From: a virus
Length of the DNA stretch: 64,000 nt
Reading direction: 5' to 3' (one strand)
Virus record (IMG/VR): IMGVR_UViG_3300042453_001086
Coordinates: 1-64,000 of that record
The notes beneath the pieces were generated by a model. It saw nothing but the letters and a program-made list of their open reading frames with translations. It made no database searches and was not told the origin of the DNA. The position numbers were made by a program, and so were the translations under genes. The number at the start of each line of letters is the position of its first letter. The first letter of the stretch is position 1. Of the stretch, positions 1 through 64,000 are shown piece after piece.

Positions 1-400
1 TAGTGAAAGTATTATCACTACTATTCTGCGGTGCTCGCCATAGATAACTGACCATACTTTCACTGGCGTGATACTTACCATAGCGTCGAGTATATTCTAC
101 ACAGCAATGCTGGAACAACTCAAACAACCAGCGATAGTGAGAGGAGGATTGCCTCACCCACACAGCAGATGGATGGTTGATGTGAGCTGCTTTGTATAGA
201 ATATCTTCTCGCGGATAGTCTAGTCGAAAACGTTTGACTGTCTTACCCTTAGGAGATTTTTGAGTATAAGGAATGCCGTCGAGCACACGATGAGCAGTGG
301 AAAGAAGCTGAGCATACTCAAGAATCATTTTCACAACATGCTTATCGCAATGCTCGGCGGCACAGGTGCGAGGGTCGTAACTCAGATAGAAAATATTCAT
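1..400 (-). CDS. Conserved phage hypothetical protein, 3' end outside window
   Basis: This is an open frame of 133 codons that runs off the left edge. It begins with Met-Asn-Ile-Phe-Tyr-Leu-Ser-Tyr-Asp-Pro and soon reaches CDKHVVKMILEYAQLL, with many His, Cys and Trp residues. I recognise the opening 'DKHVVKMILE' style as a conserved T4-like phage hypothetical family but cannot give a function. It lies 27 nt downstream of thyX in the same direction and was probably cotranscribed with it. There is no clear Shine-Dalgarno sequence. The C-terminus is not visible. Confidence 0.7.
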   Translation of the reverse strand, partial: MNIFYLSYDPRTCAAEHCDKHVVKMILEYAQLLSTAHRVLDGIPYTQKSPKGKTVKRFRLDYPREDILYKAAHINHPSAVWVRQSSSHYRWLFELFQHCCVEYTRRYGKYHASESMVSYLWRAPQNSSDNTFT

Positions 401-427
401 GGGGTCTCTGTCGTTGACCCCATTATA

Positions 428-1072
428 TCACCATTCCATCGCTTCCGCAACCGATGGAAACTGCTCCTTAAAGATTTCTCTACACTGCTCAGCGATGACC
501 ATGTGTTCCTTTTGGGTGCCATGGGCAGAGCGAAGATCGATGTAGTGCAACCATGACCTGCATGAGCCCGTCATGTAGATCCGTGTGGGGGTTGCTAGGG
601 GGAGCACGAAGCGGGCACACTCCTTAGCGACTCCCGCCCCTAGGAGGCGCTTGTAGAGGTTGTTGGCGGCGGTGAAGTGCTCAGCAATCTCTGCTTGAAA
701 CTTCAGTTTCACATAGTCTCCAAGATCATCAGTAGAATTCTGACGGTTCTTGGTATCCTGTCGGCGCAGATCGGGCACAGGAATATGCTCAGTGATTAGG
801 TTAGCATCAGCATAGCGTTGCGAAAATTCCTGGAATGTGAAGCTCCTATGACGAAGAATCTGTGCTGCGATGCCACGATTTGTTTCAATCTCAAGGGTCA
901 TATGAGATTGTTCAAACACAGACCAATGATTATGCTTAATACAATAACGAAGTAACCCCGCATAGTTCTCGTTATCTTGGTTACTAGGGTTAGACACTCT
1001 AGCAACGTATGCCATTGTCTGTTCTGCATCAGGTGTAACGGAAATGAGTTTAACTTGCGAATGATTTGTCAT
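428..1072 (-). CDS. thyX: Flavin-dependent thymidylate synthase ThyX
   Basis: ThyX converts dUMP to dTMP using methylene-tetrahydrofolate and reduced FAD, supplying thymidylate for phage DNA synthesis. The 214-residue product carries the ThyX signature RHRX7S at residues 74-84, within RHRSFTFQEFSQR. It also has the later RFVLPLATPTRIY and SWLHYIDLR segments expected of the active-site and substrate-binding region. The length is normal for the family. It follows the upstream gene by one base and fits with nrdA/nrdB, speD and mazG as part of the nucleotide and polyamine supply genes common in cyanophages. Confidence 0.95.
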   Translation of the reverse strand: MTNHSQVKLISVTPDAEQTMAYVARVSNPSNQDNENYAGLLRYCIKHNHWSVFEQSHMTLEIETNRGIAAQILRHRSFTFQEFSQRYADANLITEHIPVPDLRRQDTKNRQNSTDDLGDYVKLKFQAEIAEHFTAANNLYKRLLGAGVAKECARFVLPLATPTRIYMTGSCRSWLHYIDLRSAHGTQKEHMVIAEQCREIFKEQFPSVAEAMEW

Positions 1073-1073
1073 A

Positions 1074-1469
1074 TTAGTTTGATGTCAGGTTTAACGTAAC
1101 TGCAATACTATCACCATTGTTTGTAACATTATAGGGAGCACCAGGAAATCTTTCGGCAAAAACTACAGTGTTACCAGTAGATGTAACAACATAATACCCA
1201 TAAATATTACCTTTATTACCAGTGAAACTCCAAGTAAATGTAGGATAGGACACTGATTTTCCGTTTAAGATCCAAGAAGACCCAGTAAGAGTTTCTGATG
1301 CATATCCATTTCCTGTAGTTACTTCCGTAAAATCAGCGGACGTACTATCTTCATCTGGAGTATAATCATTACTATACAACTTCAAAACTAAACTCTCTAC
1401 TGTTGTATCTTTTCCTACCAAATACGATAATGCTAATCCTTTAGCAGCATCTGTAATCTGTAAAGACAT
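1074..1469 (-). CDS. Putative virion-associated small beta-rich protein
   Basis: This is a 131-residue protein rich in Thr, Ser, Gly and Asn, with a predicted all-beta character and no membrane segment. The N-terminus (MSLQITDAAKGLAL...) followed by LKLYSNDYTP resembles short structural or fibre-accessory proteins found in many tailed phages. That resemblance is a recollection and not a search result. The start is supported by AAGGAG ten bases upstream. No enzymatic motif is visible. Its neighbours are unrelated (thyX and small hypotheticals), so context adds little. Confidence 0.6.
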   Translation of the reverse strand: MSLQITDAAKGLALSYLVGKDTTVESLVLKLYSNDYTPDEDSTSADFTEVTTGNGYASETLTGSSWILNGKSVSYPTFTWSFTGNKGNIYGYYVVTSTGNTVVFAERFPGAPYNVTNNGDSIAVTLNLTSN

Positions 1470-1472
1470 TTG

Positions 1473-1724
1473 TTATTTTCTCCTTTCTTTTGGTGGTTTA
1501 TTTCCCCAAAGTTTTGGGTTTACTCTTCCTTCTGATTGTTTCCATCCTTTGAGACCTTCTCTATACCTATCCCAATAGTAATCAAAGATTTCTATTTGTT
1601 TATCTGGGATAACTATATCATAAGCGATTGCTCCATCAATCTCATAGGTAACTAAGTAAGCAGTGTACGGCAGACCTCTATCGTTTGCCAGTTCAGGGTC
1701 ACAGTTTTGATGGAGAATCTTCAT
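1473..1724 (-). CDS. Cyanophage conserved hypothetical protein (83 aa)
   Basis: This is a small acidic-to-basic protein with many Tyr and Asp residues in the middle (AYLVTYEIDGAIAYDIVIPDKQ) and a basic tail ending PPKERRK. The start codon overlaps the stop of the upstream 149-residue gene in a TGATG arrangement, which implies translational coupling. I do not recognise a functional domain. Position and coupling suggest it works with, or is at least coexpressed with, the upstream protein. Confidence 0.65.
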   Translation of the reverse strand: MKILHQNCDPELANDRGLPYTAYLVTYEIDGAIAYDIVIPDKQIEIFDYYWDRYREGLKGWKQSEGRVNPKLWGNKPPKERRK

Positions 1725-2173
1725 CAGCTACGTCCCCCCCACTGAATCTGAGGGTATGTTTCTTCAATGAGTGCTTTTGAGATACGAGTATATTTTTTCT
1801 GTAGTTTTTTATCTTTGACTAAACAAAGAACTTCTGCTTCATCTGGATGCAGATTTTCAATCATACCTAGAAAGATCTGCTCGCGTTTGCTTTGAGTAAT
1901 GCCAGATCCACCTTTGACAAAGTGAAACAATTTTTTCCCTTCATTCTCCAAAAGAAGATGATCTGTACCTTCTGGTGCTGGATTTGGAGTATAAGGAACA
2001 TCTCCTTCTGGTAGCATAGAAACTACAGTTTCATCAAAGTTCCAAATAAACAATGAACGAAGAACTTGTGTGTTGTTCTCAAGCAGAATCTTTTTCTTTT
2101 CTTCTTTAGTCTTTGCGTTATTAGCTTTACGCAGCACCTCTGAGATTAGAGGGCGATATGTTTTAGTTGCCAT
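1724..2173 (-). CDS. Cyanophage conserved hypothetical protein (DUF6433-like)
   Basis: This 149-residue soluble protein begins MATKTYRPLISEVLRKANNAKTK and ends in the strongly conserved-looking PQIQWGGRS. I recall this as a widespread cyanomyovirus family (DUF6433, from memory), of unknown function and usually next to RNase H, as here. It contains a helical basic N-terminal third, a DEAEVLCLVKDKKLQKKY segment and no catalytic motif that I can name. It is six bases downstream of rnh and coupled to the 83-residue gene. Confidence 0.75.
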   Translation of the reverse strand: MATKTYRPLISEVLRKANNAKTKEEKKKILLENNTQVLRSLFIWNFDETVVSMLPEGDVPYTPNPAPEGTDHLLLENEGKKLFHFVKGGSGITQSKREQIFLGMIENLHPDEAEVLCLVKDKKLQKKYTRISKALIEETYPQIQWGGRS

Positions 2174-2179
2174 GTCAGT

Positions 2180-3070
2180 TCAAAATGGTTGTGTGTTACG
2201 AAATACAAAATCTTCCATCAACTTCGTGAGTTGATGTTGCTGAAAGTATTCTAATGGAACTTTCCTTTCGTTGCTATTTAGTGATTTGTAATAAGATACA
2301 ATCTCTGTAGCAAGATGTTCAGGTATACAAGAAAGATCGATTAGTTTCCGATTACGTTCATAGTTTTCTCTTGCTTGTTGATCTAAACAGAATACAGATG
2401 GATCTAGATTGACCCACTTTTCTAAGTTTTTCTTACTTATAGGTTTCTGTCTCTTGCCTACCACAAATGTATCAGCATCAGATAGGAAGTTAGGTATGCC
2501 ATCTGACTTATCTCCTTTAATGATATGCTCTCTGGCATATGCTTTAGGGTCATCATGTTTGATCTCCTTCTTAAGAATAGGATTGTATTGCTTTACAAAA
2601 GGATACTTCTGTAGCTGAATAAAATCTTTGTCACCTGAGAGAATCAATACCTCTTCAGATTCCTTGCCTTCCTTCTGAAGTTTGATGTTGCGATACGCTT
2701 GGTAAGTAGTGAGAGTGCTGATAACATCATCTGCCTCAGCTCCATATACTTCGACCACCTTATATGGAAAGAAGGTTTTGATCTCATCGCGTATCTTATT
2801 CAAGACTTCAAAGATAGCATTCCAATCTAAATCAGATGCCTCTCGATCTTTTTTTCTATTCTGTTTGTAGTAGGGGAATGTTTCTTTCCGCCAGTAGTGC
2901 TTACTGTCATACGCAAGAACAATCTCACCATACTTAGGAGAGTATTGTCTTTCAAATGCGCGAAGGGCAGTAAGCACCATATGACGAACAAGATTTTCAT
3001 TTAGAGCATCGCCCTTCAGTTGCATCATCAGATTACTAATCATAATCTGATTCATATCAATAAGAATCAT
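2180..3070 (-). CDS. rnh: T4-type RNase H (5'-3' exonuclease, FEN-1 family)
   Basis: This enzyme removes RNA primers and adjacent DNA from lagging-strand fragments during phage replication. The 296-residue product has the family layout. An N-terminal acidic metal site begins MILIDMNQIM. A YKQNRK basic helical arch follows, then AEADDVISTL at about residue 110 and SGDKDFIQL at about 145, which are the second and third metal-binding clusters. Its length is close to the T4 enzyme. GAGG five bases upstream supports the start. It sits with the 149-residue hypothetical, a pairing I believe is common in cyanomyoviruses. Confidence 0.9.
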   Translation of the reverse strand: MILIDMNQIMISNLMMQLKGDALNENLVRHMVLTALRAFERQYSPKYGEIVLAYDSKHYWRKETFPYYKQNRKKDREASDLDWNAIFEVLNKIRDEIKTFFPYKVVEVYGAEADDVISTLTTYQAYRNIKLQKEGKESEEVLILSGDKDFIQLQKYPFVKQYNPILKKEIKHDDPKAYAREHIIKGDKSDGIPNFLSDADTFVVGKRQKPISKKNLEKWVNLDPSVFCLDQQARENYERNRKLIDLSCIPEHLATEIVSYYKSLNSNERKVPLEYFQQHQLTKLMEDFVFRNTQPF

Positions 3071-3313
3071 TTAATCCTCGTCGTCGTACTCCTCAAAATC
3101 TTCAGAATTTTCAAAGCGAACCGCTACGATTTCATCAGGAATCAGTTGACCATTTTCATCAAACATTTCGGGATGTAATGGTTGGATATTATTTTTGCTT
3201 AGGAATGCATTGACGATATCGTTTCCGAACCACCCAACAATGAATCCAATGGCAAATGAACCGATGATACCTATCCCGCTGAAGAACAGGATGTATGGTG
3301 TTGCTGACTCCAT
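3071..3313 (-). CDS. Small single-pass membrane protein
   Basis: This is an 80-residue protein starting MESATPYILF. One long hydrophobic stretch (about residues 6-32, with several Gly) forms a transmembrane helix. An acidic C-terminal tail ends EDFEEYDDED. I chose the start at 3313 because AAGGAG lies seven bases upstream; the in-frame start at 3340 lacks such a site. The stop touches the rnh start. Function unknown; the topology suggests a membrane anchor with a charged cytoplasmic tail. Confidence 0.7.
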   Translation of the reverse strand: MESATPYILFFSGIGIIGSFAIGFIVGWFGNDIVNAFLSKNNIQPLHPEMFDENGQLIPDEIVAVRFENSEDFEEYDDED

Positions 3314-3317
3314 CTTA

Positions 3318-3452
3318 CTACTCCTTGTTTGGTTTGTCAACCTCCCAAGAGAACTCCATATTAAAATGAAATGTTCTGCGTAGGAGGCTGAATGTTTTAC
3401 TCAGTTTTAATCCATGTCTAGGTTTGACTTGATCAACCCTCCTACGCAACAT
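3318..3452 (-). CDS. Possible small basic protein (44 aa)
   Basis: This frame opens MLRRRVDQVKPRHG, continues with basic and aromatic residues and ends VDKPNKE. The final codons overlap the AAGGAG ribosome-binding site of the next gene, a tight arrangement typical of real phage genes. The stretch would otherwise be an empty gap of about 150 bases between two genes. There is only a weak ribosome-binding site (AAGG, about 13 bases upstream). I keep it as plausible and unproven. Confidence 0.4.
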   Translation of the reverse strand: MLRRRVDQVKPRHGLKLSKTFSLLRRTFHFNMEFSWEVDKPNKE

Positions 3453-3465
3453 GAATTCTATACCC

Positions 3466-3849
3466 TTATTTATTCGTAGTTGTTGTGCCTTTCTTTTTGT
3501 TTTTGCTGCCTGGTTTTCTTCCTCTTCTTTTTGATTGTTCATATTTTTTAGCGTCTTCAACTATAGTATTCAAATAATCTCTGACTTTTCTTGCTCTTGG
3601 TTTACCCATCCAACTATATGCTTCTCGCAATATAGCTGCAGATTCTCCACCATCCAAATACATATCAATCTCTTGTATTTGATCTTTGATAGATGTAAAT
3701 AAGTTTGATTTTAAAAACTCAGTTGCTATTTCTTTTTTTGTATCTATACTTTTTAAGTACTCATAAAAATTTAGATGATACTTTTCGTCAAAGAAAGCCT
3801 GTTCAATAGCAGTGTTAACAATAGCGTAAATATCTTCAACGAATAACAT
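3466..3849 (-). CDS. Hypothetical protein with basic AT-hook-like tail
   Basis: This is a 127-residue protein. The first 100 residues are predicted helical and acidic. The C-terminus is very basic, with KRRGRKPGSKNKKK around residues 108-121, which resembles an AT-hook (RGRKP core), so DNA binding is a reasonable guess. I place the start at 3849 because AGAAGGG lies six bases before that ATG; an ATG two codons upstream has no usable spacing. The upstream glutaredoxin stop overlaps the start region. Confidence 0.6.
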   Translation of the reverse strand: MLFVEDIYAIVNTAIEQAFFDEKYHLNFYEYLKSIDTKKEIATEFLKSNLFTSIKDQIQEIDMYLDGGESAAILREAYSWMGKPRARKVRDYLNTIVEDAKKYEQSKRRGRKPGSKNKKKGTTTTNK

Positions 3850-3851
3850 AC

Positions 3852-4106
3852 TCATCCCTTCTTAGAACTACTGACTAATCCTTCTTTAACAAATAGCTTG
3901 ACAGTTTCTACAAGTCCTCCCACAGGTTCTTCATCAATCACGACAAAAGGAAATCCTGACGTAGAAGGATATTTTTTAGTAAAATCTTCTTTTGTCATAT
4001 CTTTTTTTACTACGATTTCTGTATAAGTCACATCAGCTCTTCTGAAAAGTTCTTTGAGGTGTCTACAAGACGGACAACCAACTAAGGTATAAGCAATAAT
4101 TTCCAT
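3852..4106 (-). CDS. grx: Glutaredoxin
   Basis: This is an 84-residue thioredoxin-fold protein. It has an N-terminal beta strand, the redox-active Cys11-Pro-Ser-Cys14 and the cis-Pro region GFPFVVIDEEPVGG typical of glutaredoxins. It probably supplies electrons to the phage ribonucleotide reductase (NrdA/NrdB, 22-25 kb) or maintains protein thiols. AGAGGT five bases upstream marks the start, which overlaps the speD stop by one base. A second, distinct glutaredoxin lies at 15798-16070. Confidence 0.88.
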   Translation of the reverse strand: MEIIAYTLVGCPSCRHLKELFRRADVTYTEIVVKKDMTKEDFTKKYPSTSGFPFVVIDEEPVGGLVETVKLFVKEGLVSSSKKG

Positions 4107-4456
4107 CAGATACCTCTCTTAAGTACAGTCATTTTAGGTTGCATACATTCTAGCACTTGCACCATGTATTCGCAAGCCCTCTCTGGCATGGTGTGGTCGC
4201 CGCAGGTAAAGATATCTACAGCAGCATAACCTTTCTCTGGCCATGTATGAATGCTGATATGACTTTCTGATAACAAGCAAACAGCAGTGATTCCCTGTGG
4301 CGTGAACTCGTATTTAACTTCTTCAATCAGTGTTGCGTTAGCATGTTCTACTGCTTGCCTAAGGGAAGTGCTGATGAATGCTGAATCATTTAAAAGGTCT
4401 GCATTACACTCACATAACTCAGCAATGTGATGCACACCAAGCACTTCATCTACCAT
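4106..4456 (-). CDS. speD: S-adenosylmethionine decarboxylase SpeD
   Basis: SpeD makes decarboxylated SAM for spermidine synthesis and is a known auxiliary gene of cyanophages. The 116-residue chain has the prokaryotic proenzyme motif LLSESHISIHTWPE: cleavage at the Glu-Ser bond would create the pyruvoyl group. It is followed by AVDIFTCGD with the catalytic Cys. I start it at MVDEVLG (4456), where GGAG sits eight bases upstream; a longer frame to 4546 would run through the psbA terminator. A CATAAATA late-promoter box lies 26 bases upstream. Confidence 0.9.
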   Translation of the reverse strand: MVDEVLGVHHIAELCECNADLLNDSAFISTSLRQAVEHANATLIEEVKYEFTPQGITAVCLLSESHISIHTWPEKGYAAVDIFTCGDHTMPERACEYMVQVLECMQPKMTVLKRGI

Positions 4457-4481
4457 CAATGTATCTCCAATATCGTTTGAA

Positions 4482-4489
4482 TATTTATG
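4482..4489 (-). promoter_or_regulatory. Late promoter for speD
   Basis: The minus strand reads CATAAATA, one base from the T4 late consensus TATAAATA. It lies between the psbA terminator and the speD ribosome-binding site, so it would give speD its own late transcript. Confidence 0.5.
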
Positions 4490-4493
4490 GCAA

Positions 4494-4517
4494 TAAAAAA
4501 GGAGGGTTGCCCCTCCT
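4494..4517 (-). terminator. Rho-independent terminator after psbA
   Basis: On the minus strand a perfect seven-base-pair stem (AGGAGGG/CCCTCCT) with a GCAA tetraloop is followed by a run of T. It lies 26 bases past the psbA stop. Confidence 0.85.
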
Positions 4518-4542
4518 AGTATATCAGATTTTAACTGAAGTA

Positions 4543-5622
4543 TCAACCGATAGCAGGTGCAGTGAGTGCCACAGGGGTCATCTCAGCAGCAGCAAGGTCA
4601 AGCGGGAAGTTGTGAGCATTGCGCTCGTGCATCACTTCAAAACCGAGGTTAGCACGGTTGAGGATATCTGCCCAAGTGTTGACTACACGACCGCTGCTAT
4701 CAAGCAGCGACTGGTTGAAGTTGAAACCGTTGAGGTTGAATGCCATGGTGCTAACACCAAGAGCAGCAAACCAGATACCAACCACAGGCCAAGCAGCAAG
4801 GAAGAAGTGAAGACTACGGGAGTTATTGAAGGAAGCATATTGGAAAATAAGGCGACCAAAATAACCGTGAGCAGCTACAATGTTGTAGGTCTCTTCTTCT
4901 TGTCCGAACTTGTAACCGTAGTTCTGGGATTCTACTTCTGTCGTCTCACGGACGAGGGAAGAAGTGACCAGAGATCCATGCATAGCAGAGAAAAGAGAAC
5001 CACCAAATACACCAGCCACCCCAAGCATATGGAAGGGGTGCATGAGGATGTTATGCTCCGCCTGGAAAACAAGCATGTAGTTAAATGTACCTGAAATGCC
5101 GAGAGGCATAGCATCAGAGAAGGAACCTTGTCCAAATGGATATACGAGGAACACTGCAGAAGCAGCAGCAACGGGTGCGCTGTAGGCAACACAAATCCAA
5201 GGACGCATACCAAGTCGGTAAGAAAGTTCCCACTCACGTCCCATGTAAGCATAGATACCGATTAGAAAGTGGAAGACGACCAGTTGAAATGGTCCACCAT
5301 TATATAGCCACTCATCAAGTGAAGCTGCTTCCCAGATGGGATAGAAGTGCAGACCAATAGCGTTGCTTGAAGGAACTACAGCACCAGAGATGATGTTGTT
5401 TCCCCACATTAGTGAACCAGAAACAGGTTCACGGATGCCGTCGATGTCCACAGGGGGAGCACCGATGAATGCGATGATGAAGCACGTTGCTGCAGCGAGC
5501 AGCGTTGGAATCATCAGCACACCGAACCAACCCACATAAAGGCGGTTGTTCGTTGAAGTAACCCACTGGCAGAAAGATTCCCAGGGGGACGTAGATCGTT
5601 GTTGAGCGATTGAAGCTGTCAT
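4543..5622 (-). CDS. psbA: Photosystem II D1 protein PsbA
   Basis: D1 is the rapidly turned-over photosystem II reaction-centre subunit. Phages carry it to keep host photosynthesis running during infection. The 359-residue product is full length, with five hydrophobic helices and the expected ligands. These include [11 protein letters not shown] near the primary-donor His and the [24 protein letters not shown] loop. The C-terminal [12 protein letters not shown] leads to the processed tail. There is no intron or frameshift. Its base composition is visibly GC-richer than that of its neighbours, in keeping with host origin. Its leader is about 150 nt with two hairpins, and both an early and a late promoter box lie upstream. 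Confidence 0.98.
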
Positions 5623-5673
5623 TTGTTTAAAAGGATAGTAAGACCATCAGGGAAATGGTGGAGATACTATGCT

Positions 5674-5773
5674 CCCGCCACCCTCAGGCGGGATATGAGA
5701 GACGTGCTTTATACACCCTATAGGTCTCGGTTAGCGGGTGTCGGAACGTTAAGAAATGTTTCGTTTCCTTAAC
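5674..5773 (-). promoter_or_regulatory. Structured psbA 5' untranslated region
   Basis: Two hairpins lie between the promoter and psbA. One pairs GTTAAG plus AAA with TTTCTTAAC just after the promoter (5748-5773). The other is a six-pair stem CCCGCC/GGCGGG with a seven-base loop at 5674-5692. PhotoRC-type RNA motifs are described in psbA leaders of marine cyanobacteria and cyanophages; whether this is one needs a covariance search. No Shine-Dalgarno sequence precedes the ATG, so control through leader structure is plausible. Confidence 0.5.
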
Positions 5774-5776
5774 ACT

Positions 5777-5810
5777 TATTTATAATAGCATGGGTCGCCT
5801 GCCCTGTCAA
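5777..5810 (-). promoter_or_regulatory. Overlapping early and late promoters of psbA
   Basis: The minus strand carries TTGACA (5805-5810), a 17-base spacer and TATTAT (5782-5787), a near-consensus host sigma-70 promoter. A perfect T4-type late box TATAAATA (5777-5784) overlaps the -10 hexamer, so psbA could be read both early and late from almost the same start. Confidence 0.75.
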
Positions 5811-5828
5811 GCCCCTGCCAGAACCATT

Positions 5829-5845
5829 TATAAATAACATAAATA
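5829..5845 (+). promoter_or_regulatory. Late promoter(s) for the fibre gene
   Basis: A perfect TATAAATA (5829-5836) is followed nine bases later by CATAAATA (5838-5845), 27 to 36 bases before the ATG of the plus-strand fibre gene. They are divergent from the psbA promoters. Confidence 0.65.
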
Positions 5846-5871
5846 GAACTCATTTTTACGAGCGTCGTGTA

Positions 5872-8508
5872 ATGGCAAATCGCTTTCCGTTAATAGGTAA
5901 CTCTGTAACTAAACGTCTAGAAGAACTAGCAGCAACGGACAATCTAAATCTTTCAGAGAGTGGGATTTATGACGGAACAGGTATAGGTAATCCTGGTCAA
6001 ATCCTATATTCAACTGGAGAAGGAATCGAATGGGCAAATGTTCCTGCAGAAATCGATACTACTTATTCTATTAGCGCAGAAGATGGTGGCAGTGGCAAAA
6101 AAATAATCAGATTAACTGATGTAAACTTTGTCACTGATGATGTAACTTTAGCACCTGGAACAAATATTTCACTCACAAGAAGTGGAGATGAAATAACTAT
6201 AAACGCAACCTATGTAGATACAGATACTATTACAAGTATCAAAGGTGGTGTTGCTGGTTCTTTTGTCACTGGCGAAGTTTCTTTATTGCCTACTGGTTCC
6301 GTTTTTATAACTCAAGTAGGTAACAACATTACTATTGGTGCTTCTGATACAAACACTATCACTAGAATAAAGGGTGGTAGTAGCGGAAGTTTTGTTACAG
6401 GTGATGTAACTATTACTGCATCTGGCGCTTCATCTGTAAACCAAGCAGGAAACACTGTAAACGTTTCTAGCACAGACACTGTAACTAGACTAAAAGCAAG
6501 TGGAGCAGGCGGAACATTCACAACAGGAGATATTACGTTAGCGGGTGGTGGAGCTGCCTCAGTAACTCAAAGTGGTTCTACTATCACAGTTAACTCTCCA
6601 AACACTACATATGGACTTAATGTAACTGATACTTCAACCACAGTAAAAACCCTCTCTTTAGCTGGTTCAGATAATACTTCTGTTGATGTTACTATCACTG
6701 CTGGACCTGGAGTTGTATTAACAGTTGATAATAATGATATTGAGTTTTCTGTCAATGTTTCAACCATCAACATCAATGACTTGGGTGATGTCACAATCAC
6801 AGATCCTGTCAATAATCATGCATTAAAATATTCAAATGGTTCTTGGGTAAATGGGTTTGTAAGTTATTCTGAACTTACCAATACTCCTGCTCTAGCAACA
6901 GTGGCAACTAGCGGCAGTTACAGTGATCTATCAAATCTCCCAGACTTACAACCAGTAGCAACATCGGGATCATACAACGACCTAGATGATTTACCTGTAT
7001 TAGTTACCGATGCATCAGATTTAACTGACACAACGAATCGTTTCTTCTCTGGAGATTATAGTGACTTATTAAATGCCCCTACTCTAGCAGATGTAGCAAC
7101 ATCAGGAGACTATAATGATCTACTAAGTCTCCCTGATTTAAAACCAGTTGCAACCTCTGGTGAGTACAGTGATTTATCTGGACTGCCAACTATTCCACCA
7201 AATAGAGAATACATTATATCAGCAGAAACCGATACAACTGGAGCTAAGATTAGACTTAGGGAAAATAATAGTTTAACAGATGATGATTTAGTTTTAGTTT
7301 CTGGAACTGGCATCACTGTCAGCAGAACAGATCAAAATACTATTAATATCACATCAACTGTAAGTGGATTACCTTCGGGATTAACTGCTACTGCATCTTC
7401 GCTAGTGTTTGAAGGTTCTACTGTAGATACTTTTAAAACTACTGTCCAAGTAGCAAACCCAACCGCAAATAGAACCCTAACACTACCCAACTTAAATGGC
7501 ACTATCATTGTAGATAGCACCAACAAAACTTATACGATGGATGTTTCTGAAACTGATACTCGTTTTTACGAAGGAAAAATAGGTTTACTAGGATCAAACA
7601 CAGGTGGTACTACATACGCTATAGTTTCTGGCGTGGGTGGTCTTAAAGTAGATACAGATAGCGTAACAGGTTCTCAGCAATCTGCATCAATAGGTGGACT
7701 AACTATCACACCACCCCCAGCAGTACATGTAGGAACTTCTGCTCCAGCATGGGCAAAAGATGGAGATCTATGGTATAACAATACCACAGGAGTTTTAAAA
7801 ATATTCGATGAAAGTTTATATCCAACTCCAGATGCTACTGTAGATTATTTTCAAGCAGTAGACTTAGGAGATAGTAGATTTTTCTGTGACAGAATCCCAC
7901 TGATTTACATTCCTACAGATAACCAGTTTATTGTTGGACCTGGCATACCATCAGGTGCTTTTGTTTCCAGTAGATTTGATCCACAAACAGGTAATAATGT
8001 TGGGTGGTTCAACTTAAACACTCCAGTTACCACAAACATTCCACATAATGCAAAATTAAGAGTTTATAGCACAAATCCAAACGTAAATATTAGTACTATT
8101 TGGAGAACTGTATACGAACCACAACCACAAAAACAACTACAGTCAAGAACAACTGCTGTAGGAACAACACCATTACTAGCACAAGACGAATCCGCAAACA
8201 TAACCATAACAGGATTCAAATCTTATGCACTATTAAAAGTACAAACAAATAACTCTGCGTGGGTTCGTTTGTATACAAGCTCAACCGCAAGAGATAATGA
8301 TGCAGGGAGAAGTTATGGCAATCCAGTTCCACAAAATGCTGGCGTTGTCTGTGACGTGACAACGATATCAAATCAAGTTCTTCCAATAACTCCATCTCTC
8401 ATAGGGTTTAGTGACGAAGATACTACTATATTTGCAACCATCGTAAATAAATCTGGTTCAAACACTGCGATTACAACTACGTTAACTATCCTAAAACTAG
8501 AAGATTAA
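5872..8508 (+). CDS. Large repetitive tail-fibre-like virion protein
   Basis: This 878-residue protein is rich in Thr, Ser, Gly, Asn and Asp and has no catalytic motif, which is typical of a phage fibre or structural adhesin. After an N-terminal segment (MANRFPLIGNSVTKRLEEL) that may anchor to the virion, residues of about 70-250 hold tandem units built on 'TxTxxKGG...GSFVTGxVxL'. Residues of about 340-450 hold at least five copies of 'ATSGxYxDLxxLP'. A more complex C-terminal region (from about 600) may be the receptor-binding tip. It is the only large plus-strand gene in the window, has a perfect late promoter and ends at a strong terminator. The host-range role is inferred. Confidence 0.8.
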   Translation: MANRFPLIGNSVTKRLEELAATDNLNLSESGIYDGTGIGNPGQILYSTGEGIEWANVPAEIDTTYSISAEDGGSGKKIIRLTDVNFVTDDVTLAPGTNISLTRSGDEITINATYVDTDTITSIKGGVAGSFVTGEVSLLPTGSVFITQVGNNITIGASDTNTITRIKGGSSGSFVTGDVTITASGASSVNQAGNTVNVSSTDTVTRLKASGAGGTFTTGDITLAGGGAASVTQSGSTITVNSPNTTYGLNVTDTSTTVKTLSLAGSDNTSVDVTITAGPGVVLTVDNNDIEFSVNVSTININDLGDVTITDPVNNHALKYSNGSWVNGFVSYSELTNTPALATVATSGSYSDLSNLPDLQPVATSGSYNDLDDLPVLVTDASDLTDTTNRFFSGDYSDLLNAPTLADVATSGDYNDLLSLPDLKPVATSGEYSDLSGLPTIPPNREYIISAETDTTGAKIRLRENNSLTDDDLVLVSGTGITVSRTDQNTINITSTVSGLPSGLTATASSLVFEGSTVDTFKTTVQVANPTANRTLTLPNLNGTIIVDSTNKTYTMDVSETDTRFYEGKIGLLGSNTGGTTYAIVSGVGGLKVDTDSVTGSQQSASIGGLTITPPPAVHVGTSAPAWAKDGDLWYNNTTGVLKIFDESLYPTPDATVDYFQAVDLGDSRFFCDRIPLIYIPTDNQFIVGPGIPSGAFVSSRFDPQTGNNVGWFNLNTPVTTNIPHNAKLRVYSTNPNVNISTIWRTVYEPQPQKQLQSRTTAVGTTPLLAQDESANITITGFKSYALLKVQTNNSAWVRLYTSSTARDNDAGRSYGNPVPQNAGVVCDVTTISNQVLPITPSLIGFSDEDTTIFATIVNKSGSNTAITTTLTILKLED

Positions 8509-8535
8509 AAAAATGGGGGTCTTTCGACCCCCTTT
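8508..8535. terminator. Bidirectional terminator between fibre gene and hli operon
   Basis: A perfect seven-pair stem GGGGGTC/GACCCCC with loop TTTC is flanked by seven A on the left and TTT on the right. It terminates the plus-strand fibre transcript and, more strongly (seven T), the minus-strand hli/petF operon. Confidence 0.85.
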
Positions 8536-8541
8536 AAAGTA

Positions 8542-8661
8542 TCACCAAATGCCAGGGATGATTTGCCCAGTGGTCATGTAAGTACCAACAGCAATGACGA
8601 AACCGAGCATTGCCAGACGAGCGTTGAGGATCTCTGCCTCAGGGGTGAATCCGAATTTCAT
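8542..8661 (-). CDS. hli: High-light-inducible protein (39 aa)
   Basis: This is a minimal HLI/CAB-type thylakoid protein with one transmembrane helix. The chlorophyll-binding core is recognisable as ...EAEILNARLAMLGFVIAVGTYMTTG, carrying the family's ExxNARxAMxGF pattern. Such proteins protect photosystems by binding chlorophyll and quenching excess energy. The start has AGGAG eight bases upstream. It is the last gene of the hli/petF operon, directly before the terminator. It would be missed by a 60-codon cutoff. Confidence 0.9.
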   Translation of the reverse strand: MKFGFTPEAEILNARLAMLGFVIAVGTYMTTGQIIPGIW

Positions 8662-8676
8662 AGTAGTTCTCCTAGA

Positions 8677-8970
8677 TTAAAGATTTTCTTCTTGTTCAGT
8701 CAGAATAACACAGTCGCTGGTGGGATATGCTACACAAGTTAGAACCCAACCATCTGCCATTTGTTCATCATCAAGAAAGGATTGCTCCTCGTTATCAACA
8801 GTGCCGCTGATTAGTTTACCAGCACAGGCACTACAGGCACCCGCACGGCAACTGGAAGGTAGGTCGATACCTGCAAACTCAGCAGCATCAAGAATATATT
8901 GGTCATCAGGGCACTGAATAGTCTGCTCAGTACCATCAGGGGATTGAAGAGTAATGGAATAGGTAGCCAT
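8677..8970 (-). CDS. petF: Plant-type [2Fe-2S] ferredoxin PetF
   Basis: Soluble ferredoxin accepts electrons from photosystem I and feeds reductases. The 97-residue chain has the four cluster ligands Cys41, Cys46, Cys49 and Cys79 in the classic CX4CX2CX29C spacing, and the family length. Its ATG overlaps the stop of the upstream 28-residue membrane peptide (TGATG), so translation is probably coupled. A possible internal promoter (TTGACA, 16 bases, TACAAT) lies inside that small gene. The operon context (two hli genes) suggests maintenance of electron flow under light stress. Confidence 0.95.
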
Positions 8971-9056
8971 CAATAAGTCTCACAAAGTTTTTCTACAGAG
9001 ATTGCCAGCAATACGAAGAAGGCAACGGAAGTCATTGTAAACAAAAGTTCAGTCAT
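8970..9056 (-). CDS. 28-residue single-helix membrane peptide in petF operon
   Basis: The peptide [20 protein letters not shown] plus eight further residues is one hydrophobic helix with a short charged tail (VEKLCETY). GAGG sits eight bases before the ATG, and the stop overlaps the petF start. Its size and topology resemble small photosynthetic subunits of the PetG, PetN, PsbI or PsbT kind, but its sequence matches none that I can recall. Its place between hli and petF argues for a photosynthetic-membrane role; this is inference. Confidence 0.65.
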
Positions 9057-9061
9057 TGTCA
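9034..9061 (-). promoter_or_regulatory. Possible internal promoter before petF
   Basis: The minus strand has TTGACA (9056-9061), 16 bases, then TACAAT (9034-9039). It overlaps the start of the 28-residue gene and could give petF and the distal hli extra transcription. Confidence 0.4.
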
Positions 9062-9070
9062 AGCCCTCAG

Positions 9071-9274
9071 TCAGAAGATGCCGAAGAAGAGTTTGCCAGT
9101 GACAAGATAAGAAACAGCACCAGCAACGATGCCGACCATTGCCCAACGCCCATTGTACATCTCCGTAGTTTGCATAGGAGTCATAAGACCCTTGCGATTG
9201 TATTCTTGGTAAACCATTTCAGGTTCTTTGGCCCACATGTTTTGCTGGCCATACTCATTCGTCGTAACAGTCAT
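9071..9274 (-). CDS. hli: High-light-inducible protein (67 aa)
   Basis: This is an HLI protein with a soluble N-terminal extension (about 37 residues) and a single chlorophyll-binding helix. The helix carries TTEMYNGRWAMVGIVAGAVSYLVTG, in which ExxNGRxAMxG is the family motif. It is the first gene of the hli/petF operon, preceded by a consensus promoter at 9301-9329. The role is photoprotection of the infected host's thylakoids. Confidence 0.93.
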   Translation of the reverse strand: MTVTTNEYGQQNMWAKEPEMVYQEYNRKGLMTPMQTTEMYNGRWAMVGIVAGAVSYLVTGKLFFGIF

Positions 9275-9300
9275 TTACACTCTGTCATAAATCTTTACAT

Positions 9301-9329
9301 AGTATATAGCATCCCAGTCCCCCTGTCAA
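9301..9329 (-). promoter_or_regulatory. Consensus promoter of hli/petF operon
   Basis: TTGACA (9324-9329), exactly 17 bases, and TATACT (9301-9306) are read on the minus strand, with a G-run just upstream of the -35. The layout matches the psbA early promoter. Confidence 0.8.
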
Positions 9330-9398
9330 GCCCCCTTTGTCAGGGAATCTTAATAAGTATATTCACCCATCTAAATAGTCCGAAGGTAATCTAAAGAA

Positions 9399-9530
9399 AT
9401 GCGGCGTATACAGATTTGTCTGCTAAAATGGGATGGCACTACTGAGTGGCGTGTTATTCCTTGGGGTAAACGTCACTTAGATTATCATCGTAAAGATGGA
9501 GATGTCATCATGTACTTTGAGATAAACTAA
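9399..9530 (+). CDS. Hypothetical small protein, first gene of micro-gene operon
   Basis: This codes for 43 residues starting MRRIQICLLKWDGTTEWRVI; it is soluble, basic and Trp-rich. The stop overlaps the next ATG in a TAATG junction. It heads a chain of nine same-strand genes with short overlaps or abutments. No motif is recognised. A weak promoter-like TTGTCA and TATATT pair (9337-9363, 15-base spacer) lies upstream and is divergent from hli. Confidence 0.6.
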   Translation: MRRIQICLLKWDGTTEWRVIPWGKRHLDYHRKDGDVIMYFEIN

Positions 9531-9742
9531 TGTATAACCTATCAAGTAGAGACGTTAATAGAATCATCACAGCATGTAAGCATTATGCCTACCACGAAAC
9601 TGGTAGTGACTGGATGCACGATGAGTATATGAAAATCATCAATAAACTTTGCGTCTACCTAGACCAAAACTTTGATTCAGAAACTCAAAAGCCACTTGAA
9701 TGTTACATCAATGTAAAGAAAGATGACTCATCTAGTAGTTGA
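9530..9742 (+). CDS. Hypothetical protein (70 aa)
   Basis: This soluble helical protein contains Cys and His (TACKHYAYHETGSDWMHDEY) and ends in a Ser run (KKDDSSSS). It is coupled to the upstream gene through TAATG and overlaps the next gene by 20 bases. No recognised domain. Confidence 0.65.
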   Translation: MYNLSSRDVNRIITACKHYAYHETGSDWMHDEYMKIINKLCVYLDQNFDSETQKPLECYINVKKDDSSSS

Positions 9743-9863
9743 AATATTAAATAATCCCATCAGTTTGGGCATCCTTTGCTTTGCCCTTGTAATGTTTCCC
9801 ATTATCGGAATCGCTAAAATCCATGACACAAGTAACGAAAGAAGAAGTGAAGGAGATGATTGA
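9723..9863 (+). CDS. Small membrane protein (46 aa)
   Basis: This starts MTHLVVEILNNP, then a hydrophobic helix of about 18 residues (SLGILCFALVMFPIIGIA) and a charged tail KIHDTSNERRSEGDD. It overlaps both its neighbours in different frames. The helix plus the neighbouring single-helix proteins make this block a set of micro-membrane proteins. Confidence 0.5.
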   Translation: MTHLVVEILNNPISLGILCFALVMFPIIGIAKIHDTSNERRSEGDD

Positions 9864-10011
9864 TGATGCAATACGAAGACACAATCGTAATGCTGCGATT
9901 ACTTCAATGTGTATTGGCTGGGTTGTTCTTGCACTTTTTGCTGAGGGTCTTCTTAGACTCATTGGAGTAATACCACCTCTGCTACCATGGCTCAGCATTA
10001 CCCTGAAATAA
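9823..10011 (+). CDS. Small single-helix membrane protein (62 aa)
   Basis: A charged amphipathic N-terminus (MTQVTKEEVKEMIDDAIRRH) is followed by a hydrophobic segment of about 30 residues (AAITSMCIGWVVLALFAEGLL and beyond). The layout (soluble helix, then membrane helix) suggests a membrane-anchored oligomeric peptide. It overlaps the previous gene by 41 bases and the next by 25. Confidence 0.55.
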   Translation: MTQVTKEEVKEMIDDAIRRHNRNAAITSMCIGWVVLALFAEGLLRLIGVIPPLLPWLSITLK

Positions 10012-10166
10012 TAGGAATAGTTTTCCTGCTAGTGTTTGCTGCCACCATGTTCTATCAAGGAACATGTATCATCAAAGGGCAGCGTGGTTATTCATGTAGA
10101 GATTACATGAAGCAAGATAGCACAAACATGCGTAAAAGAATAGAAGAAATACTTAAGGACAAATGA
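9987..10166 (+). CDS. Small single-helix membrane protein (59 aa)
   Basis: This begins MAQHYPEIIGIVFLLVFAAT, an N-terminal helix with signal-anchor character. A cytoplasm-type charged region follows, with CRDYMKQDSTNMRKRIEEILKDK at the end. Its stop overlaps the next start in ATGA. No homologue comes to mind. Confidence 0.55.
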   Translation: MAQHYPEIIGIVFLLVFAATMFYQGTCIIKGQRGYSCRDYMKQDSTNMRKRIEEILKDK

Positions 10167-10276
10167 TAACTCTTACCGAAGAAGACTTACAAGAACTACA
10201 AGAAATAGTTTTCCAACAAAAGATGGACGAGTTATTTGAAGAACCATCTACCTACGAGGATGATGACCACTACTGA
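10163..10276 (+). CDS. Acidic micro-protein (37 aa)
   Basis: This is a very acidic soluble peptide, MITLTEEDLQELQEIVFQQK followed by MDELFEEP and a DDDHY tail. It is coupled to the preceding gene by an ATGA overlap and overlaps the next gene by 17 bases. It is the only clearly acidic soluble member in the middle of the membrane-peptide chain. Confidence 0.5.
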   Translation: MITLTEEDLQELQEIVFQQKMDELFEEPSTYEDDDHY

Positions 10277-10385
10277 ATGGTTACAGTTTATTAGTTTTGT
10301 ATCCGATATGCTCTACATGCTCGTTGCATTTATGTGCGGGCTCATCATCGGATACATAATAGGATTTAGAAACGGAGGAATGTAA
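10260..10385 (+). CDS. Small membrane protein (41 aa)
   Basis: This is MMTTTEWLQFISFVSDMLYM with a following helix (LVAFMCGLIIGYIIGF) and a short RNGGM tail. Two adjacent ATG codons could start it. Its stop overlaps the next ATG in TAATG. Single transmembrane segment; function unknown. Confidence 0.5.
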   Translation: MMTTTEWLQFISFVSDMLYMLVAFMCGLIIGYIIGFRNGGM

Positions 10386-10510
10386 TGGACCAACTTCCAT
10401 GGGGAGTAATCATATTACTATCATCTGGCTTATTGTTTACACTATATTGTATCTACTACATACTACGCTTAGCATACGAGGAAATGAAAGATGAACCACC
10501 TCATCATTAA
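10385..10510 (+). CDS. Small membrane protein (41 aa)
   Basis: MDQLPWGVIILLSSGLLFTL is the start of one hydrophobic helix of about 25 residues. An EEMKDEPPHH tail follows. It is coupled by TAATG to the upstream gene and overlaps the downstream gene by 20 bases. Confidence 0.5.
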   Translation: MDQLPWGVIILLSSGLLFTLYCIYYILRLAYEEMKDEPPHH

Positions 10511-10592
10511 GTCTTTACTGTTGTTCACTTCCATAGGTCTATTCATCTATTGGGGATTGAACAATGCTTATCCTACTGACTTGACAAGTTGA
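10491..10592 (+). CDS. Small membrane protein (33 aa), last gene of chain
   Basis: MNHLIIKSLLLFTSIGLFIY is an N-terminal hydrophobic helix, and the remainder is short and polar. The end of the gene overlaps the -35 element of the next promoter (10581-10586), so the chain ends where a new transcription unit begins. Confidence 0.5.
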   Translation: MNHLIIKSLLLFTSIGLFIYWGLNNAYPTDLTS

Positions 10593-10609
10593 CATATATA
10601 TCTTATAAT
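10581..10609 (+). promoter_or_regulatory. Perfect consensus promoter (plus strand)
   Basis: TTGACA (10581-10586), 17 bases, TATAAT (10604-10609). It drives the three-gene unit at 10633-11339. Confidence 0.8.
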
Positions 10610-10632
10610 CAGCCACATATATCTGTTTTGTT

Positions 10633-10833
10633 ATGACGCACTACAAACCATACTCAGCTGAGTGGCATCGCAAACGCTATCTAAAGGAAGCGTTGGACAA
10701 GTATTTGGATGAATACATCGACAACGAAGTAATCGTTGAAGATATTTTAGACATTCTATCTGAACGCTCCGAGAAAGCATACCAAGAGTTCAGTAGAATC
10801 AACGATTTGGAATCAATGCTAAATGCTAAATAA
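10633..10833 (+). CDS. Conserved-looking hypothetical protein (66 aa)
   Basis: This is a helical, highly charged protein starting MTHYKPYSAEWHRKRYLKEA, with an acidic middle (EYIDNEVIVEDILDILSE). It lies directly downstream of a perfect promoter and is probably expressed early. I recall similar small proteins in other cyanomyoviruses, but no function. Confidence 0.7.
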   Translation: MTHYKPYSAEWHRKRYLKEALDKYLDEYIDNEVIVEDILDILSERSEKAYQEFSRINDLESMLNAK

Positions 10834-10852
10834 CCCTATATGGAGATTGCAC

Positions 10853-11179
10853 ATGCTCTCTACACAATATCGCCTACGCTTGGAAGGTATCTGCAGCAAG
10901 ATTGCCAAGCATGAATCAGTAGGTTTAGAAGATATGATTTGGGCAGAGAAACTGGCCAAAGCAAATCGTTCTGCTGCAACAATACTACGTCAAGCAAGAC
11001 GTAAAGCAGAGAACCCAGACATGCAAGAAGGAGATATGGATGATTTTTTAAATCAACTTGACATCGGTGGTCTTGGACACGAACGTTTCGGCAAGCGTGG
11101 TTTTGATAGTGTAGATGATATGGTTGATTGGTTTACTGAAGGTAGAGACAAACCCGAAGACTGGAGGCAACGTGACTGA
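10853..11179 (+). CDS. Hypothetical helical protein (108 aa)
   Basis: The start at 10853 (MLSTQYRLRLEG) is preferred over an ATG ten codons earlier because GGAG lies seven bases before it. The protein is helical and basic in its first half (AEKLAKANRSAATILRQARRKAE) and has an acidic C-terminus with DMVDWFTEGRDKPEDW. No recognised domain. Its stop overlaps the GTG start of the next gene. Confidence 0.7.
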   Translation: MLSTQYRLRLEGICSKIAKHESVGLEDMIWAEKLAKANRSAATILRQARRKAENPDMQEGDMDDFLNQLDIGGLGHERFGKRGFDSVDDMVDWFTEGRDKPEDWRQRD

Positions 11180-11339
11180 AGACAACGACAAATGGAATAG
11201 AGGTTTAGATCTATTCATAGAGAGCGTACACAAACCAGACAACGAACTGAGACAGTGTGCTCACAATCAGAAATGCTACCACGAGCTAATGTATATCAGG
11301 GAAGCGATGATTCAATACTTACATACACTAAGGAAATAA
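11172..11339 (+). CDS. Hypothetical protein with GTG start (55 aa)
   Basis: The likely start is GTG at 11172, because GGAGG precedes it and it overlaps the upstream stop in GTGACTGA. The product runs VTEDNDKWNRGLDLFIES and ends EAMIQYLHTLRK; it is soluble and helical with Cys and His. It is followed directly by a bidirectional terminator. Confidence 0.6.
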   Translation: MTEDNDKWNRGLDLFIESVHKPDNELRQCAHNQKCYHELMYIREAMIQYLHTLRK

Positions 11340-11361
11340 AAAAGGGGGCATACGCCCCCTT
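11338..11361. terminator. Bidirectional terminator
   Basis: A perfect six-pair stem GGGGGC/GCCCCC with loop ATAC. Six A on the left provide a T-run for the minus-strand unit; the plus side has only TT. It separates the plus-strand unit from the convergent DUF4278/tRNA unit. Confidence 0.8.
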
Positions 11362-11368
11362 CGTTGTA

Positions 11369-11452
11369 TCATAGAGTTGCCATATGATATTGGGCAATCT
11401 CCAATCTCTTTTGTTTTTCAATCTGTCTACGGATTAGATTCAACCAGTTCAT
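11369..11452 (-). CDS. Micro-protein (27 aa)
   Basis: This is MNWLNLIRRQIEKQKRLEIA plus seven residues, a basic amphipathic helix. AGGAGGT lies seven bases upstream, an ideal ribosome-binding site, and its ATG overlaps the stop of the upstream DUF4278-like gene (ATGA). The strong translation signals argue that it is real despite its size. Confidence 0.6.
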   Translation of the reverse strand: MNWLNLIRRQIEKQKRLEIAQYHMATL

Positions 11453-11607
11453 TTTGCTACCTCCTGATTGTTACAGGGACGATAGGCAACACCACGATAT
11501 GTATTCTGTGGATGTGCTGGTGCATGAGTTTGTGAATACCAACGCTGATATTCTTGCTTAGGTACGTCAGTGTTGTACTGACAACCTCTGTAGGTTGCTT
11601 GTGACAT
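11449..11607 (-). CDS. DUF4278-like small protein (52 aa)
   Basis: The chain contains two copies of the YRG-x-x-Y element: TYRGCQYNTD near the N-terminus and TYRGVAYRP near the C-terminus. This is the hallmark of cyanobacterial DUF4278 proteins as I remember them, so this is probably a host-derived gene of unknown function. AAGGAG sits seven bases before the ATG. It lies downstream of the main tRNA cluster and is probably on the same transcript. Confidence 0.7.
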   Translation of the reverse strand: MSQATYRGCQYNTDVPKQEYQRWYSQTHAPAHPQNTYRGVAYRPCNNQEVAK

Positions 11608-11770
11608 TAGGTTTCTCCTTAGTTTTTTAGGTTAAAGAGCGTTCCTTCAGTCGGCTTTTGCGTTCGCTATATAGCGAATGAACGATCCGTTCCGAGTCGG
11701 CTTACTTCCGTCCCATAGGGATGAACGTATTTTATATATGGTATCCTTTTTGTAACTTTAGATACCAAAC
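11608..11770 (-). other. Intergenic segment with palindrome and repeated octamer
   Basis: This 163-base gap between the tRNA cluster and the DUF4278-like gene holds a perfect 16-base palindrome, TTCGCTATATAGCGAA (11663-11678). GTCGGCTT occurs once on each side of it. No open frame with a ribosome-binding site is visible. It may be an operator, an RNA-processing site or a structured leader. Confidence 0.4.
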
Positions 11771-11843
11771 ACTCTCTGTAGGATTCGAACCTACGACACC
11801 CTGATCCGTAGTCAAGTGCTCTAATCCACTGAGCTAAGAGAGT
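11771..11843 (-). tRNA. tRNA-Arg (ACG)
   Basis: Complete cloverleaf: seven-pair acceptor ACTCTCT/AGAGAGT, GTTCGAATC T-loop region and anticodon loop CTACGGA. No encoded CCA. Last tRNA of the cluster. Confidence 0.95.
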
Positions 11844-11848
11844 AAGGT

Positions 11849-11919
11849 TCTGAGGGTAGGATTCGAACCCACGAATGGCGGGACCAAAACCCGCTGCCTT
11901 ACCGCTTGGCGACCTCAGA
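11849..11919 (-). tRNA. tRNA-Gln (TTG)
   Basis: Acceptor TCTGAGG/CCTCAGA; anticodon stem GCGGG/CCCGC with loop TTTTGGT, giving anticodon TTG. The T-loop is standard. Confidence 0.93.
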
Positions 11920-11920
11920 A

Positions 11921-11991
11921 GCCCTCAACTAGATTCGAACTAGCGACCTACTCATTACTAGTGAGTTGCTCTACCACTGAGCTATAAGGGC
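11921..11991 (-). tRNA. tRNA-Thr (AGT), unusual A34
   Basis: Acceptor GCCCTTA/TGAGGGC; perfect anticodon stem ACTCA/TGAGT with loop CTAGTAA, giving AGT. In bacteria A34 is normally confined to tRNA-Arg(ACG), so this anticodon is unusual. Other positions look normal. Confidence 0.9.
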
Positions 11992-11993
11992 GG

Positions 11994-12064
11994 GGTGACG
12001 TATGAGAATCGAACCCATCTAGGTGGTTCCACAAACCACTGCCTTACCTCTAGGCTAACGTCAC
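11994..12064 (-). tRNA. tRNA-His (GTG)
   Basis: Acceptor GTGACGT/ACGTCAC and discriminator C73 as expected for histidine. Anticodon stem GTGGT/ACCAC, loop TTGTGGA. The base before the acceptor is T and not the G-1 usual for tRNA-His. Confidence 0.92.
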
Positions 12065-12066
12065 AA

Positions 12067-12137
12067 GGCAGTGGGTAGAATCAAACTACCGACATGGAGG
12101 GTATGAATCTCCTGTTCTATCACTGAACTACACTGCC
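12067..12137 (-). tRNA. tRNA with CAT anticodon (elongator Met or Ile2)
   Basis: Acceptor GGCAGTG/CACTGCC; anticodon loop TTCATAC. One A-C mismatch closes the anticodon stem. The T-loop is TTTGATT (T at position 56) and the D-loop AGTGATA (A at position 19), a paired departure from the usual G19-C56. Whether CAT is modified to lysidine (Ile) cannot be told. Confidence 0.85.
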
Positions 12138-12142
12138 AAAGT

Positions 12143-12213
12143 GGAACCGACAAGATTTGAACTTGTGACCGCTCGGTTATCAGCCGAGTGCTCTACCGCT
12201 GAGCTACGATTCC
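12143..12213 (-). tRNA. tRNA-Ile (GAT)
   Basis: Anticodon stem CTCGG/CCGAG with loop CTGATAA; regular D and T arms. Confidence 0.94.
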
Positions 12214-12218
12214 ATAGT

Positions 12219-12289
12219 ATTCCTAACGGGATTCGAACCCGTGCTGCCACCTTGAAAGGGTGGTGACCTAACCGCTAGTCGATAGGAAC
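12219..12289 (-). tRNA. tRNA-Glu (TTC)
   Basis: Acceptor GTTCCTA/TAGGAAT (one G-T pair); anticodon stem CCACC/GGTGG with loop CTTTCAA. Confidence 0.94.
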
Positions 12290-12338
12290 TTGATGCTACA
12301 ACCGCCAAGGAGGGACACTCCACAGGCAGCGTAGCAAC
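12290..12338 (-). ncRNA. Long hairpin between tRNA-Asp and tRNA-Glu
   Basis: The 49-base spacer folds end to end on the minus strand: outer stem TGCTAC/GTAGCA, middle TGCC/GGCG and a GGAG/CTCC tip. It could be a processing signal or a small stable RNA like those in the T4 tRNA cluster. Confidence 0.4.
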
Positions 12339-12409
12339 GACTCTAACGGGATTTGAACCCGTGATACTACCGTGACAGGGTAGCGTGATAACCGCTTCAC
12401 TATAGAGTC
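12339..12409 (-). tRNA. tRNA-Asp (GTC)
   Basis: Acceptor GACTCTA/TAGAGTC; anticodon stem CTACC/GGTAG, loop CTGTCAC. Confidence 0.94.
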
Positions 12410-12413
12410 AAAT

Positions 12414-12485
12414 GGGTCTGGTCGGGCTCGAACCGACGACTTACAGGTTAAAAGCCCGCTACTCTACCAACTGAGTTACAGACCC
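12414..12485 (-). tRNA. tRNA-Lys (TTT)
   Basis: Acceptor GGGTCTG/CAGACCC; anticodon loop CTTTTAA; regular D and T arms. Confidence 0.94.
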
Positions 12486-12554
12486 AAGAGATTAGATTGT
12501 CAAGGTGCTGGTCGGGGTGGTTCCCCTTCCGTCGATGGATGTATCATAGCAAAA

Positions 12555-12580
12555 GGGGGGTGGTTTTGCAACCGCCCCCC
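12555..12580 (-). terminator. Strong hairpin terminator inside tRNA region
   Basis: An 11-pair stem (one mismatch), GGGGGGTGGTT with AACCGCCCCCC and a TTGC loop, is followed on the minus strand by TTTT. It lies between the small gene at 12608 and tRNA-Lys, so it may end or attenuate transcription within the tRNA cluster. Confidence 0.7.
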
Positions 12581-12607
12581 TGATAAATCTTGCTTATGTA
12601 TCGATGG

Positions 12608-12694
12608 TTACATATTAGCAAGCAGGAGGGATTTGGCGATATGCTGGCGGCAATCGCTAATCTTAATCTCCATTTGCTTGTTGAAGTTAACCAT
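12608..12694 (-). CDS. Possible 28-residue peptide between late promoter and terminator
   Basis: The frame starts MVNFNKQMEIKISDCRQHIA and ends LLANM. A perfect late-promoter box (12715-12722) is just upstream and a strong terminator just downstream, so a short late RNA is expected here. There is no clear ribosome-binding site, so the RNA could instead be non-coding. Confidence 0.35.
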   Translation of the reverse strand: MVNFNKQMEIKISDCRQHIAKSLLLANM

Positions 12695-12714
12695 GATGTT
12701 TACCAATGTGTGTT

Positions 12715-12722
12715 TATTTATA
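12715..12722 (-). promoter_or_regulatory. Late promoter inside the tRNA cluster
   Basis: Perfect TATAAATA on the minus strand, just past the 3' end of tRNA-Tyr. Confidence 0.55.
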
Positions 12723-12723
12723 T

Positions 12724-12804
12724 GGGCAGGGAGGGATTTGAACCCCCGAAAGCATAGCTGTCTGATTTACAGTCAGATTCCTTTAACCACTCGGAAACCT
12801 ACCC
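12724..12804 (-). tRNA. tRNA-Tyr (GTA)
   Basis: 81 bases with a long variable arm as in bacterial tRNA-Tyr; anticodon stem TCTGA/TCAGA with loop CTGTAAA. Confidence 0.94.
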
Positions 12805-12808
12805 GAAC

Positions 12809-12880
12809 TCCCCCACCTGGACTCGAACCAGGAACATCAAAGTTAACAGCTTTGCGCTCTGCCAATTGAGCTATAGGGGA
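12809..12880 (-). tRNA. tRNA-Asn (GTT)
   Basis: Anticodon stem CAAAG/CTTTG with loop CTGTTAA; acceptor TCCCCTA/TGGGGGA with one G-T wobble pair. Confidence 0.94.
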
Positions 12881-12886
12881 ATGAAA

Positions 12887-13057
12887 TCAGGATTGTTTAC
12901 AATCCATCATATATTCTACTGTGTTTGCAATGTCATTCATGGCATCACGCAGATGTGGTCGTTGACCACTCTCTTGTCTAACGATTGGTCTGTGGTCGTC
13001 AGTCAGAGACCAACGCCATTGATTCATATTAGCGCAATACCACAGATTAATTTTCAT
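12887..13057 (-). CDS. Small hypothetical protein within tRNA cluster (56 aa)
   Basis: This starts MKINLWYCANMNQWRWSLTD; the second half, RQESGQRPHLRDAMNDIANT, reads like a folded conserved protein. The ATG at 13057 overlaps the end of the upstream gene by 11 bases, which supports that start over in-frame ATGs farther upstream. Trp- and Cys-rich; function unknown. It lies between tRNA-Asn and tRNA-Gly. Confidence 0.65.
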   Translation of the reverse strand: MKINLWYCANMNQWRWSLTDDHRPIVRQESGQRPHLRDAMNDIANTVEYMMDCKQS

Positions 13058-13217
13058 GTTTGAAATGTTCCAATCGTATCCAGTTGAGAAGCGCATGTAT
13101 TTCAGATGATGAATGATGTGGGGTGCCGAGATAATACTCGGTTGTTTCTGCTTCGGAAGCATACATTTCAAGTGCTCTAATAGCAACTTCTCTGTCTCTC
13201 TGTGAAATAAGTGACAT
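13047..13217 (-). CDS. Small hypothetical protein within tRNA cluster (56 aa)
   Basis: This starts MSLISQRDREVAIRALEMYA and is mostly helical and charged. GAGGA lies eight bases before the ATG, a good ribosome-binding site. It follows tRNA-Gly and is coupled by overlap to the next gene. Function unknown. Confidence 0.65.
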   Translation of the reverse strand: MSLISQRDREVAIRALEMYASEAETTEYYLGTPHHSSSEIHALLNWIRLEHFKHEN

Positions 13218-13242
13218 GTTATTTATCCTCTAGTTGGAGGAA

Positions 13243-13313
13243 GCGGATTAGGGGATTCGAACCCCTGACGAACTGCTTGGAAGGCAGCCATTCTACCACT
13301 GAATTAAATCCGC
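13243..13313 (-). tRNA. tRNA-Gly (TCC)
   Basis: Acceptor GCGGATT/AATCCGC; anticodon stem GCTGC/GCAGT with loop CTTCCAA. Confidence 0.94.
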
Positions 13314-13417
13314 AGGTGCTCTCCACTACACTATATATCTGCTACGATAGCGTGTAGTTTTGAGCGAAACCCAACATATTGGGCTGCAATCTCCAGTTTT
13401 TCATGCTTTTGATTGCC
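13314..13417 (-). other. Spacer with two hairpins, no convincing gene
   Basis: The minus strand folds CCCAA/TTGGG (loop TATG) and CTACAC/GTGTAG. A 20-codon frame (MKNWRLQPN...) has no ribosome-binding site. Likely tRNA-precursor spacer. Confidence 0.4.
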
Positions 13418-13487
13418 TTTGCGTGTCGGACTTGAACCAACAACCTCCCCACCATCGGGGGCGCTCTACCGATTGAGCTAACGCTGA
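13418..13487 (-). pseudogene. Degenerate tRNA-Pro-like gene (TGG)
   Basis: D arm and T arm are intact, but the acceptor TCAGCGT/ACGCAAA has two internal mismatches. In either folding of the anticodon arm position 33 is not T (A or G). The anticodon would be TGG. A fully normal tRNA-Pro(TGG) exists at 16093-16165, preceded by a related spacer, so this looks like a decayed duplicate. Confidence 0.65.
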
Positions 13488-13617
13488 TAGAGGCTTGACC
13501 GCGTAAGCAGTCTGTTTGAGCATATCATGCCCGTGCCAATCTCGGACTAGGCTAACTTTGTACTACCTGGCCAGATAGTTGGCGTCTTTCTAGGCTATCT
13601 GCCTAACGACTACCAAT
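13488..13617 (-). ncRNA. Structured spacer RNA, copy 1
   Basis: Immediately 3' of tRNA-Leu, the minus strand forms an outer TTGG/CCAA, a middle GTC/GAC and an inner TAGGC/GCCTA stem, followed by other hairpins (CTATCTGG with CCAGGTAG; GACTG with CGGTC). The first 29 bases match copy 2 (16271-16299) except for one position. The pairing partner of that position has changed in step (GTC/GAC here, CTC/GAG there). T4 encodes stable RNAs of unknown function in its tRNA cluster, a possible analogy. Confidence 0.5.
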
Positions 13618-13698
13618 GTCGCTGAGAGGACTTGAACCTCCACGAGTTACCTCACTGGAACCTAAACCCAGCGCGTCTACCAATTCCGCCACAGCGAC
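13618..13698 (-). tRNA. tRNA-Leu (TAG)
   Basis: 81 bases with a long variable arm; acceptor GTCGCTG/CAGCGAC; anticodon loop TTTAGGT giving TAG. Confidence 0.94.
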
Positions 13699-13703
13699 GT
13701 GGG

Positions 13704-13776
13704 GGCGGGAGTGGGATTTGAACCCACGACCTGCGGCTTATGAGACCGCTGAACTACCAGACTGTTCCATCCCGCG
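13704..13776 (-). tRNA. Initiator tRNA-fMet (CAT)
   Basis: The acceptor is CGCGGGA with TCCCGCC, so position 1 (C) cannot pair with position 72 (C), the hallmark of bacterial initiator tRNAs. The D-arm sequence GGAACAGTCTGGTAGTTC also resembles bacterial fMet. Anticodon loop CTCATAA. It is the first gene behind the cluster promoter. Confidence 0.9.
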
Positions 13777-13787
13777 TTAACCATCAT

Positions 13788-13816
13788 ATTATACCCGAGA
13801 GGGTGGGGGATGTCAA
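13788..13816 (-). promoter_or_regulatory. Consensus promoter of main tRNA cluster
   Basis: TTGACA (13811-13816), 17 bases, TATAAT (13788-13793) on the minus strand. The -35 box lies in the loop of a GGGGG/CCCCC hairpin (13805-13821). Confidence 0.85.
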
Positions 13817-13835
13817 CCCCCCGTTGCTCGGCTCG

Positions 13836-13924
13836 CCACTTGCCCTTTGACTGGAGGCAAGAAACCAGGCGGGAGAGAGTCCCATCCGCACCACTTGTTT
13901 TTTAATGGGAAAACAAGAAACCAG
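13836..13924. repeat. Two tandem hairpin elements in non-coding DNA
   Basis: Copies at 13836-13868 and 13891-13924 share CCACTTG...CAAGAAACCAG with a 55-base period. The stems differ in sequence but both pair (CTTGCC/GGCAAG in one, CTTGTTTT/AAAACAAG in the other), so structure is kept while sequence changes. The stretch 13817-14016 has no credible gene. Strand of expression is unknown. Confidence 0.5.
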
Positions 13925-14016
13925 AAGGGGGTTCACCCGACCAGGGCGCTTTTTATGTCATCCCGAGACAAGTAGGGTCATTGACTCCACCAGTGCTGTT
14001 ATAGACCATCCGTGTC

Positions 14017-14325
14017 TTATTTATTTGCAGGTACAAATGAGGTTTTATTGTCCCATTTGAATGGAGTGTTATTCATTTCATATTTTACAGAACCATTTGA
14101 TTGAGATTCCTTGGTGATAGAAATGAGACCTTGTGCTGAAGTATTACCTTCTTTAGCAGCTGCCTCAATACGCTCAGCAAACATAGTGTTATCAAGTTCA
14201 ATCAGTGCTTTAGAAATAGCAGAGATTACATAGACACTTTCTTTTTCAGAGAAAGAAAGTGCTGTGCGTAGAGCACATTCTGCCTTTTCTATATGATACT
14301 TAACTCTATCATTCATCTTCTTCAT
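14017..14325 (-). CDS. Hypothetical protein (102 aa)
   Basis: The start at 14325 (MKKMNDRVKYHIEKAECALR) has GGAGGAG three to four bases upstream and overlaps the end of the upstream gene. The longer frame lacks this. The protein is helical, with SEKESVYVISAISKALIELD in the middle and a polar tail ending SFVPANK. No recognised family. Confidence 0.6.
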   Translation of the reverse strand: MKKMNDRVKYHIEKAECALRTALSFSEKESVYVISAISKALIELDNTMFAERIEAAAKEGNTSAQGLISITKESQSNGSVKYEMNNTPFKWDNKTSFVPANK

Positions 14326-14578
14326 CGTCTCCTCCTTTAATGTAGCATGGAACTGTGTCTGGGTCAAGCCATTTGGTGTATTCAAAATCCTCAATCGCTG
14401 TCATAAACTGCATTTCATTATCACAAAGATACATGTCACGGTAGCGACCAGTATACGAATCTACTTTTTGAATACGGCAATCAGGTTTACCATTGATCTC
14501 AAGTGTACCAACCTGTACATATCTATAAGGAAAACGATCAAGGATTGTCTTCACGCGGCTTTGGTTTGTTACACTCAT
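14309..14578 (-). CDS. Hypothetical protein (89 aa)
   Basis: This starts MSVTNQSRVKTILDRFPYRY; mixed alpha/beta with Asp-rich C-terminus (GGDDEEDE). Its N-terminus overlaps the zinc-finger gene by 41 bases in another frame. A promoter-like TTGACA-18-TAAAAT lies just upstream (14609-14638). Function unknown. Confidence 0.6.
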   Translation of the reverse strand: MSVTNQSRVKTILDRFPYRYVQVGTLEINGKPDCRIQKVDSYTGRYRDMYLCDNEMQFMTAIEDFEYTKWLDPDTVPCYIKGGDDEEDE

Positions 14579-14753
14579 TACAGTAGTAGGAGAATCCTGT
14601 GCGAAAGTATTTTACTACTTGGTAGTGGGTGCTGTCAAGGGGTTGCTCGGTGTGGCACTTGGAACAGGTTCTAGTCCCACCACCAGCAGAGGTTTGTGAG
14701 CGTGTTGAGGAACTGCTCATGGTAGACAGTGCGGCTTGGATTAGGTTTACCAT
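14538..14753 (-). CDS. C4 zinc-finger protein (71 aa or shorter)
   Basis: The C-terminal two thirds carry two CxxC knuckles, TCSKCHTEQPLDSTHY and SYYCNECNKPK, about 28 residues apart. This is the arrangement seen in small phage C4 zinc-finger proteins related to HNH accessory domains. The start is uncertain (14753 or 14720; neither has a good ribosome-binding site). It overlaps genes on both sides. A similar protein lies at 61589-61810 next to the terminase. Confidence 0.6.
   Translation of the reverse strand: MVNLIQAALSTMSSSSTRSQTSAGGGTRTCSKCHTEQPLDSTHYQVVKYFRTGFSYYCNECNKPKPREDNP
14609..14638 (-). promoter_or_regulatory. Promoter inside zinc-finger gene
   Basis: TTGACA (14633-14638), 18 bases, TAAAAT (14609-14614), read toward the 89-residue gene at 14309-14578. 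Confidence 0.55.
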
Positions 14754-15243
14754 CTTTCATGTCTTGGAGATACTGTATTATACCACGAACTACTGGGGTG
14801 TCTTGGAAGTATTCGTGCATTCGATAACAATCAAACTTTTCATTGTATTGAATGAAGTCATGTAATGGATCCATGTTACGACGGTAAGCATAGATGAATA
14901 CATCTTCATCTTTGATACCATGTTTGTTGATGATATCTAACGGATAAAACTTTTCTCCATCTTCATCTCTTTCTTCTTTTGTGTCAAACTTAAAGTGAAG
15001 ACCATCGTAATATTTGTTGTGTAACTCTTCATCTGGTGCTACACGAACTCTTTCATTCTCTCTCATAATGTATTCCATACGACCTTTGGCATCTTCGTTA
15101 GTCAAACGGAATACAATGTTGCCGATGTAGTAATGTACAGGACCGCCATAAAGATGGGATGATTCTCTTCTTCTGAATGACAGATGAGTAATCTCAAATC
15201 CACGGTCTTCATCTTCAGTTTCAACTAATCCTTGTGTCAACAT
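14671..15243 (-). CDS. Conserved-looking hypothetical protein (190 aa)
   Basis: A soluble acidic protein starting MLTQGLVETEDEDRG and ending in TNLCWWWD. It has a beta-rich first half (GGPVHYYIGNIVFRLTNED) and a DKEERDEDGE linker. I start it at the ATG at 15243; the frame extends two codons farther to a TTG. It follows the 71-residue gene by coupling. I believe relatives occur in other cyanomyoviruses, but no function is known to me. Confidence 0.7.
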   Translation of the reverse strand: MLTQGLVETEDEDRGFEITHLSFRRRESSHLYGGPVHYYIGNIVFRLTNEDAKGRMEYIMRENERVRVAPDEELHNKYYDGLHFKFDTKEERDEDGEKFYPLDIINKHGIKDEDVFIYAYRRNMDPLHDFIQYNEKFDCYRMHEYFQDTPVVRGIIQYLQDMKDGKPNPSRTVYHEQFLNTLTNLCWWWD

Positions 15244-15245
15244 AA

Positions 15246-15461
15246 TCAATAACGCTCAGGGATTTGATCGTAATCTAATGGATGGTCTTGTTTCTTTTCT
15301 TGCTTACGAAACTTTTTGAGGTCTTCAAACAAGTGTTTGATTTTTTTATATGCCTCATTAGCATCTTGTTTACCTGCCATTTCAGCAGCAATAATATACT
15401 CTACTTTTTTACCGAAGTCAAATAGATGATACTCAAAATCTGTTTGATGTTGATATGACAT
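15246..15461 (-). CDS. Hypothetical helical protein (71 aa)
   Basis: Start MSYQHQTDFEYHLF at 15461 with AGGAGG five bases upstream; the longer frame would run into tRNA-Ile and is rejected. The product is helical and lysine-rich in the C-terminal half (YKKIKHLFEDLKKFRKQEKK). It is cotranscribed with the tRNAs upstream. Confidence 0.65.
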   Translation of the reverse strand: MSYQHQTDFEYHLFDFGKKVEYIIAAEMAGKQDANEAYKKIKHLFEDLKKFRKQEKKQDHPLDYDQIPERY

Positions 15462-15486
15462 TTGACCTCCTTTGTTTTTAGTATAT

Positions 15487-15578
15487 AGGGGTGGAGGGAG
15501 TCGAACCCCCAACCGCGCACTAATCTGGTGCATACAGAAGGTATAAGCTTCTCGCTCTGCCAATTGAGCTACACCCCC
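15487..15578 (-). tRNA. tRNA-Ile (TAT) with extended variable arm
   Basis: Acceptor GGGGGTG/CACCCCT (one G-T), anticodon stem AGAAG/CTTCT with loop CTTATAC giving TAT. Between the anticodon and T stems lie 25 bases with an internal GCAC/GTGC hairpin, as in class II tRNAs, which is not expected for isoleucine. Confidence 0.8.
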
Positions 15579-15582
15579 TTAT

Positions 15583-15654
15583 GGAGAATAGCGGACTCGA
15601 ACCGCTGACATTCGCCTTGCAAAGGCGCTACTCTACCAACTGAGTTAATTCCCC
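15583..15654 (-). tRNA. tRNA-Ala (TGC)
   Basis: Acceptor GGGGAAT/ATTCTCC; anticodon loop TTTGCAA. Its 5' 27 bases overlap the 3' end of the antitoxin-like gene. Confidence 0.93.
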
Positions 15655-15801
15655 CTGTATTCGGGCATAGTTTTCATATGGCATCAGAAGAACATCCCCA
15701 CCATTGGAAGTGGTAATAATAAAACTTTCTTTGTTTAGCATTACATTGTCCATGATTTCATCAAAGTCGTGACAAAAAGTTTCTTCTGTAATCGTTTTCA
15801 T
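15628..15801 (-). CDS. Orphan Phd/YefM-like antitoxin
   Basis: The 57-residue chain MKTITEETFCHDFDEIMDNV continues to SFIITTSNGGDVLLMPYENY. It matches the Phd/YefM antitoxin fold pattern: an initial MKTIT strand, a helix, then the 'FIIT..G..V.LMPYEEY' strand-helix. GGAG lies eight bases upstream of the ATG, and the start overlaps the glutaredoxin stop (ATGA). The 3' end runs into tRNA-Ala. No toxin gene of the Doc, RelE or YoeB kind is adjacent. Confidence 0.7.
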   Translation of the reverse strand: MKTITEETFCHDFDEIMDNVMLNKESFIITTSNGGDVLLMPYENYARIQGELTQLVE

Positions 15802-16070
15802 ACCATACACTCCATGTCTTTTTCTTCTTGTAGGCAACCAATACTGGTTAGATATTCAATAGTTTCAGTGCAACCTCCTACACGATGACCATCAAGGGTA
15901 ACCTGAGGGAATGTTGAACCTTCACCAAACTCATTATAGAATGCTTCTCTGTCAAAGTCAACATCCAGTTTGTACTGTGTGTATTTGACAGTAAAACTAT
16001 CAAGGATAACCTTGAGTTTACGACAATATTCACAGTTATCTCGTGTGTAAATAACCAGTTGCGAAATCAT
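15798..16070 (-). CDS. grx: Second glutaredoxin
   Basis: This 90-residue glutaredoxin has Cys13-Glu-Tyr-Cys16 at the active site and the cis-Pro segment STFPQVTLDGHRVGG. It differs clearly from the CPSC enzyme at 3852-4106, so two redox proteins may serve different partners (for example ribonucleotide reductase and another). It lies between tRNA-Pro and the antitoxin-like gene. Confidence 0.9.
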   Translation of the reverse strand: MISQLVIYTRDNCEYCRKLKVILDSFTVKYTQYKLDVDFDREAFYNEFGEGSTFPQVTLDGHRVGGCTETIEYLTSIGCLQEEKDMECMV

Positions 16071-16092
16071 TAATCTCTCCTAAAAGAAGAAT

Positions 16093-16165
16093 CGGGATGA
16101 CAGGATTCGAACCTGCGACATCTCGCTCCCAAAGCGAGTGCTCTACCAAACTGAGCTACATCCCG
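16093..16165 (-). tRNA. tRNA-Pro (TGG)
   Basis: Perfect acceptor CGGGATG/CATCCCG with the C1-G72 pair typical of proline; anticodon stem CTCGC/GCGAG, loop TTTGGGA. Confidence 0.95.
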
Positions 16166-16301
16166 TGATGGAGTAAGCGTAATATACCTCAAGGGCATAA
16201 CAGAGGCTTACCCTCTATCGTATCACAGCAGACAAGTTTATCTCCAGGCGCTTGTGATAAGTTGGTCTCCTTCTAGGCTATCTGCCTAACGAGTACCAAG
16301 C
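16166..16301 (-). ncRNA. Structured spacer RNA, copy 2
   Basis: Immediately 3' of tRNA-Ser(TGA) and before tRNA-Pro. It begins with the same three-part hairpin as copy 1 (TTGG/CCAA, CTC/GAG, TAGGC/GCCTA), then TATCAC/GTGATA and AGAGG/CCTCT stems. No convincing open frame is present. Confidence 0.5.
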
Positions 16302-16385
16302 GGAAGTGGTAGGATTTGAACCCACGATGGCTTTCACCATGCTTGTTTTCAAGACAAGTGCCTTAAACCACTCGGCCACACTTCC
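16302..16385 (-). tRNA. tRNA-Ser (TGA)
   Basis: 84 bases with long variable arm; acceptor GGAAGTG/CACTTCC; anticodon stem CTTGT/ACAAG, loop CTTGAAA. Confidence 0.95.
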
Positions 16386-16402
16386 ATTTGTTTGACCTCC
16401 AT

Positions 16403-16438
16403 ATTATATAGGAGGTCTGGGGGGTCTGTCAACCCCCC
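16403..16438 (-). promoter_or_regulatory. Fused terminator and promoter
   Basis: A perfect GGGGGGT/ACCCCCC hairpin (16419-16438) follows the SLH gene, and its loop holds the TTGACA (16427-16432) of a promoter with an 18-base spacer and TATAAT (16403-16408). It would serve tRNA-Ser(TGA) and the genes downstream of it. Confidence 0.75.
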
Positions 16439-16445
16439 GTGGTCA

Positions 16446-17300
16446 TCAGAACTTGATGCCCAGACCCGTGGTGAACACAGGAGAGTAAGAACCCGTACCA
16501 ACTTTCTCGGTAGGGAACTTCAGATCAGCAAAACCAATCAGGGAGTTGGTGATGCGACCTTCCAAACCAAGAGCAAGCACAGCAGTGCCAGTGCCTACAG
16601 CAGACTGAGAGTTTGCTTCAACACCGTTGACGAAAGGAACTTGGTAACCAGCAGCGGCATAGATGTTAGCGGCGCTTACACCTGCCTTACGGGCGATGCT
16701 CCAGTCATAGGAGAGCATAGCACCACCAGCAGCACCGATGTTGCTATCAGGACCAGCAACAGCATTGATGTAAGGGCGAACCGATACAGCATTCTGGTTG
16801 CTGAAAGTCTTCACAGCATAGCGAGCTTGGAGAGTACCACCAGAGATGGTGCTGTTGGCAGTCTTACCACCACCGTCAACGCCTTGCTTATTCAGCAGGA
16901 CGCCAAGACCAACGTAGTTACCTACGCCTTGTGCCTTGCGAGCAGCAGCGACCTCAAGGGCGCTCACGCGGGTGTTGGTAGCAGCGATCTCTTTAGCAAA
17001 CTGAGCGCGTAGAGCGGCAGCCAGAGCAGCGTCAGCGGCGCTCTGATACTCGCTGATACGGTCAAGGCAAGCGTTGGTGAGAGCGGCGAGCTCAGCACGG
17101 GAAGCGGGTTGACCAGGCTCAAAAGTGCCATTGGGGTAACCAGCAACACAACCGTAGCGAGAGATCAGGTTAGAGATAGCCTGATACGACCAATCAGTAG
17201 GTTGCACATCTTTCAGTTGAGTCACACTGGTGACTTGTGCCATGGCAGGAGCAGCAATAGAAGCAGCAGCAACGCCAGCAGCAATAAACGAACGAATCAT
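16446..17300 (-). CDS. SLH-domain outer-membrane (porin-like) protein
   Basis: A 284-residue exported protein. Residues 1-21 are a signal peptide (MIRSFIAAGVAAASIAAPAMA, cut before Gln). Residues about 24-80 form one S-layer-homology domain (VQPTDWSYQAISNLISRYGC, then GYPNGTFEPGQPASRAELA). Residues about 85-118 are an Ala-rich coiled coil, and the remainder is Gly-rich beta structure ending in Phe (GLGIKF), as in outer-membrane barrels. This is the architecture of cyanobacterial SomA/SomB porins, but about half their length. Composition is visibly GC-rich and host-like. No obvious ribosome-binding site. A role in altering the infected cell's surface is inference. Confidence 0.85.
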   Translation of the reverse strand: MIRSFIAAGVAAASIAAPAMAQVTSVTQLKDVQPTDWSYQAISNLISRYGCVAGYPNGTFEPGQPASRAELAALTNACLDRISEYQSAADAALAAALRAQFAKEIAATNTRVSALEVAAARKAQGVGNYVGLGVLLNKQGVDGGGKTANSTISGGTLQARYAVKTFSNQNAVSVRPYINAVAGPDSNIGAAGGAMLSYDWSIARKAGVSAANIYAAAGYQVPFVNGVEANSQSAVGTGTAVLALGLEGRITNSLIGFADLKFPTEKVGTGSYSPVFTTGLGIKF

Positions 17301-17346
17301 AATAGTTTCTTAAGATTTAAACGACATGTCATGCCCATAGGGCAAC

Positions 17347-17434
17347 GGAAGTGGTTGGATTTGAACCAACGGATGCCCATAAAGACATCGGCGGTTTAGC
17401 AAACCGCTGCATTAAGCCGCTCTGCCACACTTCC
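17347..17434 (-). tRNA. tRNA-Ser (GCT)
   Basis: 88 bases with long variable arm; anticodon stem GCGGT/ACCGC, loop TTGCTAA. Its 5' base coincides with the last base of the stop codon of the 85-residue gene. Confidence 0.95.
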
Positions 17435-17691
17435 TAGCGGATTTCAAAGTCCAGTTTTCTGGGTATTCTCTTAGTATAACCTGCTACAGGAGGATTGTCA
17501 ACCCTTTTCTCTTTCGGTTTACCGACTCCATCAACAGCAGTAATGTGCGACAAGTCATTGCCACTGATAATAGGCATACCACTTCTATCTAACCTCAGAA
17601 GGGTATGATTATCGCAGCCACATGACTTGCTTTTGTTTGGTTGATATACTTCTAACTCTACGCCACATGCGTTACATCTGATCTTTGCCAT
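17434..17691 (-). CDS. Small zinc-ribbon hypothetical protein (85 aa)
   Basis: Starts MAKIRCNACGVELEVYQPNK with CNAC at 6-9 and a CGC at about 24-26, a short zinc-ribbon-like arrangement. The rest, including ISGNDLSHITAVDGVGKPK and a basic tail, is not diagnostic. A promoter for the downstream tRNA-Ser lies inside its 3' end. Overlaps the upstream gene by 20 bases. Confidence 0.65.
   Translation of the reverse strand: MAKIRCNACGVELEVYQPNKSKSCGCDNHTLLRLDRSGMPIISGNDLSHITAVDGVGKPKEKRVDNPPVAGYTKRIPRKLDFEIR
17473..17501 (-). promoter_or_regulatory. Consensus promoter for tRNA-Ser(GCT)/SLH gene
   Basis: TTGACA (17496-17501), 17 bases, TATACT (17473-17478), embedded in the end of the 85-residue coding region. 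Confidence 0.75.
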
Positions 17692-17902
17692 TTTTTTCTT
17701 TTAACCACTCTGCCATTTCTTTTTGCATTTTTTTAGATTCTCTATCAAGTTGTTGCTTCATATTTCTTGCCATGTTCCACCGAATAAAGTTGATATGCAT
17801 TAACTTTATTCTTAAGTTAATGTACTCTGGTACATTTGGATCCTGCCAGATGATATACACCAGAGCACAGATTAGTATTAAAGAAATATAGTATGTATTC
17901 AT
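17672..17902 (-). CDS. Small membrane-anchored protein (76 aa)
   Basis: MNTYYISLILICALVYIIWQ is an N-terminal membrane helix. A basic, helical cytoplasmic part follows (NMKQQLDRESKKMQKEMAEW). Located between tRNA-Val and the zinc-ribbon gene. Function unknown. Confidence 0.6.
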   Translation of the reverse strand: MNTYYISLILICALVYIIWQDPNVPEYINLRIKLMHINFIRWNMARNMKQQLDRESKKMQKEMAEWLKEKNGKDQM

Positions 17903-17912
17903 AGTTTATATG

Positions 17913-17982
17913 GGCGATACTGGAATCGAACCAGTGACAGCTTGCTTGTAAGGCAAGAGCTCTACCGCTGAGCTAATCGCCC
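17913..17982 (-). tRNA. tRNA-Val (TAC)
   Basis: Acceptor GGGCGAT/ATCGCCC; anticodon stem CTTGC/GCAAG, loop CTTACAA. Confidence 0.95.
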
Positions 17983-17986
17983 TGGC

Positions 17987-18058
17987 GCTTCAGGTTGGAT
18001 TCGAACCAACGGCTAACCGCTTAGAAGGCGGATACTCTGTCCCCTGAGTTACTGAAGC
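17987..18058 (-). tRNA. tRNA-Arg (TCT)
   Basis: Acceptor GCTTCAG/CTGAAGC; anticodon stem TCCGC/GCGGT with loop CTTCTAA. Confidence 0.94.
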
Positions 18059-18066
18059 ATGAAAGT

Positions 18067-18095
18067 ATTATATCACTGCTTAGGGCAGTTGTCAA
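18067..18095 (-). promoter_or_regulatory. Perfect consensus promoter for tRNA-Arg/tRNA-Val
   Basis: TTGACA (18090-18095), 17 bases, TATAAT (18067-18072), overlapping the end of the 142-residue frame. Confidence 0.8.
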
Positions 18096-18474
18096 GCCAT
18101 GGAGCACAGAGTCTCATCGGTGGAGCGAGTGCTTTGCACTCATCACTGTAGCATAATGTTTCGTCATTTGCTTCTTCTATATAGCGAGGTTTATATACTT
18201 GTGCTTTTGATAAACCAGATTGTCTCCAATAATCATCAATAGCATTGGTGACATCTCGTTCTACTCTACGTTTTACTTTGTCAGGGTCTTTAACAATAAC
18301 CCTGTTAATAGTAGTCTGCGGGAAAAACTTTCTTTGAACTTCGTCAAGTAAATCCCAAAGGTTGTTTTCATGTATTCCAGTGCATTGTGAGAGTGCTGCA
18401 ATGATAGAAGATAATACGATACTGGTTGTTATAATAGTTTTGTTAGAGGGCTTACCAAAGTGAAAGTTAAACAT
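18073..18474 (-). CDS. Hypothetical membrane-anchored protein (133 aa)
   Basis: From the ATG at 18474: MFNFHFGKPSNKTIITTSIV, with a single hydrophobic segment (IITTSIVLSSIIAALSQC) near the N-terminus, then a soluble charged domain with several Cys (ETLCYSDECKALA, RLCAPWLDNCPKQ). The Cys-rich tail behind a membrane segment suggests a periplasmic, disulfide-bearing domain. A longer frame begins nine codons upstream. An AATAAATA late box lies 28 bases upstream. Confidence 0.6.
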   Translation of the reverse strand: MFNFHFGKPSNKTIITTSIVLSSIIAALSQCTGIHENNLWDLLDEVQRKFFPQTTINRVIVKDPDKVKRRVERDVTNAIDDYWRQSGLSKAQVYKPRYIEEANDETLCYSDECKALAPPMRLCAPWLDNCPKQ

Positions 18475-18501
18475 AAAGGGGAGGTCTGCAGCACTCCCCA
18501 A

Positions 18502-18509
18502 TATTTATT
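18502..18509 (-). promoter_or_regulatory. Late-promoter box after rlpA-like gene
   Basis: AATAAATA on the minus strand, followed by a GGGGAG/CTCCCC hairpin (18478-18499) before the membrane-protein gene. Confidence 0.4.
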
Positions 18510-18516
18510 CAGTTAT

Positions 18517-18879
18517 TCAAACCCTTGAATAGCAGACGCTGGCAACGCCTTGACTGGGTGAAGCAATAGTTGAGAATGCACCATAAGACAAGTCAAGGTC
18601 TCTCCCACCAACGTAGGGACCGCGATCATTTACGCGCACAATTACCGTCTTACCATTTCGTTGATTTGTAACTCTTAATCTAGTTCCGAAAGGAAGCCAT
18701 TTGTGTGCTACTGATTTGCCATAAGCATTGTATCTTTCGCCGTTTGCAGTCGTCTGCCCATGATATCCATCACCTACTCCATAATGTGATGCGAGGGAAC
18801 ATCCGCTCGCTGCCTTTGCCTGCAGGGGTGCCAATCCTGTAACTGCAATGGCAAGAATTGAAAGTGATTTAAGAAGCAT
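18517..18879 (-). CDS. RlpA-like exported double-psi beta-barrel protein
   Basis: 120 residues from MLLKSLSILAIAVTGLAPLQ: a signal peptide (cut near AKA-A) followed by one RlpA/DPBB domain. Diagnostic segments are CSLASHYGVGDGYHGQTTANG, then LPFGTRLRVTN, and VRVNDRGPYVGGRDLDLS. The VNDRGP and DLS residues are the catalytic-site region of RlpA lytic transglycosylases. It could trim host peptidoglycan in the periplasm during infection or at lysis. An in-frame TTG 16 codons upstream is a poorer start. A consensus promoter is 130 bases upstream. Confidence 0.85.
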   Translation of the reverse strand: MLLKSLSILAIAVTGLAPLQAKAASGCSLASHYGVGDGYHGQTTANGERYNAYGKSVAHKWLPFGTRLRVTNQRNGKTVIVRVNDRGPYVGGRDLDLSYGAFSTIASPSQGVASVCYSRV

Positions 18880-19009
18880 TAATTTTAATAGAACTCTACA
18901 TCCGAATAGAAGGGGGGTATACCACAACCATCTCTGGGGGCACCTTCCTCGGCTCTAAATGTCACTCACGTTATAATAATGAGACTCCTCACAAATGTGA
19001 AGAAATCAT

Positions 19010-19038
19010 AATATAACACGTATTTAGCTTTCTGTCAA
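19010..19038 (-). promoter_or_regulatory. Consensus promoter of rlpA-like gene
   Basis: TTGACA (19033-19038) preceded by GGGGGGC, 17 bases, TATATT (19010-19015). The transcript would have a leader of about 120 bases without an evident gene. Confidence 0.75.
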
Positions 19039-19046
19039 GCCCCCCT

Positions 19047-19054
19047 CATAAATA
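19047..19054 (+). promoter_or_regulatory. Late promoter of basic-peptide operon
   Basis: CATAAATA on the plus strand, 22 bases before the ATG of the 34-residue gene. Confidence 0.5.
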
Positions 19055-19075
19055 TAGTGTATCGGTATACCGAAT

Positions 19076-19180
19076 ATGTCTAAGTCAAAAAACAAAGGTA
19101 GCAAGGCTGCCAAGAAACCCAAACAAAATCAAGGGAATGCGACTGCGAAGAAGGCAAAGAACGGGGGTAAGAAAAAGTGA
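19076..19180 (+). CDS. Very basic 34-residue peptide
   Basis: MSKSKNKGSKAAKKPKQNQG and a further 14 residues ending GGKKK: about 15 lysines and no acidic residue, like a histone H1 or protamine tail. Preceded by a late-promoter box, first in a four-gene plus-strand block. Binding to DNA or RNA, perhaps during packaging, is a reasonable guess. No ribosome-binding site is evident. Confidence 0.6.
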   Translation: MSKSKNKGSKAAKKPKQNQGNATAKKAKNGGKKK

Positions 19181-19183
19181 AGT

Positions 19184-19375
19184 ATGCCAAGAGAATGGAA
19201 TACTCCCAAACGTGAGCCTTGGAACGCACCTATACATCATATTCTCAAAGCAATAGACAATCACACTCAAGAGTATTTCAAGAGTGGTAATACGTGGCAT
19301 CTACACAAAGCAGACGAACTTAGACAATATCTACACGAGTTAAAAACATGGATTCATAAGGAGGAAGGACGATGA
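19184..19375 (+). CDS. Hypothetical protein (63 aa)
   Basis: MPREWNTPKREPWNAPIHHI; a helical His- and Trp-rich protein ending KTWIHKEEGR. Follows the basic peptide by three bases and overlaps the next gene by ATGA. No recognised domain. Confidence 0.6.
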   Translation: MPREWNTPKREPWNAPIHHILKAIDNHTQEYFKSGNTWHLHKADELRQYLHELKTWIHKEEGR

Positions 19376-19668
19376 ATGAAACACCAGAAGAGTTAGCAGT
19401 AGAAGAAAAGAAAGAAAAAAAGTCTCACCTAGATGCGGTGATTAGTTGGTTGCTAGGTGCAGTTGTAACAGCAATCATCTCAATGGTATTCTTCAACTAT
19501 GCTGTGTGTAACATCAAACATCCATTGAACCTTCAGTATCTTTATACTGTCAATGGGTTGAGTAAAAATAAAACTCCTCCTAGCAAATGTGACGATACAA
19601 ACTCCAAGTCTATAGAGACATTGGTTGGGTTGCTCGCTACATTAATCGCACTTAAAACTAAGCTTTAA
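19372..19668 (+). CDS. Membrane protein (98 aa)
   Basis: A charged N-terminus (MNETPEELAVEEKKEKKSHL) precedes one strong transmembrane segment (ISWLLGAVVTAIISMVFF), and a weaker hydrophobic stretch (ETLVGLLATLIAL) lies at the end. AGGAGG lies about ten bases before the ATG. A holin-like role next to lysis genes is possible but unsupported by motif. Confidence 0.65.
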   Translation: MNETPEELAVEEKKEKKSHLDAVISWLLGAVVTAIISMVFFNYAVCNIKHPLNLQYLYTVNGLSKNKTPPSKCDDTNSKSIETLVGLLATLIALKTKL

Positions 19669-19672
19669 GAAA

Positions 19673-20014
19673 ATGTATACTTACAAAGTAAAAAAAATCA
19701 ACCGAGTCGTTGATGGAGACACAGTTGATTTGGATATTGATTTAGGATTTGGTATTACGATATCACAAAGAGTCCGTCTTAAAGGTATTAATACTGCTGA
19801 AACTAGAACTAAAGATTTAGCAGAGAAGGAAAGAGGTCTAGCAGCAAAGGTATGGTTAGAAGAACAACTATCCCGTGAAGGTAAGTGGATCATTGAAACC
19901 ACAAAAGAGGACAAGTATGGAAGAATACTTGGCACTCTTTATCTTGCAGGTGATTCAGTCACAATCAATGAATGGATGATGAATGAAGGTATTGCCGAAC
20001 CTTATTCATGTTGA
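19673..20014 (+). CDS. Staphylococcal-nuclease-like (thermonuclease) protein
   Basis: 113 residues with the SNase fold pattern: VVDGDTVDLDID near residue 13 (calcium ligands), RLKGINTAET with Arg35 and Glu43, and KYGRILGTLY with Arg84. The residue equivalent to Asp40 is Asn. It has no signal peptide, so it acts inside the cell, perhaps in host DNA degradation. Its 3' end overlaps the convergent lysozyme gene by nine bases. Confidence 0.88.
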   Translation: MYTYKVKKINRVVDGDTVDLDIDLGFGITISQRVRLKGINTAETRTKDLAEKERGLAAKVWLEEQLSREGKWIIETTKEDKYGRILGTLYLAGDSVTINEWMMNEGIAEPYSC

Positions 20015-20494
20015 CCAGAGTTTACCCTCTGCTTTTCTACGTCTCAGTAGTCCTGCCTCTACATTGCTGCCAGGATTACGATACATTTCCAGCACCTTAG
20101 GCACTTCATTCCATTTACGCTCTCTTAGGATGCGTGTAATAGTATAGAAGTTGCTACTACCATAAAAATCTCCACCAAGATTATAAGCAAAGCAAAGTAA
20201 AGCCCCTCTTTGATTTTCATTCATCTCACTCCAATAAGGAATCTTAGATAGTTTAGGCAGAAACTCTTTCTTCAGTTGCTCATACAGAAGTTGGTCTGCC
20301 TGAAACTGAGTAATCATGTCACCTATTTTAAATGGTTTGCCATTAGAATCTCTAGTGCTTCCCCATCCTATAGTAATAGGTAATCCACCAGTGAGAGGAT
20401 CATTGTATGCATACAAATGGCATCCTTCAAACTCTTTGATAAGTCTGATGCCTCCCTCTGGCAGACCATCATCTATAGAGATGAGGGGTGTCAC
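20006..20494 (-). CDS. GH24 lysozyme (T4 gpe-like endolysin)
   Basis: Hydrolyses the glycan strand of host peptidoglycan at lysis. The 162-residue chain has Glu23 in LIKEFEG, Asp32 in YAYND and Thr41 in PITIGWGS. This is the E-x8-D-x-T catalytic pattern of GH24, with three extra residues before the Thr compared with T4. The NQRGALLCFAYNLGG and GLLRRRKAE segments are also typical. No signal peptide, so it needs a holin or similar for release. ATGA-coupled to the peptidase upstream. Confidence 0.9.
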   Translation of the reverse strand: MTPLISIDDGLPEGGIRLIKEFEGCHLYAYNDPLTGGLPITIGWGSTRDSNGKPFKIGDMITQFQADQLLYEQLKKEFLPKLSKIPYWSEMNENQRGALLCFAYNLGGDFYGSSNFYTITRILRERKWNEVPKVLEMYRNPGSNVEAGLLRRRKAEGKLWST

Positions 20495-21186
20495 TTTTTT
20501 GCATCAAAGATTCTGCCCCATCCGTCGTTGCCTGCAGGACACCACCTACGAGCGAGTTCTGAACGCTTGTAGACTGCGCCCTCGCCGTTGGTCACAGCGC
20601 CTGTGTAACCATCGTTGAGACTGCCGTAGGGGTCGTTGACGACGTAATCGCCTGCAGGAGTCTTGCCGATGACTACAACCATGTGCCCACCAATAGGATT
20701 AGATAGAGGACCACGATGGAGGATGCCAATAACAACGGGTCGCCCAGCAGCAAGCTCACGGTCAAGGTCAGCAAAAGAAAGACCGTAACTAAAGTGTGAC
20801 TTAATGCCATAAGACGCCAACACACGGGTCTGAACCACATGGTCAGTTGAGTCACCGATTGCAAATACTTTTTGAACGTAAGCATCATCGCCTTTCGCTC
20901 CCTTGAGTGTGCCTGGTTTGAAATATTCTAACACCATAGCACAAGCAGATGAGTTACAGGTGCGGTTGGCATCTCTGTAGTTATCTGTCTGTGGAAAATA
21001 GGGCACATCAAGGATTGATGATTTTGGTTTCTCTGGTTGAGTTCTATAGATTTTAACCCAGTTTGCTGAGTCTTCCATGAGTGGAGAATCCTTGAGGTCA
21101 ACCTCAAGTTGCTCTACAGCAGCAACGTGCTTAGGATTCTTCTCATCAAAATGTTTGAAGAAGTTGTGTAAATCAATCTTTGCCAT
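20491..21186 (-). CDS. C39-like cysteine peptidase (putative cell-wall amidase)
   Basis: 231 residues. An N-terminal helical region (about 50 residues) precedes a papain-fold C39_2-type domain with Cys77 in NRTCNSSACAMVLEY, His in IGGHMVVVIG (about 168) and Asp in VVNDPYG. Such domains cut peptide cross-links or process peptides. Four-base overlap with the lysozyme gene suggests a joint role in wall degradation. GC-richer than its neighbours. Confidence 0.8.
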   Translation of the reverse strand: MAKIDLHNFFKHFDEKNPKHVAAVEQLEVDLKDSPLMEDSANWVKIYRTQPEKPKSSILDVPYFPQTDNYRDANRTCNSSACAMVLEYFKPGTLKGAKGDDAYVQKVFAIGDSTDHVVQTRVLASYGIKSHFSYGLSFADLDRELAAGRPVVIGILHRGPLSNPIGGHMVVVIGKTPAGDYVVNDPYGSLNDGYTGAVTNGEGAVYKRSELARRWCPAGNDGWGRIFDAKK

Positions 21187-21520
21187 CTTTGTCTCCGAAT
21201 AGTTGAATGTAATACTCTGCGTCTACGACTACCAGTGGTTTCTTGCCATTCTTTTTGATAACAACAATAGGCTCATAGTCACCACGATTGGCAGTTGCCT
21301 GCTCATAGGCTTCCCAGATATTTAGTTTCTCTACATTCTTACATTCAATGCTATGAGGAAACTTCTGGCGAGCAGCACGAGCCATGATAAGGTCTTCGCC
21401 ACCAGCACCCATGCTACGAGATTCAATATCTTCTGGGTGAACCTCAAGCATTTCAATGAGTTTATCTCTTACCCACTGTTGCAGACGGCGACCCTTCGCT
21501 TTCGCTGAACTTGGATTCAT
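21173..21520 (-). CDS. PD-(D/E)XK nuclease-like protein (115 aa)
   Basis: Contains the core nuclease signature: helix RRLQQWVRDKL, then SRSMGAGGEDLIM (metal-binding Asp) and HSIECKNVEKL (Glu-x-Lys), followed by an EAYEQA helix. This order matches small PD-(D/E)XK enzymes such as Holliday-junction or homing-type nucleases. Sits behind its own leader, after a terminator, and overlaps the peptidase gene. Role in recombination or DNA processing inferred. Confidence 0.75.
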   Translation of the reverse strand: MNPSSAKAKGRRLQQWVRDKLIEMLEVHPEDIESRSMGAGGEDLIMARAARQKFPHSIECKNVEKLNIWEAYEQATANRGDYEPIVVIKKNGKKPLVVVDAEYYIQLFGDKDGKD

Positions 21521-21523
21521 AAT

Positions 21524-21552
21524 AAAAAACCTCCACGATGGAGGTATTTATC
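21524..21552 (-). terminator. Terminator with late-promoter-like box
   Basis: Perfect seven-pair stem ACCTCCA/TGGAGGT with loop TCG and a following T-run, just before the nuclease-like gene. A GATAAATA box (21545-21552) overlaps its upstream arm. It ends the nrd transcript. Confidence 0.75.
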
Positions 21553-21698
21553 TATTCAGTTGAACCAGGGGTCGGAAATCTCCTCTTTAGTGCTGCTAGC
21601 ATGTATGCTTGTGACAGACTCTTCGGACCTTCCTTCTCCAGTTGCTCCTTCATTTTGAGCAACTTTTCTAGGTTTCTTTTTCGCAGAAACTTTTTCAC
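21552..21698 (-). CDS. Small basic helical protein with GTG start (48 aa)
   Basis: The GTG at 21698 overlaps the nrdB stop (GTGA). The product VKKFLRKRNLEKLLKMKEQL ... LSQAYMLAALKRRFPTPGSTE reads as a real amphipathic, basic helix. Another frame over the same DNA (21556-21855) looks less protein-like. I recall this small gene after nrdB in other cyanophages. Function unknown. Confidence 0.7.
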   Translation of the reverse strand: MKKFLRKRNLEKLLKMKEQLEKEGPKSLSQAYMLAALKRRFPTPGSTE

Positions 21699-22876
21699 AG
21701 TTTAAAACCAGCGAAAGTATCTTTCTTAACATCTTGTTTAATACCTCCAATGACATAGGACTCCACCTCAGTCTCCTGTGGTGCAACTTGTAGACCCTTA
21801 GAAGACAACCAGTGCTGAGTCCAAGGCAGTGGATTATTTGACATAGGAGTATCAAACACAGGCTTCAAACCAATCGCTCTCATGCGGCGGTTGGCAATAT
21901 ACTCAACATAAGAGTTGAGTAGTTTATCATTCAATCCAATGATGCTACCATCTTTGAATAGATACTGTGCCCATGCTTTCTCTTCATCAACAGTCTTCTT
22001 AAACTGCTCTACTGTCCAGGATTCTTCTTCTTTAGCGATTTGAAGAATGTCTGGGTCATCTCCATTAAGCCAGTTTTTGATAATGTTTTGCGTAAGGACA
22101 AGATGCTGGCTTTCGTCTCTGGCGATGAGAGAGATAATCTTAGCGGATCCCTCCATAAGCTTAAGTTCGCCAAAAGCGAACGAACACGCGAACGAAACAT
22201 AAAATCTAATCCCCTCTAAAATGTTTACGTTAATCACAGCGCGATAGAGTTTACGCTTCAACTCATAGAGAGTCTCCTTAGCAGCAGGCACACCTTCTAG
22301 TTGATGTTGCCACTGATTACCCGACGAGTAATCTTGTGCTGCTTGAATGAAATCATCATACGCTTCAGTTACACTCTTCGCCCTATCAAGGATATTCTGG
22401 TCATCAAGGATAGTATCAAATACTTCTGATGGATCAGAATAGATATTCTTAATAATGTATGTATAAGAGCGGGAGTGAATCATCTCCATTGTCTCCCAGA
22501 TAGTCATCGCTGACTCTAGTTCTGGGAGAGAGCAGTAGGGAATGAATGCCATGCCAGGACCGCGACCCTGCACAGAGTCAAGCATAATCTGATACTTTAG
22601 ATTAGAAGTATAGATATGCTTTTGCTCTGGGCGAAGTTGTGCATAGTCTGCACGATCCTTTTGGAGGGAGACCTCCTCAGGTCTCCAAAAGTATCCCAGT
22701 TGCTGTTGAGTTAGCTTGTCGAAGATAGGATACTTGTAGGTATCATATCTCTGAATCCCCAAAGGAGCACCGAAGAACATCGGTTGCTTTTTAATATCAA
22801 CCTGTTTGGTGTTGAATACAGTCATACCTTCTACGCTGGGTGTGTTTTCGGTTAGTTCAAATCTTGCAACTGTCAC
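21695..22876 (-). CDS. nrdB: Ribonucleotide reductase class Ia, beta subunit NrdB
   Basis: Holds the di-iron-tyrosyl radical used by NrdA to make deoxynucleotides. The 393-residue chain has the ligands in order: Asp in LKYQIMLDSVQGR, Glu and His in WETMEMIHSRSYTY with the radical Tyr four residues after the His, and the second Glu-x-x-His in ARDESQHLVLTQ. Normal length. Starts 20 bases inside the end of nrdA, so the subunits are cotranslated. Electrons may come from one of the two phage glutaredoxins. Confidence 0.95.
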   Translation of the reverse strand: MTVARFELTENTPSVEGMTVFNTKQVDIKKQPMFFGAPLGIQRYDTYKYPIFDKLTQQQLGYFWRPEEVSLQKDRADYAQLRPEQKHIYTSNLKYQIMLDSVQGRGPGMAFIPYCSLPELESAMTIWETMEMIHSRSYTYIIKNIYSDPSEVFDTILDDQNILDRAKSVTEAYDDFIQAAQDYSSGNQWQHQLEGVPAAKETLYELKRKLYRAVINVNILEGIRFYVSFACSFAFGELKLMEGSAKIISLIARDESQHLVLTQNIIKNWLNGDDPDILQIAKEEESWTVEQFKKTVDEEKAWAQYLFKDGSIIGLNDKLLNSYVEYIANRRMRAIGLKPVFDTPMSNNPLPWTQHWLSSKGLQVAPQETEVESYVIGGIKQDVKKDTFAGFKL

Positions 22877-25172
22877 AATCTTCCTCCTCCTGTGCTCCTT
22901 CTAAGATCGAGTTAAGTAAACTTTCTACTGATTTTTTCTTTTCGTCATCATCAGCATCATCTTTCTTAATATCATATGTGTTCTGATAATAAGATGTCTT
23001 CCATCCATACTTGTAAGTGTTAAGTAGATCTTGTGCCATTACCGACACAGGAACTTCATTATCGGCATAATGCTCTGGGTTATACGACCAGTTACCACTA
23101 ATCGCCTGATCAAAGAACTTCTGCATAACAGCGACAATATTGATATAACCAGTATTGTCAGGCATATCCCAAAGAAGCGTATAAGCATTCTTAAGGCTTT
23201 GATACTGAGGGACAATCTGCTTGAGAACGCCCTTCTTCGACTTCTTAACGGACAAGAATGCACGGGGAGGTTCGATTCCGTTTGTCTCATTTGACACAAC
23301 GGAACTGCTCTCCGAAGGCATTTGTGCGGACAGTGTTGAGTTCCTAAGACCGTGTTGTTTAATAGATGCCCTGAGAGATTCCCAATCATAATGGAGAACG
23401 TTTGGTACGAGTTCGTCTACGTCTTTCTTGTATGTATCGATTGGGAGAATCCCATCAGCATACTTCGTGCGATCAAAGTAACCACACTTACCTTTTTCAA
23501 TGGCAAGTTGATTAGAAGCCTTCAACAGATAATACTGGAATGCTTCAGTCAGACCATGAACGATGTGTGCTGCTGCTCCATCAGAATACTTAACTTGATG
23601 CCTAGCAAGGAAGTGAGCAAGACCGATATAACCAATGCCCAGCGAGCGGCGGTTACGGGTGGATGCTTCAGCAGCAACCACAGGATACTCTTGGTAGTCA
23701 ATCAACTCGTCTAGCGCCCTCACAGAGAGGTCACAGAGTTCTTCTAGGTCATCTAGGTGCTTAATCTTACCTACGTTGACAGCAGACAGAATGCACAGGG
23801 CAATCTCGCCATTGATATCATCAATGTGCTGTAGCGGATTGGTGGGCAGTGTAATCTCTTGGCAGAGGTTACTCATCCAAACCTTATCTTTGAAGGAAGA
23901 ATGCTCATTGCAGTGGTCGATATTCATAATGTAGATACGACCAGTCTCTGCTCTCTCCTTTAGGAGTGAAAGAAGTAGTGCTTGAGCGCCAATAGTTTTT
24001 CTTGGAATAGAAGTATCTCGTTCGTAAGCATTGTATAACTCATCAAATCCAGCAAGACCAAAAGCATCAGACAAGCCTGGAACGTCGTGTGGTGAGAAGA
24101 GAGTGATGTCTTCGTTACGGATGAATCGTTCATAGAACAGTTTGCTGATTTGAATACTGTAGTCTAACTTACGAACGCGGTTATCCTCTGTTCCTTTGTT
24201 ATTTTTTAATACTAGGATATCCTCTATTTCCCTGTGCCAGATTGGGAAGTGTACTGTTGCGCTTCCGCCTCGTATGCCATTTTGCGTACAGCAACGGACA
24301 GTCGCTTCAAACTTTTTGAGAAACGGTATAACACCAGTGTGGCTGACTTCACCGCCTCTAATCTTGCTGTTGAGAGCACGGATTCTGCCTGCGTTGATAC
24401 CGATGCCCGCCCTTTGAGCAACATAGCGACCAATAGCCATGTCGCTACTGAAGATGCTATCAAGGGTGTCATCAGAATCAACCAACACACAACTAGCGAA
24501 CTGTCGCAGAGGCGTCCTAACTCCCGCCAGGATGGGAGTTGGCACGTTGATTTTGTGCTTGCTGATTGCGTCATAGTATCGCTTGACATAAGATAGACGA
24601 TTTACCTGAGGATACTCTGCGAAGATGGTTGCTGAAACCAACATATAAGCGTATTGTGGTGTCTCAAAGACACTTCCGCTGCTTCTATCCTGCACCAGAT
24701 ATTTATCTACTACTTGGCGAAGACCAGCATAAGTAAACAAATAGTCACGGTCATGGTCAATGAAACTATTAATCTTATCCCACTCCTCATCAGTATACTT
24801 GCCAGCAAGTTCCTTGTCATAGATACCTTTGATGATACCTTTGGTTAGGTGCTCTCCTACTGAGGGGAAACCGTGCTTCCAATCATTTCCAAAGACTTGC
24901 TTATATAGACCGAACAGGAGAAGACGAGCAGCAACAAACTGATAGTTTGGAGAGTCAAGGTCAATAAGGTCACTAGCTGACCTAACAAGGATTTCTTGGA
25001 TTTCATTAGTGCTGATGCCATCATAAAACTGAATGCCTGATTGTATTTCTACTTGAGATGGTGACACACCAGCAAGACCACCACAAGCACATTCTACCAT
25101 GCTATGAATCTTATCAAGGTTAAGAGATTCTGTAGACCCATCACGCTTTTTAACTTTGATTCCGTTGCTCAT
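22857..25172 (-). CDS. nrdA: Ribonucleotide reductase class Ia, alpha subunit NrdA
   Basis: The catalytic subunit. 771 residues from MSNGIKVKKRDGSTE: an N-terminal ATP-cone (VKKRDGSTESLNLDKIHSMV), the barrel with MSNLCQEI and the C-terminal redox pair EEEDCDSCKI. Start at 25172 has GGAAG five bases upstream and overlaps the primase stop (ATGA). The retained CxxC tail and ATP-cone imply normal allostery and reduction by a glutaredoxin or thioredoxin. Confidence 0.95.
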   Translation of the reverse strand: MSNGIKVKKRDGSTESLNLDKIHSMVECACGGLAGVSPSQVEIQSGIQFYDGISTNEIQEILVRSASDLIDLDSPNYQFVAARLLLFGLYKQVFGNDWKHGFPSVGEHLTKGIIKGIYDKELAGKYTDEEWDKINSFIDHDRDYLFTYAGLRQVVDKYLVQDRSSGSVFETPQYAYMLVSATIFAEYPQVNRLSYVKRYYDAISKHKINVPTPILAGVRTPLRQFASCVLVDSDDTLDSIFSSDMAIGRYVAQRAGIGINAGRIRALNSKIRGGEVSHTGVIPFLKKFEATVRCCTQNGIRGGSATVHFPIWHREIEDILVLKNNKGTEDNRVRKLDYSIQISKLFYERFIRNEDITLFSPHDVPGLSDAFGLAGFDELYNAYERDTSIPRKTIGAQALLLSLLKERAETGRIYIMNIDHCNEHSSFKDKVWMSNLCQEITLPTNPLQHIDDINGEIALCILSAVNVGKIKHLDDLEELCDLSVRALDELIDYQEYPVVAAEASTRNRRSLGIGYIGLAHFLARHQVKYSDGAAAHIVHGLTEAFQYYLLKASNQLAIEKGKCGYFDRTKYADGILPIDTYKKDVDELVPNVLHYDWESLRASIKQHGLRNSTLSAQMPSESSSVVSNETNGIEPPRAFLSVKKSKKGVLKQIVPQYQSLKNAYTLLWDMPDNTGYINIVAVMQKFFDQAISGNWSYNPEHYADNEVPVSVMAQDLLNTYKYGWKTSYYQNTYDIKKDDADDDEKKKSVESLLNSILEGAQEEEDCDSCKI

Positions 25173-26155
25173 ATTTTCTTCCAAAGATTAAGTTTTACTT
25201 TTGCTTCTAAACCAGAATAGGTATTACATTCTACCATAGACTGAACATCATGTCCAGCGAGAATCATGTCATTGATATCTTTTTCTTTGACTGAATCTGG
25301 CCAGATTACTATCTTATTTCCGTGCTGTATGGTTTTGTTAATACGTTCGACGATTTGTTTATTTCGTGGTTCGTTATCGTATATCCAAGTAACATTGTCA
25401 ATGCCGAGGTCGCCAAGATGAACATCTGCACCACACATAGCAAGTGAGTTGCGTATGAAGAGTGAGTCAAATGGTCCTTCGGTAATATAGATGTTTTCAT
25501 TTTTGTTTATACGATCAAGTCCAAATAGTTTAGGGTATTTCTTATCCAAGATGGTAGTGATATAGCGAAGGCTTGCATTCTTATTAAGAGACCTTGCTTG
25601 ATATCCGAATACATTTCCATCTTCCGAGATTAGTGGGAGTATAATTCTAGGTTCTTTAATTGTATTTTTATTATTCTCCCAGGCGTTGAAGTCTTCTGCA
25701 TAATAGAAGTTTGAGTAAAATGACTCTGGTATCTTTCGGTTGAGCAGATATTGCTTTGCTGGGTGTGTAGTATTTAGTGATTCGATAGTTGGGAGTTCAC
25801 TAAAAATGTTCTTCTTGAACACTGGTTTAGCAGTGAATGGTTTGAAGTCAGGCGTCTTTACCTGATAGTTCTTACCTGTCATTCCCTCCTTATAACGCTC
25901 CAACACATACTCATCATGGAGCATAGTGTTTTGATCTTTCAGAAACTGAGCGAAGTTACGAGTCACACCACAGTTATGGCACTTGAAAACAAAACTATCC
26001 CTCATGGTGAAGAGATAGCCTCGTGCTTTATTCTGCTTCTTCTCGGAGTCACCACAGTAGGGACAGCGGAAGTTGTATGTTCCTTTCTTTTTCTCGGTAA
26101 ACTTAAGGAGTTGCGAAGAGACCAAACCAATGTATTTGGTGTCAATGTAGTTCAT
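25169..26155 (-). CDS. gp61: DNA primase gp61
   Basis: Makes RNA primers with the gp41 helicase. 328 residues with an N-terminal zinc ribbon (NFRCPYCGDSEKKQNK and FVFKCHNCGVTRNF) and a TOPRIM domain (ITEGPFDSLFIRNSLAM, then a WIYDNEPRNK acidic site). T4-like length and order. A consensus promoter lies in the gene just upstream. Confidence 0.92.
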   Translation of the reverse strand: MNYIDTKYIGLVSSQLLKFTEKKKGTYNFRCPYCGDSEKKQNKARGYLFTMRDSFVFKCHNCGVTRNFAQFLKDQNTMLHDEYVLERYKEGMTGKNYQVKTPDFKPFTAKPVFKKNIFSELPTIESLNTTHPAKQYLLNRKIPESFYSNFYYAEDFNAWENNKNTIKEPRIILPLISEDGNVFGYQARSLNKNASLRYITTILDKKYPKLFGLDRINKNENIYITEGPFDSLFIRNSLAMCGADVHLGDLGIDNVTWIYDNEPRNKQIVERINKTIQHGNKIVIWPDSVKEKDINDMILAGHDVQSMVECNTYSGLEAKVKLNLWKKI

Positions 26156-26574
26156 TATCTAACGATGGTCTGCTGGTTACCCCCATTATAGTGCGATCCG
26201 AGCATGTTGTCAACAAAGGGAACGAGGAATCCAACCAGCAAAACAGCAGCGCCCACAAGAGCCGCTGCCTGCCACTTGAACTTTGATAACTCGTTAACGT
26301 TATTTTCAACTGTCTCCAGTCTTTTGATAACTGAAGCATGTTCTATTGAGTTTTGGTGCTTGACATCCTCAATCATTTTAATAATGAGTTCGTCTGTTTT
26401 TATGCTTTGTTCAATACGTTCATCATGTTTTGTCAGAATGTTAGCAATACGCTGATTTGCATCAGAGATTTTATCTACTGCTGTTTCCAACTTGTCTAGC
26501 ATCTCCCTTGAGAGTGATTCGTAGATGTTTAATTTAGATTCCAATACATCTAGTTTTGAGTTTCCGTTAAACAT
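26155..26574 (-). CDS. Coiled-coil protein with C-terminal membrane helix (139 aa)
   Basis: From MFNGNSKLDVLESKLNIYES the first 110 residues are a long coiled coil with heptads (ETAVDKISDANQRIANILTK). A hydrophobic segment AAALVGAAVLLVGFLVPFVD near the C-terminus could anchor it in the membrane. Spanin- or holin-like topology is conceivable, but I know of no match. I use the ATG at 26574 (GA-rich ribosome-binding site) and not the longer frame to 26637. The primase promoter lies in its 3' end. Confidence 0.65.
   Translation of the reverse strand: MFNGNSKLDVLESKLNIYESLSREMLDKLETAVDKISDANQRIANILTKHDERIEQSIKTDELIIKMIEDVKHQNSIEHASVIKRLETVENNVNELSKFKWQAAALVGAAVLLVGFLVPFVDNMLGSHYNGGNQQTIVR
26185..26213 (-). 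promoter_or_regulatory. Perfect consensus promoter of primase-nrd unit
   Basis: TTGACA (26208-26213), 17 bases, TATAAT (26185-26190), inside the coding end of the coiled-coil gene, 30 bases before the primase ATG. Confidence 0.8.
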
Positions 26575-26587
26575 CTCTTCCTCTGCA

Positions 26588-27334
26588 TCAAACGTTACGA
26601 ACGGCAAAGTCAAGAGCCTTTTGATAAGATGAAGCACTCATGTTTAGCATGACGCGAAACTTATCTCTGTTCTCTGGTGATAAACCTTCATAAGTTGCTA
26701 GGATTCTCTTGGCATCGAAGACACCGATTCTGCCGCCAGTGCCATCTTGGAACACAAGATTTGCAAATGATGTCTCTGGATCTCTACCCCAGCTGCTACC
26801 CTCTTCAGCAACTTTCATTGCCATAGTGAATACATCTACGCCACCAGCAGAACCAGTTCTAGGTTGAGAAATCATTTCAACTTCCTCTTTCTTCATGATT
26901 TGTTTCGATGCTCTCTGTTGCTTCTGTGCAGATTTCTTTTTGAAATCAGACATACGAGCACGAAGCAGAGTATTCATTTCATCTGACTTGTCTTGTGCTT
27001 GTTGCTTAGCAGCAGTGCGCTTTGATTGAAGTTCTCTCTTTGCTCTCATCTGCTTAGAAGCTTTGATTTGCTTCTGCGCCTTTTCGGTTTCGGATGTTGC
27101 TTCCGAAATATTTTCCATATTCTCTTCGGACATTTTAGTTGTTCTCCTAGACATTACACGTTGGATTAGTTTTCTAGCACTTTTCTTGCGACCATCAATC
27201 TTTTCATCTTTGGTCTTTTTCAAGTTTTTCTTTTTCTTTGCTGTGTTAACAAAGACAAAGGCAGGAGGAAGTGCTAGTGACGATCCATCACCTGCCATCA
27301 TTTCATTCATATTAGCATTAACATTTTTAGACAT
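26588..27334 (-). CDS. Highly basic, helical virion-region protein (248 aa)
   Basis: Extremely Lys/Arg- and Gln-rich first 160 residues (AKKKKNLKKTKDEKIDGRKK; QMRAKRELQSKRTAAKQQAQ), then a folded C-terminal domain ending MSASSYQKALDFAVRNV. Located among virion proteins, so a DNA- or scaffold-binding structural role is likely. I cannot match it confidently to a T4 gene. Confidence 0.6.
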   Translation of the reverse strand: MSKNVNANMNEMMAGDGSSLALPPAFVFVNTAKKKKNLKKTKDEKIDGRKKSARKLIQRVMSRRTTKMSEENMENISEATSETEKAQKQIKASKQMRAKRELQSKRTAAKQQAQDKSDEMNTLLRARMSDFKKKSAQKQQRASKQIMKKEEVEMISQPRTGSAGGVDVFTMAMKVAEEGSSWGRDPETSFANLVFQDGTGGRIGVFDAKRILATYEGLSPENRDKFRVMLNMSASSYQKALDFAVRNV

Positions 27335-27666
27335 TGCTCATCCATATCTGATTTGTCTACTTCTTCTGGCAATCTATTCAAAAATATCATAAATGCTTTC
27401 AAAATTGACCAGTATTGTGATTCTATTTTATAGAATAGAAGCAGCGTTGCTGCATCATTAAAAACATTATATAGAGTAATCATATGATTAAGAATCAAAT
27501 GATGTTTCAACTCACCTGTTGTATCATAGCGTCGAAGTAATCTCTTTATATATTTAAACTTTTGAAGGTCTTCTTCAAAGTCATCATATGTAACAGATAA
27601 CGGGTTGTTGTAGTTTTTGATTGCAAACATCAACCAGTTATCTGGAGTCAACTCATGAAAAATCAT
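27307..27666 (-). CDS. Conserved-looking hypothetical protein (119 aa)
   Basis: MIFHELTPDNWLMFAIKNYN; mostly helical, rich in Leu, Tyr and Phe, with LLRRYDTTGELKHHLILNHM in the middle and a Met-rich C-terminus. I recall similar proteins at this position in cyanomyoviruses, without assigned function. Overlaps the next gene by 28 bases. Confidence 0.65.
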   Translation of the reverse strand: MIFHELTPDNWLMFAIKNYNNPLSVTYDDFEEDLQKFKYIKRLLRRYDTTGELKHHLILNHMITLYNVFNDAATLLLFYKIESQYWSILKAFMIFLNRLPEEVDKSDMDEQCLKMLMLI

Positions 27667-27672
27667 ATATCA

Positions 27673-28794
27673 TCAAGCAGCAGTTACAGTAAGAGTTGCG
27701 GTGTTGGAAATAACTTCCTCACCACCCGCAGAACCACCAACCTTAACTCTATACTTCTTACCAGTATCTGAAGTTGAGAGACCAGTAAGAGCAAGCGAAG
27801 CGGAAGTAGCACCAGAGATGTTGGTCCACTTCGTTGTAGACGCAGCAGTTTGAACTTGCCACTGATATGTTAGAGAACCAGTTGTAGCGGAAGCAGTAAC
27901 TGAGAATGTGGCAGCAGCAGTTGCAACAGTTGCAACATCAAAGGTTAGGTCAGCAGCGCCGCCACCACCTAGATCAGCATCATCAATAGTGATGGTTTCG
28001 TCAACAACGAATCCAGAACCAGCGTCATCTACAGTTACAGTAGCAGCACCAGAACCATCAACAACTACAGTAAATGTAGCGCCAGTTCCAGCAGCGTCTG
28101 TTGTGTAATCAGAAGCAGTGATGGTATATGTATCAGCAACTCTTAGTGCATCAGCAGCGCCAATAGTATCAACCGTTAGAATACCACCAGCAGGTGCTTG
28201 TGATGACTGGTTGGAAGGTTGTGCTGAAATGCTAATAGCGGATGCTACATCAGCAGCGGGATTATCTTCAGTTCCACCCTGGGCAGTACCATAGTCACCA
28301 ACAGATGCTCCAGCAGTTGCATTAGCGAATGCTAGACATTCTGCCTTATGACGAGTATTGCCATCGCCATCAGTATAGGTTCTATATGCCCACCAACCTG
28401 GCCACTTAAGACCACGAATCTTATTCTCATCTAGAGCAGCTTCAGTGTCATCAATGAAGATAAGATTTGTTCCTGTTGGGAAGTGTGCTAGTTGACCATT
28501 CTCGTCAAGAAGAAGAGTAGCAACTTCTTTTGGAGGAGTTCTGCGAATAGCATTAGCAGCAAGAACAGTTCCAGTTGAACCAGCATATGCTGTTCTGAGT
28601 TTAAGTGATGTTGCTGAAACTACTGACTCAATCGTATACTGAACACCACCAAGAGAAAGAACATCTCCATTTTGAACAAAGTTAGCGGAAGTTCTGTCAG
28701 TAAAATCACCAGTTGTTGTTACTGTCGTGCTGCCATTTACAACACTAACATTATTTGCCAACGCCTTCGCGTCGATTGTTCCGAAAATTGCCAT
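27673..28794 (-). CDS. Virion structural protein with Ig-like domain
   Basis: 373 residues, Ala/Thr/Gly-rich and all-beta. N-terminal MAIFGTIDAKALANNVSVVN region and a WPGWWAYRTYTDGDGNTRHK segment resemble cyanophage virion proteins. The last 75 residues form an Ig-like fold with the Trp core (LTYQWQVQTA) and the terminal 'SDTGKKYRVKV' strand typical of Ig domains on phage capsids (Hoc-like). It has its own late promoter and a terminator upstream. Capsid-surface decoration is likely. Confidence 0.75.
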   Translation of the reverse strand: MAIFGTIDAKALANNVSVVNGSTTVTTTGDFTDRTSANFVQNGDVLSLGGVQYTIESVVSATSLKLRTAYAGSTGTVLAANAIRRTPPKEVATLLLDENGQLAHFPTGTNLIFIDDTEAALDENKIRGLKWPGWWAYRTYTDGDGNTRHKAECLAFANATAGASVGDYGTAQGGTEDNPAADVASAISISAQPSNQSSQAPAGGILTVDTIGAADALRVADTYTITASDYTTDAAGTGATFTVVVDGSGAATVTVDDAGSGFVVDETITIDDADLGGGGAADLTFDVATVATAAATFSVTASATTGSLTYQWQVQTAASTTKWTNISGATSASLALTGLSTSDTGKKYRVKVGGSAGGEEVISNTATLTVTAA

Positions 28795-28829
28795 CGGTTT
28801 CCTCTATAAAATATTCGTATTCTAAAAAG

Positions 28830-28861
28830 TATTTATAAAAAAAGGGATGCCTAAGCATCCC
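28830..28861 (-). promoter_or_regulatory. Terminator followed by late promoter
   Basis: GGGATGC/GCATCCC stem with loop TTAG and seven T (28838-28861) ends the upstream unit. A perfect TATAAATA (28830-28837) starts directly at the T-run and serves the Ig-domain gene. Confidence 0.75.
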
Positions 28862-28882
28862 CAAGACACTTATGATTTTTTA

Positions 28883-29053
28883 TCAGCAACCCTTCATAAG
28901 CGCAACTCTTACTGTTGATGCGATTACATTGTCAACATCGTTGTCGGTCTTCTCAACATATCTGTCAAGTAGATCACATACGAGTCTCTTTGTGTGGCAG
29001 CTGTTGAGTGCTGCGAAGATGATTGGTTTTACTAGTTCTACGATTGCGCCCAT
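28883..29053 (-). CDS. Small hypothetical protein (56 aa)
   Basis: MGAIVELVKPIIFAALNSCH followed by KRLVCDLLDRYVEKTDNDVD and ending VALMKGC; helical with three Cys. GAGGA sits eight bases upstream of the ATG. Function unknown. Confidence 0.65.
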   Translation of the reverse strand: MGAIVELVKPIIFAALNSCHTKRLVCDLLDRYVEKTDNDVDNVIASTVRVALMKGC

Positions 29054-29080
29054 GATAGTATCCTCTAATAGAGTTTAAAG

Positions 29081-29782
29081 CTATTTAGCAGATTTTTTTG
29101 CCATGGCAGTAGCAGTTCCATACATCACATCTTTTGCTCTCTCGCCATACTTAGATTTAAAAGAACCAAACTTCTTTTTCATTCCTTTAACAAATTTTTC
29201 TTTCTTGGCAGTTTCTGCTTTCGAGAGTTTTTTCTCTTCAAGAGGTTCTACCTCTTCTTTCATTTTCTTTTTCTTTTCATCATACTTTGAGTTCTTGGCA
29301 TCGGAAGAAATCTCACTGCTTTCCTTTTCACCTTGCTCAGTAGGATTGTCATTGATGGTTGGCATCACTTCAATCTTTGTTTTGTTTTTTGCCTCGGCAA
29401 TATCAGCAGCCTGTTGCCACATTTCCTTGACTGACTTCTTACCTTTCTTAGCACGAAGTAGAGCAAAGTCATGAGCATCTACCTTGCCGTTCTTATTGGC
29501 ATCAATCTTCTCTTGATTGCCAGGCATGTCTCTTGCTTCTTTCTTTAACTCTTTTTTCTCTTCTGCCTTACCTTCCTTATGCTTTTTCTCTCCCTTCTCT
29601 TCTTTCTCCACTTCTTCAGATTTTACACACTTGTCTTTACCATTTTTAGTACCAGCATACTTGTATCCATCCCAACAAGCTTTGCCGTCAGCACCTTGCT
29701 CTTTTCCTTCTTTGTTTTTTGCTTCATCTAGTTCAGCAACTACTTGCTCAATAAGATTTTTTGAAAAATCATCAATCGTCAT
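29081..29782 (-). CDS. Lys/Glu-rich virion protein with EF-hand-like loop
   Basis: 233 residues dominated by Lys and Glu, mostly helical or disordered. At about residue 90 the sequence KIDANKNGKVDAHDFALLRA has the DxNxNGxVDxxDF pattern of an EF-hand or dockerin calcium loop. The C-terminal part (FGSFKSKYGERAKDVMYGTA) looks folded. I recall homologues labelled virion structural proteins in cyanomyoviruses. Calcium binding is inferred. Confidence 0.7.
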   Translation of the reverse strand: MTIDDFSKNLIEQVVAELDEAKNKEGKEQGADGKACWDGYKYAGTKNGKDKCVKSEEVEKEEKGEKKHKEGKAEEKKELKKEARDMPGNQEKIDANKNGKVDAHDFALLRAKKGKKSVKEMWQQAADIAEAKNKTKIEVMPTINDNPTEQGEKESSEISSDAKNSKYDEKKKKMKEEVEPLEEKKLSKAETAKKEKFVKGMKKKFGSFKSKYGERAKDVMYGTATAMAKKSAK

Positions 29783-30065
29783 TGGTCTTTTTGCGTTTAT
29801 TCTTATTTATAAAATGCTGCACTTTTTCTTTGTTTGTTACTGTTATTTCATTGCTACTGTCACCCCAATATTCTTTAATATCTTTTACCCACGAACGAAA
29901 CATCTTTCCTTCAGTAGTGACAGCAATAACATAGTTGACACCACGGCGATGAATCTTTCCAACCTCCCCCATATTATTTTCTACCCAATCACCCTCGGCA
30001 AATACTTTACCGAGCATGTAAGATTTCTGTTTCGATTGCTGTAATAGATCTTTAAGTGATTTCAT
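29772..30065 (-). CDS. Hypothetical protein (97 aa)
   Basis: MKSLKDLLQQSKQKSYMLGK followed by a compact beta-rich region (DWVENNMGEVGKIHRRGVNY) and a basic tail KNKRKKTNDD. The 'G.V..I..RG.NYV' stretch suggests a small beta-barrel (KOW/SH3-like). Overlaps both its neighbours. Confidence 0.65.
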   Translation of the reverse strand: MKSLKDLLQQSKQKSYMLGKVFAEGDWVENNMGEVGKIHRRGVNYVIAVTTEGKMFRSWVKDIKEYWGDSSNEITVTNKEKVQHFINKNKRKKTNDD

Positions 30066-30616
30066 TTAATACCCAATCCTTCTCTAACTTCTTTCATTAG
30101 TTGCATCATTTCTTTATCGTCTAAAGTAGATGGTATGCCTTTACGAAACTCAGCAACGTTTGCATTCGTTGCTGCTTCTCTCATTTTGCTAGCAGACATT
30201 CCAGTTGCCCCATCAGCATCAGGATCTCTTTCGCCAGCAGATTTTGTTTCAAGAGTTCTAAATGTATACTCTGTTTCATTATAACGTTGAATCAAAGTAT
30301 CCATTTCCTGCACACGATCACTACCAACAACAAGAGTAAGATCCGAATATTCTCCTTGCAAGCTCTGAAGAACTTTGATGATAGTCTTCAGATCAGTATC
30401 AAGCATGATATTATTTTTGTGTTTTGGAAACATCTTTTTCATGTATCCTACTTTCTGCTCAGAAGATAAAGGATTCTTCTTCTTGTCTTTGGTGTGACTA
30501 GTAAAGATTTTATAGTCATCGGTTCCTGCAATCTTTGCCACAGCATCAATCAGTTTTTCATGACCGATGGTAGGAGGATTGAATCGACCGAAAGTGATGA
30601 CTACTCTCTTAAACAT
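30062..30616 (-). CDS. Nucleotidyltransferase of NMNAT/cytidylyltransferase type
   Basis: 184 residues with the HxGH-superfamily signature GRFNPPTIGHEKLI at residues 10-23 and the second signature MSASKMREAA (about 140-150), equivalent to the ISxTxxR motif. Typical reaction: joining ATP (or CTP) to a phosphorylated precursor, in NMNAT to make NAD. Overlaps the downstream gene by ATGA and lies 12 bases after the ligase-like gene, suggesting a shared pathway. Confidence 0.8.
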   Translation of the reverse strand: MFKRVVITFGRFNPPTIGHEKLIDAVAKIAGTDDYKIFTSHTKDKKKNPLSSEQKVGYMKKMFPKHKNNIMLDTDLKTIIKVLQSLQGEYSDLTLVVGSDRVQEMDTLIQRYNETEYTFRTLETKSAGERDPDADGATGMSASKMREAATNANVAEFRKGIPSTLDDKEMMQLMKEVREGLGIK

Positions 30617-30628
30617 TTTTATTAGTAT

Positions 30629-31840
30629 TTAGTTTCCCTTAACCCAGTTCTTTGCGAGAGTAAAGTTTGCCAAACTAAACTCCAAACGATCAACAAGCTT
30701 AGTAGCATTTCCATCTTTAATAGCAACAAATCCTTCAGGAGCAGTAACACGGAATCCATCTTCAGTGCGAAGGAACGTGCGAGTGCTATCAGCAGATTCC
30801 AGTTTCTTCACGAACAGATTCTTGGCATTCTGAAGGATGACATAGAGAGTGATCGTTGCCTTGAACCCAGCGATGTTGGAATCCACGAACTCGATACCAT
30901 CATAGAGTTTCTTCAGTTTAGCAGCCTTGGTCTTCTCCTGCTTCACTTTGTTAACTTCCTTCATCATAGTCTCATGATAAGCATTTTTAAAGTCATCGAT
31001 GAAACGATTAACATTACTAATGCGTTTTCCTTCTCTCACATAAGTATTGAAGTAAGTTTTTAAACGAGTGCCAACACTAAAGTTATCCTTGGAGTTGATC
31101 TGTTCAGAAATCTCATCCAAGAAAGATCCTGCGTTGCGAAGAGCAGTAGGAGCAGTTCTCTTCATGTTACTGAGATTTCTTTTCTCAGAAGCATTGAGAA
31201 TCATATTACTTCCTAGAGTATCCACCTCAGCACTGATTACAAACACATCATCAGTCTTGCTAAACTTACTGATGTCAACTCCGAAGGTAGCATTAGAAGT
31301 TGCGATGCTAGAACCAACATATCGAGTGTGAAACACTACACCGATCTTAGCTCGCTTTGCTTTTTTGTATGCCTCAGTTCCTTTAGGGATAGCATAGGTA
31401 ATAGTGTTAGGAGTAAAGGTGAGATAATCCACACCATCAATCTTCTCTTCTTTAGCATCATCGGTAAACAACAAGTCACCTTGAATGATTCCTTTGATAC
31501 CAAGTTTAGGGAAATGCTCTAATGCTACTTTAAGTTTCTCTACAAGACCAGGAGAGTTGCCGTGGTTTGCTTCGATAAAAGTATCATTGTAATTAATCTT
31601 AGGTTCAGTTTTATTGAAAACAGATTTTGTTCCAACAAAAAACATATTAGTTTCTGGATCAATACCGCAAATTACAGCAGGTGCTCCATCCCACTTAGTA
31701 GTGATTTTAAAGTTACTGGTTTGAGTTCCACTAAAAGTCTTAGTCAGTGCATCAAGAAACGCGAACGCATCGTTCGCACCTTCTTTGCCATCAAACAAGA
31801 TGCTATCTTCTAAGTGTTCTAAGTGAGTGTTCTTGCTCAT
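30629..31840 (-). CDS. Ligase-like covalent nucleotidyltransferase (putative)
   Basis: 403 residues. The segment ITTKWDGAPAVICG at about residues 46-59 resembles motif I (KxDG) of DNA/RNA ligases, where Lys is adenylated. Later IKGIIQGDLLF fits motif III, and EGFVAIKDGNATKLVD fits motifs IV-V (Glu-Gly, then Lys). Between them lies a helical region (about 260-330). Assignment rests on these motifs only. It is coupled by ATGA to the nuclease-like gene upstream, and an NMNAT-like gene follows. Confidence 0.6.
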   Translation of the reverse strand: MSKNTHLEHLEDSILFDGKEGANDAFAFLDALTKTFSGTQTSNFKITTKWDGAPAVICGIDPETNMFFVGTKSVFNKTEPKINYNDTFIEANHGNSPGLVEKLKVALEHFPKLGIKGIIQGDLLFTDDAKEEKIDGVDYLTFTPNTITYAIPKGTEAYKKAKRAKIGVVFHTRYVGSSIATSNATFGVDISKFSKTDDVFVISAEVDTLGSNMILNASEKRNLSNMKRTAPTALRNAGSFLDEISEQINSKDNFSVGTRLKTYFNTYVREGKRISNVNRFIDDFKNAYHETMMKEVNKVKQEKTKAAKLKKLYDGIEFVDSNIAGFKATITLYVILQNAKNLFVKKLESADSTRTFLRTEDGFRVTAPEGFVAIKDGNATKLVDRLEFSLANFTLAKNWVKGN

Positions 31841-33120
31841 GATACGGGATGCATTTGGTAGTTTCCTTTTCGGTCTTTCGACACGATGAACTTGGCGGCG
31901 CGGCTCGCCCTTGGTTGAACCACCACTCTAGCACCTTGGATGCCATACTGTCTCCTATCTCCTTTGTTAATAAGCATTAAGACTGGTTCATAATCGCCAG
32001 TCATAGGAGTGGGATTCATAACTAAGTGGGCAGACATTTCTAATCTATATTTACCCCCAACCTTTCTCAATGATGGGTTTCCTTGTAAAACTCCCGTACA
32101 GTTAGATATTCCGTATGTAGAAGTTCCAAAGTTTTTTCCATAAACAGATTCCATCTTTAAAGCATTATCTTCAATATCCATCATTGCAGTAAAACCTTTT
32201 CCACTTGATTGTTGAAAATCATACTGCATTCCTGCACCACAAAAATACGAAAGATATTTTGCAAAAGCTCTAATCTCAGGAAACTTATCCAAACTTTCAT
32301 CAGCACCTTCTTTATCATTTGCGTAATGACTAACGCCACCCCATTGCTGAAAATGACTTGCGCGTGATCCTTGCTTGTGAGAAAACCAAGCAACATCTAC
32401 AAGTTTTCTATTTTCTAAAGCAACAAAAGCAAGATCAGCTTTAACGTTTCCTTCGACTTTATTAACACCAACAATATTAGAAAAAGTTTTGTTTCCTATC
32501 TGTAAGTCTATAGTCGGAACACCAAGATCATCAAGTTCTTTATTAAAGGTGTTTATGAAATCTGCTTCTCCTTGTTCAGTTGCTGATGGTTCGTTCAACG
32601 AATAAGAAGAATCAACTGTATCGACATAAAACCCCAGTTTACCCCAGTACATCCCTGGTTTACTTCCACCCGAAACTTTTCCACCAAAACCAACATCCAT
32701 TCCCATTCCATTATCTTTTAAAATTTTTCCACTATTAACAGAACTAGCAGTTGACTTTGTTGTTGTTGTATAAAAGTTTACACGAAAAGGAGCTTTATCT
32801 AGATTTGGAGTATTTTTAATTGAGTTTTCTATTGTTTTTAATATACCATTTTTTCCAGAATAAAAATTCTGAAATGAAGTAAATCTTTTTGGTTCAAATT
32901 CTATAAACTCTTTACTTTGCTTCCACCTACCATTTACTTTTTCTGGTATGCTAATGCCAACCATTTTAAAATAGATTTCTACGCCATTGTCTTCAGACAA
33001 TCTATTTTTGTCCAATAAAATAAATGGTCTGTCATTTTTAATTCTATCGTATATAACCTCAAAACACTGTTTATATCTTTTGGTTATTTCTCCCCAAGTT
33101 AATCCTTTGCCGCCTGCCAT
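31837..33120 (-). CDS. Putative PD-(D/E)XK nuclease-like protein (427 aa)
   Basis: A large soluble protein. Around residues 225-260, NVKADLAFVALENRKLVDVA is followed by WFSHKQGSRASHFQQWGGVS. An Asp, a strand with S-x-K and the Q-x-GG element recall PD-(D/E)XK restriction-type nucleases. The Glu of the triad is not obvious, so this is tentative. It has its own terminator-bounded start (hairpin 33130-33154) and leads the module with the ligase-like and NMNAT-like genes. Confidence 0.5.
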   Translation of the reverse strand: MAGGKGLTWGEITKRYKQCFEVIYDRIKNDRPFILLDKNRLSEDNGVEIYFKMVGISIPEKVNGRWKQSKEFIEFEPKRFTSFQNFYSGKNGILKTIENSIKNTPNLDKAPFRVNFYTTTTKSTASSVNSGKILKDNGMGMDVGFGGKVSGGSKPGMYWGKLGFYVDTVDSSYSLNEPSATEQGEADFINTFNKELDDLGVPTIDLQIGNKTFSNIVGVNKVEGNVKADLAFVALENRKLVDVAWFSHKQGSRASHFQQWGGVSHYANDKEGADESLDKFPEIRAFAKYLSYFCGAGMQYDFQQSSGKGFTAMMDIEDNALKMESVYGKNFGTSTYGISNCTGVLQGNPSLRKVGGKYRLEMSAHLVMNPTPMTGDYEPVLMLINKGDRRQYGIQGARVVVQPRASRAAKFIVSKDRKGNYQMHPVS

Positions 33121-33129
33121 ATAAAAATA

Positions 33130-33154
33130 CCTCCCCTAATATATTTAGGGGAGG
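33130..33154 (-). terminator. Terminator after mazG
   Basis: Perfect ten-pair stem CCTCCCCTAA/TTAGGGGAGG with a five-base loop, followed on the minus strand by TATTTTTAT. Separates mazG and the replisome genes from the nuclease-like module. Confidence 0.8.
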
Positions 33155-33160
33155 CATATA

Positions 33161-33565
33161 TCAAAGGTCGTTGGCGACTCGTTTCTCACTTCGCTCAATA
33201 CTGAAGGTTCCTTCTGGGTATCGAGCAGTCAGTTTCTCAAAGTTCATTTGAGCAATCTCCTCAAACGAAATATCAAGAGCAATACATGCTTGAGCAACAT
33301 ACCACAGGATATCACCAAGTTCACGTTTCATGTGAAAGATGTTATCTTCATTATAAGGTTTGCCTTGGAATGCGATCTTCTTCACGATCTCAGTAAACTC
33401 ACCACCTTCGGCAGTGATGCCACAGGCAGCAGTCATCAGACGCTGAATGTCAGCGCCTTGATTTTTCAGTTCGAGAATACGATCAACAAACTCACTAGTA
33501 TCTTTAGATGCTGGGCTGGTGACGGCACCAACAAACTCAACATACTTATTAAAATCAATCGTCAT
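33161..33565 (-). CDS. mazG: MazG-type nucleotide pyrophosphohydrolase
   Basis: 134 residues with the MazG metal site: EGGEFTEIVKK (ExxE pair) and ELGDILWYVAQA (ExxD). Hydrolyses NTPs or dNTPs; in cyanophages it has been linked to ppGpp or dNTP control. Overlaps the gp41 stop by ATGA, so it is translated with the helicase. Confidence 0.9.
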   Translation of the reverse strand: MTIDFNKYVEFVGAVTSPASKDTSEFVDRILELKNQGADIQRLMTAACGITAEGGEFTEIVKKIAFQGKPYNEDNIFHMKRELGDILWYVAQACIALDISFEEIAQMNFEKLTARYPEGTFSIERSEKRVANDL

Positions 33566-34944
33566 AGAATAAAACTGGTAAACTTGTTTTGTGTGTTTCG
33601 ACTTTGTTCTGCCGCCATTTCTTCAAAGTCATATTCCTCTTCTTTATCAGAAGAGAGGTCAACGGCGTTATCAACATTATAGAGCTTCATCCGTGCTCTG
33701 TCAACCCCAACCAGAAAACGCTTGTGCATGGTGGGATCGTTGTATCGATTCTTCAACTGCTTGACCATAATCTTGCCATCCTTCTCCAGATCCTCTGTAG
33801 CGATGAGAGCAAACATAAAGTCAGCAGTAGCTGGCAAGCCAAAAGACTCACTGGTATCAGTGAGATCGACATCACTATTACCAAACCCACTCCTAGTAGT
33901 CTGGGTAGCAGATACAAGCGGAACATTGTGCTCAACGGCAAGACCTCTAAGTTCTTCTGCGATTGCTTTGACATAGGTATAGGAGTTTACGATCGCTCCT
34001 TTGTATCTCGCACTTGCACAGATGTTGAGGTAGTCGATAAAGATGATATCGGGTTTAAATGTTTTCTTCAGTTGTAGTTCGTTAAGCAGGGATTTGAAAT
34101 GCCCGACGTGTGCTGATGCTGTAGGATATTCTTTGATGATAAGTCTACCTGCAGTCTTACGCTTCAGTTCATTGATGCGACTTTGAAAGATTGTCTCAGG
34201 CAAATCAATCAGGTCTTTGATATTGACGTTAAACAAGTTAGCATCAATACGTTCGGCAATCTTTTCTTCTGCCATTTCCATAGTGATGTAGAGAACGTTG
34301 CGACCCATCGACAAACAATGAGCGGCAAGGTCACACATAAAGAGTGACTTACCTACACCAGTGCCAGCAAGAGCAACGTTAAGAGTCTTGTTTGGCAGAC
34401 CACCTTTGGTAATCTTATTAAAGTATTCAAGGTGGAAAGGAATCTTATCTTCCTCACGATGGTAGAACTCATATCGCTCAACACTATTCTCTAGATAATC
34501 GTGACCTACATGTTCGTCGAACGATACTGCCAGGGCCTCTTGAAGGATTGCTGGGATCGCATCTTTTGATATTTTTGTATTACCTCCATCCGCGACCTTG
34601 ATTGATTCGAGGAGAGCAAGATAGATTGCTCTGTCTTTACACCACTTCTCTGTGGTGTCGAGCAACCAGTTGTATTCGACTGGAGCATCACTAAGCTCAG
34701 CAATCGTTTTAACCGCGTTTTGATATACTTCCTCATTTAAATCTTTCCTTCCTTCAAGGTTAATCGTCAACACTTCTTTGGTAGGCACCAGTTCATAGGT
34801 GCTTGCGAAGTTCCAGACTTCTTCATAGATCACACGTTCATGGATCTCATTGAAGTAATCTGGTTTTACAAAAGGAACAACCTTCCTGTAGAACTGTTCG
34901 TTACACAGGAGGTTGCGTAAAATAGTTGTTTCAATCCTCTCCAT
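33562..34944 (-). CDS. gp41: Replicative DNA helicase gp41 (DnaB family)
   Basis: 460 residues, N-terminal helical domain and RecA-type core with Walker A (AGTGVGKS), Walker B (DIIFIDYLN) and the [12 protein letters not shown]4-like loop. Unwinds the lagging-strand template and recruits primase gp61. Overlaps uvsX by 14 bases. Confidence 0.93.
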
Positions 34945-35959
34945 CCACTACTCCGTATAGAAACTCTTTACTGGCACACTCATCAAGGGCTTGCATTATT
35001 TCGGGGGTGAAATATTTTTCGGGATCAGCAAGTATAACAGAAGGATAAACGGAAGATTCCCCAACAACCACCCGATTCCCCTTACGCTGGAATACTCCGT
35101 ATTTCTCACCCAACTCCAATAATCCATAATACTTATCCAATCCCCGTGAGTCATAGAATAACCTCGTCTCGATGTCTGAGTTTTCTTTGGTGAAGCGAGA
35201 CTTCTGTGCCTTCACTTTAATAATGTTACCCACAACTTCAGTGCCATCTTTCTCTTTCTTCTTAGACAAGAAGAGGATAGTTGATGCAGCATACTTCAAA
35301 CCAGTGCCGCCACCCATTTCTTTAGTCGGCACATAAGCACCAACCACTTCATATGTATGGTTAGTAACGATGAGCGGAATACCTGCTTGACCTAGCTTGA
35401 GTGATAGAATCCTAAAGATAGATTTGATCACCTGAGCGCGAGTCATGTCGCGTGTCTCCTTACCATCGGTTGCATCCTGAATCTCCTTAGAGGTCGAGAG
35501 CATCCCCAAAGAGTCTAGCACAAAAAGCAGCGGAGGTCTATCCTCTTTCTTAAGTTTCACATACTCATCTACCACCTTGATAGACTGAGTGCGAAACTCT
35601 TGAACAGTAGTGACAGGAACCAGACCGACACGTTTAACATCAATACCACGCGAAACCATCATGTCTTTAGACACAGCAGATTCAGTTTCAAAATAGATTA
35701 CCTGAGCATCAGGATTACTATTCAAGAAATGTTTGACGATGGAGAGGGCAAAGAATGTTTTACCAGTAGAGGATTCTCCAGCAAGCGCGGTGATTTTGTT
35801 GGAGGGTAATCCACCATAGATACTCCCACTAATGAGAGCGTTGAGAATATAGCTCCCTGTATCAACAAAGCCGTCGCAATCGCCCGTTGCGATTCCGTCA
35901 TCCGCCACACTTGCAAACTCATTATCTAACTCCTTAATAACAGATTGTAGGAAACTCAT
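34931..35959 (-). CDS. uvsX: Recombinase UvsX (RecA family)
   Basis: 342 residues with Walker A ([12 protein letters not shown]), the [10 protein letters not shown] Walker B and the [17 protein letters not shown] loop 2 region. Forms filaments on single-stranded DNA for recombination-dependent replication with UvsY and UvsW (51-53 kb). Confidence 0.94.
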
Positions 35960-35965
35960 AATACC

Positions 35966-38458
35966 TCAACTAAAAAAACTACTTAAACTGCCTTTGCGTT
36001 CAGATTGCCATCCGATACATTCTAGCACGTTCTTCAGTGGTTCGAAGAAACTCTTCTCAAACTGTAGCGTATAGTCAACGTATTTGTCAAGGTTCAGTTC
36101 CTTCGGCAGTTGTTGAAAGAACGAGATGACATTTTCACGGATGGGGTTAGGTGTCTTCAGATATAGAAACTTAATCTTTTCACCTTCTTGAATGATTGGA
36201 TACTTGTGCTCCAAGTTATTCTTGCGAATATAATAGTTGTAAAGCAATGCTCCTCTTACTTGAATCGGTGTGCCCTTCTGGTAAATATCAGCCGCACTGC
36301 GATACTTCTTCAATCCATTGCAACCACGAGGGAATGCAACGTCAAGATAGTTCTGCTTCTTAGTGTCTTCCTTGATTTCATTAATGAAGTCAAGCACATC
36401 ATCATTTGTTTTAGTAATGATAATAGTGTATGCCTGCATCAGTTTGTCTCGGAAGTAAGCAGGAGTGGAAGAACGTGCCGTCTCCATGCCACAGATTTTC
36501 ATCTTAGGTTTGGCATAACGCACACCTTCGCTATCCCATACGTTGAGAACATAGCGTTTCTTCGCGGTCCAGAAACCACGCTCAGCAATGTTCTCACGCT
36601 TCATCTTCATCATTTGCGCGTAGGCGTTGAGGTAATCCGCCAGTTCTTGGTAAGAACTTTCAATAAACTTTTCAAGTTCCATGCTACAGACCTTATCAAG
36701 GAATGTAACAATGCTCTCATTAGTTTTCTCTCGTCCTGCGAATACCTTTTCAACCAGAGGACCAAGATTAAGATACATAGAATCAGTGTCTGAAGCAATA
36801 ACATAATCAACTCCATTCGTTTTCAGGATTTTATTTAGATAGGCATTCATTCTATCTCCAATCCAACGAATAGATAGCTGACCAGATAGAGTGATTGCCT
36901 CAGCGATTTCAAGTTTGTAATAACGGAAGTGCTCGTTACCGATAGCACCATAGGCAGAGTTGAGTTGAATCTTTCGTGCCATCTGAATGTTATTGCAGCG
37001 AGAGATTTCTTTCTTCAACTCAATCGTTGGAGTCTTTTCGTATTGCTGTTTAGCAGCAAGCATCTTCTTTTTGTAGATGGTTCTGTCTTGATAGATCTTC
37101 TCCATGAGCTTGGGAAGGAATCCCTGAAACTCAGTGGTGTAGTGCGTCCCATTGGCGCACAGGGTCTCCCCTACGAGGTCGCTGGTATCGAACGCCTTAT
37201 CGAGCAGCATATCCACGTTGACGCTGCTACGGCGTGGTAGGAGGGTCTCTGGAGACAGGTTGTATTGCATGATTAGGTGAGGATACAGGGAGTTCAAGTC
37301 GAACGACACCACCCAGTCATACATGCCAGGCACAGGTTCCTTCACATAAGCACCAGCATACTTGGCATCCTTAACACTATCTTTCTTAGGAGGAATCACT
37401 ACGCCCATCTTCGCAAGATAGATGAAGATGATGTTATCCCACATACGCACCTGAGAATACACATCCTCAAAGTTTACCTTAGCGTCGTATGCCATAGTAA
37501 ACGCCAGTTCCAATAGCTTCATCTTGTCTTCTAGTTGGTCAACAAGGCGAACGTCAATGATGTTATACCTAACAAACTTATCCCAATCTTTAGTGTAGAA
37601 CTCCTTGAAAGTATCAAACTCAGAGTGGTCAAGTTTCTTAGCGTCAAGTTCTACCGACGCGATATGGTCGAGGCGATAGGATTCTTGGTTGGTGTATGTG
37701 AACTTCTTATAGAGTTCAAGGTAATCCAAACAAGCAACACCAGGAATATCATATGCAATCTGTTTGCGACCCTTAATGAAAATCTCACGCGAGGAGATTA
37801 GTTTCCAAGGAGACAAAAGTTTAGTATAATCTTCACCAAGCATTCTATCCATGCGGCGGCAGATGTATGGAATATCAAATAGTTGAACGTTCCAACCAGT
37901 GATTACGTCGGGGGTATTCTCCTGCCACCAGCGTAGAAAGCTAGTGAGGAGTTTCGTTTCATCGTTGCAATGAATGTAATCAACCTGTCTGTCTTCATTC
38001 TGGAAACTTTTTGATCCCCAGACAGTGATGCGATTTGTAAAAGAATCACGGATAGAAATAAGCAGAATCTCTTGGTCTGCTGATTCAATATCAGGGAAAC
38101 CATTTTCTGCTCCAGTCTCAATATCGAGAGTGAAGGTGCGAATAAGAGATGAGTCGAACTTGATTTCATCTTCTGGATATGCTTCGTTGATATACTGATA
38201 CAAGTATCTAGTATTTCCATGGATTTCAAATCCTTCCACACCTTCATACTGATTGATGAACTGCCTACAATCATTAATAGAGCCTGGAGAGATTGCTTTA
38301 AGAAAGCGCCCATCCAGACTCTTGTGGTCTGTTTGCTTATTGCTAAGCACATACAGTTTAGGATTGTAGTTTACACGATACTGAACACGCTCACCATTTT
38401 CATAACCACGAACGAGGACACGATTCCCCGCTTGTTCAATGTTCGTATAAAACTTCAT
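35966..38458 (-). CDS. gp43: DNA polymerase gp43 (family B)
   Basis: 830 residues. The exonuclease domain shows FTLDIETGAENGF (Exo I), DVITGWNVQLFDIPYI (Exo II) and YNIIDVRLV (Exo III). The polymerase domain shows FDLNSLYPHLIMQYN (motif A), the NSAYGAIG helix (motif B) and ASDTDSMYLN (motif C). The C-terminus ends SSFFS, close to a clamp-binding tail. Complete, no intein or split. Confidence 0.97.
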   Translation of the reverse strand: MKFYTNIEQAGNRVLVRGYENGERVQYRVNYNPKLYVLSNKQTDHKSLDGRFLKAISPGSINDCRQFINQYEGVEGFEIHGNTRYLYQYINEAYPEDEIKFDSSLIRTFTLDIETGAENGFPDIESADQEILLISIRDSFTNRITVWGSKSFQNEDRQVDYIHCNDETKLLTSFLRWWQENTPDVITGWNVQLFDIPYICRRMDRMLGEDYTKLLSPWKLISSREIFIKGRKQIAYDIPGVACLDYLELYKKFTYTNQESYRLDHIASVELDAKKLDHSEFDTFKEFYTKDWDKFVRYNIIDVRLVDQLEDKMKLLELAFTMAYDAKVNFEDVYSQVRMWDNIIFIYLAKMGVVIPPKKDSVKDAKYAGAYVKEPVPGMYDWVVSFDLNSLYPHLIMQYNLSPETLLPRRSSVNVDMLLDKAFDTSDLVGETLCANGTHYTTEFQGFLPKLMEKIYQDRTIYKKKMLAAKQQYEKTPTIELKKEISRCNNIQMARKIQLNSAYGAIGNEHFRYYKLEIAEAITLSGQLSIRWIGDRMNAYLNKILKTNGVDYVIASDTDSMYLNLGPLVEKVFAGREKTNESIVTFLDKVCSMELEKFIESSYQELADYLNAYAQMMKMKRENIAERGFWTAKKRYVLNVWDSEGVRYAKPKMKICGMETARSSTPAYFRDKLMQAYTIIITKTNDDVLDFINEIKEDTKKQNYLDVAFPRGCNGLKKYRSAADIYQKGTPIQVRGALLYNYYIRKNNLEHKYPIIQEGEKIKFLYLKTPNPIRENVISFFQQLPKELNLDKYVDYTLQFEKSFFEPLKNVLECIGWQSERKGSLSSFFS

Positions 38459-38461
38459 GCG

Positions 38462-38848
38462 TCAACCCACGGTCTTCTGGTAGTATTCTAGCACAGAATA
38501 GGACGGATCGCAAATGGTCAGAATGTCATCTGCTCGCATGTAGATTTGAGTTTGATTAGTATATTTTGGAAACTTCTGTAATAGAATATAATCTGACTGA
38601 ATAACTGTCACTTCGTTACCATCCTTATCTGTTTCTTTTTCCACACTCTCTTCAATAAAAAGAGCATCTGGATTGTGAACGTTTTTGTAATCAACGTTAG
38701 AATGATCCCAGTAAGTCAGGTCAGTTATTCTGTATGGATTTGTAAGAAGACACTCGGGGCTTTCTTCTCTTTCTTCAATCCCCGCTATCAGATACTCCTG
38801 ATTCTTCAACAGAATCACTTGAATCACTGGTTGCTGTGGCGTCGTCAT
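38462..38848 (-). CDS. Putative small-barrel protein, paralogue A (128 aa)
   Basis: Beta-rich protein: PVIQVILLKNQEYLIAGIEE at the start, a NPYRITDL strand and, at the end, IYMRADDILTICDPSYSVLE-YYQKTVG. The same order (K-NG-E-LIA, a Pro-Tyr strand, P-x-DI, DP, YY) is seen in its neighbour at 38775-39134 and more loosely at 51065-51484. An Lsm/SH3-like barrel is my guess. Starts 74 bases inside the upstream gene, in another frame. Confidence 0.6.
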   Translation of the reverse strand: MTTPQQPVIQVILLKNQEYLIAGIEEREESPECLLTNPYRITDLTYWDHSNVDYKNVHNPDALFIEESVEKETDKDGNEVTVIQSDYILLQKFPKYTNQTQIYMRADDILTICDPSYSVLEYYQKTVG

Positions 38849-39134
38849 TTAGTTTATCTCCAAATTTTTCAATGTAAATGTTAGCAATGTCTGGTTCTGG
38901 ATCTCCAATAGCAGCAACTACATCATAAGGAACTTTATATTGAATATCGGTAGCATATGGAATCCATTTAGTAAAGTTTACAGAGAACTGACCATCTCCA
39001 CTAGGAGTCATAGAAAGAACATACGGACACCTAAAAACAAATCCTAATCCTTTATTTGTTTCTGGATCAGTAAACTCACCAACTGCAGCAATGAGTTTTT
39101 CTCCATTCTTAGTAACAATAATCTTTGGAATCAT
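38775..39134 (-). CDS. Putative small-barrel protein, paralogue B (119 aa)
   Basis: MIPKIIVTKNGEKLIAAVGE, a FRCPYVLSMTPSG strand, and VPYDVVAAIGDPEPDIANIY-IEKFG, followed by a low-complexity Asp/Ser tail. Aligns by eye with paralogue A over the whole length. A weak promoter (TTGCCC, 17 bases, TATACT) lies upstream. Position next to gp43 suggests a role in replication or gene control; inference only. Confidence 0.6.
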   Translation of the reverse strand: MIPKIIVTKNGEKLIAAVGEFTDPETNKGLGFVFRCPYVLSMTPSGDGQFSVNFTKWIPYATDIQYKVPYDVVAAIGDPEPDIANIYIEKFGDKLNDDATATSDSSDSVEESGVSDSGD

Positions 39135-39242
39135 AAAATAATCTCCTGTTTAATAAAAGTATAGCACAAAAAAGAAAATAGGGCAAGAGCTGATAGTTGC
39201 CAGCCCCGCCCTTGCGCCGACGATATTTGGGTTGCCCCGCGA

Positions 39243-39689
39243 CTATTTATCCTCAGTTAAAAACTTAGGATCTAGTTTTCTACCAATAGTATACGTCGTT
39301 CTCTTCTGATGTTCTGGGATGACTTTCTCCAGTGAGATTGTTAGTAGACCATCCGCAAAGTCTACAGAGGATACTCTGACTTCATCTGCAAGTTGCCATG
39401 AGTTATTGAAGGAACGTTTGGATAAACCTTTGTGCAAGTATGTTCTTTCAGTATCTCGTTTTTCAACTTTTGAGGTAACTCTGAGAATGTTTTGTTCTGT
39501 AGAGACCTCAATCTCATCTGCTCTAAATCCAGCCAGAGCGATTTCAATTTCGTAGTTAGCTTCATCGTGTTTGACGATATTGTATGGAGGATAGCTTGTG
39601 TTGTGACCAGACATGGCATCCAGTCTATTAAAAATGCTATCTAATCCAACGCCAAAGGGGGCGTAAATATCCCAGGTGTATTGTGACAT
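39243..39689 (-). CDS. hsp20: Small heat-shock protein Hsp20
   Basis: 148-residue alpha-crystallin-domain chaperone, a regular cyanomyovirus gene. The core shows YEIEIALAGFRADEIEVSTE, SFNNSWQLADEVRVSSVDFA and the closing DGLLTISLEKVIPE (GxLxI motif). Short N- and C-terminal arms. AAGGAG lies about eight bases upstream, and a leader with a hairpin precedes it. Probably protects proteins, possibly photosystems, in the infected cell. Confidence 0.93.
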   Translation of the reverse strand: MSQYTWDIYAPFGVGLDSIFNRLDAMSGHNTSYPPYNIVKHDEANYEIEIALAGFRADEIEVSTEQNILRVTSKVEKRDTERTYLHKGLSKRSFNNSWQLADEVRVSSVDFADGLLTISLEKVIPEHQKRTTYTIGRKLDPKFLTEDK

Positions 39690-39768
39690 GATAGTTCTCC
39701 TTGTATAAGCGAGAGTTTTAGTGGAGACCCCGAAGGCATCTCTTCAATATTATATATCAGATAGCAAT

Positions 39769-39791
39769 AAAAAAGGGAGTGTGGAACTCCC
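39769..39791 (-). terminator. Terminator after regA
   Basis: GGGAGT/ACTCCC stem with loop TCCAC and six T on the minus strand, eight bases past the regA stop. Confidence 0.75.
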
Positions 39792-39798
39792 TACAAAA

Positions 39799-40227
39799 TT
39801 ATTCGGTTACCTCAGTCTTCTTACGACCAATGTTATATTTACTTTCGAGCGTCCATTCGTCTTTCTCTTTAAAAGCAAGAACTTTGATTTGATTCAACGG
39901 AGCAACATCAGCGATTGCTTCTGCTTTAACAACAGAAATCAATCCCCAATCGGATAACAGTTGAATGATTCTGTTTCTACGTTGCACATCATTCACTGAA
40001 AGATTTGTATTCTTTCCATCAAGGGCAAACAGCTCCTTGAAGTGAACGATATAATACTTGCCTTGCTTATGCAAGATATGGCAAGATTGATAAATCTTTT
40101 TTTCTTTACGGGATGCGACACCGATACGAGTTAGGGTCTCACGAACTTTGAGGAAATCATCAGGTTCATTGAGAGTAACCTCAACCATATCAGCTTGCTT
40201 CCATTCTACTTCGATATCAGGAGTCAT
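39799..40227 (-). CDS. regA: Translational repressor RegA
   Basis: In T4, RegA binds the start regions of early mRNAs and shuts off their translation. The 142-residue chain contains the T4-like core MVEVTLNEPDDFLKVRETLT, then YQSCHILHKQGKYYIVHFKE and RRNRIIQLLSDWGLI. Twelve residues precede the T4-equivalent start; AAGGTGG supports the upstream ATG, which overlaps the gp62 stop. Confidence 0.95.
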   Translation of the reverse strand: MTPDIEVEWKQADMVEVTLNEPDDFLKVRETLTRIGVASRKEKKIYQSCHILHKQGKYYIVHFKELFALDGKNTNLSVNDVQRRNRIIQLLSDWGLISVVKAEAIADVAPLNQIKVLAFKEKDEWTLESKYNIGRKKTEVTE

Positions 40228-40610
40228 CGTTTTCCACCTTTGTCTACAAGTTTTTTAATGTGTTCAAGTTGATCTTTAGATAAAATTCTCAATGCCTGTA
40301 GAGCCTTATCGTCGTTATAACCATAATACTCCTTAATCGCATCAAGGTATTCTACTTGTGATTTTTTCGCCCAAGGCGAAAACCGCTTGCGCGGATTGAT
40401 ACTATTTATAAAAAAGTCATACTGCAACTTCTTATCCAAATGAGGATACATGTTCATCTCATTGGCAAAGAGAACTGTATCGTGGAATGCAGCAAGACAC
40501 TTGTTGACAATGAAAGGTGGATATGCTTTTTCCGATTCCTCGTCAATAACTACCGACTTCTTGTTTTGATTTATTGAGTTCAAATATTCCGTTAGAGATG
40601 GTTTCGTCAT
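40224..40610 (-). CDS. gp62: Clamp-loader small subunit gp62
   Basis: 128 residues. MTKPSLTEYLNSINQNKKSV, YPPFIVNKCLAAFHDTVLFA and PRKRFSPWAKK are the recognisable cyanomyovirus gp62 segments. Works with gp44 to load gp45. Its start lies 68 bases inside the methylase gene in a different frame, an unusually long overlap. Confidence 0.9.
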   Translation of the reverse strand: MTKPSLTEYLNSINQNKKSVVIDEESEKAYPPFIVNKCLAAFHDTVLFANEMNMYPHLDKKLQYDFFINSINPRKRFSPWAKKSQVEYLDAIKEYYGYNDDKALQALRILSKDQLEHIKKLVDKGGKR

Positions 40611-41433
40611 AGTTAGTAATCAATAGTTCAGCACGGTCTTTTTGCTCATTCATGTAGTCACCCACTGAACGCATAGTATAAGTCAAATCCCATTTGGTTT
40701 GATAGAAACCATCATACCACTCCATAAGAGTTGGGTTGGTATTGTAAGTAATCATCCACTTGTCTTTTAGATTACCCTGAGTAATCCAAGCATGAAACTC
40801 TTCATGGTTGAATCCTTTGTGTAGTTCTCCTTTCTTACCATAGAGATTATCTTTGATATCATAAGGAGGGTCGAAGAACCAGAACGTTCCAACGGGAGCA
40901 GATGTCATCATCATATCCCAATAAGGACCACGAGTAATCTTCCAGTGTTGAATCAGTTCAGAATACTTGGGGAGATTTTCAATACCTCGCATTGAGAAGT
41001 TAGAGACACTTGCTTGAGGAGAGAAAGATGATGATTCAGTCAGACCAGAGAAACTACACTTGTTGACCACATAAAAAGCAGCAGATTTTTGAAGGTCAGG
41101 TGTATCAGCACTATTCAGTTGAATCTTCATTTCATCAAACAGTGCCCGTGCTTTACCTGGCGTGTCGTATTCATTCTTGTATGCTTCCAGCAAACAGAAT
41201 AGACCATCAGGTGACTTCTGCAGCATCTGCCAGAAGTTTACCAGCGGTTCATACAGGTCATTCACCCACACAGGAATGTCAGGGTATTCTTTTGTGAATG
41301 CGATTGCTACGCTACCACCACCGATAAAAGGTTCACGGTATTCGGTAACATCCTTAGGCATCTTGGGAACAAGATACTTGACGGCACGAGATTTACCGCC
41401 AGGATAGCGAAGGGGGGTTTTCAAAGATTTCAT
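40543..41433 (-). CDS. dam: DNA adenine methyltransferase, Dam/D12 class
   Basis: 296 residues with the D12-class motifs: TPLRYPGGKSRAVKYL (motif X), EPFIGGGSVAIAF (SAM-binding motif I), and FWFFDPPYDIK (catalytic DPPY). Methylates adenine N6, often in GATC, but the target cannot be read from sequence. The ATG overlaps the stop of the nuclease-like gene upstream (ATGA). May protect phage DNA or pair with the nuclease as a restriction-modification system. Confidence 0.93.
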   Translation of the reverse strand: MKSLKTPLRYPGGKSRAVKYLVPKMPKDVTEYREPFIGGGSVAIAFTKEYPDIPVWVNDLYEPLVNFWQMLQKSPDGLFCLLEAYKNEYDTPGKARALFDEMKIQLNSADTPDLQKSAAFYVVNKCSFSGLTESSSFSPQASVSNFSMRGIENLPKYSELIQHWKITRGPYWDMMMTSAPVGTFWFFDPPYDIKDNLYGKKGELHKGFNHEEFHAWITQGNLKDKWMITYNTNPTLMEWYDGFYQTKWDLTYTMRSVGDYMNEQKDRAELLITNYDETISNGIFELNKSKQEVGSY

Positions 41434-41942
41434 AGTTTAAAAAGTTCGTCAATAATAGAGTTGTAAAGAGGTCTTACTTGGTCTATCGTAGCAGGTTTAA
41501 TGTCAGTTGCAAGATAGATTAAATCGCTTTTATCTATTTTAATTTTTATTCCATCGGTAGCAGTTCTCCATCGTTTAATACTATTATCATAACTTGTATA
41601 TGCAATAGCATTATTAGTTTGATCTATTAATACCATATAATCATAAGTATTTTTAGGAGCACTAACACTACCCATGAAGTTTTTTAATGTTATTTCTTTA
41701 GTGAGTTTAGCGCGGTTTGTTTGAAATAAATTATCTTGCCCCTTACATTCATACCTATTATTAGTAGTAGGACATTCAAAATCTCTGCCAAGAGTAGAAT
41801 CTAATCCAACATAAGTGAGGGTGCTGGTTTTTTCAATAGCCTTTTCAATAATAATCGCTCTACTAAATCTCATACCACCGTGTCTAAGTTCTCGGGTAGC
41901 ATGTACTACACCCATCACCATTTCGAAATCAAACTTAATCAT
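41430..41942 (-). CDS. Putative type II restriction endonuclease-like protein
   Basis: 170 residues. VGLDSTLGRDFECPTTNNRY followed by ECKGQDNLFQ presents Asp (in RDFE) and, 11 residues on, Glu-x-Lys (ECK), the PD-(D/E)XK metal site. FSRAIIIEKAIEK supplies a preceding helix. AT-rich relative to the genes either side. Directly coupled to an adenine methylase, which is the classic arrangement of a restriction-modification pair. No recognisable match to a named enzyme. Confidence 0.65.
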   Translation of the reverse strand: MIKFDFEMVMGVVHATRELRHGGMRFSRAIIIEKAIEKTSTLTYVGLDSTLGRDFECPTTNNRYECKGQDNLFQTNRAKLTKEITLKNFMGSVSAPKNTYDYMVLIDQTNNAIAYTSYDNSIKRWRTATDGIKIKIDKSDLIYLATDIKPATIDQVRPLYNSIIDELFKL

Positions 41943-42880
41943 TTGAACTTACACTCCACCATGATTTCGGTTAGACAAGCAAGAAGATTAATCTCTTGGT
42001 CTGCCACAAAGGCAATCTGATATTGATACTTAGCAAGCACCAACACAGCTGGAGGAATAGAAGAACCTTCCAGCACTTCATTCAACGCATTGTAGATTTT
42101 ACGAATGATAGTGTTAGGGTCACTATCCATATTATCCACAACCCACTGACGAACAACCTTGTATTCCTTAGACTTCATTGCTCGCATGAGTTGGTCTAGG
42201 TTAACGTCAGCGATGTCACAGAGCACAGCAGAGTCCAGTGACCCGCTAGCAGAGTGGCGCTGCGCTTCGTTCAGCAGGCGTCGCCAGTCGGGGTAGTAAC
42301 GCTGAATCAGTTTGACCAGCACCTTGTCCTCATACGCCACGCCAGAGGCGTCTAGGATGCCCTGTAAGCGCCCGAAGAACGCCGCCTGCAACTTCTTCTG
42401 CTCCTCTGGTTTGATGCGGAAATCAACGACCGTGCAGCGGGAGTGCAAAGGGTCAACGATTTTGTTAATGAAGTTGCAGGTAAAAATGAAACGACAGTTG
42501 CTATGGAACTCTTCAACAAAGGCGCGAAGAGATAGCTGAACGTCATGAGTGGTATTATCTGCTTCGTCAATGATGACGACTTTATGCTTACCACCACCAG
42601 TTAAACTGACAGAACTGGCGAACTGTTTGACACGAGTTCGGATAGTATCAAGGAAGCGACCTTCATCCGAACCGTTGATAACAATGTATGAAGCACCAAT
42701 CTCTTCACACAGGGCTTTGGCAACTGTAGTCTTACCAACGCCAGGAGGACCAGACAGAAGAAGATTAGCAATCTCCCCCTGCTCTACAAATCCAGTGAAT
42801 ACTTTCTTTAACGAATCAGGGAGGATACAGTCTTCAATCTTACGAGGACGATACTCCTCCACCCACAAAAAGTTTTTCAT
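41939..42880 (-). CDS. gp44: Clamp-loader large subunit gp44 (AAA+)
   Basis: 313 residues with Walker A (SGPPGVGKTTVAKAL), Walker B (KVVIIDEADN) and sensor/arginine region (DPLHSRCTVVDFR). ATP-driven loader of the gp45 clamp. ATG at 42880 overlaps the gp45 stop (TGATG). Confidence 0.95.
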   Translation of the reverse strand: MKNFLWVEEYRPRKIEDCILPDSLKKVFTGFVEQGEIANLLLSGPPGVGKTTVAKALCEEIGASYIVINGSDEGRFLDTIRTRVKQFASSVSLTGGGKHKVVIIDEADNTTHDVQLSLRAFVEEFHSNCRFIFTCNFINKIVDPLHSRCTVVDFRIKPEEQKKLQAAFFGRLQGILDASGVAYEDKVLVKLIQRYYPDWRRLLNEAQRHSASGSLDSAVLCDIADVNLDQLMRAMKSKEYKVVRQWVVDNMDSDPNTIIRKIYNALNEVLEGSSIPPAVLVLAKYQYQIAFVADQEINLLACLTEIMVECKFK

Positions 42881-43542
42881 CAAGGTTCAAGCGCAATGTA
42901 ATATGTAACGTCAAGGTTCAGATGCTTCCACTCAGAAATATGATGCTTGGAAACACCAACCTGATAATCACCTTGAAGAAGACGAATGTTCTCAACCTTC
43001 AGGTCAAGCGAATGCGTTCCTTCAAACGTGCCTGGTACAATGATATCATACGTGTTAGACGTTGACACTTCATTGTCGCGGACTGACAGAATAATCTCTT
43101 CATCAGAGCTGATGTTCAGGTCAGGTAGTTTGTAGATACCAGTTGCTTTCTGAATGGCAGCGATGTTAGCAGCAGACAGAGTGAACTGAATATCGGAACC
43201 AGGATACTTTACGGATTTGTCAGGTGCAGTTTTGAGCGTAATCTCAGGGTCTGAAAAATAATACTTGACACGGCTACGTCCATCTTTGATAGTAACATAA
43301 TCAGCATTGTCAAAGACCAGAGAAGGATTGTCAAACAAACTAAGACCAGCGAGAAACTGATTGAGATCATAAATCGCAAAGGTCTGAGGAAAAGACTCTT
43401 CCACATTTGCCGCAGCCAGGATGTTCTCGGCGTTGGAAATGGTCCGTAGCGTGTTTCCCTTTTTGATGATGATGCCATTGTTAATCGTGGCGAAGTTCTT
43501 TAAAATATTCAGAGTAGTTTGGGAAAGTGCGACTGTGCTCAT
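42880..43542 (-). CDS. gp45: Sliding clamp gp45
   Basis: 220 residues, T4-clamp pattern (LSQTTLNILKNFATINNGII; SLVFDNADYVTIKDGRSRVK). Tethers gp43 to DNA and, in T4, activates late promoters with gp55 and gp33. Overlaps the upstream gene by four bases. Confidence 0.93.
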   Translation of the reverse strand: MSTVALSQTTLNILKNFATINNGIIIKKGNTLRTISNAENILAAANVEESFPQTFAIYDLNQFLAGLSLFDNPSLVFDNADYVTIKDGRSRVKYYFSDPEITLKTAPDKSVKYPGSDIQFTLSAANIAAIQKATGIYKLPDLNISSDEEIILSVRDNEVSTSNTYDIIVPGTFEGTHSLDLKVENIRLLQGDYQVGVSKHHISEWKHLNLDVTYYIALEP

Positions 43543-43826
43543 CGGTTGTAATCTTCACGGGTTGCATTTTTATCATTGAAGTTCATAAGAAGAACTGCAT
43601 AGTGCAGCACCTTCATAATATCCATACGAGCACTACCTTTCTTATCATAACGAGAAGCATACTTGAGAATATTACTACGGCAGAATGCCTCGCCATCTCC
43701 ACATGCTTCAATCAAATCAAGGGTTTGAATACTGTCATCACCAGCAGAGTAATGCTGCCTGTAAGTATTGGCGATGTATTCTCGCAGTTGATTGAGGATT
43801 TCCTCTTCGTTGTATTTCCATTGCAT
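43539..43826 (-). CDS. DUF3310-like protein (95 aa)
   Basis: Starting MQWKYNEEEILNQLREYIAN at 43826. Contains GDGEAFCRSNILKYASRYDK and DIMKVLHYAVLLMNF, which match the small phage family DUF3310 (nucleotide kinase-associated proteins in some phages). Function unknown. GGAGG is 11 bases upstream; a frame eight codons longer exists. Confidence 0.75.
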   Translation of the reverse strand: MQWKYNEEEILNQLREYIANTYRQHYSAGDDSIQTLDLIEACGDGEAFCRSNILKYASRYDKKGSARMDIMKVLHYAVLLMNFNDKNATREDYNR

Positions 43827-43828
43827 AG

Positions 43829-44029
43829 TTAAGCGTCCTCCAAGACACATTCAATATCAGTAATATAGCACGTTGCGGGTTCGTAGTCAACCCCATTGAC
43901 AGAATAAAGATGACCAATGTAACAAGGTGAGTTCTTGCCACCAAGCCATTGATAGATTTTACATTTAATCAAAAAAACACCCCCATCCGTCTTGCGAATG
44001 AGGGTGTGGCGGGAGAGATTATCAAACAT
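43829..44029 (-). CDS. Hypothetical protein (66 aa or shorter)
   Basis: The C-terminal part (KIYQWLGGKNSPCYIGHLYS, then PATCYITDIECVLE) looks conserved and folded. The ATG at 44029 overlaps the cobS stop, but a strong terminator-like hairpin lies inside the first 20 codons. A start at TTG 43972 would avoid it. Function unknown. Confidence 0.6.
   Translation of the reverse strand: MFDNLSRHTLIRKTDGGVFLIKCKIYQWLGGKNSPCYIGHLYSVNGVDYEPATCYITDIECVLEDA
43971..44006 (-). terminator. Terminator-like hairpin just after cobS
   Basis: Stem CACCCTCAT/ATGGGGGTG (one G-T) with an 11-base loop and seven T on the minus strand, 23 bases after the cobS stop and within the apparent start of the next gene. Could attenuate expression of the genes downstream. 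Confidence 0.65.
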
Positions 44030-45132
44030 CAGAAGGGATCAGATTCAACAGTCAGTTCGGGTTGAGTGGTTTCAGTAGGTTGAGCATCAATGGAAGCGTC
44101 AATCTTGGAATAGAGTTCCATGAAGGATTGCTTAGTCTCATCATCAAAACGAGCGATGCAAACCTCAATCGCTTTTTTACGCTTGCCAAAGATACTGAAG
44201 GCGCGGATAACGTGAACCAGACGACGAGTGGAAATGATTTCGTCAACACCACCATCGTAGAAGGTCTTACGAATAATCTCCGCCCATGCAACCAGACGAC
44301 TCACAAACTCTTCATCGTAGCAGTTCAGCGAATCAGCAGCTTTCTTAAGGATAGCAGTTTCAACCTTAGGAGTGGGATATGCCTGCTCAAAGGTCACAGG
44401 AAAACGCTCAAGGAATGCTTCGTTGAGAACGTTAGTGCCAATGAAGCGACCGTCATCGCTACCCTTACCTTTGGTGTTGGCAGTAGCAACAACGTTGAAA
44501 CCAGCAGCGGGTTTGACATACTTGCCGATCTTCTTAAGGAAGACACCCTTACCCTCAAGCACAGATTGCAGGCAGAGGATTTTGTTAGAGGCAAGATCAA
44601 TCTCATCCAGCAGCAGAATAGCACCGCGATTCAGTGCTTGAACCACAGGACCATCGTGCCATACGGTCTCACCGTTGACGAGACGGAAACCACCAATCAG
44701 GTCATCCTCGTCGGTCTCAATGGTGATGTTGACACGAATCAGTTCACGCTTCAGTTGAGCACAAGCTTGCTCAACACTGAAAGTTTTACCGTTACCAGAG
44801 AGACCAGTGATGAAGATAGGATAATACTGGCGAGAAGAAACAATCTTCTTAATATCACTAAAGTTACCAAAGCTGACGAAGGAAGCATCTTTCGCAGGAA
44901 TAAAGTTTTCAGGGTTTTCTGCCACAGGTTCAACAGCGGGTTGATTATAGGTTTGCTCAAGTTGCTCAGCAGCAGTCAGATGCCACAGACCACGCTGCAC
45001 CTTGAACTGGTCCAGTTTCTTAGTGAGCGTTTGGTAACCCATGCCAATCTCATCAGCATAGGCACGAACGTCAGCGGCAGTCACAACAGGACCGAAGCGG
45101 TCAATCATGGGGGCGACTTCAAAGTTTTTCAT
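44029..45132 (-). CDS. cobS: CobS-like MoxR-type AAA+ ATPase
   Basis: 367 residues. Walker A (TGLSGNGKTFSV), Walker B (AILLLDEIDLAS), sensor 1 (VVATANTKGKG) and an arginine finger region (LNEAFLERFPVTFEQ). Named CobS in cyanophages from similarity to the cobaltochelatase AAA subunit. The gene just upstream encodes a CobT-like VWA protein, so they probably form a MoxR/VWA remodelling complex. Promoter and terminator lie at 45159-45193. Confidence 0.9.
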   Translation of the reverse strand: MKNFEVAPMIDRFGPVVTAADVRAYADEIGMGYQTLTKKLDQFKVQRGLWHLTAAEQLEQTYNQPAVEPVAENPENFIPAKDASFVSFGNFSDIKKIVSSRQYYPIFITGLSGNGKTFSVEQACAQLKRELIRVNITIETDEDDLIGGFRLVNGETVWHDGPVVQALNRGAILLLDEIDLASNKILCLQSVLEGKGVFLKKIGKYVKPAAGFNVVATANTKGKGSDDGRFIGTNVLNEAFLERFPVTFEQAYPTPKVETAILKKAADSLNCYDEEFVSRLVAWAEIIRKTFYDGGVDEIISTRRLVHVIRAFSIFGKRKKAIEVCIARFDDETKQSFMELYSKIDASIDAQPTETTQPELTVESDPF

Positions 45133-45158
45133 GGTGTGGGGTCGTTTCGTATGTAAGT

Positions 45159-45193
45159 ATTATAGGGCAAAAGGGGTGGGGGCACAAGCCCCC
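45159..45193 (-). promoter_or_regulatory. Fused terminator and promoter between CobT-like gene and cobS
   Basis: GGGGGC/GCCCCC hairpin (45178-45193) followed by promoter elements: TTGTGC (45182-45187) starting in its loop, 17 bases, TATAAT (45159-45164). Confidence 0.6.
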
Positions 45194-45203
45194 ATTGATC
45201 AGA

Positions 45204-47348
45204 TCAACTAATGAGTGTGGCGAAGGAGGTCAGCATCTTCTTATTGACACCTTTCTTGGCGAGTGCTTTAGTAAATGCCTTGCCGATTTCTTTCTCGGTA
45301 GCATCATCTTCAACATCAAATTCGCTATTCGCAGATAGCGAATCAGTGCCCATCATGTAAAGTGCTTGATAACCAAGATGCTCAATCAGTTCAGCGGACT
45401 TGTTTTTCTTCCACTGCTTTTGAACTTCATCCCAAGAAGTTTTACAATCTTCAGCATTGTAGGTGGTGTTAAGACCACGACCATTCACCAGACGAATACC
45501 GATAAGGTTTACATCAGGGAAACGATCACGCACATTCTGAAGAAACACTTTGGTGATTTTATCAGAGTTACCATAGTAACCACCATCATCAAAGCGAGGA
45601 TACACACGACCAGTTTTACGATCACGCAGAACACAATCATTGGTTACATGATTCGTGCCCATACGGCTACCATACTTCTGGTCAGTGTAGTAGTTGATGC
45701 TGGCAGATTCACCGTCAGTCAGAATAATAACGTTGGTCTTTTGAACCTTGTTACGCTTCTGAAAGGCAGGGATAAGTGCTGTCAGAGAGATTGCTGCCTC
45801 ATGCAGAGGAGTGCCAGACAAACTATAACCAGCAGGAATAGAGTAACCAGAGTAGCTACCATTGCCAACAACAAGACGCCAGAAGTTTTTAAGTTGTGCT
45901 TCAAGGTCTTTGCCGTTGCGACCGTTGCTGCTGACAAGATTCAGCATGTTGAAGTGGTCACACAGTTTGACTTGACCCGCCTTAGGAGTTTGAATGCGAG
46001 GAGATTTGTTGCGAGTTTGAGTGTGATAATCGTAGCTTCGGTGATACCAGTAGTCATTGGTAAAAGCATAGATGTCAAAAGGAATCTGCACTTTCTTACA
46101 GAACCATGCAAGATTCAAAAGTTGCTTAGCAGTATCCTGCAGAATACCACCCATAGAACCAGACCAGTCAAGAATAAAAATCAGACCGTGATTCTTACCG
46201 TCAGGCACCACATTGATTTTCTTGAATACATCTTCATTCCACTTGTAGGTATGAAGCAGTGCAGTATCAAGGATACCAGTCTTGGCAGTAGATGCACGGG
46301 CATACTGGTCTGCAGACTTACGCATCTCAAACTCTTTCACAAGGTAGTTAACCTCGCGCTGAGCCTCGCTACGAAAAGTCAGATACTGTTTGTCAACTTC
46401 AGCAAACACACGGGAGGTCTGCTCATTGAAGCAAGTATTGCAGTCTTCTTGCACTTGCTTGTTAGAGACAACAATGTTATCTACTTTGAGGTCAGGCAGC
46501 TCAATGTAGTTGAGGTGATGAGAGCGAGGATGCTGACTAATCAGTTGTTTCTGATTCTCAGTGAATGCCTTGTCAGTTTCAGACTCAAGCGTGTTAGTTT
46601 GACCACCACCATTGGTAGCACCTTCACCTTGCTCATTGGGTTGATCAGAATCAGCACCTTTGGTTTGATTACCGTCACCAGAAGTTTGCTGAGGTTGCTC
46701 ACCCTCACCATCGGTAGAATCACCCTCGCCCTGAGTGGAATCACCACCACCTTGGGTAGATTGCTGGAGGTCGCCTTGCGCCTCAACAACCTGCTGTTGT
46801 TCCTGTTGCTCAGTATAAGCAAGAATCTTGCGAGCAACATCTACAACTTGCTCAAAGGTTTCGGCATTGGCAAGTTCATCTACGATAGCTTTCTCTTCAG
46901 CATTCCAAGAGAACACTTCACCAGCATGAATGCCGATTTTAAAATAGAGATTCACACGGTCAATCAGAGCATAACTATCCAGCTCACGGTCGCCAATGCA
47001 GAAGAAATCATCATCTTGCAGTTCTTTATAACCAGCGTAGAAGTTACGGGCGAGGCCAGGAAACTTACGCTTCATCAGTTTCTCAATACGAGCATCCTCA
47101 CACACGTTCAGGTAGGACTGAGGAATGCCATAGTCATCACCCCAACGGTCAGGGGTGTAGAGAGCGTGACCGACTTCATGCCCCACCAGCATATCGTAGA
47201 CGTTGGCGGATGCCCGCTCCCACATCGGCAGGGTGAGGATACGGTCTTTCACGTTGAACATCGCCGTCTCTACAGGGCGGTGCTCTACAATAAGATTCTC
47301 GGTAGCGAGGAGGCGAGCGAGATTGCCCTTGACTTCGGCGTTGAACAT
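45204..47348 (-). CDS. cobT: CobT-like protein with HExxH and VWA domain
   Basis: 714 residues from MFNAEVKGNLARLLATENLI. HEVGHALYTPD at about residues 58-68 is a zinc-metallopeptidase-type motif. Residues about 200-270 are a Gln/Gly/Ser/Glu linker. The C-terminal half is a von Willebrand A domain with MIDAS residues (FILDWSGSMGG; then SGTPLHEA and VIILTDGES). Cobaltochelatase CobT shares this layout. Pairing with the cobS ATPase suggests chelatase-like or protein-remodelling activity. Confidence 0.85.
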   Translation of the reverse strand: MFNAEVKGNLARLLATENLIVEHRPVETAMFNVKDRILTLPMWERASANVYDMLVGHEVGHALYTPDRWGDDYGIPQSYLNVCEDARIEKLMKRKFPGLARNFYAGYKELQDDDFFCIGDRELDSYALIDRVNLYFKIGIHAGEVFSWNAEEKAIVDELANAETFEQVVDVARKILAYTEQQEQQQVVEAQGDLQQSTQGGGDSTQGEGDSTDGEGEQPQQTSGDGNQTKGADSDQPNEQGEGATNGGGQTNTLESETDKAFTENQKQLISQHPRSHHLNYIELPDLKVDNIVVSNKQVQEDCNTCFNEQTSRVFAEVDKQYLTFRSEAQREVNYLVKEFEMRKSADQYARASTAKTGILDTALLHTYKWNEDVFKKINVVPDGKNHGLIFILDWSGSMGGILQDTAKQLLNLAWFCKKVQIPFDIYAFTNDYWYHRSYDYHTQTRNKSPRIQTPKAGQVKLCDHFNMLNLVSSNGRNGKDLEAQLKNFWRLVVGNGSYSGYSIPAGYSLSGTPLHEAAISLTALIPAFQKRNKVQKTNVIILTDGESASINYYTDQKYGSRMGTNHVTNDCVLRDRKTGRVYPRFDDGGYYGNSDKITKVFLQNVRDRFPDVNLIGIRLVNGRGLNTTYNAEDCKTSWDEVQKQWKKNKSAELIEHLGYQALYMMGTDSLSANSEFDVEDDATEKEIGKAFTKALAKKGVNKKMLTSFATLIS

Positions 47349-47411
47349 CGGTCTCTTTCGTTGATGAATCAACTATACAGCAAAGGGGTCGCCGCAGCAA
47401 CCCCTGTTAAG

Positions 47412-49136
47412 TTATTCTGATGTCTCGTCTGTGACGTATGAGAAGTTTTTATGCTTCTCAAATCGTAGGCAGCGGTCAAACTTGTCTGCCATATTGTCGC
47501 GGTGGGAGATAACAAATACGTTTGTTTTGTCATCGAATGTTTTGAGAATCCATCCGAGGTCACTGTTACCAGATTGGTCAAGTGACCCGTCAAAGATTTC
47601 ATCAAGGATTAGAAGATTAGTATCCACGCTATTCTTAAGTTTAGCAACACTACGCCAAGTAAGCAGCAGAGCAATATCGATTCTAGCCTTTTCGCCTTCA
47701 GAAAAAGATTCATAACTAAACTCATCCCTATAACGTGATTTGATTACCTCTTCAAAACTTTCGTTGAGCATGAACGATGCTGGAAACTCCATCTTATCAA
47801 GGTAGTCGTTGATAAGTTTGTTCATCGTTGGGAGGTATTTTTTGATGATGCGCGTTTTGATGCCCGAGTCTTTGAGGAGTTGTGCCGCCGTGAGTAGGCA
47901 GTCTTTTTCTTCTTTTGTTTCAGAAATCGTTTCTTGGATTCGCTTCCCGTCCTCGCTGAGCGATTTAAGTATTGAAAACTGCTCCCGTTGACTGACATCT
48001 GAATCCCGCAGTTTTCTGATGTCGTCGTCCAGTTCTTCAATTCGTTTATGAAGTGACTTAATTTCATTATTGAGTTGTCGATTCTTTAGATTGAGTTCGT
48101 TTATTTCATCAATCAAAAGAATAAAGGTATTCTCTTTACTTTGGAGATCAGAAAGTTGTTGTCCCAAATCAGACATAGCTTTCTCCACCTCAGCAAGTTT
48201 ATCCGAGAGAACTTGGATCTTCTCTTGTTTAAAATGCTCCTCAATACTCTGCCCGCATGTCGGGCACGAATCATTCTGCTCAAAGAATATTTTTTCCTTA
48301 TTATATGTTTTTTGTTTGGATGATATTTTGTTGCTGAGCGTATTAACCTTAGTGATCGTTGCTTTAAGCGTCTGCGTGTCTGAAACGGCAGCGGTCTTAG
48401 TGTCGATTTCCTTGTCGTTATTGAGGATTTGTGTCTCATAATCTAGAGCCTCTTGTAGAAGAGTTTCTTTGCGATTCTCTTTTTCTTGAATGTCTTCTTT
48501 ATTCTTCTTTTCAATGTCAAGCATAAACTGCTTCTGCATGTCAATCTTCTCTTTGACAAGTGAGAGTTTATATTCGTGGTCTTTAAGTTCGTCGTTGATT
48601 ACTTTGATTTTTTCTTTCAGATTGACATTCATTGTTGAGAAGATTTGAATGTCAAGAATGTCTTCGATGATTTCTCTGCGAGCTGCCAATGGAAGACGCA
48701 TAAATGGCACAAAGGTGGATGACCCGAGCACCACAATCTGAGTAAACGATTTGTAGTTCATCTTCAGAATCGTTTGCTCAAAATGTTTCTGCTGATCTAC
48801 GGCAGATGAATCTTGGTTGAGTAGCGCACCATTCTGATAGATTTCAAACTTCGCTGGTTTAATACCACGAATCACTTTGTATTTATTATTGCCAATATCA
48901 AAGTTAACTTCTACAACACAATCAGATTGATTGATAGAGTTGAGAAGTTGTGGTTTATTAATCTTACGGAAAGGTTTACCAAATAAAGAAAAAGTCAAGG
49001 CATCTAGAATAGTTGACTTGCCAGCACCATTGGTTCCCACAATCAAACTACTCTTTCTATCGGTCAGAGAAATCTCCGTGAACTGAGCACCAGTAGAAAG
49101 AAAGTTTTTCCATTTAATCGTCTTGAAAATTATCAT
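47412..49136 (-). CDS. gp46: Recombination nuclease subunit gp46 (Rad50/SbcC-like)
   Basis: 574 residues from MIIFKTIKWKNFLSTG. Walker A (VGTNGAGKSTILDAL), long coiled coils with a zinc hook (NDSCPTCGQSIEEH), ABC signature (ESFSEGEKARIDIAL) and Walker B (LLILDEIFDGSLD). With gp47 it resects DNA ends and helps host DNA breakdown. Start at 49136 overlaps the small upstream gene. Confidence 0.94.
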   Translation of the reverse strand: MIIFKTIKWKNFLSTGAQFTEISLTDRKSSLIVGTNGAGKSTILDALTFSLFGKPFRKINKPQLLNSINQSDCVVEVNFDIGNNKYKVIRGIKPAKFEIYQNGALLNQDSSAVDQQKHFEQTILKMNYKSFTQIVVLGSSTFVPFMRLPLAARREIIEDILDIQIFSTMNVNLKEKIKVINDELKDHEYKLSLVKEKIDMQKQFMLDIEKKNKEDIQEKENRKETLLQEALDYETQILNNDKEIDTKTAAVSDTQTLKATITKVNTLSNKISSKQKTYNKEKIFFEQNDSCPTCGQSIEEHFKQEKIQVLSDKLAEVEKAMSDLGQQLSDLQSKENTFILLIDEINELNLKNRQLNNEIKSLHKRIEELDDDIRKLRDSDVSQREQFSILKSLSEDGKRIQETISETKEEKDCLLTAAQLLKDSGIKTRIIKKYLPTMNKLINDYLDKMEFPASFMLNESFEEVIKSRYRDEFSYESFSEGEKARIDIALLLTWRSVAKLKNSVDTNLLILDEIFDGSLDQSGNSDLGWILKTFDDKTNVFVISHRDNMADKFDRCLRFEKHKNFSYVTDETSE

Positions 49137-49401
49137 AAGATCTAGGGGGAACAATAATGTCGTCAGGTTCAACAATGAGGTATTTCATACCTCGCAACTC
49201 ACACATGCCAACACCTGCTTTAGCATCAACTTCATAAGTCATTAGTGGAGGAAGACTGTCATCATCTTGATTCGCCACAAGCAATCCAAGATAACGCTCT
49301 GCATCATCTTCCTCTCGAAAAAAGTATACCACATGATCACCCTCTTCGTCAAGAACTGAGTATACTCCGTCTGGATGTTCAGTAAGAGTGATCAAAAACA
49401 T
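49114..49401 (-). CDS. Conserved-looking protein between gp46 and gp47 (95 aa)
   Basis: MFLITLTEHPDGVYSVLDEE; a compact acidic alpha/beta protein (YFFREEDDAERYLGLLVAN) with a beta C-terminus (MKYLIVEPDDIIVP). Similar small genes sit here in other cyanomyoviruses as I recall. Possibly an accessory of gp46/47. Confidence 0.7.
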   Translation of the reverse strand: MFLITLTEHPDGVYSVLDEEGDHVVYFFREEDDAERYLGLLVANQDDDSLPPLMTYEVDAKAGVGMCELRGMKYLIVEPDDIIVPPRSYDNFQDD

Positions 49402-50451
49402 TTATACTACCTCACAACTTTCAATATATAGTGACTTCATTATACTCTTTAACTTTGCTTTGTCTACGGCAATCTCCACCTCATCAATGTATTCATTAAG
49501 AAGTGTGAGTGTATCTTTGATTTCTACATTATCATCATCTTCAACAAAAGCATCATTGACCAGAGTTTCAATGATTTTGACATCGTGAGGAGCAACTGCA
49601 AACACAGAATCTACAAACTTTTCAAACTCAGTATAGTCTTTCTTATCTTCTACGATAATCTTGACAAAAGAATTTGAACACTCACTGGTATCGAAGCTGA
49701 GATGAGAACCAGTAGAATCATTATAATAGATTTTCTGGAAAATCTCATAAGGGTTCTTGACCCGCTTGAGTTTATTTGTCGTTGGTTCATAAAGGTGAAA
49801 TCCTCGCTCGTCTTTATAATCATTCCAGAACATCTGGTAAGGATTACCCAGATAGGTGATGTTACCTCTGGATGATTTGTGGTGGTAGTGTCCCGAGAAT
49901 ACTTGTTTGAACTTTTTGAAAATCTTAGGATCCATACCATGATCTTGTGTATTCCCAGGAGTCACTTCAAAACCAGATAGTTCAAGGTGACCCATAGCAA
50001 TCTCAGCACCAGTATCTTCAATGTGCTTCATGGTTTCCTCATAGTTAGAGGAGTTAATCCAGGGCAGCATCAGAATCTTAGCGCCATCAATCATTACAGT
50101 CTCTGGACGAGAATAGATTTCAATGTTACTAAAGTCCTTGAGCAGAAGTTCTGGGGAATTAATCTCGTTAGTATTCTTGTAGTAGGTACAGTGATTACCA
50201 AGAATCATGTGAACGAAGATACCCATATCTTCAAGGCGTTGAAAATAATAACTACGCACACGGTTCCAAACATTGAAATCAATCCCCTTACGATTATCAA
50301 ACGTATCACCGAGGTCAATAACAGTCTTGATTCCATGTCTCTCCAGTGTTGGGAAAAAGATGTCGTCGTAGAATTTTTTGAAGTATTCCCAGAACGCGAC
50401 ACTACCTTTTCTCCCGTCAAGATGTTGGTCAGTAATAAGAGCTACGGTCAT
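49402..50451 (-). CDS. gp47: Recombination nuclease subunit gp47 (Mre11/SbcD-like)
   Basis: 349 residues; the phosphoesterase motifs are in order: ITDQHLDG, DLGDTFDNRK, ILGNHCTY, MGHLELSG and FSGHYHHK. Partner of gp46. Overlaps gp55 by ATGA. Confidence 0.94.
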   Translation of the reverse strand: MTVALITDQHLDGRKGSVAFWEYFKKFYDDIFFPTLERHGIKTVIDLGDTFDNRKGIDFNVWNRVRSYYFQRLEDMGIFVHMILGNHCTYYKNTNEINSPELLLKDFSNIEIYSRPETVMIDGAKILMLPWINSSNYEETMKHIEDTGAEIAMGHLELSGFEVTPGNTQDHGMDPKIFKKFKQVFSGHYHHKSSRGNITYLGNPYQMFWNDYKDERGFHLYEPTTNKLKRVKNPYEIFQKIYYNDSTGSHLSFDTSECSNSFVKIIVEDKKDYTEFEKFVDSVFAVAPHDVKIIETLVNDAFVEDDDNVEIKDTLTLLNEYIDEVEIAVDKAKLKSIMKSLYIESCEVV

Positions 50452-50963
50452 CGTTTAGATCTAATCTCAAGGTTTTCTTTGATACTGTTCATGTCAGCAC
50501 TGCTGCTACTATAACCATACATGTCCCCACCGTGACTGTCCATATGCAAAACTTCATCAAAACCAGAACGTTCGAGAATCTTAGCTTTGATTTCTAGTTG
50601 CTTTTTCTCACGCTGAATACGACGAAGAAAAGCATAGTAGATGATTTGAGTAAAGTAAGCAAACGGGTTAGTAGACTTTTCTGGATTAAAGTTGTCAATA
50701 TATTGAAGGCAGTTTTCGATGCCATCACAAATCATATCTTCCCTAAACATGTAGTTGACAAAGTTAGGTTTGTATGATAAATGAGTGGCAATCTTTAGAA
50801 AACACTCTCCAATATAGTTTGGTACTTTTGGTTTTGGTTTTCCCTTTTCTTTGGCGGCAGCAACTTGTTGCCGATAAACCATAAGGGCATCCAAAAATTC
50901 CCTGTTGTTTACATAGTTCTCTTTGGTTGCCCTTCTAGCCATGGGTTTGTTTGCTGCTAACAT
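50448..50963 (-). CDS. gp55: Late-transcription sigma factor gp55
   Basis: 171 residues; NYVNNREFLDALMVYRQQ, then the sigma-2-like region (DMICDGIENCLQYIDNFNPE and PFAYFTQIIYYAFLRRIQRE). In T4, gp55 directs host RNA polymerase to TATAAATA late promoters, which are abundant here. ATG at 50963 or at 50942 (MARRATKE); neither has a clear ribosome-binding site. Confidence 0.92.
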   Translation of the reverse strand: MLAANKPMARRATKENYVNNREFLDALMVYRQQVAAAKEKGKPKPKVPNYIGECFLKIATHLSYKPNFVNYMFREDMICDGIENCLQYIDNFNPEKSTNPFAYFTQIIYYAFLRRIQREKKQLEIKAKILERSGFDEVLHMDSHGGDMYGYSSSSADMNSIKENLEIRSKR

Positions 50964-51020
50964 TTGCTTTTATTTACTCTGTGTGTATTGTAACACACCA
51001 AGCAACGTTTGTAAAGGGGC

Positions 51021-51049
51021 TTGACAAGACCTTATATTCTAGGTATAAT
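51021..51049 (+). promoter_or_regulatory. Perfect consensus promoter pointing antisense
   Basis: GGGGC-TTGACA (51021-51026), 17 bases, TATAAT (51044-51049) on the plus strand between gp55 and the gene at 51065. There is no plus-strand gene downstream apart from a 26-codon frame at 51054, so the transcript would be antisense to 51065-51484 and uvsW. Confidence 0.7.
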
Positions 51050-51064
51050 AGCAATGTCGCGCTT

Positions 51065-51484
51065 TCAAGATTTATTATATATCTCTTCTAATAACTTCTT
51101 AGCTTCTTTAATAGATCCTAGATATCCTTCATGATCTTTAGGATCTTGTTTTTTTGTATTTGATTTTTGTTCCTTTGATCTTGATTTTCTATATTTACTT
51201 TTATCATTTAAATGATCTTCGTAAAATCCACAGATTTTATTATCTAGTTCAATCATAGTTATAATATGACTTCTAGGAATAATAAACATATCTTCGTGAG
51301 TGGCGTTGATCCAATCATCAAAGACGATTCCTTCCACAATCATATTAGGTTTTTTAATTTCTATTTTTTCAACTAGGCGAGGATTAAAGACAATAACAAC
51401 ATCATCATCTGGATCGTAACTAACTTTAGCTACGATTTCTTCTCCAGACGTAAGTTTCATTGATGCATAAAAATCTTCTTCCAT
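51065..51484 (-). CDS. Putative small-barrel protein with basic tail (139 aa)
   Basis: MEEDFYASMKLTSGEEIVAK, IVFNPRLVEKIEI and DMFIIPRSHIITMIE give a strand pattern like the two paralogues at 38.5-39.1 kb (GE-IVA, NP, P-x-x-I, Y-E). After the barrel comes a Lys/Ser-rich linker and a helical end (LGSIKEAKKLLEEIYNK). Function unknown; two bases downstream of uvsW. Confidence 0.6.
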   Translation of the reverse strand: MEEDFYASMKLTSGEEIVAKVSYDPDDDVVIVFNPRLVEKIEIKKPNMIVEGIVFDDWINATHEDMFIIPRSHIITMIELDNKICGFYEDHLNDKSKYRKSRSKEQKSNTKKQDPKDHEGYLGSIKEAKKLLEEIYNKS

Positions 51485-51485
51485 G

Positions 51486-52964
51486 TTAGTTTAAATCCAG
51501 TTTAATGATTTCTACATTGAACTTTTCTTCTTCATAGATTTTCAAACGCTCATCCAGATGTTTAAGCGTATAGTTTTTTTGTGGTGTTCTGCAGAACTCA
51601 TCGGCAATGTCATAAAGAGTTGCATAAGTTTTATTATTACCCTTACGCAATACACGACCGATAGACTGTAAGTTCCTTACTCTTGATTTTGAAGGTGAAG
51701 CAAATACAACATTGTGTAGATTACGAATGTTGATGCCAGTGCTGAATGTTCCGTATGAAGCAACAATCACTGCGTTGTTTTCAGTTTCAGTGATGCGTCT
51801 AATCTCTTCGCGTTCTTCAGTGTCTACACCACCATAGACCAGAAAAACTTTACGACCTTCTTCGACAACACTATTTATCGCCTCGTAAAGTGGCATCCCG
51901 TGACGCTCAACATAGTTGAAAAGAACCAGAGAGTTTCCTTCAAGGTCACGCACAAGATTTTTAATCAGTCTGTTGCGTTTTGGATTATCAACAATAGCAT
52001 CAATCTCTCCCTGATAATCAAAGAACTCCATTCTCTCATGCTTCAGCAAAAGAACTTTGATTCTGAAATCAGATAGATGACCTTCCTTAATAAGTTTCTC
52101 TGTCTTGGTAACATGCTTACACTCACCAAACAATCCTTCCAGCACCCACTTGTGGGTAGCAGAACCATCTAGTGTTCCAGTGAAACCAAAACGATACTTA
52201 GCTTCATGCAACTTAGTCATGATGCCAGTAAGTGATTTGGATTTGAATAGGTGTGCCTCGTCACCAATGACACAGGAGAAGTCATCGAACCAACGCTTTG
52301 GAAACTTGTAGATAGATTGCCAAGTGGAAATGATGACCGCTTTCTCTACGTTCTTATCTTTACCACCATAGATTTTGTGGCAGTGTTCTTCTACATCCCA
52401 ACCATAGTCTTCGAAGTCTTTATACATCTGCTCCACCAGTGAAGTAGTGGGAACAATGATAAGAGTTTTCTTTCCTGTCTTTCTATATTCCGACGCATAA
52501 TAATAACGCACCAGAGAATAAATCATTAGAGATTTACCAGATGCAGTGGGGGAGAGTAGAAGCCTACGATTGTTTAGCAATGCTTCGTAGACAGCCTGAA
52601 CCTGATAATCTCTGGGTTGATGGTTTGGGCATACCGCTGCCATGAATCCTTTGACTCCTTCGAGAGTGATCATCGGATTCTTTTCTTCTACATCTCCGTA
52701 GAACTTATTGGGCTCATAAGAAATAGAATAGTTTTTAATACCACACCATTCCTTCAGGTGTGAGATTAGACCACAATAGAGCTCACCTGTTCCTGGTGAA
52801 TAAAGTCTAATCTTGCCATCCCACACACCACTTCTATACTGTGGCATAAACTTGGCGTTGGGAATGTCGAACGTAAAGTAATCTGCTAACTCGTAATGAA
52901 CGTGAGGTTCTGCTTTGATGGTCAGATAAATGTTGTTCTTTTTTGCAACTGCCAGATTTGTCAT
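51486..52964 (-). CDS. uvsW: DNA/RNA helicase UvsW
   Basis: 492 residues, superfamily 2: Q/Walker A region (LLSPTASGKSLMIYS), DEAH box (VIGDEAHLFKSKS), FGFTGT motif III and QSIGRVLRKG motif VI, preceded by an N-terminal substrate domain. Remodels forks and R-loops, turning off origin initiation late in T4. Confidence 0.95.
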   Translation of the reverse strand: MTNLAVAKKNNIYLTIKAEPHVHYELADYFTFDIPNAKFMPQYRSGVWDGKIRLYSPGTGELYCGLISHLKEWCGIKNYSISYEPNKFYGDVEEKNPMITLEGVKGFMAAVCPNHQPRDYQVQAVYEALLNNRRLLLSPTASGKSLMIYSLVRYYYASEYRKTGKKTLIIVPTTSLVEQMYKDFEDYGWDVEEHCHKIYGGKDKNVEKAVIISTWQSIYKFPKRWFDDFSCVIGDEAHLFKSKSLTGIMTKLHEAKYRFGFTGTLDGSATHKWVLEGLFGECKHVTKTEKLIKEGHLSDFRIKVLLLKHERMEFFDYQGEIDAIVDNPKRNRLIKNLVRDLEGNSLVLFNYVERHGMPLYEAINSVVEEGRKVFLVYGGVDTEEREEIRRITETENNAVIVASYGTFSTGINIRNLHNVVFASPSKSRVRNLQSIGRVLRKGNNKTYATLYDIADEFCRTPQKNYTLKHLDERLKIYEEEKFNVEIIKLDLN

Positions 52965-53440
52965 TAGGTGCTACCGTTAATAAACTTCTCCCACTCGATA
53001 GCGTTTTTAATTTGGAAACTTCTGTTGGAAATCATTTTAAGAACATTATCCAAAAAGAAAAGTGCCTTATTAATAAACTCTATTTTCATCTCAATGTTAA
53101 TCAAATCCTCATCCGCTTCTAGATATACTTTCATCTTCTCGGATGTTTTTATGGATTGCCCAAAAGGTTTTTCTTTGTAAACTTCGGGGTCTGCTTCCCC
53201 TTGATAATATTCTCTTTTTTCTTTTAACTTCATACGATACTGGAACTCCAGTGCTGTCTTCTCTGTAGAGAAATCGTTGTAAAAGTTTAAATATTTATTG
53301 TGCTGGTAAGGAATGTCTAGCGAGATTTGTGCTAGGTCTGCTGAGTATTGTTTGTTTTTAAACTGAAAGTCGATATGTGAATCTTCTTGCCATTCTGATT
53401 TAACATGATTAAAAAGGGTTCTCAAATCATCAAACTTCAT
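52964..53440 (-). CDS. uvsY: Recombination mediator UvsY
   Basis: 158 residues, mostly helical. The C-terminal LDNVLKMISNRSFQIKNAIE-WEKF is the recognisable UvsY end. Loads UvsX onto gp32-covered DNA. Directly adjoins uvsW. Confidence 0.88.
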   Translation of the reverse strand: MKFDDLRTLFNHVKSEWQEDSHIDFQFKNKQYSADLAQISLDIPYQHNKYLNFYNDFSTEKTALEFQYRMKLKEKREYYQGEADPEVYKEKPFGQSIKTSEKMKVYLEADEDLINIEMKIEFINKALFFLDNVLKMISNRSFQIKNAIEWEKFINGST

Positions 53441-53443
53441 AAA

Positions 53444-53956
53444 TCACAACTCCTTGTTATTTTTATCTGTAAAATAATATCTAAAAAACTTAAAAGTTAC
53501 ACTAGCAGTAATGTATTCCACATCTTGATCTCCAACATCAAACTCGACTCCAGATAAATCTACTGGGAATAATCTTTCGAAAAATACTATTCGGTTAGTT
53601 TTAAAGTTGCTATTGAGTATGTGAAGTTCTGCATTACAAAACTCTATGCCGCTATCATCATAAGTTTCTGCTAGGTTATTTTTTTGAATCCAATGAAAAA
53701 TAGAAAGATAGTTTTTTAAATCTTCATCAATAATAAACTGTAATCTAAAATCTCCATAAGTTACACCACCCGCAGAAGGTATTGGTAAACTTCTAAATGG
53801 AGTTGGAATTTCTGTAGTTGGAACGGAAATATCAGGTACTCCAGCTCTCTGGCAGAAAAAATCTACACCTGGAAAAAGTTCCAACTCTAGTTTAAATCCT
53901 GCAGGAGCAAGGAAGTTTCTGTTTGATGGTTGTTCTTCAAACCATTTTGCTGGCAT
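53444..53956 (-). CDS. gp3: Tail completion/sheath stabiliser gp3-like protein
   Basis: 170 residues, beta-rich with a tail-tube-like fold pattern (GDFRLQFIIDEDLKNYLSIF; DVEYITASVTFKFFRYYF). Its place between gp23 and uvsY is where cyanomyoviruses carry gp3, so I name it by position and size. A further gp19-like tail protein is the alternative. Late box AATAAATA at 53976-53983. Confidence 0.65.
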   Translation of the reverse strand: MPAKWFEEQPSNRNFLAPAGFKLELELFPGVDFFCQRAGVPDISVPTTEIPTPFRSLPIPSAGGVTYGDFRLQFIIDEDLKNYLSIFHWIQKNNLAETYDDSGIEFCNAELHILNSNFKTNRIVFFERLFPVDLSGVEFDVGDQDVEYITASVTFKFFRYYFTDKNNKEL

Positions 53957-53975
53957 GATCTTATCCTTTTTTTAC

Positions 53976-54015
53976 TATTTATTTCCATAAAAAAAGACCC
54001 CCCTTGCGGGAGGTC
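53976..54015 (-). terminator. Terminator of gp23 plus late box for gp3
   Basis: GACCTCCC/GGGGGGTC hairpin (53996-54015, GCAA loop) with seven T, then AATAAATA (53976-53983). Confidence 0.8.
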
Positions 54016-54033
54016 CGAGAAGAACCTGATAAA

Positions 54034-55455
54034 TCAGGTGAGGTTGGTAACCTTAACTCTTCTGTAATACTGGTTAGTATTAGGAGTAAGGATGCCGCCA
54101 TCTGGAGTACCACCAGCGATACCATTAACGTTTGTGGTTGAAACGAATGGGTTGCTGACCATGCCGTAACGAGTCTTGAAGCCAATCTTAGGCTGGAAGG
54201 TGTCAGGGTTGATCGAACGAACCATCTGGAGAGGAACGTATGGGCAATAGAAGAGACCTGCATCATAAGGTGAGGTGCCCTTATAACCCATAACATAGTA
54301 GTGCTTAGCAGCCTGACCCTGTGAGTAGACAGGAGCACCGAATGGATCGATGTAAACACGGATACCACCCTGGAGAACACCAGCAAATACGTTACCAGTG
54401 TCATCAACGTTGAGTGAAGTGTTGAGAGCAGGGGCGTAATCAAGCATACCAGCCATGCTCATAGCGGAAGCAACGTCTGCAGAGCAGATCATGAAGTTGC
54501 CCTTACCTCTACGGGTTAGTTGACCGATAGCGTTTGCATCACGTTGAATCTGGAATAGAAGACCCTTGAACTTCTCTGCCATCCAACGACCGTTTGAATC
54601 GATATCAAGGTCGAAAGTACCCTGAGTAGCAACGTCTTGCTGAGCACCAGGAAGCGCAACAGTGTAAACGGTACGGATGATTTCACGGTTGATCTCAGCA
54701 AGAATCTCGCTTGAGAGTAGGTTGGCGAGCTCTTGCTCAGCATCAAGACCATGGATTGCCTTGAGGTCTTGTGCTAGTTCTAGGGTGTACTCAGCCTTGA
54801 GAGCGCGTGTCTTAGCAGTCACCGAGGTCTTCTCGATGCTGAACGCCATCTCGCGGAATAGAGTATTTGCTTCGCCTAGAACTTCAGAAGTCTCACGGCT
54901 CATGCCACGAGCAACTTCATATGCAGAAGGTACAGCGTCGTTAAGAACTGCAGGGTTGTTGCCCTCAGCATCTCCACCAGTTCCGTCAGCACCACGAACG
55001 TTATAAGCGCCCTTGGTTGCATCGTAACCAGCTGAGAATGCCTCGTCTGGTTCGTAGTAGAGAGCCTCAGCGCCGCCTTGGTTCTCGTAACGAGCACGCA
55101 TTGCGAAGATAAGACCAGTAGGACCGCTCATTGGTTGAACACCAGCGATGTCATAAGCGACAAGGTTAGGCATTGAACGGCGGATTAGGCTGATTAGGAT
55201 AGGATCGAAACCAGCAAGACCAGCAGTGTTGCTGGATGATAGAGCTGAACCAGCAGGTGAAATGGTTGCGGAACCTAATGAGTTTACCTGTGAGGTAACT
55301 TCATGAAGCATTCCATACTCTTCACGAACTGCACGCTCTTGATTTTCTAGCAGGGTAGCAACAACCTGTTTACGATATGCATCCTTGATTTCAGGAAGAC
55401 CACCGTGATTTAGAACAGGTGCCCACTTTTCCTGCAAAATTCTTGTATCAGACAT
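54034..55455 (-). CDS. gp23: Major capsid protein gp23
   Basis: 473 residues. MSDTRILQEKWAPVLNHGGL is the scaffold-like N-terminus removed by gp21 in T4. HK97-type core follows, including FDPILISLIRRSMPNLVAYD and a C-terminal KIGFKTRYGMVSNPFV region. Codon use is host-like and GC-rich as expected for the most expressed gene. Late box 55492-55499. Confidence 0.96.
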   Translation of the reverse strand: MSDTRILQEKWAPVLNHGGLPEIKDAYRKQVVATLLENQERAVREEYGMLHEVTSQVNSLGSATISPAGSALSSSNTAGLAGFDPILISLIRRSMPNLVAYDIAGVQPMSGPTGLIFAMRARYENQGGAEALYYEPDEAFSAGYDATKGAYNVRGADGTGGDAEGNNPAVLNDAVPSAYEVARGMSRETSEVLGEANTLFREMAFSIEKTSVTAKTRALKAEYTLELAQDLKAIHGLDAEQELANLLSSEILAEINREIIRTVYTVALPGAQQDVATQGTFDLDIDSNGRWMAEKFKGLLFQIQRDANAIGQLTRRGKGNFMICSADVASAMSMAGMLDYAPALNTSLNVDDTGNVFAGVLQGGIRVYIDPFGAPVYSQGQAAKHYYVMGYKGTSPYDAGLFYCPYVPLQMVRSINPDTFQPKIGFKTRYGMVSNPFVSTTNVNGIAGGTPDGGILTPNTNQYYRRVKVTNLT

Positions 55456-55491
55456 TTTGCTTTTACTCCGTTGAGTTATTGGGGTTAAAAT

Positions 55492-55499
55492 TATTTATT
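55492..55499 (-). promoter_or_regulatory. Late promoter of gp23
   Basis: AATAAATA on the minus strand, 37 bases before the ATG. Confidence 0.55.
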
Positions 55500-55503
55500 A
55501 TAA

Positions 55504-56634
55504 TCAGTTGCTCCAGCGAGAAAGAGCCTGGAGATATGCAGCCATTACTGGTGATACTTCTTCGGTTCCTTGCTCACCTGAGACTTCAGGTAGTACTTGC
55601 TCATTCACTACATGCTTAGGGAAGTAGCTGCCAATGAGAGTTGCGACTTTGTTCTTGAAATCTTCTTCAGAAACAAACTCCACCCCTTCAGCAAGAGAAG
55701 CAAGTTTTTCTCTTTGAGTATCAACAAGACCCTCGCTCATTTGAGAAAGGATAACTTGCTTTTGATAACCAGCGAGTTTATTATTAAGATCAATATTACG
55801 CTCAATCTGTTCGTTTAAGCGACCTTCCATTTCACAAAGCTCCTCAGTCATTGTTTCTACAACATCGACTTTCTCTTCTGGGAGATTGAGGTAGTTTTCT
55901 TCAAAAACTTTTTTGAGACCACCCATGAACTCTTCAGCGATCTCAAGCTTGAGACCTGCATCGAGTGCAACTTGGTTCTCTTCTACCCAAGTGGTGATTG
56001 CATAGTTGAGTGTTTCATCAACTTTCTCTGAAAGGGCAGCAATCTCCTCTTGGAGTTTGGCGGAGAACTGCTCCTCTAGAGTTGAAGCAATAGCAGTTAC
56101 TTGCTCTTCGATGCGTGTCTTGACAGCAGCTTCAAAGATTGTGGTTGCTTTTGCTTTGAACTCTTCTGAGAACTCTTCGCCTTCAGTAAGGGCAGCAACA
56201 TCTTCCGCAGCGGAATAGTTGATTGCTTCCATACCAAATACTTTTGTATTGTTGGGACCATTCTCAACGCCATAACCAGATGACTTAACCGAGAAGCCCG
56301 AATCTTGGTGCTTACCGCGTGTTTGTGCATCAGCAACTTTTTTGTTGTGCTTAGCAGCTTTTGCTCCAGGATTCTCTTCACCTTCTGGATCTTCAAAATC
56401 AGAACCACCGTTATCTTCTTCTGATTGCCCAGGAGCAAGAGAAGTTGGTAGTTCGAATCCTGAATCTTTATGACCACCGCGAGTCTGAGCGTCACTTACT
56501 TGACCAGTAACGGGTTGCATGTATTGACCGATACCAGATGATTGACCAGGAACAATAGCTGGGGAGAGAGCACTCGTCATTACATCTGACTCAGTTACAA
56601 GCTCCTCAAACTTTTCGTTTAAGTTATCTGACAT
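55504..56634 (-). CDS. gp22: Prohead core scaffold protein gp22
   Basis: 376 residues, strongly acidic and coiled-coil (EEQVTAIASTLEEQFSAKLQ; VETMTEELCEMEGRLNEQIE). Internal scaffold around which gp23 assembles. N-terminal third is Gly/Asn-rich with two similar 'DAQTRGxHQDSGF' segments at about residues 47 and 103. GAGGA precedes the ATG. Confidence 0.88.
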   Translation of the reverse strand: MSDNLNEKFEELVTESDVMTSALSPAIVPGQSSGIGQYMQPVTGQVSDAQTRGGHKDSGFELPTSLAPGQSEEDNGGSDFEDPEGEENPGAKAAKHNKKVADAQTRGKHQDSGFSVKSSGYGVENGPNNTKVFGMEAINYSAAEDVAALTEGEEFSEEFKAKATTIFEAAVKTRIEEQVTAIASTLEEQFSAKLQEEIAALSEKVDETLNYAITTWVEENQVALDAGLKLEIAEEFMGGLKKVFEENYLNLPEEKVDVVETMTEELCEMEGRLNEQIERNIDLNNKLAGYQKQVILSQMSEGLVDTQREKLASLAEGVEFVSEEDFKNKVATLIGSYFPKHVVNEQVLPEVSGEQGTEEVSPVMAAYLQALSRWSN

Positions 56635-56676
56635 TTGAGATTCCTCGTAATACTTACTATATGTTTATTCTATGAT

Positions 56677-56684
56677 TATTTATG
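56677..56684 (-). promoter_or_regulatory. Late promoter of gp22
   Basis: CATAAATA on the minus strand, just before the end of gp21. Confidence 0.5.
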
Positions 56685-56687
56685 ATA

Positions 56688-57332
56688 TTATAAATTTTGT
56701 AAGAAATCGTTGAAAGCTTTCAGCGATCTCTCCTCCAGATTTTTTCTGGTGGATTCAGAAATATATCTGTGATATTTAGCAATATTAACTTCCTTAATAA
56801 TGCCGTTTTCCCAAACCCACTCTTTACCTTCCATGATACCATTCACAAATGCGTCAGGTGCGGAGGGGTCTGCTACAATATCAGCAGCAGTTGCGAGCAT
56901 GAAATCATCACGGACATAGTTGGCACCGTTCTTCTCTTCGATAGAACCCATGCCCCTCGAAGAAACGCCAAGTTTAACTCCTGAACTTAGGAGAGATTTG
57001 GCGATGTTTCCCATTGGTGTATCTAAGATTTGTGCTTTTCCAATGAAGTTTGAACCCTCTGCTTTGAGAGAAACAATCTTATGAGATACGCGATCTAGAT
57101 TTACAGTGGGACCATCAGGATGACCTAGTTCACCGAGAGCACGACCAGCAGAAACATACTGTTCATTGTATCTACCAACTTCACGCTCAAGAACACCGAA
57201 TGGATAAACACGACCATTTCGGTTTTTCAAATCTGCCTGAAGGAATACACCTTCAATGTATAGTAGTTTTTTTCCGTTTGCTTCTTCTTCGAGGATTTGA
57301 ATATCTTCGATTGCTTCGGTGATTAGTTTCAT
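56688..57332 (-). CDS. gp21: Prohead core protease gp21
   Basis: 214 residues, phage S78-like protease: GVFLQADLKNRNGRVYP, ALGELGHPDG (catalytic His) and KLGVSSRGMGS (nucleophile Ser). Cleaves scaffold and capsid proteins during maturation. Confidence 0.92.
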   Translation of the reverse strand: MKLITEAIEDIQILEEEANGKKLLYIEGVFLQADLKNRNGRVYPFGVLEREVGRYNEQYVSAGRALGELGHPDGPTVNLDRVSHKIVSLKAEGSNFIGKAQILDTPMGNIAKSLLSSGVKLGVSSRGMGSIEEKNGANYVRDDFMLATAADIVADPSAPDAFVNGIMEGKEWVWENGIIKEVNIAKYHRYISESTRKNLEERSLKAFNDFLQNL

Positions 57333-57529
57333 TGGTCTGTTTCCTCTGATGGTGTTTCTTCTACCTCCTCTTCAGGAGATTCTGGTTGATCGAAAAAAGA
57401 ATGAGCAACAACTTGTTTGTAATCTTTCATTGCTTCTGCTGCTTTTCCGTAGAGGATGTCAGCAATTTTATCGAGTGCTTGAACTCTATTACCGTCACGG
57501 ACGGCGTTTACGACTTCAATAGTATCCAT
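57329..57529 (-). CDS. Small prohead-core-like protein (66 aa)
   Basis: MDTIEVVNAVRDGNRVQALD, helical, with an acidic Pro/Glu tail (PESPEEEVEETPSEETDQ). Position between gp20 and gp21 equals T4 genes 67/68, prohead core components; the assignment is by position. Confidence 0.7.
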   Translation of the reverse strand: MDTIEVVNAVRDGNRVQALDKIADILYGKAAEAMKDYKQVVAHSFFDQPESPEEEVEETPSEETDQ

Positions 57530-57549
57530 TTGATTTACCTATAATAAAT

Positions 57550-57557
57550 TATTTATT
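57550..57557 (-). promoter_or_regulatory. Late promoter before the 66-residue core gene/gp21
   Basis: AATAAATA on the minus strand across the gp20 stop, 21 bases before the ATG. Confidence 0.5.
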
Positions 57558-59169
57558 TTTCTGATGTTTTAGGTTTAGGTGCAGCTGCTGGAGCGGGAGG
57601 TGGAGGAGGCAATGCCCCCACTTCCAAAGTTGCTGCATTCATTAGGTTTGTGTGGATTGGATCTGGAATCTTGCCTTCCGCAATCTCATTCTCCATTTGC
57701 TTGGTAATCTCGTCATACTCAGCATCAGTTTGCATTAATACTTGACGACGAACGTGTTCAATCGAATAATACTTTCCTAAGAAAGGATCTAAAGCAGTTG
57801 CAACTTGTAGGCGATTGCCCATTAGTTCTGCTTGCTTGAGTTCTTCAAAATGATTATCAAACTGATAGTCATACTGAATGTGCTCTTGCATTTGCTCCCA
57901 ATCTTCTGGAGCAATGATTCCTTTTAAAATAAGTTGTGTTCTTAAAGTGTCGTGAAATATAGTGCTAAATCTTTTACGAAGTCTTCCGATCCACTTAGAA
58001 AACTTAAGTTCATCTCTTAGAATCTCAGATGAACGACCAAGTGAGAATCCTTGGTTGGCATCATCTAAACGTGATGGTGGAAGGTTGAGTGAGTTGTATA
58101 GTTTCTTTTTAAAATACTCAACGTCTTTCAGTTCGCCCAGATTTTGACCACCAGGCAGAGTTGTGATTTCAGTTCCTCTGCCACCTTCACGACGAGGGAG
58201 CCAAAAGTCTTCAAGCATACTCATATGCTTTTTGTCGTCGCGGATTTCTCCAGTGGCAGCATCGTACACAAGTTTGTTGCGGTAACGTGCCATTACCTCT
58301 CTAAGGTATTGCTCCGCTTTTACTTTAGGGAGATTGCCTACGTCGATGTAAAAGATACGGCGTTCTGGTGCGCGTGAAAGTCTGTAGATAACCAGCGCAT
58401 CTTCAATCATGCGAAGCTGGTTGAGTGCTTTGATTGCTTTATGTAAGAAACTCAACGTCATTTTTTTGTTGAGATCTTGGATGCCCGAAGGAACATATGT
58501 AATAGCATCAGCAGCAATCTTCATGCCATTTGCCATGGCATTACCATCAAAGTTTGCGCTTGTAATATATCCTTTTGGATTATAAAGGAAGTACTCAATA
58601 AACTCACCAAAGTTATATTGGAGTGCTGTGCCGCGAGTCTCCTGACTCATTACTTCTTTCTGGTCTTTATTTTGAACTTTGACCTTTTTGATTTTCATCG
58701 GGTCAATATATCTCAGTTCAAGAATACCAGATTTGGGATTGTTCAAATCTATTACTTTGTGGTAATATAGTCTTCCATCAATATACCAGTTTCTGAAAAT
58801 CTCGTGTGAACGAGAATCAAAATTTAATAAACGTTTGATGTAGTTAAACTCTTCTCTGATTTTATTTTTAATACTTTCACTAACTTGCAAGTTAGATAGT
58901 TCTATTTGAACTGGACTATCATCCAAATCAGATGCTATAGTTTCATTAACGATTTCGTCAATAGCAGAATCGACTTCTGGATGTAGTGCCATGTCTCTGT
59001 ATCTGCGAATGAGTTCAAACTCATTGCGAGCGACACCTTCGATGTCTACATACGAACCAAAGTAACCGCCTGCTACAGCGGTTACTCCATCGTCTGCATT
59101 TGGTGGGATGGGGGATTGACCTTTTAATCCCCCCTCCTGCTTAATAGAAAATCCAAATAGTTGACTCAT
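57553..59169 (-). CDS. gp20: Portal vertex protein gp20
   Basis: 538 residues; T4 portal pattern with AIDEIVNETIASDLDDSPVQ, YRLSRAPERRIFYIDVGNLP and RDELKFSKWIGRLRKRFS. Twelve copies form the DNA entry channel. Ends in a Pro/Ala-rich tail (PPPPPAPAAAPKPK). Confidence 0.96.
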   Translation of the reverse strand: MSQLFGFSIKQEGGLKGQSPIPPNADDGVTAVAGGYFGSYVDIEGVARNEFELIRRYRDMALHPEVDSAIDEIVNETIASDLDDSPVQIELSNLQVSESIKNKIREEFNYIKRLLNFDSRSHEIFRNWYIDGRLYYHKVIDLNNPKSGILELRYIDPMKIKKVKVQNKDQKEVMSQETRGTALQYNFGEFIEYFLYNPKGYITSANFDGNAMANGMKIAADAITYVPSGIQDLNKKMTLSFLHKAIKALNQLRMIEDALVIYRLSRAPERRIFYIDVGNLPKVKAEQYLREVMARYRNKLVYDAATGEIRDDKKHMSMLEDFWLPRREGGRGTEITTLPGGQNLGELKDVEYFKKKLYNSLNLPPSRLDDANQGFSLGRSSEILRDELKFSKWIGRLRKRFSTIFHDTLRTQLILKGIIAPEDWEQMQEHIQYDYQFDNHFEELKQAELMGNRLQVATALDPFLGKYYSIEHVRRQVLMQTDAEYDEITKQMENEIAEGKIPDPIHTNLMNAATLEVGALPPPPPAPAAAPKPKTSEK

Positions 59170-59193
59170 TGTTAAATGGTTTCATGATATAAC

Positions 59194-59201
59194 TATTTAT
59201 T
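59194..59201 (-). promoter_or_regulatory. Late promoter of gp20
   Basis: AATAAATA on the minus strand, 25 bases before the gp20 ATG. Confidence 0.5.
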
Positions 59202-59805
59202 AGCTCTCAGAACCAGCGCCTGCAATAACATTTTCTGCAGCATCATCATCACCACGAGTCCAGTATTGAATCTGAAACTCTACGGTGAAATCTTCAATCT
59301 GGTCATTGCTATCATAAGCAAGATCAATCTGAGAAATGTTGGTTGGGAAACATCCAACTAGTTTATAAACTGTTTTGGTTGCACCTCCAGCACTGTCATT
59401 TCTTTCTAGTTGCTTAACTAAAATATCTCTGAGATATCCATCGGTTGAGTTTGGTAGGACTAAACCAGCACTATTTTGTTCGTGTCTGTTGATAGCTTCC
59501 ATCCACTTTTCCATAGCTCCGCGAATAGCGAAGTTTCTGTCGTTGATGAAAGTAGCAGTCCAGGTATCGAAGGTTCTATCCCCAGCAATCTTTACTGTTC
59601 TTCCTCTGAAAGGAACTTCAATAACACCTAAGTTGGAAGCTGGTAGAGCAGCAGCTTTACATAGAAGACCACTTAGATCATCCACTGCCTGTGCATTTTC
59701 AATATCAACTCCACTTGGAAAAGCAAAATCAACTAGATAAAGGTTTGGACGTACACCGTTCTGTACGTTTTGTAAGAAAGCATTAATGCTACTTGTGATT
59801 GCCAT
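59200..59805 (-). CDS. gp19: Tail tube protein gp19
   Basis: 201 residues; NLYLVDFAFPSGVD, PFRGRTVKIAGDRTFDTWTA and DFTVEFQIQYWTRG match the tail-tube fold. Forms the inner tube of the contractile tail. Confidence 0.92.
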   Translation of the reverse strand: MAITSSINAFLQNVQNGVRPNLYLVDFAFPSGVDIENAQAVDDLSGLLCKAAALPASNLGVIEVPFRGRTVKIAGDRTFDTWTATFINDRNFAIRGAMEKWMEAINRHEQNSAGLVLPNSTDGYLRDILVKQLERNDSAGGATKTVYKLVGCFPTNISQIDLAYDSNDQIEDFTVEFQIQYWTRGDDDAAENVIAGAGSES

Positions 59806-59838
59806 TTTTTGTTACCTCTTTAAGTGAATAAATTTTTA

Positions 59839-61488
59839 TTATCTACCAACAACTTCAGAGAAAGATACGCCAGTGCGAGTGGCAACAAATGTAATGGTGA
59901 TAAAGTTAATAGATCTAGCTGGTTTTACATAAATCTCAGCAACAAACTCATTTCTGTCAATAACATCGGGTGTGTTATTTGACTCATCGCAAACTACTAA
60001 GAAGTCAGTTACACCACGCTTAGCTCTTACCTCTGTCATATAAGAGTTAACTGCATTTGTGAATGTAGATCTTGTTGCTTCATCGTTAAGTTCAAATAGA
60101 ACATTCTTTGCTAAGCTACCGATTCTCTTTTCGATAGCAAGGAATAAACGACGAACGTTGATTCTATCAAAAGCACTTGGAGTTGCTAATGCAGTTTTGT
60201 CTCCAAAAAGAACTACACCTTGACCTGGGAAAGAGGTGATTGGGTTGATTCTCTTTAGATAGAGTTTATCTCTATCAGTTTTTCCTGGAACGTATGCTAG
60301 TTTAACAACGTTCTTTAAGTTTCCTCTTTGAGTTCCAGCAGGTGAGAACCAATCCTCTGCATTTAATGAGGTCTCTACACATAAACCTGCTACATCTCCG
60401 CAGCATGGTACATAACGATAAACATCATTGTATCTATCGTAGATATATTTGTAACCAGAATCAAACACAGTGTATGAGTTGCTTGTTCCTAGTTGATCGA
60501 AGAAAGCAATGATTGCATCTCTTTGAGCAGATACGGAAGATAGAGAAATAAAGTTATTGTAAGGAGAAACGAAAGCGATGCAATCTTTTCTGGAAGTGGC
60601 AATGTTTATGGCAGCCTGTGCTTTTGTTACAGTGTTGTTTTGATTAGATAAGGAACCACCAACTAAAATAAAGTTTACATCGATAGATTCTGTGTCAGCA
60701 AATAAATCATATGCTGAGTTGTAATCTGCTACTGATGCGCCATAATCATCAGATCCACCACCAAAGATGTAAGTTTTTTGACCGATTTCTGAACCAACTG
60801 AAGCGCCAGCATATACATATCTCGATCTGTTTCTCAAAACATTCACGTAGTATAGAGAAGCACCTTCGTTATCTACAGCGTTTGATGATGTTGATAGATA
60901 TTGATAGAGTTCTAAAACATTGTTATCTCCATCTAGAACTGCAATGTGGCAGCTATTTGCAGGAGCAAAAGTGAAATCTGGAGCGTAAGCAGACCAAAGA
61001 ACGTCGTTACCTTCGCTGTCTTCGTGGATAACTGCTGTACTGTAACTAGCATCCGCATCGATGTAGCAAACTTTTAAATCATTTCCCCATTGACCTGCAG
61101 TTCTTGCTGCAAATGCCCAGGTATAAGTAGAATAGCTTGCTTCATACTGTGATGTAGTCGAGATTAGTTGACCAGTACCAACAGTTTCATCTAAATCTGC
61201 GGTAGCATTTTCTGCATCTCCGTCATCTGGAGCAATGCGAACAATCTGGAGTTGACCACCATATGCTAAAAATGCAGTTGCGGTAAACCAATCTTGAAAG
61301 TTATTATCGTTTGGACCACCAAACGTATCTAGAAGTTCTCTTTCTGAAGTTATATTTGTAATAACACCAACTGGTCCCTTCTCAAACAATCCAACAAGTG
61401 CTGCAGTGTTTGCTTGAGTATTGACAATAGTTTGTGCTGTTAGATCACGCTCTCTAAGAACAATTCCAGGTGATACTTGACCTGCCAT
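59839..61488 (-). CDS. gp18: Tail sheath protein gp18
   Basis: 549 residues starting MAGQVSPGIVLRERDLTAQT, with the sheath-typical DTFGGPNDNNFQDWFTATAF and the C-terminal INFITITFVATRTGVSFSEV. Contracts to drive injection. Late box at 61530-61537. Confidence 0.95.
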   Translation of the reverse strand: MAGQVSPGIVLRERDLTAQTIVNTQANTAALVGLFEKGPVGVITNITSERELLDTFGGPNDNNFQDWFTATAFLAYGGQLQIVRIAPDDGDAENATADLDETVGTGQLISTTSQYEASYSTYTWAFAARTAGQWGNDLKVCYIDADASYSTAVIHEDSEGNDVLWSAYAPDFTFAPANSCHIAVLDGDNNVLELYQYLSTSSNAVDNEGASLYYVNVLRNRSRYVYAGASVGSEIGQKTYIFGGGSDDYGASVADYNSAYDLFADTESIDVNFILVGGSLSNQNNTVTKAQAAINIATSRKDCIAFVSPYNNFISLSSVSAQRDAIIAFFDQLGTSNSYTVFDSGYKYIYDRYNDVYRYVPCCGDVAGLCVETSLNAEDWFSPAGTQRGNLKNVVKLAYVPGKTDRDKLYLKRINPITSFPGQGVVLFGDKTALATPSAFDRINVRRLFLAIEKRIGSLAKNVLFELNDEATRSTFTNAVNSYMTEVRAKRGVTDFLVVCDESNNTPDVIDRNEFVAEIYVKPARSINFITITFVATRTGVSFSEVVGR

Positions 61489-61588
61489 GTTTTTCTCCTC
61501 GTGAAAAGTAGTTCATTTTAATCTAAAAGTATTTATGAAAATGGTTATTTCAAATCCAAAAAATATGCATGAACAGTGCATGAACTAG
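61489..61588 (-). other. Spacer between gp17 block and gp18
   Basis: Besides the late box it holds two direct copies of TGCATGAAC two bases apart (about 61565-61585). No gene. Confidence 0.4.
61530..61537 (-). promoter_or_regulatory. Late promoter of gp18
   Basis: CATAAATA on the minus strand, 42 bases before the ATG. Confidence 0.5.
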
Positions 61589-61810
61589 TTACCAGTCAGG
61601 ATATTCCCATGTATTTGGGGATTTTTTATTTGCCATCAGTCTCTTGATGGTACAATCTTTACACTCATAAGAGTATGACGAAGGTAAATGTCTCTTTGAT
61701 TTTCTTATAATATAATAATCATCTAAAAGATCTTTGATCTCTCCACAACATCTACATGTTCTTTCTTTAAACAATAAATGCTCTAGTGAAAACTGATCTT
61801 CGATGTCCAT
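61589..61810 (-). CDS. C4 zinc-finger protein next to terminase (73 aa)
   Basis: Cys pairs in TCRCCGEIKDL and ECKDCTIKRL enclose about 30 residues with Lys/Tyr, as in the small protein at 14538-14753. Such zinc fingers accompany phage HNH endonucleases, but no HNH is present. One-base overlap with the gp17 stop; inserted between gp17 and gp18. Confidence 0.7.
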   Translation of the reverse strand: MDIEDQFSLEHLLFKERTCRCCGEIKDLLDDYYIIRKSKRHLPSSYSYECKDCTIKRLMANKKSPNTWEYPDW

Positions 61811-63474
61811 TAGTAACCCAACATATACTCTACATCTGCAAACGGATTACCATATCCATCTGTGTACCAAACGTTCCCATCTTCATCAACAAATTTTTCT
61901 TCTTCGTCGATTATGCCGTCTGATATAAACCCGAACGGTGCCATGTCTTGTTCAATCTGATTCTTCTGTTCTTCGTAGATTCGTTTGCGAACATCGTTAT
62001 CAGTCATCTCCCTGAAGTAAGGTTGAACCGCCAACCACGAGAATAGAACTAGACACATCACAAGGTCATCGTTATATCCATCGTCAGCTTCAAACGATTG
62101 ATTCTTTTGAATAAATGTAGTGAGTTCACTGATAATCTCATAGTCTGAGATTAATAGTTTATCGTCTTCAATCAATGTCTTTAAGTTTGAGCACCCAACT
62201 TTCTTAGTCACCTTTGACATCTTCAGACCAAGTTGAGATTTGGTGCCAGAGAATCCCTGACCAACAATCTGACCAGCTCTACCACGCATGGCACACATTA
62301 GAATATTTGGATACTCTAAATCGTAATGAAGAATATTAGTTACCTGCTCACCGATGTCATTGACTTCAGCAAGGATATATGCTTTGTTGTAGTTCTTGCC
62401 AACCTGTTCAATAATGTTGGGGAATAGGATTGGTTTGATTTCGTTGTTTCTATACTTAGCAACTATCTTCCAAGGTAGTGTGGTAATATCAAATACAACA
62501 AAAGCAGAGTAATCATTGTTGGTTCCACGGGATACATCGACTGTCATGATGTAGTCGTGATCCTTCTTCGCTTCCTCGTATACCTTTAATCCTTTGCTGT
62601 TATCTTGTATAGGGTCTTCAAAGACCATTGAACGCAACTTAGCAGCCGAGATAAGTGTATCAACTGATCCTAGGAACTCACATTCAAACTCCTGCGTGAA
62701 CTGCCTCTCTGAGGTGTTCCTAATGGTCTCTTCTTTCCACTTCTCATCTCTACCAGGAACTGCACTCCAATGCACTTCTAGGGGCACGTAGCCGTTCCTG
62801 CCGCGCTCTGCGTCATGCCACAGCTTGTAGAACATATTCATACCCTGTGGGGTAGAAATGATAATAACCTTTGTGGTCTTACCAGACGAGATAGTAGGAT
62901 ATACAGACGAGAAGAACTGTTCCGCCATGTGGTTAGGAACGAACGCAAACTCGTCAAGGAAGATGATGTTAAAAGAGTTCCCTCTAACGGCGCTAGAAGA
63001 CGTTGAGGCAGCGATGATCTTAGAACCGTTATCGAGCTCCATCGAACCTTTGTTCCATGCTACAATGCCTTGCTGCATCCACTTGGGAAGGTTCTCATAC
63101 GCAAGTTGCAAACGAGACAGAAGTTCTCTTGAAGTTTCTGCTTTGTTTGCTAGAATAGCAATCTTGATGTTGTCGTTGAATACTGCGTAGTGCAGTAGGT
63201 ATGAAATAACTGTGGTTGATTTTCCAGTCTGTCTGGGGAGTTTGGCGATGTTGAATCTATTATTATGAAAGTTTTCGATGAGTTTCTCTTGGAAATCATA
63301 CATCTCAAAAGGAACAAGACCTTCATCAAGTGAAATAATCTTCACATAGTTTTTTGCAAAGTAAACGGGATCATCTTTGCATTTAATAAACTCTTCTACT
63401 TGATCCTTTGTAAAACTAATAGCGGTATTAGCTTTCTTTAGATTGGGATTACCAAGATATACATTATCACTCAT
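61810..63474 (-). CDS. gp17: Terminase large subunit gp17
   Basis: 554 residues. ATPase: Walker A-like RQTGKSTTVISY, Walker B FNIIFLDEFAFV, and coupling STPQGMN. RNase H-fold nuclease: MTVDVSRGTNNDYSAFVVFD, AEVNDIG and DDGYNDDLVMCLVL. Powers DNA packaging and cuts concatemers. Complete. Confidence 0.97.
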   Translation of the reverse strand: MSDNVYLGNPNLKKANTAISFTKDQVEEFIKCKDDPVYFAKNYVKIISLDEGLVPFEMYDFQEKLIENFHNNRFNIAKLPRQTGKSTTVISYLLHYAVFNDNIKIAILANKAETSRELLSRLQLAYENLPKWMQQGIVAWNKGSMELDNGSKIIAASTSSSAVRGNSFNIIFLDEFAFVPNHMAEQFFSSVYPTISSGKTTKVIIISTPQGMNMFYKLWHDAERGRNGYVPLEVHWSAVPGRDEKWKEETIRNTSERQFTQEFECEFLGSVDTLISAAKLRSMVFEDPIQDNSKGLKVYEEAKKDHDYIMTVDVSRGTNNDYSAFVVFDITTLPWKIVAKYRNNEIKPILFPNIIEQVGKNYNKAYILAEVNDIGEQVTNILHYDLEYPNILMCAMRGRAGQIVGQGFSGTKSQLGLKMSKVTKKVGCSNLKTLIEDDKLLISDYEIISELTTFIQKNQSFEADDGYNDDLVMCLVLFSWLAVQPYFREMTDNDVRKRIYEEQKNQIEQDMAPFGFISDGIIDEEEKFVDEDGNVWYTDGYGNPFADVEYMLGY

Positions 63475-63700
63475 TTGCTCTTCTAATATCCTTTTCTATA
63501 TCGTCCATACTATTTAATCTCTTTTCCCACCCATCACCTTTTGTAGTTCCTTGTGCTGGATTGATACAGGTGTCATCTCCAAACTTGTCACAAACTAAAG
63601 AAGCGAGTTCAGTTTCATTTCCCTTCTTGTTTGTGCCAACCCAATAGTGCTGTCCACCAATCCAGCAAGCCCCGCATTTGGGGCAGGTTTTAGTATCCAT
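63467..63700 (-). CDS. Zinc-ribbon hypothetical protein upstream of gp17 (77 aa)
   Basis: MDTKTCPKCGACWIGGQHYW has a CPKCGAC knuckle; two further Cys lie at about 36 and 44. Overlaps gp17 by eight bases. Cotranscribed with terminase; function unknown. Not the small terminase by size. Confidence 0.65.
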   Translation of the reverse strand: MDTKTCPKCGACWIGGQHYWVGTNKKGNETELASLVCDKFGDDTCINPAQGTTKGDGWEKRLNSMDDIEKDIRRANE

Positions 63701-63726
63701 GTGTCTTACCTTGAGACGGTAATGCT

Positions 63727-63754
63727 ATTATATAGGTAAATCGTGTATCGTCAA
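63727..63754 (-). promoter_or_regulatory. Promoter before zinc-ribbon/gp17 unit
   Basis: TTGACG (63749-63754), 16 bases, TATAAT (63727-63732) on the minus strand. Confidence 0.6.
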
Positions 63755-63776
63755 GTTACAGTTTACACATATTTTA

Positions 63777-64000
63777 TTAGCAATTCCAAGCTCTTAATGA
63801 CTTATTGATACGTGAATCTTTATCGTTTGCTGTTTTTTTAGATGTTAACTTCTTTTTCATGCCTTTCATTCTGGCACAAAACGACGCCCTGCGGGGATTT
63901 CCAACCTTTTTTGAAGGTGCCTTAAGGTCGCTTCCAGGATTTTCGCGTTCATAAGATTTACGCCCCTTTTCGTTGAGTCCTCCACTGGAACTCTTACCAG
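63777..64000 (-). CDS. Basic 'SSGGLNxKGR' family protein (DUF6321-like), 5' end outside window
   Basis: Visible C-terminal 73 residues: GKSSSGGLNEKGRKSYEREN, NPRRASFCARMKGMKKKL and a DSRINKSLRAWNC end. This pattern is a widespread small basic protein of phages and some bacteria (DUF6321, from memory), function unknown. The N-terminus lies beyond the right edge. Confidence 0.75.
   Translation of the reverse strand, partial: GKSSSGGLNEKGRKSYERENPGSDLKAPSKKVGNPRRASFCARMKGMKKKLTSKKTANDKDSRINKSLRAWNC

Follow-up and report, generated by a model that had tools for sequence, protein, structure and literature searches.

A 38-nt hairpin RNA family recurring at tRNA 3' ends and in other RNAs of cyanophages, with a possible role as a decoy of host RNA-targeting factors

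Two spacers and their common hairpin

Two spacers in the tRNA cluster of this virus begin with the same small hairpin, which raises the question of whether it is a real RNA, how it came to stand there twice, and what it could be doing. The window, that is, the whole stretch of DNA analysed, covers 64 kb of a 189,882-base virus record. ARAGORN predicts 22 tRNA genes in it, on the minus strand, with the cluster spanning 11769-18058, and only two of the 22 bear the hairpin, here called A. The cyanophage RNA families known from Rfam near tRNAs of the window are wcaG, PhotoRC-II and the glutamine riboswitch. Inside the cluster there is also an ORF of 69 aa (15628-15837, minus strand) that resembles the Phd/YefM antitoxin (Pfam E 1.9e-5, under the curated cut-off), with no toxin gene recognised next to it. 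The features of the two spacers and of the tRNAs around them are as follows.

13617-13698, minus strand: tRNA-Leu(UAG), upstream of copy 1 of A
13579-13616, minus strand: hairpin A, copy 1, UUGGUAGUCGUUAGGCAGAUAGCCUAGAAAGACGCCAA (cmsearch 65.1 bits; fold z -4.4)
13531-13578, minus strand: segment X, CUAUCUGG...CUAGUCCGAGAUUGGCACGG, which recurs ahead of the permuted abiF-like motif
13486-13526, minus strand: circularly permuted abiF-like motif with facing strands AUGCUCAAAC and AAGCCUCU
13417-13487, minus strand: degenerate tRNA or tRNA-like RNA after spacer 1 (ARAGORN His-ATG)
16301-16385, minus strand: tRNA-Ser(UGA), upstream of copy 2 of A
16262-16299, minus strand: hairpin A, copy 2, UUGGUACUCGUUAGGCAGAUAGCCUAGAAGGAGACCAA (cmsearch 63.3 bits; fold z -4.2)
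16221-16259, minus strand: element D, UAUCACA-[GCGCCUGGAGAUAAACUUGUCUGC]-UGUGAUA, in 4 distinct contexts
16167-16219, minus strand: element B, GAUAGAG[7-bp helix]...CCAUC, 1 nt before tRNA-Pro
16092-16165, minus strand: tRNA-Pro(UGG), after spacer 2

Copy 1 of A stands directly 3' of the discriminator base of tRNA-Leu, and copy 2 comes after tRNA-Ser(UGA). The initial annotation had described a nearly identical 29-base hairpin at both spacer starts; the hairpin is indeed there, on the minus strand, but the repeated unit is 38 nt long, with 34 of the 38 bases identical. Two of the four differences make up the change of a GTC/GAC to a CTC/GAG pair, which had rightly been read as compensatory, and the rest lie in the 3' bulge and at a U-G/U-A pair. 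None of 200 shuffles folded as well as the 38-mer of copy 1, and one of 200 as well as that of copy 2, and the whole spacers (129 and 134 nt) beat their shuffles modestly (z -1.8 and -2.8).

It had also been proposed that an RNA and a tRNA-Pro gene were anciently duplicated as one block, both spacers leading to tRNA-Pro. Spacer 2 does so, but the gene after spacer 1 was called His(atg) by ARAGORN, and its score of 39.4 bits in the Rfam search makes it the weakest tRNA of the cluster. Read by hand, its loop GATGGTG gives UGG with A33, and its outer acceptor bases are unpaired; it is possibly a tRNA-like RNA instead of a working tRNA. Its identity to the true tRNA-Pro is 62%, against 61% to tRNA-Thr and to one tRNA-Met, while the true tRNA-Pro is nearer to Val and Ala (74%) than to this gene. 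A sequence similar to the degenerate tRNA also occurs in locus L299. Alignment of the tails after A (91 and 96 nt) scores no higher than expected by chance; 117 of 2000 shuffled pairs scored at least as high. With tails that cannot be aligned beyond chance, and downstream tRNAs that are not sisters, only the 38-nt hairpin is common to the two spacers, and the block duplication was rejected. The sequence AAGCCTCT, held to be shared, does occur in both tails but belongs to different elements, being the internal loop of the abiF-like motif behind copy 1 and a partly paired strand of element B behind copy 2.

Hairpin A as an RNA family and its settings

Hairpin A is a new structured RNA family, unnamed so far. 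It is a 38-nt hairpin of three covarying stems, the fixed parts of which are a lone G, an AAR bulge opposite that G, and a loop C-NNAYA-G on a 5-bp stem. In 48 rows, partly chosen for pairing, 97.9% of the cells are paired and 9 of the 14 pairs have changed on both sides; the corresponding controls gave 78% and 6.4 pairs for shuffles and at most 47% and 5 pairs for slid partners. Because all three stems covary and the placement is strand-specific, the earlier suggestion of a real structured RNA is strongly supported. Loss of pairing in further copies had been named as the result that would speak against it, and compensated stem changes were found instead.

The pattern of inner stem and loop matched 109 IMG/VR stretches, and the stem-free and loop-free patterns at least 120 viral stretches each. 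Among the matches listed for the stem-free pattern, 32 of the 42 distinct contexts with a stem other than the common one pair at all five of five positions; of the ten that are not fully paired, L150 abuts a tRNA, and nine, with no tRNA nearby, look like chance. In our set of 150 distinct contexts, restricted beforehand to NNAYA loops, the loop is NNAUA in 143 and NNACA in 7, and the loop-free scan, among the matches listed, gave NNAYA with few exceptions (TCATT, TTTCT and CTAAG, once each). The 150-context set excludes copies lying within 15 bases of where a stretch starts or too close to where it ends, copies whose loop is not NNAYA or whose stem pairs at fewer than 5/5 positions, the loci from bacteria (L241-L253), and any further occurrence of one and the same 67-nt context.

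Rfam at gathering score holds no family for A or for element B in the stretches searched, and none on 13300-16500 at E up to 10. Judged by eye against known motifs, A was also considered as a hammerhead, twister or HDV-like RNA, none of which has support in Rfam; an attC-like DNA site, likewise read by eye, is opposed by the strand polarity and the varying stems, and a programmed translational bypass in the leader copies by the position of A upstream of the start codon. Literature on cyanophage tRNA clusters with noncoding or structured RNA, in the parts accessible and with most subscription journals outside our coverage, contained no description of A; manA and wcaG are described in cyanophages in the accessible part of an earlier survey (PMC2864571).

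As for its settings, a same-strand tRNA ends at most 8 nt before A in 75 of the 150 contexts, an opposite-strand tRNA in none. A starts at offset 0 in 48 of these 75 tRNA-linked copies, and CCA is absent just before it in 73. A same-strand tRNA comes immediately after A in 14 contexts. The other contexts comprise a TTCCCC-type noncoding region (18), a conserved mRNA leader (13), a GUAAGUCCC stem (6), the anticodon arm of tRNA-like RNAs (6), the inside of element B (3), and places elsewhere (29). Since A follows 15 tRNA species, counted by anticodon, and sits in non-tRNA RNAs as well, the moving unit is the hairpin.

Five of the 29 loci classed as elsewhere (L205, L217, L219, L223 and L226) hold phage-encoded permuted tmRNAs according to Rfam; A lies shortly before the tmRNA tag frame in the three of them that were printed (L205, L223, L226), and in L215 likewise by sequence. 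Where A serves as an anticodon arm, all six contexts carry the loop CAGAUAG with A at position 33, and the U33 of canonical tRNAs is absent from all six. The fixed parts of A resemble those of a tRNA anticodon arm, namely G26, the 27-43 stem, the 7-nt loop and A44/A45, with U33 absent. Another recurring tRNA-like element, CTSTGGTAGTCTATTGGTAAGGAC...GGTTCGATTCCTAG, was observed in loci L004, L005, L007 and L514, in some of which ARAGORN calls it Leu(caa) or unknown. The conserved leader CGCAAGTAAGTCGCGGAACGGAGCGTTCATCC stands before a small ORF in L235-L240 and in 429 cyanophage records, and the tip of its first hairpin varies; the leader that bears A in S-B05 has other tips, for example a UUCG-type loop, in the five other phages read. 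A podovirus region upstream of an apparent capsid gene (L531, L534-L535, L537, L540) is a mosaic of small structured motifs, of which TTCCCG..CGGG, GGCACCTCAGAGTCGGACC and CGTTCATC..GACG differ among related podoviruses.

Carriers and companion elements

Whole records with A number 10 of 18 (one or two copies each, the weakest extra match, E 0.5, being taken as chance), and 11 of 19 in a second set (one copy each); A is absent from the other 8 of the 18. Carriers nearly always have a single copy. The GenBank phages with A are Synechococcus phages only, namely S-SZBM1, DSL-LC02, S-EIVl, DSL-LC03 and S-B05, two matches in Vibrio phage nt-1 (E 6) having been rejected as 17-nt stretches of a coding gene. 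At least four unrelated lineages contain carriers: Kyanoviridae, S-EIVl-like (S-EIVl itself and relatives, with a primase 36% identical in L026), S-CBWM1-like (L021, portal 61%) and T7-like S-CBP1-like (L103, portal 94%). The closest named relatives of all four infect Synechococcus. No copy of A was detected in any of eight isolates (S-CREM1, S-CBP1, DSL-LC07, S-SRP01, S-CBP3, S-CBWM1, S-CBP4 and S-LBS1).

Scanning the genomes of 84,980 bacterial and archaeal species with an exact pattern yielded no match, and a second such scan yielded 13. Twelve of these do not have all the stems and resemble chance matches; the thirteenth, L244, is a contig of cyanophage type that had been binned with a Saprospiraceae assembly. 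At the patterns used, A is thus without a genuine bacterial copy, although diverged copies would escape exact patterns.

Both spacers of the window hold further elements beside A. Segment X occurs in 7 distinct contexts among the loci collected, the window included. The permuted abiF-like motif behind it was recognised from the facing strands of abiF RNA, closed by a stem, as read from S-SZBM1 and S-SRM01; the same strands are present at 13486-13526 in permuted order, with an inner stem GACUGC/GCGGUC and a short outer stem GAU/AUC. The permuted form recurs in six other cyanophage-type contexts (L034, L050, L081, L115, L147 and L299), and its inner stem is compensated among them, AGAUUGC/GCAAUC standing in place of GACUGC/GUGGUC. 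A broader abiF-type pattern gave 62 contexts, most of them resembling coding sequence, which were set aside. The Rfam family of abiF RNA, RF03085, has no match in the window at gathering score, on 13300-16500 at E up to 10, or in the whole record. S-SZBM1 and S-SRM01 carry true abiF RNA within their tRNA clusters, and a solitary one is annotated in the tRNA cluster of S-CREM1, according to the accessible part of its description (PMC9964418).

In spacer 2, element D has A at most 160 nt upstream in all four of its contexts and shows a compensated change of the outer stem in L213. Element B is a separate structured RNA family, unnamed, that adjoins tRNA 5' ends: all seven of its positions are paired in 66 of 88 pattern matches, the pattern itself fixing at most two of them, and a tRNA starts 0-4 nt after 31 of the 70 accepted members. 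A forms the inner hairpin of B in three contexts. Besides the window copy (16167-16219), B was observed in L005, L006 and L045 and in many IMG/VR contigs, with an inner hairpin that varies and can be A. Finally, several other spacer modules recur after A behind different tRNAs, among them module F behind Thr, Ser, Ile and Leu tRNAs and module E behind Leu, Asp, Thr and Val tRNAs.

Possible function and its alternatives

We favour the reading that A is a displayed RNA ligand with an action in trans, in all likelihood as a decoy or mimic of an antitoxin directed against a host RNA-targeting toxin or nuclease, over processing of tRNA trailers, a protein site acting in cis, and a passive portable hairpin, and would give it a probability of roughly 0.4. 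A loop that stays fixed while the stems vary implies a partner that recognises it. That genomes hold one or two copies, on carriers that are dissimilar but likely abundant and stable, and that unrelated viruses of the same hosts do so, points to action in trans on a host factor. Moreover, A resembles an anticodon arm without U33, serves as one, and accompanies abiF RNA, which together favour a decoy or antitoxin mimic, and we also count the want of a genuine bacterial copy for this reading. Against it we count the many phages of the same hosts that do without A (8 of 8 isolates, 8 of 18 records), the fact that pattern scans placed nothing resembling A in toxin or CRISPR loci of bacteria, that a small protein-sharing scan yielded no partner protein, and the abutment on tRNA ends, which fits RNA processing equally well.

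The scenario would run as follows. Picocyanophages would mount A, as a self-contained RNA ligand, on stable transcripts, and in the present virus it would arise as the 3' trailer behind both tRNA-Leu and tRNA-Ser; tRNA processing would then free the neighbouring tRNAs, and A would come to occupy an RNA-binding factor of the host, the likeliest candidates being an RNase toxin and an RNA-guided or anticodon-targeting defence nuclease. We infer that A is transcribed, released and bound in this way, and infer the identity of the target likewise.

Several known systems offer a measure for this proposal. Phage PhiTE is said to carry a pseudo-ToxI, an RNA with which it neutralises a toxin of its host in trans; the likeness lies in the proposed trans mode, whereas A is not known as a ToxI-type repeat and no host original of it was found. 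RNA anti-CRISPRs (Racr) are reportedly solitary small RNAs in phage genomes that copy host CRISPR repeats, and A, for which a like mode is proposed, is also a solitary small hairpin RNA in phage genomes; unlike them, it has, with the patterns used, no genuine match among 84,980 genomes of bacteria and archaea. The abiF RNA is an antitoxin RNA that, in C. difficile, binds to a HEPN toxin and neutralises it, as stated in the accessible part of its report (PMC12373285). Like A, it is a small folded RNA that phages carry among their tRNAs, and in the stretches read no neighbouring gene is annotated as a toxin; the two are found together, abiF RNA clustering with A or B in S-SZBM1 and S-SRM01 and its permuted form lying in spacer 1. 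A differs from it in loop, internal loop and fold, and no bacterial antitoxin locus with A is known.

The first alternative, which we consider unlikely, is that A is a processing element of the tRNA 3' trailer that marks or makes the tRNA 3' end, be it as an RNase Z or RNase E signal, an exonuclease stop or a self-cleaving RNA. The 48 of 75 tRNA-linked copies at offset 0, and the 73 of 75 without a preceding CCA, are what such an element should look like. Theta ribozymes, HDV-like phage RNAs, offer a precedent, for they cut at their own 5' edge, which abuts tRNA 3' ends, according to the accessible part of their description (PMC10879173). A shares this placement of the 5' edge but, judged by folds and covariation, is a single hairpin, and it often does not stand at a tRNA; no HDV-type Rfam match was obtained on 13300-16500 at E up to 10. 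Trailer hairpins of other kinds also bear on the matter. A 6-bp stem begins at offsets 0, 1 and 2 behind 27%, 29% and 28% of A-less tRNAs, against 3-9% at offsets 8-39, in a sample of 837 distinct tRNAs with the next tRNA at least 35 nt away, whose loci were mostly fetched for A or B and are thus non-random. The tRNA 3' end looks like a general hairpin slot; in the window cluster and among 1351 distinct tRNAs of the collected loci, hairpins at this end were observed to be common with or without A. Such an excess is in keeping with trailer processing, yet these other hairpins lack the loop of A, so the loop needs a separate reason. Furthermore, by the 8-nt limit half of the contexts lie off tRNA ends, including mRNA leaders and tmRNAs in which no such end is made, and only 2 of the 22 tRNAs of the window bear A.

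After it, and likewise improbable in our estimate, ranks a cis site at which a phage or host protein would stabilise or regulate the carrier transcript, as a nuclease shield or as a translational operator in a leader. Protein sites typically combine a constant loop and internal loop with stems that vary, and 13 contexts do lie in leaders near a start codon. However, the carriers share little, only one or two copies occur per genome, and the leader position bears tips other than A in the five other phages read.

The weaker chance, in our view quite small, is that A is a functionless portable hairpin dropped by recombination into places that tolerate hairpins. Trailers, leader tips and the inner stem of B do tolerate varied hairpins, and since trailers and the leader accept other hairpins, A occupies slots that are open to them too; but its loop and internal loop stay constant while the stems change with compensation, and it has not multiplied within genomes. 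A DNA-level element such as a recombination or attachment site, to which an inverted repeat adjoining tRNA genes might point, is very improbable in view of the G-U pairs, the asymmetric internal loop, the 75:0 strand polarity and the one or two copies per genome.

Should A be a decoy as we favour, the gaps in phage tRNA clusters would become a readable catalogue of RNA-based counter-defences, each conserved loop would point to an RNA-targeting system, yet to be discovered, in hosts that are abundant primary producers, and the old question of the stable non-tRNA RNAs in phage tRNA clusters would gain a direct test. Tentatively, and rating it as doubtful, we would extend this to a pool of exchangeable RNA cassettes (A, B, D, others, abiF and permuted abiF) that picocyanobacterial viruses may share as a counter-defence kit, mounted on tRNA trailers, tmRNAs, leaders and tRNA-like scaffolds; every cassette would block a single RNA-targeting toxin or nuclease of the host. 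The stable RNAs in the tRNA clusters of T4 and T5, long without an explanation, could belong to the same category. T4 RNAs C and D and the stable RNAs of T5 are annotated, as A is found, beside phage tRNAs; as a sign of kinship, the analogy with RNAs C and D drawn in the initial annotation fails, the A model detecting nothing in the T4 tRNA region (68000-76000). Across T4 and T5 it gave no convincing match, the best (E 0.18) falling on the tRNA-fMet of T5, and abiF gave none. Even under the rival explanations, A constitutes a new RNA family, found in four phage lineages on tRNA tails, in tmRNAs and in leaders of mRNAs, and hairpins in tRNA 3' trailers are a general feature that deserves explanation.

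The protein-sharing scan, too small to point to a partner, compared the frames of S-EIVl with four genomes that bear A (S-B05, DSL-LC03, S-SZBM1 and this phage) and with two that lack it; two S-EIVl frames matched DSL-LC03, S-SZBM1 and this phage, and neither of these two matched S-B05, S-RIM8 or S-SSM5.

Follow-up and report, generated by a model that had tools for sequence, protein, structure and literature searches.

The window analysed here is a stretch of 64,000 nucleotides from a virus of cyanobacteria (IMG/VR record IMGVR_UViG_3300042453_001086, positions 1 to 64,000). A gene on its minus strand (16446..17300, ATG start) encodes a predicted SLH-stalk-barrel outer-membrane protein of 284 aa, and the parts described next all lie on this strand. 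The protein begins with a signal peptide (residues 1-21, 17238..17300; AMA/Q), for which cleavage was placed by inspection at MIRSFIAAGVAAASIAAPAMA/Q; an AxA-type site is kept in 66 of the 67 versions of the family. The signal peptide is followed by an SLH domain (residues 30-72, 17085..17213; Pfam PF00395, E 3.9e-11), a coiled-coil stalk (residues 88-123, 16932..17039), which AlphaFold models as a helix and which aligns with the homologous stalk of Som porins and OmpM, and a putative eight-stranded outer-membrane barrel (residues 128-284, 16449..16919) assigned by structure prediction and homology. The C-terminus, TTGLGIKF (residues 277-284, 16449..16472), is a barrel-insertion motif of the beta-signal type that matches xxGxx(phi)x(aromatic), and this pattern is present at the C-terminus of 67/67 versions. 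An earlier note on this DNA had read a signal peptide, one SLH domain, a coiled coil and a Gly-rich beta region ending in Phe from the sequence alone, and these four features are borne out. Pfam gives one SLH stretch, and the structural model puts the barrel after it. S-layer proteins usually carry three SLH repeats and a lattice-forming region, and identity as an S-layer protein was rejected on this architecture.

The N-terminal part of the protein is of the Som type. Residues 22-120 aligned with the stalk region of host Som porins with an hhalign probability of 100% (E 3.6e-41, 60% identity), and through this part the full protein matched Som-type SLH proteins in 189 of 399 host-order genomes. 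The NCBIfam model NF033921 por_somb ('iron uptake porin') matched residues 23-120, covering only positions 1-106 of its 485, with a score of 91.9 bits that is under the curated cut-off of 100. One relative (L150) retains a Som-like leader (ADINLSAVNQYASAEQVTS), which fits an origin of the family from such a gene. Som and OmpM stalks act as trimers. By sequence, the nearest solved structures were the Veillonella OmpM outer-membrane tethers, over residues 15-119 only. Trp37 and Arg68 are invariant in 67/67 versions, and both align with OmpM residues for which a part in wall-ligand binding has been proposed (PMC10628300). The OmpM ligand site consists of Trp, Gly and the Arg of TRAE; in the phage protein the Gly is displaced by one position (Pro62-Gly63).

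The remainder of the protein is predicted to form a complete eight-stranded barrel of the OmpA/OmpX type. The full-length model, built from 26 sequences, was weak (pLDDT 56.5) and placed eight strands from residue 128, while the model of the barrel only, built from 65 sequences, was confident (pLDDT 90.6, pTM 0.84) and also had eight strands. PDB matches to the barrel model were OmpA, OprF, Ail, OmpW, OmpX and NspA, and those of the full-length model were of the same class. The expectation of the earlier note that a barrel lies after residue 120 thus agrees with the structure prediction. Its proposal that the protein is a shortened Som porin does not hold. Comparison of the part after residue 120 with the host barrel gave no sign of Som/OprB barrel homology (hhalign probability 0.25%), Pfam found no match to the OprB barrel (PF04966) in the window protein, and the predicted fold is complete with eight strands. 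These results also bear on a role in uptake or permeability, which is the role implied by the 'iron uptake porin' annotation of the relative in phage S-CREM1 and by the NF033921 match in the N-terminal part. We consider this role highly improbable. The match is confined to residues 23-120 and is below the curated cut-off, the OprB barrel is absent, and barrels of the OmpA/OmpX type have eight strands and no wide pore. Furthermore, the full porin that is carried by a phage, S-SRM01, is a different gene.

Searches for the source of the barrel pointed away from the host order. The barrel profile had no hit at E<=0.001 among 399 host-order genomes, while the phages that served as the positive control were recovered at 1e-87 or better. 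The only trace in these genomes was a fragment at E=0.03 with stop codons, and a host-genome copy of the barrel was accordingly rejected; a barrel-only search of genome contigs found no relative. Across the phylum, 10 of 386 genomes had matches to the profile, and these were free-standing secreted proteins of ~170 aa, with E values down to 2e-9. The two of these free-standing cyanobacterial proteins that were tested both scored above the cut-off of the Pfam OMP_b-brl family (PF13505), which none of 14 phage barrels matched directly. The phage barrel aligned with the free-standing family over 140 columns (hhalign probability 98%, E 2.7e-13, 31% identity), and this family was found in 56 of the 292 cyanobacterial genomes sampled but in 0 of 299 host-order genomes. 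Within this sampling, the barrel module would therefore come from outside the present host order.

Because its N-terminal part pairs with the Som stalk and its barrel pairs with free-standing small cyanobacterial outer-membrane proteins, the phage protein is, as judged from sequence comparison, a fusion that joins two outer-membrane modules of cyanobacteria. In broad terms, homology and prediction support the earlier description, in which an outer-membrane protein of host origin combines an SLH anchor with a barrel. The signal peptide, single SLH domain and stalk are shared with the Som porins (NF033921; SLH + OprB, for example Slr1841 and Slr1908), but these are ~480-640 aa long and end in a large OprB barrel, whereas the phage protein has ~284 aa and carries an unrelated eight-stranded barrel instead. 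The tethers OmpM of diderm Firmicutes and SlpA of Deinococcus have the same order of SLH, coiled coil and barrel (coil and barrel being predicted in the phage protein), although the barrel of OmpM is a large porin barrel and that of the phage protein is small. The free-standing small cyanobacterial proteins (L263-L268, PF13505 type) are homologous to the phage barrel end to end. In contrast to the phage fusion, these proteins and gp38 of phage S-CBWM1 are without SLH domain or stalk. The latter (L238, 25796-26266) is a free-standing small barrel protein whose gene lies in a tRNA region of the phage, close to an RlpA gene. It resembles the cellular family, but its direct match to the phage barrel was weak (pairwise probability 20), and the two are plausibly homologous only by way of that cellular family.

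Among 50,697 phage records, the whole protein was found in two, S-CREM1 (77% identity) and S-PM2 (63%); S-SRM01 matched over the SLH domain only. In IMG/VR, 41 loci were recovered with the full query and about 140 stretches with the barrel profile. The earlier note had supposed that this is not a standard cyanophage gene, and this stands for sequenced isolates, where it is rare (S-PM2 and S-CREM1), but not for IMG/VR, where about 140 stretches encode the barrel. The best 80 of these 140 stretches were kept. There were 69 distinct relatives, 66 complete and 3 cut by contig ends. All 66 complete relatives have the signal peptide, SLH domain, stalk and barrel, mostly in 279-301 aa, and two are longer owing to the choice of an upstream start. 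These 66 and the window version make up the set of 67 used throughout. The fusion architecture was found in phages only, in at least 67 distinct complete versions that include S-PM2 p168 and S-CREM1.

The family is under purifying selection. By the Nei-Gojobori method on 600 random pairs, dN/dS was 0.16 overall, 0.11 in the SLH domain, 0.12 in the predicted strands and 0.24 in the predicted outer loops. The open reading frame at 16446-17300 is a real gene, because 67 distinct complete versions with this dN/dS are far beyond chance. When the ~100 residues in common were used to build a tree (105 columns), the 67 phage sequences grouped together (SH-aLRT 99) and separately from the 46 host rows, while the complete S-SRM01 porin nested among host sequences. 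This suggests that the fusion family goes back to one old acquisition and the S-SRM01 porin to a separate one. The donor cannot be named from this tree because it has 105 columns and its host rows were picked as the sequences most similar to the query. The S-SRM01 porin (L045, 2908-4368), also a phage-encoded SLH outer-membrane protein, is a complete SLH/OprB porin of the host type with 486 aa and was apparently acquired separately from the fusion.

The conservation pattern is also relevant to the suggestion that the protein serves superinfection exclusion, in which an outer-membrane barrel would hide or block a receptor or Som porin from other phages or grazers. Small barrels encoded by phages are common, and in a viral library the full-length model matched S-PM2 p168 and assorted phage outer-membrane barrels. 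In 8 relatives, a gene for a family-25 glycosyltransferase (LPS type) is found shortly upstream, and the S-PM2 version has already been described as an SLH-domain protein, for which Clokie et al. (PMC2984593) guessed at protection from infection or grazing. Against this, conservation within the barrel is lowest in the outward loops (dN/dS 0.24 compared with 0.12 in the strands), which give no sign of a fixed contact surface. A literature search on phage outer-membrane barrels and superinfection exclusion returned nothing specific. On balance, receptor masking is possible but somewhat unlikely.

The base composition of the gene was read in the earlier note as host-like. The GC content is indeed higher than that of the window (53.9% vs 41.3%), mostly because of the Ala and Gly content of the protein. 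At third codon positions the gene has 47%, which is at the top of the range of 25-47% given by seven other genes of the same phage; the family average is 34%. A recent transfer from the host, as could be read from the GC content, was rejected since GC3 is inside the phage range, and the composition is no evidence of such a transfer.

The gene is located in a tRNA-rich region upstream of photosynthesis genes. A tRNA-Ser(gct) gene (17346..17434, minus strand) lies 45 nt upstream, and a putative early-type promoter of the sigma-70 type, TTGACA-17-TATACT (17473..17501, minus strand; 11/12 match), precedes both. Downstream on the same strand are hli (high-light-inducible; 9074..9274), petF (ferredoxin; 8680..8964) and psbA (photosystem II D1; 4543..5622). 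Similar arrangements were seen in the relatives. Since these loci are related to one another, the cases counted below are not independent, and the comparisons with control ORFs and random windows are simple ones. In 37 of the 67 versions, the end of a tRNA is no more than 100 nt upstream of the gene, compared with 30 of 448 control ORFs, and 41/67 versions have a sigma-70 consensus of at least 11/12 within 300 nt, compared with 113 of 1201 windows drawn at random from these loci. The hli gene is within 500 nt downstream in 33/67 versions and in many relatives adjoins the SLH gene; petF follows in 12/67, and psbA is within 6.5 kb downstream in 17/67. The upstream tRNA is mostly tRNA-Gly(tcc), and a function as a decoding aid is unlikely, as tRNA-Gly(TCC) reads GGA/GGG and the family uses mainly GGT.

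The T4-late-type motif TAAATA gives a different picture. In the window it precedes the capsid, portal and terminase genes and is not found before the SLH-barrel gene, but it lies upstream in 47 of the 67 versions, compared with 4 expected. The S-PM2 version has the late-type motif, and a strong early promoter was not found within 300 nt; these promoters are at odds with the early and abundant transcription reported for it. The late-type motif in many relatives could be taken to mean that the protein is borne on the virion. Arguments against such a role are the Sec signal peptide and insertion motif, the neighbourhood of tRNA and photosynthesis genes, the early transcription reported for S-PM2, and the S-PM2 record, which marks p173, not p168, as a virion protein. 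Nothing was found that marks the SLH-barrel protein as an ordinary virion protein, and we regard this as the least probable of the alternatives considered. The placement is like that of an auxiliary gene and not that of a virion gene, with a host homologue and a position among auxiliary genes.

The late-type motif might likewise indicate a role in lysis, in which competition with Som porins for the SLH ligand would loosen the outer membrane and so let the lysis enzymes work. An RlpA-like (DPBB) secreted protein is encoded upstream of the SLH gene (18517..18927, minus strand), as in 31/31 loci that show both, and RlpA-like, lysozyme and one-helix membrane protein genes are nearby in about half of the relatives. 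However, the lysis genes have no fixed adjacent order, and the early-type promoters and photosynthesis-gene neighbours point to action before lysis, so that envelope weakening appears improbable. Near the RlpA, lysozyme and C39-like genes of the window, 18073-18501 encodes an apparent one-helix membrane protein (phrog_3316), possibly a spanin-like lysis protein.

Several other features of this region were noted. The segment 11769-18058 holds 22 tRNA genes interspersed with small ORFs, and, in addition to the promoter upstream of the SLH gene, two groups of tRNAs each lie behind a promoter that fits the sigma-70 consensus perfectly (12/12; minus strand, 18095-18067 and 16432-16403). The predicted tRNAs with odd anticodons, His(atg) at 13417-13487 and Thr(agt) at 11920-11991, may be misfolded or modified. 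A small Phd/YefM-like antitoxin ORF (15628-15837) was judged by synteny with S-PM2 p163, with no toxin seen beside it, and adjoins a glutaredoxin-like gene (15798-16070) as in S-PM2 p162-p163. An 878-aa virion-type protein (phrog_6002) is encoded on the plus strand at 5872-8508, between psbA and hli/petF, which are on the opposite strand.

Taken as a whole, the best explanation is a phage-specific fusion of two modules that acts as an outer-membrane-to-wall tether in the infected cell, which we hold at about even confidence. The displaced Gly, the trimeric state of Som and OmpM stalks, the weak full-length model and the S-PM2 promoter pattern count against it. The gene would be transcribed during infection, on a transcript led by a tRNA or shared with photosynthesis genes, from early- and/or late-type promoters. 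As suggested by the signal peptide, insertion motif and predicted fold, the protein would be exported and its barrel inserted into the host outer membrane. Based on homology and the invariant ligand residues, the SLH stalk would then attach to the wall polymer on the periplasmic side, as it does in Som and OmpM, resulting in an outer-membrane-to-wall tether without a large porin channel. Such a tether could keep the envelope of a still photosynthesising infected cell together once host protein synthesis drops, and the phage protein may also take SLH sites from Som porins. If SLH sites are limiting, displacement of Som porins by the phage protein would follow.

In cyanobacteria, the link between outer membrane and wall is borne by SLH porins. 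One SLH/OprB porin of Synechocystis is essential, and loss of another leads to hypervesiculation and low iron (PMC8707739); these porins thus seem to combine uptake and tethering. Because the phage protein has retained the tether but not the large channel, its role is most likely to hold or control the envelope in a cell that must keep photosynthesising, and the phage probably controls the attachment of outer membrane to wall in the infected cell. A more specific version, in which a dedicated envelope-control tether that lacks a wide channel takes the place of Som porins or displaces them and is co-expressed with photosynthesis genes to keep the cell working, is put forward tentatively. Since SLH porins carry the outer-membrane-to-wall link and one of them is essential, a phage protein with the anchor but not the channel would be a natural tool to separate their two roles.

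That such a gene exists was known before, as the S-PM2 member has been described as an SLH-domain protein. The fusion origin, barrel type and family extent were not found in the papers searched, which included few subscription papers, and the same applies to the evidence against a Som-type channel and to the link with tRNA and photosynthesis genes. Known cyanophage auxiliary genes mostly concern photosynthesis, carbon and nucleotide metabolism. The SLH-barrel fusion suggests that envelope mechanics is another target of such genes, and it is a precise, testable construct. S-PM2 p168 ('putative S-layer protein') and the S-CREM1 protein ('iron uptake porin') belong to the same family with the same architecture under different names; neither annotation fits the barrel, and both database names are misleading for the fusion family. 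A different and shorter 'S-layer domain protein' of 564-633 bp (T4-GC 425) is listed for six other cyanophages, not including S-PM2 (PMC3037559, Table 3).
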